Assembly (NCBI GenBank): GCA_017475805.1
Contig: JAFVEW010000111.1
Span: 1 to 16,546 of the forward strand
Length of the DNA: 16,546 bases
Origin: Synergistaceae bacterium
GTDB lineage: Bacteria; Synergistota; Synergistia; Synergistales; Aminobacteriaceae
Direction: 5' to 3'
Part shown: positions 1 through 16,546 of the stretch, piece by piece
How positions within the stretch are numbered: position 1 is the first letter of the stretch
Layout: the number at the start of each line of letters is the position of its first letter
The notes under the pieces: model-generated
What the model was told of the DNA's origin: nothing
Databases searched by the model: none
Seen by the model: the letters and a program-made list of their open reading frames with translations, nothing else
Program-made: the position numbers and the translations under genes

Positions 1-625
1 GCAAGCCCTTTGGATTTAATTCAAAATAAAATGTATGGCCGTCTTCCATTTGAACGCGCTTGATGTCCCAAATTTTTTCGTTGATCTCCGCAGTTTTTGA
101 AACCGGATTGAACCACTCGCTGATATTTTTCCCGACCGTGTCCAGTCGTTCAATTTTAAAAAGCTTCAACATTTCTTCGCTGATGTTCAAAACTCTGCCT
201 GTCTCGTCAGTGATGATGAATTTTATCGGAAGCTTCTTGATGTCATTTTCAATTTCGACGGGAACAATTTTATTTCGTTCGGTCTCGGCTTGATTATATT
301 CAACAACAAGAGCAGCCGCTCCGCACACAGCGATTATCACGCCGAGCCATTGAAACATTCTCGCGCCGTAAGCAATAGACATCGGACAAAGCAAAATGCC
401 CTGAGCTAAGGCCTCGAGAGGAATTAACCCAACCCCGAAGCCGTTAGCTATGAACATTCCGTATAAAACACTGAGCACTATGAAAATCAGCCACGACATT
501 CCCCATATAGATAAATCGACCTCGCCGACGATGCTTCCTTCGCCCATAGTTCGGGCAAGCATAATCGTAAAAATCGCTATGACAGGAGGAAACGCGACCC
601 ACTTCAAAAAATTATTCTGTCCCAT
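1..625 (-). CDS. Membrane protein with PAS-like domain, partial (C-terminus beyond window)
   Basis: The frame stays open from an ATG at 625 down to the window edge (208 codons) and is not closed by a stop, so the C-terminus is missing. The N-terminal ~110 residues are hydrophobic, with about four membrane segments (roughly 8-25, 43-61, 67-89, 93-110). After a short charged linker, residues ~131-208 look like the start of a PAS sensor fold: a strand of the form IKFIITDETGRVL, then an ISEEMLKLF helix, then a VGKNISEWF segment. That is the usual layout of a membrane-anchored sensor. The missing part could carry a kinase, GGDEF, HD or other output, so no function is assigned. The start lies 9 nt after the stop of the upstream DUF4139 gene, so co-transcription is likely. 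No strong ribosome binding site is visible, and translation may be coupled. Confidence 0.7.
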   Translation of the reverse strand, partial: MGQNNFLKWVAFPPVIAIFTIMLARTMGEGSIVGEVDLSIWGMSWLIFIVLSVLYGMFIANGFGVGLIPLEALAQGILLCPMSIAYGARMFQWLGVIIAVCGAAALVVEYNQAETERNKIVPVEIENDIKKLPIKFIITDETGRVLNISEEMLKLFKIERLDTVGKNISEWFNPVSKTAEINEKIWDIKRVQMEDGHTFYFELNPKGL

Positions 626-634
626 TTTTAATTC

Positions 635-2242
635 TTATCTGTAGAGTAATTCTTCGCCGCTCGGATAACTTAATTTATAGTCAACGATAATCGGCATTGT
701 TGCTCCTGCCGGGACTGTAATTTCCCAAGTTAAACGATTTTCAGCGTCGCGCTCTTTTTCTTTCGGTTCGATTTTATTGACTTCGAGTTTAATTTTTTCG
801 TCAGTCGGTATCGGCAGTCTATCTTTGACGGTGATAACGCGATCTTCTTTCGTGCCGTTTGTAATTTCAAGTTTATAGCCGCTGTTGAAGACTCCGCTGA
901 ACCATGAAACGCCCGTTTTTTCGACTAAGGCATTTTTCTTGACCGTTATAGCGTCGGCATAGCCGAATGGAATTTCTTTTTGAGTTTCATATTCGCCGAT
1001 TTTAATTTTGCCTGTGGTTGCTCCGTCAACTCTAAGTTCAGCCGTAGCTGGAATTAATTTATCGCTGCTCTCGTTCATTTTAGCGATAAGCCAAGCGTTA
1101 TTTCTTTGTTCAGGGATCATCGTAATTACGAGATCGCCGTATAATTTAATGTCGCCTATGAAAAGTTCGAGTTCTCGTTCAGAGCCGTCGCCGGGCAATT
1201 CGCCTTCAGCGTCGATAGTTCTATCTGCTAAAGTCTCTTGAACAGAGGAGGCATGAACTCTTGCGGCTTCAAGTTCACCGTAATCTGCTTCTTCTTCGAC
1301 TGCAGTATCTTCCATCATCATCATGCTTGAGTCTGCCATTCTTGCGGCGGATTTATACATCATGTTATTACGGGCAAAACTTGCTGTGCCGAGAGTAGCT
1401 ATTTTTTCTTCTTTAGGCTTAATTCCGACCTTCAAAGGAGTAAGAACGGGCGTTGTGATTCGTTCGTCCGGCGTCTTGGTGTGAAGAATAATGTCGCCGT
1501 GCTTATAATCGAGACCTGTTTTTTGCGAGGCTCTGACAAAAAGCTCTGTCGAAATTTTCCCGGTGCTTGAGTCAAGGTCAAGGACGTAACGAGGCTGCCA
1601 TGCAGCTGCATTCGTGAACGCAGTAAATTCTACATCGTCGGCGGCTTTGCCTGTGATAAGGATATAAGACGAGTCGCCCTGAGGTCTTCGCGAATTTAAT
1701 TCGTTTTTCAGAGTTTTTAATTTTGCCTGCTCGTCGCTGATTTCTTTTTTAAGACTCACTAATTCGTTTTCAGTGTCGAGTCTCAAAGCCTGAGAATCTT
1801 TAATGTAAGTTAATAATTCTTCGGGCTTGGATTTTTCAGGCTTAAGATCGTCGAGCATCTCGAGTGTCTGTTCAAAGGCCGTGCGCTTTGCGGTAAGTTC
1901 AGCGATTTTATTTTCGAGTTCGTCAACTTGATTTTTAATTTCTTCAAGCTGAGAAGGAATCCAGCGATCACGATTAAAAACTTCGACCCTAATATCACCT
2001 TCAATGAAGTCAGGATTTAATGCTCTAATCGAATCGGCTTGGAATGAGCCGGGCAAGACGGCTTTGAAATTTCCATCTGAGTCGTAAGGTTCAACTTTGA
2101 AAGAAAATTTTGCACCGCCGGGATAAAAATTAATTTCCGTGATTGTGTCCGTGTAGCTTTCCGGGACTTCGAGTGCTTGAGAAAAATTAGCACTGCTGAA
2201 AATCGCTGACAAGATAGCCAGTGAAAAAATAAAAATCTTCAT
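635..2242 (-). CDS. Exported coiled-coil DUF4139-domain protein (DUF4140/DUF4139, mucoidy-inhibitor-A-like)
   Basis: This 535-residue protein begins with a Sec signal peptide (hydrophobic residues 4-18, probable cleavage near SQA, 21-23). A short beta N-domain follows (about 28-92, resembling DUF4140), then a charged coiled coil (about 98-185), then the DUF4139 beta-rich region. That region opens with the family hallmark NAAAWQPRYVLDLD at 211-224 and ends with paired strands at about 440-535 (KDRLPIPTDEKI, LTWEITVPAG, DYKLSYPSG). A Met- and acid-rich linker (MMMM at 307-310, then EEEAD) interrupts the domain; I recall comparable low-complexity linkers in other members. The family is envelope-associated and of poorly known function. 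GGAAGGAG lies 10 nt upstream of the ATG and supports the start. The gene is transcribed divergently from the flagellar operon and leads into the PAS membrane-protein gene. Confidence 0.85.
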   Translation of the reverse strand: MKIFIFSLAILSAIFSSANFSQALEVPESYTDTITEINFYPGGAKFSFKVEPYDSDGNFKAVLPGSFQADSIRALNPDFIEGDIRVEVFNRDRWIPSQLEEIKNQVDELENKIAELTAKRTAFEQTLEMLDDLKPEKSKPEELLTYIKDSQALRLDTENELVSLKKEISDEQAKLKTLKNELNSRRPQGDSSYILITGKAADDVEFTAFTNAAAWQPRYVLDLDSSTGKISTELFVRASQKTGLDYKHGDIILHTKTPDERITTPVLTPLKVGIKPKEEKIATLGTASFARNNMMYKSAARMADSSMMMMEDTAVEEEADYGELEAARVHASSVQETLADRTIDAEGELPGDGSERELELFIGDIKLYGDLVITMIPEQRNNAWLIAKMNESSDKLIPATAELRVDGATTGKIKIGEYETQKEIPFGYADAITVKKNALVEKTGVSWFSGVFNSGYKLEITNGTKEDRVITVKDRLPIPTDEKIKLEVNKIEPKEKERDAENRLTWEITVPAGATMPIIVDYKLSYPSGEELLYR

Positions 2243-2416
2243 AAATAAATTCTCCTTCCGACAATAATAAAATATTATTAATTTAATTCCTTATTTTTGA
2301 AATTATAATGTATAATCGAAAAAAAATTTTACGCCCGCGTTTGAATTTTATAAAAAATTATTTTTTAGGGTGTAAAATTTACCTGACAAAAAATTAAAAG
2401 GGGCGAAAGGGATTTT
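2243..2416. promoter_or_regulatory. Divergent AT-rich intergenic region with overlapping -10-like elements
   Basis: This spacer separates the DUF4139 gene from the flagellar operon and must hold promoters for both directions. On the + strand there are tandem TATAAT hexamers at 2304-2309 and 2311-2316; on the - strand a TATAAT lies at 2302-2307. No good -35 (TTGACA) is spaced correctly to any of them, and I saw no sigma-54 or sigma-28 consensus. In such AT-rich DNA the hexamers could be chance. A short perfect palindrome, GTAAAATTTAC, lies at 2372-2382 and could be an operator. A + transcript from the 2311 element would have a leader of about 90 nt before the small ORF at 2417. Confidence 0.35.
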
Positions 2417-2479
2417 ATGACCGACGAGCCATTCAGGAAGAAGGCTATGTGTGTCGGCTTGCCAGTATCACATCAATAA
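2417..2479 (+). CDS. Small ORF (20 codons) upstream of fliE, possible leader peptide
   Basis: An ATG at 2417 opens a 20-codon frame (MTDEPFRKKAMCVGLPVSHQ) closed by TAA at 2477-2479. It is preceded by AAAGGGA with about 4 nt spacing, one of the better ribosome binding sites in the window. It is the first translatable start of the flagellar transcript. The peptide matches no flagellar protein I recognise. It may be a translated leader, a remnant of a lost gene, or an accidental ORF. It overlaps a possible GTG start (2449) of a longer fliE reading frame. Confidence 0.3.
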   Translation: MTDEPFRKKAMCVGLPVSHQ

Positions 2480-2550
2480 AATTTGAATATTATGAAGCAT
2501 ATCGACGGAGCGAGAAGAATAAATTATTTGACCGGGAGGCTTACGACCCA

Positions 2551-2898
2551 ATGGATCGACTTTTAATAGATTTTTCACAAGTATATGGACAAAACGAACC
2601 TCAAAGAGCAACGAGGAGCGTTTATAACACTCAAGCATCACCACTAAAAGACCCCGACAAAACGCAGGAAACTCCGCGTATTTCGTTCGAGGATATGCTT
2701 TCAAACTCAATCAAAAACGTAAATAATCTTCAATTAGAAGCTGAAAAAAAAGTTCGAGATATGGCACTCGGGGACGTCGATGATATTTCCGAAGTTGTTT
2801 TAGCATCGTCGAGAGCAGATACAGCTTTAAGACTCGTCATGGAAATGCGAAATAAATTCCTTGACGCTTATCAGGCCTTATCGAGGATAACAGGCTAA
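2551..2898 (+). CDS. fliE: FliE, flagellar hook-basal body adaptor protein
   Basis: FliE joins the MS ring to the proximal rod and is among the first substrates of the flagellar export apparatus. From the ATG at 2551 the protein is 115 aa, close to the usual ~105. The C-terminal two thirds carry the family pattern: an SFEDMLSNSIKNVNNLQLEAE helix, then the conserved turn region ALGDVDDISEVVLASSRAD, then a closing helix LRLVMEMRNKFLDAYQ. The frame continues upstream to a GTG at 2449 (149 aa), but those 34 extra residues do not look like FliE. GGAGG at 2535-2539 sits 11 nt before the chosen ATG, a long but usable spacing. An AAGG also precedes the GTG, so the start is not certain. It heads the flagellar operon; flgB and flgC, which commonly precede fliE, are absent here. 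Confidence 0.88.
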   Translation: MDRLLIDFSQVYGQNEPQRATRSVYNTQASPLKDPDKTQETPRISFEDMLSNSIKNVNNLQLEAEKKVRDMALGDVDDISEVVLASSRADTALRLVMEMRNKFLDAYQALSRITG

Positions 2899-2916
2899 AC
2901 TTTGCGCTAAAAAATC

Positions 2917-4494
2917 ATGGACAGTCTAAGACGCTGGTTAGCCTCGTTCTTAAATTTCTGGGCCGCGTTAAAGCTTTGGCAAAAAGCGTCAATAATCTTA
3001 GCTATTTTATTTGTTTTTGGCGGACTTGGTGCTTTAATTTTTATGACAGGCACCACGAACTACGAGCCCTTATATGCCGGCCTTGAAGTTGCAGATCAGG
3101 CCGCTATTGTTGATTACTTAAAAGAAAATAATCTGCCTTATCGACTCGACTCTAAAGCAAACGCTATTTTAATGCCAGGCAGCGCGGTTTATGAAACTCG
3201 TTTGACACTTGCTCAAATGGGCTTGCCTAAAGGCGGAACGACGGGCTTTGAAATTTTCGATGACTCGAAAATGGGCATGAGCGAATTTCAGCAGAGAATT
3301 GCTTACATGCGCGCAATAGAAGGCGAGTTAGCTCGAACGATTGCACAGATGGCCGCAGTTGAAAATGCCCGAGTCAGTGTTGTTATCCCTGAGCAAAGAT
3401 TATTTTTAGAACAGCAGAAGCCTTCGACAGCTTCTGTTTTATTAAGATTAAGACAAGGCGCAACGATCGGGCCTACACAAGTTAAGTCTATTATGCACTT
3501 AGTCGCTCATAGCGTTGACGGTCTCACTCCTGACTCAGTTACAGTCGTTGACACGAACGGACGAATATTATCCGACATGATTTCGGATAATATGTTCATG
3601 TATAACCCTGACGGGACTAATTCAGTTACTTCCGTTCAAAGAGAGCTTGAAAGACAACATGAACATGAACTTGAAAATAAAGTTCGCGTTATGCTCGAAC
3701 AAGTTTTTGGACCAGGCTCGGCTGTAGTCAGAGTTAAAATTGATTTAGATTTTGACAAGAAAACAAGTTCTTATGTTGAATACACTCCTAACCCTGAGAC
3801 AGGAACAGGCGTCCCACGAAGCAACGAACGTCAAGAAGAAAGTTATACAGGTCAGGGGAATCCAGTCAACGGAAATCCCGGAACGACGACAAATATTCCC
3901 GGTTACGCTATCAACGCTAACACTGTTGAAAGCGAATATAACCGTTCAAACGCTACAACTAACTATGAAATTTCAACAAGAAAAGGCGATCAAGTCGTAA
4001 CGCCCGGCGGCGTACGAAGATTATCAGCTTCAGTCTTAATTGATGATAGAAATAACGATATTACAGAAGAAAGACTCGAAGCGTTGCAGGAAGTAATTTC
4101 TTCAGCAATCGGCTTTAACAGAGAGCGCGGAGACAGTCTCGTCGTTCGTGCTATGAGATTCTCGACAGCTTTTGCTGACTCTATGGCTGAACAAATGCGG
4201 CAGGATAGAATGTGGAAATTAATCTACGGTTCTATCGCGGCTGTATCGGTGTTATTAGTTCTTTTGATAGCATACCTTGTTTGGAGAAGAATGCAGCGTG
4301 CGAAACTTGCCATTCAGGAAATTGAAGCTGAGGGTAAGAAAGTCCCGACGATTCAGGAAATGCTCACGTCGCCTGACTTGCTTGCGTTCCAGGGTGAAAT
4401 GGCGGTGCTTGAAGAACAGCTCAAAGCCTACGCTAAGAGCCATCCTGATGAAATCGCAACACTTGTTAATGAATGGCTATCAGCTGAAAATTAA
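2917..4494 (+). CDS. fliF: FliF, flagellar MS-ring protein
   Basis: FliF forms the inner-membrane MS ring on which rotor, rod and export gate assemble. At 525 aa it is a normal length. There are two membrane segments (about 24-45 and 435-456). Between them lie the YscJ/FliF ring-building domain (about 47-220, starting TTNYEPLYAGLEVAD, with GLPKGGTTGFEIFD and QRIAYMRAIEGELARTI), and the beta-collar region (about 255-420) including a Gly/Asn/Thr-rich loop. The cytoplasmic tail ends in LKAYAKSHPDEIATLVNEWL, the acidic/hydrophobic segment that binds FliG. The ATG lies 18 nt after fliE with no Shine-Dalgarno sequence; the preceding bases are cgctaaaaaatc. This context recurs at fliI and fliJ. fliG follows after a 21-nt gap. 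Confidence 0.97.
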   Translation: MDSLRRWLASFLNFWAALKLWQKASIILAILFVFGGLGALIFMTGTTNYEPLYAGLEVADQAAIVDYLKENNLPYRLDSKANAILMPGSAVYETRLTLAQMGLPKGGTTGFEIFDDSKMGMSEFQQRIAYMRAIEGELARTIAQMAAVENARVSVVIPEQRLFLEQQKPSTASVLLRLRQGATIGPTQVKSIMHLVAHSVDGLTPDSVTVVDTNGRILSDMISDNMFMYNPDGTNSVTSVQRELERQHEHELENKVRVMLEQVFGPGSAVVRVKIDLDFDKKTSSYVEYTPNPETGTGVPRSNERQEESYTGQGNPVNGNPGTTTNIPGYAINANTVESEYNRSNATTNYEISTRKGDQVVTPGGVRRLSASVLIDDRNNDITEERLEALQEVISSAIGFNRERGDSLVVRAMRFSTAFADSMAEQMRQDRMWKLIYGSIAAVSVLLVLLIAYLVWRRMQRAKLAIQEIEAEGKKVPTIQEMLTSPDLLAFQGEMAVLEEQLKAYAKSHPDEIATLVNEWLSAEN

Positions 4495-4500
4495 TTTTAT

Positions 4501-4507
4501 AAAGGAG
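4501..4507 (+). promoter_or_regulatory. Ribosome binding site deciding the fliG start
   Basis: AAAGGAG occupies 4501-4507. The first in-frame start codon of the fliG frame (GTG 4507) overlaps its last base and cannot be used with it. The ATG at 4516 lies 8 nt downstream and is the correct start. The ATG at 4511 is out of frame. Confidence 0.8.
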
Positions 4508-4515
4508 TGCATGAC

Positions 4516-5538
4516 ATGCCCGCAGAAAAAAGTGATGCTAAAGGTCTGACAGGCCGAGAAAAAGTTGCAGTCTTAATGGTTGCACTCGGGGCTGATGTAG
4601 CTCCCGAAGTTTATAAAAGACTCGACGATTCTACGATCGAGTTAATTACGCTTGAAATAGCGAATTTAAGAAAGGTATCGCCCGACGTAAAACTCAGTGT
4701 CTTAAAAGAAGCTCAAGAGATATTAATGGCACGTGAGTTTATGGCGCGCGGAGGTGTTGAATATGCAAGAGATGTTCTTGAAAAAGCTCTTGGCCCGGAG
4801 AGAGCTGCTTCGTTGCTTGCGAGAATCACAGCAAGTTTACAGGTCAAGCCTTTCGATTTTATGAGACATACGGACGCAGGCCAAATTCTTGGCTTCATTC
4901 AGAACGAACACCCGCAGACTATTGCTTTGATTCTTTCTTATTTAGAGCCTCCGCAGGCTGCTATGATTTTGAGCGGTTTGAATCCTATTTTGCAGGCCGA
5001 CGTTACAAAGAGAATTGCAAACATGGACAGAATTACGCCTGAAGTTTTGAGGGAGGTTGAGCGCGTGCTTGAACGAAAATTAAGCAGCATTATGGGACAG
5101 GACTTCACAGTTGCTGGCGGTATCGATGCCGTTGTTGCCATTGTCAACAGTACTGACAGAGCTACAGAACGCAACATTATGGAATATTTAGAAGAAAACG
5201 ATCCCGAACTTGCCGAAGAAATTAAGAAGAGATTATTCGTGTTCGAGGACTCCATGCGGCTTGATGATAGATCACTTCAGCGCGTGTTGCGTGAAGTTGA
5301 CATGAAAGAACTCAGCTTGGCTCTCAAAGGTGCGACAGAAGACCTCAAAACGAAATACCTCAAGAATATGTCGAAACGTGCGGCGGAAATGTTGCAGGAA
5401 GATATGGACTTTATGGGACCGGTGCGCGTGAAAGACGTCGAAGAAGCTCAGCAGAAAGTCGTAAATATTATTCGCGGCCTCGAAGAACAAGGCGAAATAG
5501 TCATAGCGTCTGGCGGAGGAGACGATATGATTGTCTAA
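4516..5538 (+). CDS. fliG: FliG, flagellar rotor/motor switch protein
   Basis: FliG is the rotor protein that links FliF to the C-ring and meets the stator. The protein is 340 aa. The N domain (1-100) binds FliF. The middle domain carries the hallmark EHPQTIALILSYL (131-143). The C domain begins near GGIDAVVAIVN (201) and includes the hinge-like LFVFED (240-245). By alignment from memory to E. coli K264, R281, D288, D289 and R297, all five charged torque positions are present: K271, R288, E295, D296 and R304, with D288 replaced by Glu. It ends in a Gly/Asp tail. The start is the ATG 8 nt after AAAGGAG. The last 8 bases overlap the TTG start of fliH, implying translational coupling. Confidence 0.97.
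   Translation: MPAEKSDAKGLTGREKVAVLMVALGADVAPEVYKRLDDSTIELITLEIANLRKVSPDVKLSVLKEAQEILMAREFMARGGVEYARDVLEKALGPERAASLLARITASLQVKPFDFMRHTDAGQILGFIQNEHPQTIALILSYLEPPQAAMILSGLNPILQADVTKRIANMDRITPEVLREVERVLERKLSSIMGQDFTVAGGIDAVVAIVNSTDRATERNIMEYLEENDPELAEEIKKRLFVFEDSMRLDDRSLQRVLREVDMKELSLALKGATEDLKTKYLKNMSKRAAEMLQEDMDFMGPVRVKDVEEAQQKVVNIIRGLEEQGEIVIASGGGDDMIV
5515..5521 (+). promoter_or_regulatory. Ribosome binding site for fliH inside the end of fliG
   Basis: GGAGGAG at 5515-5521 lies within the last codons of fliG (its Gly-Gly-Gly-Asp tail) and 9 nt before the TTG at 5531. This supports an unusual TTG start for fliH overlapping the fliG stop. Confidence 0.7.
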
Positions 5539-6478
5539 CGTCGCTCATCAGCGCGTGCTGCGAACAGTCAGACTTTTGCCGCAAGCTGTAAAAATCGGTA
5601 TTCTTGAAAGTGAAATTAAACAGTCAGGAACAAAACCTCCTGAGCAGAAACAGGACGCTCCCGCGCTTAAAACAGAAAGGAAGCCCGCACCGCGTCCCCC
5701 TGTTGCTGGGGTTCATGTGAAAATGCCTGAGCAAAATTCAAGAGAAATTGCCGAGTTGACAGCTCAAATTAAAGCCTTGACTAATAGCCTAAGCAACGCC
5801 GAAGTAGCAAACGTTGAATTAACAGAAGCAAAGAAAAAACTTGAAAGCGAAATCGGCGGCATTAAATCAGACTACGAAAAACGCAGAAAGACTCTTGAAT
5901 CCGAAGCTCAAGCTAATGCTAAAAAAATTGCCGACCAAGCCAGAGAAAAAGCCTTAGCCGAAGGTCAAGCCAAAGGCTATGAAGAGGGATTAAAAAAGGC
6001 TCGCGAGGAAATCGAACAGGAATATTTGCAGAAATTTTCAGGGCTCGCAGGAGTTATTGACGGCGTCGGGAAAAAATTAGATGAGAATTTCGCTGAACTT
6101 GTGAAACTTCATCAGCCTAAAATGATTCGTATGTGGACGGAAATGTTAAAGAGAATGCTTTTCCGTCAGGTTGAATTAAATCCCGACACTATTGATTCTG
6201 TTTTATCGGAATTATTGTCGCGGCTCAGTGATAAGAATCAAATTTTGATTTACGCCTCGCCCGATGACGCTAAAAAACTTGAAGGCGAACTCGATACGAA
6301 ATTTCAAGAAGCTCTGCGCGGAGCTAAAAGGGTTGAGGTGAAAGTTGACCCTAATGTCCAAGACGGAAGCTGTATTGTTGAAACTTCTTTAGGCGTTTAT
6401 GATGCTCGTTGGCGGACACAGCTTAATCAAATTGAATCTGTAGTCGATGAAATTTTCCAGCAGTCTTCAAAAGGATAA
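5531..6478 (+). CDS. fliH: FliH, flagellar export ATPase regulator/stator
   Basis: FliH binds and restrains FliI and ties it to the C-ring. The 315-aa product is longer than the usual ~230 aa because of an N-terminal extension. Residues 1-25 form a basic segment (VLRTVRLLPQAVKIG) and ~30-65 are Pro/Lys/Gln-rich. A long coiled coil covers ~70-170 and contains the FliH/YscL-type GxxxGxxxG repeat at G145, G149 and G153. The C-terminal V-ATPase-E-like domain runs ~185-310 (MLKRMLFRQVELNPDTI, DPNVQDGSCIVETSLGVYDAR). The gene begins with TTG overlapping the fliG stop by 8 nt, with a strong internal ribosome binding site, and ends 10 nt before fliI. Confidence 0.92.
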   Translation: MSNVAHQRVLRTVRLLPQAVKIGILESEIKQSGTKPPEQKQDAPALKTERKPAPRPPVAGVHVKMPEQNSREIAELTAQIKALTNSLSNAEVANVELTEAKKKLESEIGGIKSDYEKRRKTLESEAQANAKKIADQAREKALAEGQAKGYEEGLKKAREEIEQEYLQKFSGLAGVIDGVGKKLDENFAELVKLHQPKMIRMWTEMLKRMLFRQVELNPDTIDSVLSELLSRLSDKNQILIYASPDDAKKLEGELDTKFQEALRGAKRVEVKVDPNVQDGSCIVETSLGVYDARWRTQLNQIESVVDEIFQQSSKG

Positions 6479-6488
6479 AAAATAAATC

Positions 6489-7835
6489 ATGAATGACGTA
6501 GAAGATGTAGATTTATTTCAATTATTTTCCGTAGATTTACTTCAAAAGCCTTTAGTAAAAATTAACGGGCGAATAGTTCAGGTTGTTGGACTTGTCGCAG
6601 AGTCGCAAGGCCCTGATGTTCGAGTCGGCGATTTATGTCATATATGTTTCAGGGACGGCTCTCACGAACTTGACGCTGAAGTCGTAGGATTTCGAGATGA
6701 CAGAGTTTTATTAATGCCTCTTGGAGCTTTGCAGGAGGTCGGTCCCGGCTGTGATGTCGTTTCAACTAACAGACCTCTTGAAGTTCCCGTCGGCGATGCT
6801 CTGCTTGGCCGAGTACTTGACGGTCTTGGCAATCCTATTGATGACAAAGGGCCGATAGCAGCGACTGATTTTTATCCGTTATATGCTACGCCGCCGCACC
6901 CATTAAGGCGCAAAATGGTAGATACGCCGCTTTCTGTTGGCGTTCGAGTCGTTGACGGAATGCTGACGCTCGGCAAGGGACAGCGAATAGGAATTTTTGC
7001 AGGCTCAGGCGTCGGCAAAAGTACTTTACTCGGAATGATGGCGCGCTACACGACTGCAGACGTTAATGTAATTTCATTGGTCGGTGAACGAGGCCGTGAA
7101 GTTCGTGAATTTATTGAACGCGATTTAGGGCCTGAAGGTTTGAAGCGTTCTGTTTTAGTTATAGCTACGTCGGATCAGCCTGCTTTGATAAGATTGAAAT
7201 CAGCAATGACAGCGACGGCAATCGCCGAATATTTCAGAGATCAAGGCAAAGATGTTTTATTAATGATGGACACAGTAACCCGTGTAGCTCGCGCTCAACG
7301 TGAAATCGGTCTTGCTATCGGCGAACCTCCTGCAACTCGCGGCTATACTCCTTCAGTTTTTGAGATGCTGCCGAGATTATTAGAGCGTGCTGGCGCAGGT
7401 GAAGTTGGAAGCATAACAGGAATTTATACTGTCTTAGTTGACGGCGACGACATGAACGAACCTGTAGCCGATAATGTCAGGGGTATTCTTGACGGTCATA
7501 TAGTTTTATCGCGAAAAATTGCCGCAAGAAATTTTTATCCCGCCGTCAGCGTTCTTGATAGCGTCAGCCGAGTTATGCCAGCCTTAGTCTCACGAGAACA
7601 TTTAGATGCCGCCGGAAGAGTTCGTGATTTACTTGCGACTTATGCCGAAGCCGAAGACTTAATTAATATCGGTGCATATAAATCCGGCTCAAACATGCGC
7701 GTCGATTGGGCATTAGCGAACATGGAAGAAGTTAGAAGTTTTTTATCACAGCGTGTTGAAGACCCTACAAGTTTTGAAGAAACTGATAAAAGATTATTAA
7801 ATTTAGCTCCGTATCCGGCACAGCAAGAAAATTAA
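6489..7835 (+). CDS. fliI: FliI, flagellum-specific type III export ATPase
   Basis: FliI is the F1-beta-like hexameric ATPase that unfolds and feeds flagellar export substrates. It is full length at 448 aa. A beta-barrel N domain (about 20-95) is followed by the Walker A loop AGSGVGKST (171-179), the GERGREV segment (199-205), Walker B VLLMMD (256-261) and the signature GEPPATRGYTPSVFEMLPRLLERAG (278-302), with the conserved Arg and Glu residues in place. The closing LLATYAEAEDLINIGAY region is also typical of FliI/YscN. The ATG follows fliH by 10 nt. The nearest AAGGA is 13 nt upstream, too far for a normal Shine-Dalgarno, and the start context is aaataaatcATG. A toxin-antitoxin pair separates it from fliJ, its usual partner. 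Confidence 0.97.
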   Translation: MNDVEDVDLFQLFSVDLLQKPLVKINGRIVQVVGLVAESQGPDVRVGDLCHICFRDGSHELDAEVVGFRDDRVLLMPLGALQEVGPGCDVVSTNRPLEVPVGDALLGRVLDGLGNPIDDKGPIAATDFYPLYATPPHPLRRKMVDTPLSVGVRVVDGMLTLGKGQRIGIFAGSGVGKSTLLGMMARYTTADVNVISLVGERGREVREFIERDLGPEGLKRSVLVIATSDQPALIRLKSAMTATAIAEYFRDQGKDVLLMMDTVTRVARAQREIGLAIGEPPATRGYTPSVFEMLPRLLERAGAGEVGSITGIYTVLVDGDDMNEPVADNVRGILDGHIVLSRKIAARNFYPAVSVLDSVSRVMPALVSREHLDAAGRVRDLLATYAEAEDLINIGAYKSGSNMRVDWALANMEEVRSFLSQRVEDPTSFEETDKRLLNLAPYPAQQEN

Positions 7836-7866
7836 TTTTTTATATTTTTTAAGGAGAGTAAAAATC

Positions 7867-8151
7867 ATGAGCACAATAACGTTAGATATTGCCCCTGAAG
7901 TAATTGAAAAAGCTGAAGATGTCTTCAAAAGAAAGGGAATGTCGTATTCTCAATTTTTAAGGGATATAACAGAAAAAGCTATCATGGATCTTTCAGACCC
8001 TGAAGAGTTACCAGTTCCCTGTATTGATGATTTAACCGAAGAAGAACTTGACGAGATGATTCAAAAATCTTTAGATAAAATCGAAGCAGGCCATTATTAC
8101 ACCTCAGAAGAAATGATCGAAAGGATAAAGAGATATGGAGTCGATCTTTAG
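7867..8151 (+). CDS. RelB/DinJ-type antitoxin
   Basis: This 94-aa protein has an N-terminal ribbon-helix-helix-like segment (ITLDIAPEVIEKAEDVFKR, then a GMSYSQFLRDITEKAI helix, about 4-40). An acidic C-terminal tail follows (about 45-94), ending EEMIERIKRYGVDL. This is the layout of RelB/DinJ antitoxins, which bind operator DNA through the N-domain and neutralise the toxin with the tail. AAGGAG lies 10 nt before the ATG. The 3' end overlaps the toxin gene by 17 nt, the classic antitoxin-first arrangement. The pair lies in the same orientation inside the flagellar operon, between fliI and fliJ, so the antitoxin may repress its own promoter there or be read with the flagellar genes. No clear separate promoter was seen in the 31-nt gap before it. 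Confidence 0.82.
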   Translation: MSTITLDIAPEVIEKAEDVFKRKGMSYSQFLRDITEKAIMDLSDPEELPVPCIDDLTEEELDEMIQKSLDKIEAGHYYTSEEMIERIKRYGVDL

Positions 8152-8446
8152 TATTCATTATTCTGAAGATTTTGAAGAGGATTTGCGTAGCATATATACG
8201 CACATTGCTTATAGTCTTCAAAATCCTTTTGCTGCATCAGAACATATGAACGTGATTATCTCAGCTACTGAGGCTCTTAGAATCTTTCCCAAAATTCATA
8301 GAGTTCGCAGAAAAAAATCATGCAAAGAAATTCGCGTCGTTCCTGTAAAAAATTTCAATATTCTATATTCTGTAGATGATGAAAAAGCCGTTGTGAATAT
8401 TCTTCATATTTTATATGCTCGTCGCAATATTGATTCGCTTCCGTAA
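8135..8446 (+). CDS. RelE/ParE-superfamily toxin
   Basis: The 103-aa basic protein matches the RelE/ParE toxin pattern. It has an N-terminal strand and helix (FSIHYSEDFEEDLRSIYTHIAY), then NPFAASEHMNVIISATEALRIFP (the P..A...... L..FP core), then VRRKKSCKEIRVVPVKNFNILYSVDDEKAVVNILHILYARR. That last stretch gives the strand pattern ending in the Y-x-v-(5-8)-v-x-I-x-x-I-h-h-R-R motif. RelE members cut mRNA at the ribosome and ParE members poison gyrase; sequence alone does not settle which applies. AAGGA lies 9 nt before the ATG, within the antitoxin gene, and the coding regions overlap by 17 nt. No frameshift or truncation is seen, so the module looks intact. fliJ starts 14 nt after it. Confidence 0.85.
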   Translation: MESIFSIHYSEDFEEDLRSIYTHIAYSLQNPFAASEHMNVIISATEALRIFPKIHRVRRKKSCKEIRVVPVKNFNILYSVDDEKAVVNILHILYARRNIDSLP

Positions 8447-8460
8447 AAAATTTTTTAATC

Positions 8461-8910
8461 ATGCAGCAGCGTATAGCAAGATTCAATCGAATATTAAAAA
8501 TCCGTGAAGACAGCCGTCGTAACGAGCAAGCAATTTTAGCCGCCGAACGCAGCGAAGAACGTGCCGTGATTAATCATATAACTAAACTCGAAGGCGAAAA
8601 AGCTCAAGCTATCCAAGATTTCAGCACGACTGGAAGCAAAATGATTTCAGCGACGGACTTATGGTTTCAAAGACAATTTATTGACGCTATTGACACAGAT
8701 ATTGTTAAAGATAAAAATTCATTAGACGAAGTTCGCGTTAGAATATCTAACACCGAAGCGAGGCTCGTCGAAAAACATAAAGACGTTCGAGTCATGGAGA
8801 CTTATATAGATCACTTAAAAGAAATAAATTTTCAGGAACAATTAGGAATAGAACAAAATGAACTTGATGATGTCGCTACGATGCAATATTCAAGGAAAGG
8901 AGCTCATTAA
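8461..8910 (+). CDS. fliJ: FliJ, flagellar export coiled-coil protein
   Basis: FliJ is the coiled-coil stalk and escort protein that sits in the FliI ring. The 149-aa product is almost entirely alpha-helical and charged, from RIARFNRILKIREDSRRNEQ to RLVEKHKDVRVMETYIDHLKE, and is the usual length for FliJ. FliJ is weakly conserved, so the call rests on its start (RFNRILKIRE resembling the FliJ N-terminal F-x-x-v-L-x-x-r), its coiled-coil nature and its place after fliI. The ATG has no Shine-Dalgarno sequence (cgtaaaaaattttttaatcATG) and follows the toxin by 14 nt. Its 3' end contains the ribosome binding site for the next gene. Confidence 0.85.
   Translation: MQQRIARFNRILKIREDSRRNEQAILAAERSEERAVINHITKLEGEKAQAIQDFSTTGSKMISATDLWFQRQFIDAIDTDIVKDKNSLDEVRVRISNTEARLVEKHKDVRVMETYIDHLKEINFQEQLGIEQNELDDVATMQYSRKGAH
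8896..8902 (+). promoter_or_regulatory. Ribosome binding site for the TTG-started transglycosylase gene
   Basis: AAAGGAG at 8896-8902 lies inside the last codons of fliJ, 11 nt before the TTG at 8914. No ATG or GTG start closer to it is in frame, so this decides the TTG start. Confidence 0.6.
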
Positions 8911-8913
8911 AAA

Positions 8914-9483
8914 TTGATCGGTCCGAATTTCACGAATATAAATAGAATTTTATCCCGCATTGACGAGATTAATCGTCAGTTTAATTTATATCAGCAGCAA
9001 GATAACGCGCCGGTTAAAAGTCGATTCGTTGATGTTCTTAATGACGTTGAAAAAATTAAAAATAAATCAAAATCTAAAAATATTTCAGGCAAAACAAGCT
9101 ACGCTGAACTTAAAAGCGTCATTGACGAATGTGCTGAAAAATATAATATCGATAACGAATTAATCCGCGCCATGATTCAAGTCGAGTCAGGCTGGAACAC
9201 TGACGCAGTTTCTAATAAGGGCGCGCAGGGTTTAATGCAGTTAATGCCAAGAACGGCCGCAATGTTAGGAGTTGATGATCCTTTTGACGCTGAACAAAAT
9301 ATTGAAGGCGGCGTAAGATATATTTCAGATTTAACTGATAAATATCGCGGCGATATTGAAAAAGCTCTCGCTGCTTACAACGCTGGTCCGGCGCGAGTCG
9401 ACTCAGGAAATATTCCGGACGTTTCAAAACGTTACGTAAAAAATATCATGGCAATTTATCGTAAATTAAGGGAGATTAGTTAA
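8914..9483 (+). CDS. Flagellar-operon lytic transglycosylase (SLT/LT1-type muramidase)
   Basis: This is a 189-aa protein with a C-terminal soluble-lytic-transglycosylase domain (about 70-189). The catalytic glutamate is E91 in AMIQVESGWN, followed by the family blocks GAQGLMQLMPRTA (103-115), ALAAYNAGPARV (151-162) and the RYVKNI helix. Such enzymes cut peptidoglycan glycan strands, leaving 1,6-anhydro-muramyl ends. Here the likely job is opening the wall for the rod, as FlgJ does in proteobacteria. The N-terminal ~65 residues (NFTNINRILSRIDEINRQF, then a Lys/Ser linker) contain no Sec signal or membrane segment, so export through the flagellar apparatus is plausible but inferred. The TTG start is supported by an AAAGGAG in the end of fliJ. 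The stop lies 1 nt before the next ATG. Confidence 0.88.
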   Translation: MIGPNFTNINRILSRIDEINRQFNLYQQQDNAPVKSRFVDVLNDVEKIKNKSKSKNISGKTSYAELKSVIDECAEKYNIDNELIRAMIQVESGWNTDAVSNKGAQGLMQLMPRTAAMLGVDDPFDAEQNIEGGVRYISDLTDKYRGDIEKALAAYNAGPARVDSGNIPDVSKRYVKNIMAIYRKLREIS

Positions 9484-9484
9484 T

Positions 9485-10195
9485 ATGGCTGAAGAAAGAC
9501 CCGCACCCGCAGCTCCTGCTGGAGATCAAGCTCAAGCTCCTGCAAGCGAACCCGTAGTGCGAAAAAAGAAAAAGAAAAAAAAGCTAGGAAAATTAACTTT
9601 TTTATTTTGGCTGCTTCTTCTCGGACTCGGTACAGCAACAGGAATGCACCTAAGCGGAATTTGGGACGGACGGCCGTTATTTTGGACAATTATTCCTAAT
9701 ATTCCTTACGTCGGCAAACAATTAGCGGAATTTTTCCAAGTCCCTGAATTTTATGCTCTCAGTGTCGGCGAACGTCGAGCAGTTGAGCTTGAACAATGGC
9801 AAAGGCGGCTTGACGCTCAAGAACGCGAGCTTGAAAATCGTGATGTCGAACAGATGACAGTCTACGAAAACCGCGAACTTGCTCTCGTTGAAATGTCGAG
9901 GGATGTTTCGAGAGCTCAAAGACGTTTAAGAACTCAACAGGCCGAAATTGCTGCTCAAGGAAATGAAGAAGGAGCTTCAGCGGAAGAGCAAGAATTAATG
10001 AATCAGGTTGCACGAACTTATCGCGAAATGTCCGCACGAAATGCTGCTGCCGTTGTCGAACAGTTAAGGGATTCTCTTGCTGTCGAGCTTATGATGAAGC
10101 TCCCGAACGATGTCAGGGCTTCAATTTTAGGCAAATTAAAACCTACAAAGGCCGCAAGAATCACTGAATTAATGTCCCGTCCGCAACAAAGATAA
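9485..10195 (+). CDS. MotE/FlbB-like membrane-anchored coiled-coil flagellar protein
   Basis: The 236-aa protein starts with an Ala/Pro-rich cytoplasmic tail (1-24) and a run of seven lysines (27-33). One membrane segment follows (about 36-56), then a linker (IWDGRPLFWTIIPNIPYVGKQ), a long charged coiled coil (about 95-165) and a C-terminal helical MgtE-N-like domain (about 172-236, VVEQLRDSLAVELMMKLPNDVRASILGKLKP). This architecture is shared by MotE chaperones and by spirochete FlbB, the collar protein that recruits periplasmic motor parts. Spirochetes encode FlbB at the corresponding place between fliJ and the hook genes. A stator-collar role in the periplasm is therefore likely but inferred. 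GGGAG lies 10 nt upstream of the ATG, and only 1 nt separates it from the transglycosylase stop. Confidence 0.75.
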   Translation: MAEERPAPAAPAGDQAQAPASEPVVRKKKKKKKLGKLTFLFWLLLLGLGTATGMHLSGIWDGRPLFWTIIPNIPYVGKQLAEFFQVPEFYALSVGERRAVELEQWQRRLDAQERELENRDVEQMTVYENRELALVEMSRDVSRAQRRLRTQQAEIAAQGNEEGASAEEQELMNQVARTYREMSARNAAAVVEQLRDSLAVELMMKLPNDVRASILGKLKPTKAARITELMSRPQQR

Positions 10196-10231
10196 TTTAA
10201 TTTTTAATTTTTTAGGAGGCTTTATTTAATA

Positions 10232-11173
10232 ATGGATATCGAGTATTTATTATTTTTGCAAAATTTCAGAAACAGCATTAATGACGCTTGGACTCCTTTC
10301 ATGGAGTGGATTTCGTACTTCGGAATAAGAAATATAATTCTTTTGCCGATTTTTGTTTACTGGTGTCTCGACAAACGCAAAGGCCAATTTATTTTCGCGG
10401 CTTGGAAAATCAGCCAGACTATTAACTCTATAGTTAAACTTACGGCTTGTGTTTATCGTCCTTGGATCAGAGATTCAAGAATCCTTCCTGCGGGCGACGC
10501 AATAACAACGGCAACGGGCTATTCATTTCCGAGCGGTCATACGATGATGGCGACTCCCATTTATGGCGGCCTCGCTTGCATTACGAAAAATAAAATCGCA
10601 ACTGTTTTTTGGGTCGCTTTGATTTTGACGACGATGTTTTCACGAAATTATTTAGGCGTTCATACTCCCCAAGATGTTCTTGTCGGAGCAGTACTCGGCG
10701 CGGCGTCGATCTATATTGCTAAGAAATTTTTAGAATTTCTCGACAGAAAGCCTGAAAAATTCGGCTTAGCTATGTTATTTTTAGGACTTTTCGGAGCTTT
10801 GACGCTTCTTTACGTTATGTGCAAGCCTTATCCGATGGATTATGTTGACGGAAAATTATTAGTCGATCCGGCTAAAATGACTCCCGACGCTTGGGGCGAT
10901 GCCGGCGGAATGGTTCCGCTCGCTATTGCTTGGTACATTGAGGAACGCTGGGTTAAATTTGAGGCTACGGGCTTCAACGTTAAGGGCGTTATTTTAACTT
11001 TAATCGGACTTGCTATTGTAGCTTGGATGACAGAAGACCTTAAAAATATTTGCAACGCTTCTTTCGGACGTTCTGTAGGAAAATTAGCTTATCAATTTGC
11101 GTTCTTCTTTTTTGTCATGGTCATTTGGCCGATAATTATAAAAATGTTCACTGCACAGAAAAAGGAGAATTAA
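10232..11173 (+). CDS. PAP2-family membrane phosphatase
   Basis: The 313-aa multi-spanning membrane protein carries all three PAP2 phosphatase motifs: KLTACVYRP (K69, R76, P77), PSGH (100-103) and SRNYLGVHTPQD (R138, nucleophile H144, D148). All catalytic residues are present. The C-terminal third adds three or more membrane helices beyond the core domain, so the protein is longer than minimal PAP2 enzymes. The family dephosphorylates lipid phosphates or pyrophosphates such as phosphatidate or undecaprenyl pyrophosphate; the substrate cannot be told here. It lies in the flagellar operon between the MotE/FlbB-like gene and fliK, with AGGAGG 12 nt before the ATG and only 6 nt to fliK, so it is part of the transcript. 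It is not a standard flagellar gene. A role in local wall or lipid recycling, or mere passenger status, are both open. Confidence 0.88.
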   Translation: MDIEYLLFLQNFRNSINDAWTPFMEWISYFGIRNIILLPIFVYWCLDKRKGQFIFAAWKISQTINSIVKLTACVYRPWIRDSRILPAGDAITTATGYSFPSGHTMMATPIYGGLACITKNKIATVFWVALILTTMFSRNYLGVHTPQDVLVGAVLGAASIYIAKKFLEFLDRKPEKFGLAMLFLGLFGALTLLYVMCKPYPMDYVDGKLLVDPAKMTPDAWGDAGGMVPLAIAWYIEERWVKFEATGFNVKGVILTLIGLAIVAWMTEDLKNICNASFGRSVGKLAYQFAFFFFVMVIWPIIIKMFTAQKKEN

Positions 11174-11179
11174 TTAATA

Positions 11180-12805
11180 ATGGCTGATTTATTAACGTTT
11201 ATCGATATTCAGACGCAAGCACCGCAGCAGGTAAATTCAAATTCTAACAATAATAATTCGAGCGGCGAGCCCGGAGTCTTTGACGCTCTTATGAACGAAT
11301 ATACAACGCCCGAAAATTTAGAGGCGGAAAATATTCAGACGGAATTAAATGAAGTAAATTTAATCGCGTTCAAAGGGAGCAAATTATTTTCAAGCTCAGT
11401 CATCGAAATTCTTGCGGATTCAAACGCGCCGGAAAATCTTGAAACGTTAAACATCAGCGATGAAATTCAAAATTTAGTTGACGAATTAAAAATTTCTCTC
11501 GGCAAAGTTAAGGATTCTCAGCCTGAAGTTTTTTATGAAGACGAAGAAATAAAATTTAACGATGAAATTTCGCAGCTTTTGAATCTTTCGGACGAAGAAT
11601 TAAACGCAAAATTAAATTCTTTGCCCGAAGATTTAAGAGTCGAAATAAAAAATCTTATCGACGAAATTAATAACGCTCTTGAAAACGGCGGCGATATGAC
11701 CGCTATAAAATCTTCAGTTGAAAAATTAACGAGCTTAATCGGAAAAACAGAAAATAAAATTAAGCCCGAAAATAAAAAAATTTTGGACGAAGAATCAGAC
11801 GATAAAAAAGAAATTAAAGATGACGAAGGCCAAGAGCCTGAATTAATTTCAGCTGAAGCCGCAGGGGTTGCTGCTGTGAACGTCAATGTTGATAATAAAA
11901 TCACAGAAACAAACGCTAAAGCAGAGTCCGAAAAAAATCTTGATGTTAAAGATTCAACGCCGCGTCAAAATTCAAAAATCCCTGTTCAGAATCAGAACGC
12001 TGAAAACGAAATTAAAGCAGACGAACAAGAAAAGCCTATTCAAAAGTTCGACGAGCTAATTAAAAATAGAGCAGAAAAAAATTCTCAAAACGAATTAGAA
12101 TCTGAAAACGAAAATAAAAATAAAAATTTCGATTTCAATCAAGACGAAAATCAAGCGGGCAATCATGAAAATTTTTCAGGTTCTCGAAACGGATCGCGCT
12201 CAAGAAATGAAAACCGCAGAGTCTCAAACGATAATTCACGCGATAACGAAAGAAATTCAGACTCTACAACTCACAGAACGGAATCGCGAAATGATTTTCA
12301 AAGTTTCTTCGAGGGTGTCTTAAACAGCCGCAGAGCTTCGGGAAATTCTGAAATTTCATCACAGCCGTTAAACCTTCGCGGAGCTTTTAATCTTAATCAA
12401 AGCGAAACTCTTAGAAACGGCCTCGTCAATGTCGTAAGATTTATTCGAGCCGACGGAGTTCAAAAAGCAAACGTCGTTATTGATCCGCCAGCACTCGGAA
12501 GAATCTCTGTAGAACTTACTTCAAGCTCTTCAGGAGTTGAGGCTTCAATTAAAGTAGCAAGTGAGCAAATCCGACAATTAGTGCAAGACCAATTAACCCA
12601 GCTTAGAATGAATTTGTCTGAACAGGGCGTTCAAGTCGCTGAATTTACAGTTGACGTCCAGCAGGATAATCAACAGGGCAGCGGCTCTCAAAATGAAAAT
12701 CAGCAGGACAGACGCGAAAATTTCATCGGCGGGATTGAAGAAGACGACGACACTGAAGAATTTAGAGTCGATTTAGAAGAAGGATTATTATATTGGGTAG
12801 CATAA
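11180..12805 (+). CDS. fliK: FliK, flagellar hook-length control protein
   Basis: FliK is the secreted molecular ruler that stops hook growth and switches export specificity. The 541-aa protein has the expected shape: a poorly conserved N-terminal part, a long low-complexity middle, and a conserved Flg_hook domain near the C-terminus (about 410-500). The domain reads LRNGLVNVVRFIRADGVQKA, then VVIDPPALGRISVELTSSS (P-x-LG core), then VASEQIRQLVQDQLTQLRMNLSEQGVQVAEFTVDV. The middle (about 185-400) is rich in Asn, Glu, Lys, Ser and Arg. An Asn/Ser run occupies about 20-29. The ATG lies 6 nt after the PAP2 stop, with AAAGGAG 12 nt upstream. An 80-nt spacer with no evident signal precedes flgD. 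Confidence 0.88.
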   Translation: MADLLTFIDIQTQAPQQVNSNSNNNNSSGEPGVFDALMNEYTTPENLEAENIQTELNEVNLIAFKGSKLFSSSVIEILADSNAPENLETLNISDEIQNLVDELKISLGKVKDSQPEVFYEDEEIKFNDEISQLLNLSDEELNAKLNSLPEDLRVEIKNLIDEINNALENGGDMTAIKSSVEKLTSLIGKTENKIKPENKKILDEESDDKKEIKDDEGQEPELISAEAAGVAAVNVNVDNKITETNAKAESEKNLDVKDSTPRQNSKIPVQNQNAENEIKADEQEKPIQKFDELIKNRAEKNSQNELESENENKNKNFDFNQDENQAGNHENFSGSRNGSRSRNENRRVSNDNSRDNERNSDSTTHRTESRNDFQSFFEGVLNSRRASGNSEISSQPLNLRGAFNLNQSETLRNGLVNVVRFIRADGVQKANVVIDPPALGRISVELTSSSSGVEASIKVASEQIRQLVQDQLTQLRMNLSEQGVQVAEFTVDVQQDNQQGSGSQNENQQDRRENFIGGIEEDDDTEEFRVDLEEGLLYWVA

Positions 12806-12885
12806 AGACAAGTAGGAGTTAGGAAGTAGATGTAAAATGCTGTCCGTAAGATTTATAGAAAAGTTTTAGAAAGGGAAAATGAAAA

Positions 12886-13338
12886 ATGCCGGTAACGAAT
12901 ACAAATAGCTATACAGACCTCACTAATTTAAGCGTAACAAATCCAACTACGACATCAACATCAACAGCAAGTGCCGTTACGACTGCAACTAATAATGAAC
13001 TTGGAAAGGACGCTTTTTTGAAATTATTAATCGCGGAACTTTCTAATCAAGACCCGACTAACCCCGTAGAAGACAGAGAATTTATTTCACAGATGGCTAC
13101 GTTCTCGACACTTGAAGAAATGCAGAACATGAACTCAACACTTACGACAATGGCCGATGCTAATAAATTCTCAGCAGTAAGTTATATCGGCAAGGCTGTA
13201 GCTTTCACTAACGACGAAGGTAAACAAGTTCCCGCGCTCGTCAACGCTATATGGTTCGAGAACGGCAAAACTATTCTTGATACATCAGAAGGCGACGTGC
13301 CGCTTGAAAAAGTTGAAGGAATTTCAGAATTAAGCTAA
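12886..13338 (+). CDS. flgD: FlgD, flagellar hook cap/scaffold protein (short form)
   Basis: FlgD caps the growing hook and is needed for FlgE polymerisation. The 150-aa protein has a Thr/Ser/Asn-rich N-terminus (1-35) and the family core LGKDAFLKLLIAELSNQDPTNPVEDREFISQMATFSTLEEMQNMN (about 38-83). A small beta segment follows (VSYIGKAVAFTNDEGKQVPALVNAIWFENGKTIL). The larger Ig-like domains of the ~230-aa enterobacterial form are missing, as in other short FlgD proteins. GAAAGGG lies upstream of the ATG. An ATG 7 nt earlier is out of frame and stops quickly. The gene sits directly before flgE, the usual order. Confidence 0.93.
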   Translation: MPVTNTNSYTDLTNLSVTNPTTTSTSTASAVTTATNNELGKDAFLKLLIAELSNQDPTNPVEDREFISQMATFSTLEEMQNMNSTLTTMADANKFSAVSYIGKAVAFTNDEGKQVPALVNAIWFENGKTILDTSEGDVPLEKVEGISELS

Positions 13339-13427
13339 ATTAAAATTCTCACGGACGAGACAAAAGGCAGGAAGCAGGAGAACGCCCGCCTATAATAATA
13401 TCTAAATTAAGAAAGGAAAATTAAAAA
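13339..13427 (+). promoter_or_regulatory. flgD-flgE spacer with a -10-like element
   Basis: The 89-nt spacer is long for this operon and contains TATAAT at 13391-13396, directly after GCCCGCC. No matching -35 lies 16-18 nt upstream, so an internal promoter for the abundant hook protein is only a possibility. Two copies of GCAGGA occur close together at about 13367-13379. AAAGGAAA about 8 nt before the flgE ATG is the ribosome binding site. Confidence 0.25.
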
Positions 13428-15848
13428 ATGTTAAGATCATTGATGACAGCAGTAACGGGTGTTCGTGCTCATCAGACCATGCTCGACGTTACAGGCAACA
13501 ACATAGCAAACGCAAACACAACAGGATTCAAAAAAGACGCAACAATTTTCGCCGACTTAATGTATCAGGCGAATAAATACGCTTCGGGCGCAGGCGACTC
13601 TCGCGGCGGTATCAACCCTGCTCAAGTCGGTTTAGGCGTCAGCGTATCGGCAATCGAAACTATACACACTCAAGGCTCAGGCTCATTCACCGGCAACCCG
13701 TCGGACATGATGATTCAAGATAAAGGCTTCTTTGTTTACAAAGACGGAAATTCACAGCTTTTCAGCCGTTCGGGCGCATTAGTCCTTGACGGCAACAGCG
13801 ACATGGTTTTATCAGGTCAAGGCTATCAGCTTCAGGGTTATAAGATGGAAGAAACTCCGCTTGAAGGCTATCAGCAGGCGGCAGACCTTTCGACAGTCAA
13901 TATTCCGTTAGGTCAAAAAATTGACGCAAAAGCTACAACAAGAGTAGATTATCAATGCAACCTTGACAGCAGAAGCAGCGCGTATCTTTCTTACGGTTTC
14001 GCGGACTTACCTTTCAATGCCGTCGCTGGCTGGAATGGAAACCCGACGGGTACAGCAAAGATAACCATGGACGGCAATGAATACGATATGAGCTTTTTAA
14101 CGGATTTTAACGCTACAGCCAACGCTGACACGAGCGGAGTAAATTATTTGAACATTACTATTGCGAACGGCGATAGTGAGACTCAAGTTACTTTCGATAT
14201 GGTCGATGTGGACTCTGCAACGGGACTTCCTAAGTTAGCTTTACCTAAGCTCAATGCAGGAACGGCTATAACGGGTTCGCAAACCGCAGGAACAAATAAT
14301 TTTGTAGGCTGGCTCTCGCCGAGCATGACTTTTGTAAGCGATCCAACCACTGTAGCGGCGGGAACCTCGCAGGATGTTTTGAATCAATACATTCCCGTTT
14401 ATCAATTCCCTGGACAAGTGCCTCCGACTTATTTTGCTGCGCAGTATGATGACACTACAGGTACGTTAAAACTTCGCAATGTTGACTTTACTGCTGCTGA
14501 TCCTACAAATCCTGTCCTTGATATTAACTCTACGAATATCAAAGCAAATCCGACGCTTTTCACATATAATATTAAAGACAATATGAACTATACAGGTTTT
14601 CAGCTTTCAGGAGCTTTGACACTTCCGGGAGCGACTGAGCAGACGAATGTTTCATATAGTTTTATTGCAGAATTTGACGAGAGTGTCAGCGTCGAGGACG
14701 GATTAAGTTCAGAACTTGCGAAAATGTCCTCGCGCGTGTCCCTTTGGTATTACGGTTTAAGCAATGCCGATAATGGTGTTGCTGACGCAGTGCCTTCGAT
14801 GCACAAATTGGACGCTACGGTTTACTTCAATGCAGACGGAACTTTTGACAGCGTTGAATGGAACGATGTCGATAATAATAACGCTCCGTTAGGTTACAGA
14901 ATCGTTGATGATGCTACACTTGGCGCGGCAAACTTTAGAATTAACGTCGGTCAGTCAAGCCAAGCCTCAAGCAAAACGGATACGTTAGTCTTCCAGCAGG
15001 CTCAGAACTTGGACAATCCTGCGAGCAAATGGGACACTCAAGGCACCGTTTATCAGGGCGGCTATCACGCAACGAAGATGACGATTTACGATGACAACGG
15101 CAAAGATCACACTCTCGAAGTTTCATTCAAGAAAATCACAGAAAACCGCTGGCGTTGGGAAGCATTCATAGTTGAACAAGATTCCTCTGGCGCAGACATA
15201 ATGTCAAATATTATTCCTAACCCAAGTTCAGGAGAAATTGAATTTGACGGCTCAGGCCGAATCAGCAACGCCGTTACAAGTAACGAAGACAGGCGCGGCG
15301 ACGGCAATGACAGATACCCGAACGCTGAAGTCGAAATCAATATTCCGTTCAGCCTTAACGGCCAGCCTAACAGCACCGTAACTTTGAACTTCGGTGGCGG
15401 AGTCGGCAGCGGCGGCAGTGCTCTTGAGGGTGTTACACAGTTTGCTTCTGAAACAACGACAAAGCCGATTTATCAGGACGGCTACACGATGGGAATTTTG
15501 AAGAGTTATTCTGTAGCAGTTGATGGAACAATTACAGGTTCATATGACAACGGCGTAAACATTCCGCTTTACCGCGTGGCTCTTGCTACTTTCGCAAACG
15601 AACAAGGACTCGAAAAGGTCGGCAACACAATGTTCAAAGCGTCAGTAAACTCCGGCAATCCTAATATTGACGGCGCGACTACAAACGGTAAAGGTTCAAT
15701 AATGTCGCAATATGTCGAGATGTCGAACGTCGATTTAACAGAAGAATTTACTCACTTGATAATCGCTCAAAGAGGTTTCCAAGCAAACGCTCGAACGGTT
15801 ACAGTCAGCGATCAGATTCTTGAAGAAGTCGTGAACTTAAAGAGATAA
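13428..15848 (+). CDS. flgE: FlgE, flagellar hook protein (large form, predicted crosslinked)
   Basis: FlgE polymerises into the hook, the universal joint between rod and filament. Both ends are canonical: the N-terminal rod-type helix and motif (LRSLMTAVTGVRAHQTMLDVTGNNIANANTTGFKK, 2-36) and the C-terminal D0 helix (MSNVDLTEEFTHLIIAQRGFQANARTVTVSDQILEEVVNL). At 806 aa it is about twice the ~400 aa of enterobacterial FlgE; the extra length is in the central surface domains (about 190-640). The whole protein contains one cysteine, C177 in VDYQCNLD, with K164 exactly 13 residues before it and N178 next to it. That matches the Lys-Cys-Asn arrangement reported for lysinoalanine crosslinking of Treponema hooks. 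The gene ends the operon and is followed by a strong terminator. Confidence 0.95.
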   Translation: MLRSLMTAVTGVRAHQTMLDVTGNNIANANTTGFKKDATIFADLMYQANKYASGAGDSRGGINPAQVGLGVSVSAIETIHTQGSGSFTGNPSDMMIQDKGFFVYKDGNSQLFSRSGALVLDGNSDMVLSGQGYQLQGYKMEETPLEGYQQAADLSTVNIPLGQKIDAKATTRVDYQCNLDSRSSAYLSYGFADLPFNAVAGWNGNPTGTAKITMDGNEYDMSFLTDFNATANADTSGVNYLNITIANGDSETQVTFDMVDVDSATGLPKLALPKLNAGTAITGSQTAGTNNFVGWLSPSMTFVSDPTTVAAGTSQDVLNQYIPVYQFPGQVPPTYFAAQYDDTTGTLKLRNVDFTAADPTNPVLDINSTNIKANPTLFTYNIKDNMNYTGFQLSGALTLPGATEQTNVSYSFIAEFDESVSVEDGLSSELAKMSSRVSLWYYGLSNADNGVADAVPSMHKLDATVYFNADGTFDSVEWNDVDNNNAPLGYRIVDDATLGAANFRINVGQSSQASSKTDTLVFQQAQNLDNPASKWDTQGTVYQGGYHATKMTIYDDNGKDHTLEVSFKKITENRWRWEAFIVEQDSSGADIMSNIIPNPSSGEIEFDGSGRISNAVTSNEDRRGDGNDRYPNAEVEINIPFSLNGQPNSTVTLNFGGGVGSGGSALEGVTQFASETTTKPIYQDGYTMGILKSYSVAVDGTITGSYDNGVNIPLYRVALATFANEQGLEKVGNTMFKASVNSGNPNIDGATTNGKGSIMSQYVEMSNVDLTEEFTHLIIAQRGFQANARTVTVSDQILEEVVNLKR

Positions 15849-15872
15849 TGAATTAGATTTAGAATAAATAGA

Positions 15873-15904
15873 GCCCCTTGTCGAAAACGGCAGGGGCATT
15901 TTTT
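15873..15904 (+). terminator. Intrinsic terminator after flgE
   Basis: GCCCCT (15873-15878) pairs with AGGGGC (15892-15897). Inside this stem, after one bulged T, GTCG pairs with CGGC (one T-G wobble), leaving an AAAA loop. The hairpin is followed by ATTTTTT (15898-15904). It begins 24 nt after the flgE stop and marks the end of the flagellar transcript. The convergent tspO gene ends 7 nt beyond it. In the - direction the hairpin is followed only by a broken T tract, so it is weaker there. Confidence 0.9.
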
Positions 15905-15910
15905 GTTAAT

Positions 15911-16378
15911 TTAATTAAGAATCCAAACTGAAAAATTTAAGTATGAGGCAAACAATAGCCATAGCCAATATGGAATTTGCAAATAAGCAGCAAGTTTGTC
16001 AACTTTTAGAAACGCAAAAAACATCATAGTTACACACATAACAAGCACTATTATCCATAAGAATGCTGCACCAAATAATTTGAACGAAAAAAATAAAAAG
16101 CACCAGCCGAAGTTAAAAAATAACTGAATTAAAAAAAGTCCTAATGCTCTTGTTCGTTCTTTTGAGGAAGGTGTGATAAAAATTTTGGCAGCTCCATAAC
16201 CCATAAGTGCATATAAAATAGTCCATACAACAGGAAAAATAACAGGCGGAGGCGATAACAAAGGTTTAACAGTCTCGGCACTGTAAAGCCGCACACCACT
16301 CCGAGTCAAAATTCCTGCGGTAATCCCTACCGCTTCAGACAAAAAAATCCAGAAAGCAAAAATTTTCAAGTTTTTCAT
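15911..16378 (-). CDS. tspO: TspO/MBR-family membrane protein (tryptophan-rich sensory protein)
   Basis: From the ATG at 16378 the protein is 155 aa, the normal TspO length; a GTG four codons upstream (16390) would give 159. Five membrane helices are visible. TspO landmarks are the PPPVIFPVVWTILYALMGYGA loop and helix (about 43-63), NFGWCFLFF in helix 3, and the aromatic C-terminus IPYWLWLLFASYLNFSVW. The family binds porphyrins and related ligands and has been linked to tetrapyrrole and stress control in bacteria; no specific role follows from context. No Shine-Dalgarno sequence precedes either start. An intrinsic terminator of the upstream gene lies only 5 nt before the GTG, leaving no room for a separate promoter between them. 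Confidence 0.88.
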   Translation of the reverse strand: MKNLKIFAFWIFLSEAVGITAGILTRSGVRLYSAETVKPLLSPPPVIFPVVWTILYALMGYGAAKIFITPSSKERTRALGLFLIQLFFNFGWCFLFFSFKLFGAAFLWIIVLVMCVTMMFFAFLKVDKLAAYLQIPYWLWLLFASYLNFSVWILN

Positions 16379-16394
16379 ATTCAAGCGCACGGTT

Positions 16395-16432
16395 AAAAAA
16401 ATGCAGGAAGACTCACGTTAAGCACTTCCTGC
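16395..16432 (-). terminator. Intrinsic terminator between the sugar permease and tspO
   Basis: Read on the - strand, GCAGGAAG (16432-16425) pairs perfectly with CTTCCTGC (16410-16403) around a 14-nt loop, followed by A and seven Ts (16401-16395). It begins 15 nt after the permease stop. It lies immediately upstream of tspO, so it separates the transporter transcript from tspO or acts as a partial (attenuating) terminator. Confidence 0.82.
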
Positions 16433-16446
16433 AAACAAATTCAGAT

Positions 16447-16546
16447 TTATTTTCTGCGATATTTCGTTAAGTCTATTGCAACTGCGACCGCGATGATAAC
16501 GCCTTTGATAACCTGCTGCCACATCGGCGATACGTTTATAAACTGA
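16447..16546 (-). CDS. mglC: Sugar ABC transporter permease, MglC-like, partial (C-terminus only)
   Basis: The last 32 codons and the stop (TAA at 16449-16447) of a - strand gene entering from beyond the window. The residues FINVSPMWQQVIKGVIIAVA followed by VAIDLTKYRRK match the C-terminal end of galactose/methyl-galactoside (MglC) and ribose-type (RbsC) ABC permeases: an amphipathic WQQVIKG segment, the last membrane helix, then D-x-x-K-Y and a basic tail. The K-Y-R-R-K ending is closer to MglC than RbsC as I remember them. This protein would be the inner-membrane channel of a CUT2-type monosaccharide importer. The rest of the transporter operon would lie outside the window. Confidence 0.72.
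   Translation of the reverse strand, partial: QFINVSPMWQQVIKGVIIAVAVAIDLTKYRRK

Follow-up and report, generated by a model that had tools for sequence, protein, structure and literature searches.

Flagellar genes of the window and the FlgE protein

The window, i.e. the whole stretch of 16,546 nucleotides that was analysed, contains a flagellar operon comprising fliE, fliF, fliG, fliH, fliI, a RelB/RelE-like gene pair and fliJ, followed by a lytic-transglycosylase-like gene, a gene coding for an MgtE_N-domain protein, a PAP2 phosphatase gene, fliK, flgD and flgE. The gene order is kept in 13 of 13 relatives examined, and flgD adjoins flgE in each of them. The products of fliK (11180..12805, + strand) and flgD (12886..13338, + strand), the hook-length control protein and the hook cap, match Pfam Flg_hook and FlgD, respectively, above the cut-off. 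The gene of the PAP2-type phosphatase (window positions 10232-11173), located between the MgtE_N-domain gene and fliK, was not found in the stretches fetched for the 13 relatives. The RelB/RelE-like toxin-antitoxin pair (positions 7867-8446) lies between fliI and fliJ; homologues were found at this position in 10 of 13 close relatives, sharing only 31-62% identity, as compared to 78-98% for fliI and fliJ. In three relatives (L002, L003 and L012), no such pair was found, and fliI is directly followed by fliJ.

The flgE gene (13428..15848, + strand) codes for a flagellar hook protein of 806 amino acids with rod-type ends and D1 and D2 domains; a large insert splits D2 into two parts. The Pfam models FlgE_D2 (residues 546-686), Flg_bbr_C and Flg_bb_rod matched above the cut-off, while the NCBIfam FlgE models matched below and the FlgEFG subfamily model above theirs. 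An AlphaFold2 model of the protein matches solved hook proteins; beside the putative crosslink site it contains a predicted D2 fold which matches D2 of Treponema denticola FlgE. Comparison of the protein with genome contigs retrieved 19 loci, mostly from ruminants and all titled Synergistales, Synergistaceae or Fretibacterium, the nearest one showing 86% identity. We therefore regard the host as a member of the Synergistota and not as a spirochete, which is the situation in which, according to the sequence-only reading, covalent hook crosslinking would extend beyond the group where it is known.

Residues of the putative crosslink site and their distribution

Hook crosslinking in T. denticola is described as self-catalysed: subunits oligomerise, Cys178 loses H2S to give dehydroalanine, and Lys165 of a neighbouring subunit then adds (PMC10691653, PMC9254593). 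The 2023 study marks Lys165, Cys178, Asn179, Thr334 and Lys336 (PMC10691653). Positions 13911-13964 (+ strand) of the window encode GQKIDAKATTRVDYQCNL, corresponding to FlgE residues 162-179. This segment includes K164 (13917..13919, + strand), the predicted lysinoalanine nucleophile, C177 (13956..13958, + strand), the predicted dehydroalanine precursor, and N178 (13959..13961, + strand). Translation confirmed that C177 is the sole cysteine of the 806-residue protein, with N178 next to it and K164 13 residues earlier. The spacing and numbering had been likened to those of T. denticola, and an ungapped alignment with the solved chain 6ndx_B, extending from IPxGQK through NLD, indeed placed K164, C177 and N178 on K165, C178 and N179, so that the Lys and the Cys coincide with the crosslink positions of spirochetes. 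The Lys of GQK in 6ndx_B was set to 165, whereby the Cys column, occupied by Ala in this chain, becomes 178, and STTK becomes 333-336. T677-T678-K679 (15456..15464, + strand) match the columns of T334-T335-K336; T678 and K679, which had escaped the earlier reading, fall on T335 and K336, both of which discriminate. For a protein with one Cys and 28 Lys, random placement of the Cys would hit the crosslink column with a chance of 1/806, and with a Lys on the Lys column as well with a chance of about 4e-5, as calculated from these counts.

Compared to T. denticola FlgE (PDB 6NDT, 6NDV, 6NDW, 6NDX), the window protein thus shares the columns of Lys165, Asn179, Thr334, Thr335 and Lys336, but it is considerably larger (806 as compared to 463 amino acids in named Treponema homologues), and T. 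denticola is a spirochete with periplasmic flagella. Lysinoalanine has been demonstrated experimentally in T. denticola, whereas it is predicted from sequence for the window FlgE. Leptospira FlgE, represented by the L. borgpetersenii protein, has the Lys, the Asn and the T-T-K motif in common with it, but is described as using Ser instead of Cys and several Lys partners (PMC10691653). Campylobacter jejuni FlgE (5JXL) is likewise a large hook protein with inserts (851 amino acids in the solved chain), but carries Ala where the crosslink Cys would align and His in place of the Lys; its hook is described as being stiffened by extra domains which add contacts (PMC9254593).

When 149 Synergistota genomes were searched for the family, 111 gave a FlgE match; some of them, e.g. 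G061, G089 and G092, showed no more than short frames of rod-protein size. The site was readable in 101 genomes: 99 of the sample plus G007 and the one containing L010. Loci ending short of the site (e.g. L016, L019, L038 and L101) and same-site repeats within a genome were left out before counting; L100 and L037, each duplicating a row from its own genome in what looks like a single gene divided between contig ends, were removed as well, which reduced the set from 110 to 108 rows. Among these 108 FlgE copies, Lys-Cys-Asn prevails (96 copies), accompanied by Lys-Ser-Asn (three, Ser being the Leptospira residue), Val-Cys-Asn (three) and Thr-Cys-Asn (two). Four copies have neither Lys nor Cys/Ser, the respective Lys and Cys columns being occupied by Thr/Gly, Gln/Asn, Glu/Asn and Glu/Gly. 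Column 165 consequently contains Lys in 99 of 108 copies, column 178 Cys in 101, Ser in three, Asn in two and Gly in two (Cys or Ser, 104 of 108), and column 179 Asn in all 108. The TTK motif was present in 79 of the 94 copies in which it was aligned (counted before L100 and L037 were removed), and six copies have Lys and Cys but no K336. K168, formerly suggested as a second lysine candidate, is ruled out as the partner, since only 63 of the 108 copies have Lys at this position, the others having mostly Arg, His or Asn.

Absence of Cys177 from close relatives would have spoken against the site, but Cys and Lys were found in all 17 site-covering loci of the 19 mentioned above. The proposal that the single cysteine is under selection was borne out for its position only: Cys amounts to 93% at the site column and to 15% at the next most Cys-rich of the 430 profile columns (106 copies, before removal of the two rows), while possession of a sole Cys is a trait of the window protein and not of the group, its relatives having up to three extra Cys per FlgE, which vary from protein to protein. 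The best 120 hits of the Synergistota profile all carry Lys, Cys and Asn but do not constitute an independent sample; those named by source belong to Synergistota. Proteins named Thermanaerovibrio velox (P0091) and Dethiosulfovibrio peptidovorans (P0111, from a metagenome-assembled genome) carry the site.

Some flgE loci of the phylum are unusual. Seven genomes contain two different FlgE copies (L025, L027, L028, L031, L033, L035 and L071/L072), one copy having Cys but Val in place of Lys in three of them. Very long frames with a FlgE match, of 1,342 to 1,547 residues, were observed in G039, G057, G086 and G088 (L027, L026, L029 and L028, respectively). In G032, positions 1-118 and 104-430 of the flgE profile matched two frames (L129 and L144) about 1.4 kb apart, suggesting that flgE may be interrupted or duplicated.

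FlgE proteins of other phyla were collected by searching with a profile built from six FlgE (Thermomicrobium, Acetoanaerobium, Curtobacterium, Listeria, Salmonella and Priestia) and taking the best 120 hits; many rows are close to Thermomicrobium, and thinning at 75% identity left 42 rows, named ones included. None of these 120 proteins has Cys at the Cys column (Gly 114, Ser 3, Asn 2, Gln 1), and none has Lys165. Asn179 is present in all 120, Thr334 in 65 and Lys336 in two; the Thr335 column contains Thr in two, Ala in 72 and Val in 21. A panel of named non-spirochete proteins contained no Cys at the site in its 10 aligning rows, the exceptions at other columns being a Lys at the Lys column of Azospirillum, beside a gap, and a Lys at the K336 column of Burkholderia. 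The proteins of Aeromonas, Pseudomonas and Cupriavidus aligned poorly at the site and were set aside; their aligned stretch contains no Cys. A search for stray host FlgE among IMG/VR viral contigs yielded 49 pattern matches, none of which was confirmed. In a set of 120 spirochete FlgE, Cys occurs in 25, Ser in 95, Lys in 120, and Thr335 and Lys336 in 119 each. The column counts of other phyla and spirochetes identify Asn as a general hook feature; judged by the aligned residues, the crosslinking type is characterised by Lys165, Cys/Ser178, Thr335 and Lys336. The Asn which the sequence-only reading had counted towards the site is present as N178, but being found in every FlgE counted it is non-diagnostic, and N178 and T334 were both dropped as evidence. 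The genome-by-genome survey covered Synergistota, and the sample from other phyla came from a single protein search and from flagellar genes of plasmid-collection records; given such sampling, further phyla may bear the site.

The flgH gene, which codes for the L-ring protein, was found in 104 of the 149 Synergistota genomes. A Lys-Cys FlgE occurs in 92 genomes; FlgH was found in 84 of these and not in six, and the other two (G007 and that of L010) may lie outside the FlgH sample. Lateral flagella have been described for Thermanaerovibrio acidaminovorans (PMC3035242), D. peptidovorans (PMC3035263) and T. velox (PMC3910556). The Synergistota affiliation of the relatives, the occurrence of FlgH and these three species argue against a spirochete host with periplasmic flagella. 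Since FlgH is widespread and proteins named for two species with lateral flagella carry the site, the trait would reside in flagella which leave the cell.

Joint loss of site residues and origin of the site

Cys/Ser and Lys occur together in 99 of the 108 copies; five have Cys/Ser only, none has Lys only, and four have neither (Fisher test, p 2e-5, ignoring kinship). The four copies without Cys/Ser, which represent two to three separate loss events, also lack Lys and have Ala or Val at T335, the common letters of other phyla, and two of them have Gly at the Cys column. All four retain K336, indicating that the site is not lost in full. On a 95-row tree of Synergistota FlgE calculated without the site columns, Cys/Ser changes three times and Lys six times. 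A kinship-aware test, performed before L100 and L037 were removed, identified two independent pairs on supported branches, both in the same direction, which are too few events for significance. Joint loss of Lys, Cys and T335 would be expected if the residues serve one reaction. Among the five copies with Cys but no Lys, three are encoded by a second flgE beside a Lys-bearing copy in the same genome, and one may guess that a mixed hook in these genomes could still be linked.

In a phylogenetic tree calculated without the site columns, Synergistota FlgE are united in one group (92/95) and spirochete FlgE in another (100/100). The latter cluster with 16 FlgE from other phyla (83/86) and away from Synergistota; the corresponding branch of a 110-row tree has a support of 90. 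All 17 spirochete rows stay together (100/100) with none of the 22 Synergistota rows among them, hence Synergistota FlgE do not branch inside the spirochete clade. The tree does not include a row for the window FlgE itself, its relatives L001 and L012 being included in the larger, 110-row one. Forcing Synergistota and spirochetes into one clade cost 9.5 log units and was not rejected by the AU test (p 0.297).

It is close to an even call that Synergistota evolved or retained lysinoalanine hooks independently, and did so in external flagella. The alternative that a single crosslinking FlgE lineage, by descent or transfer, is common to spirochetes and Synergistota, as opposed to two parallel origins, is a substantial possibility, if one falling short of even; it concerns only the origin and is compatible with the lysinoalanine explanation. 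Lys, Cys, T335 and K336 are indeed common to both groups, a comparison of ten named hook proteins with the Synergistota profile gave the highest score for Leptospira (499 bits, followed by Thermomicrobium with 451), and the AU test tolerates a single clade, but the tree without site columns sets the spirochetes with other phyla. The site may go back to parallel origins, to transfer, or to a deep ancestor followed by losses.

Proposed hook chemistry and its implications

Considering the residues, the columns in which they fall, their conservation and joint loss, and the compatible D2 fold, we regard it as likely that the window FlgE is a lysinoalanine-forming hook protein and that this is a general trait of Synergistota, in flagella which leave the cell; the reaction itself, how subunits pair and what the link does mechanically are what we infer. 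Once the subunits have been exported and assembled, C177 of one of them would lose H2S by beta-elimination to form dehydroalanine, to which K164 of a neighbouring subunit would add, converting the hook into one covalent polymer. T678 and K679 would be part of the site, as T335 and K336 are in T. denticola. The prediction that covalent hook crosslinking occurs beyond the spirochetes thus gains support from the aligned columns, the conservation in the phylum sample and the match at T335 and K336.

C177 might instead serve packing, act as a free thiol or form an inter-subunit disulfide, no lysinoalanine being made. The invariance of N178 in other phyla as well suggests that the stretch around C177 is conserved for structural reasons, and several Synergistota FlgE contain extra Cys. 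However, the prevalence of Gly at the Cys column of other phyla indicates that the fold needs no Cys, and the joint loss of Lys, T335 and Cys speaks against such a role. Moreover, three copies retain the Lys but have Ser for Cys, and Ser can give lysinoalanine, as described for Leptospira (PMC10691653), but not a disulfide; we therefore consider such a role improbable. It appears very improbable that K164 and C177 form another covalent bond, e.g. a nitrogen-oxygen-sulfur (NOS) bridge acting as a redox switch. Lys-Cys NOS bridges have been reported to be widespread (PMC8964421), but the window FlgE shares both the T335 and the K336 partner of the T. denticola site, and the three copies with Ser are at odds with such a bridge as well. 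An NOS bridge needs an oxidant, and the three species looked up are anaerobes by description. Coincidence, or a contaminating or misassigned contig, is practically negligible as an explanation: all 19 similar loci bear Synergistota titles, the gene order is kept in the 13 relatives, and conservation of the site across the phylum sample contradicts it.

No report of hook lysinoalanine crosslinking outside spirochetes appeared among the papers listed in a literature search. The 2023 paper, in the parts available, retrieved FlgE of all bacteria but analysed those of spirochetes only, and describes the modification as a spirochete adaptation (PMC10691653). If lysinoalanine hooks are a trait of Synergistota, a phylum with members reported to have lateral flagella, this claim of spirochete specificity would fail, and the explanation of crosslinking would shift to something like hook load or durability. 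A separate history in Synergistota would mean that the trait follows mechanical hook load rather than periplasmic location, and that Lys, Cys and T335 were lost together several times, some lineages having returned to the Gly and Ala of ordinary hooks. Given lysinoalanine hooks in Synergistota, the lineages with natural losses would lend themselves to comparing crosslinked with plain hooks, and cultured Synergistota such as T. velox would provide a model without the endoflagellar cell plan.
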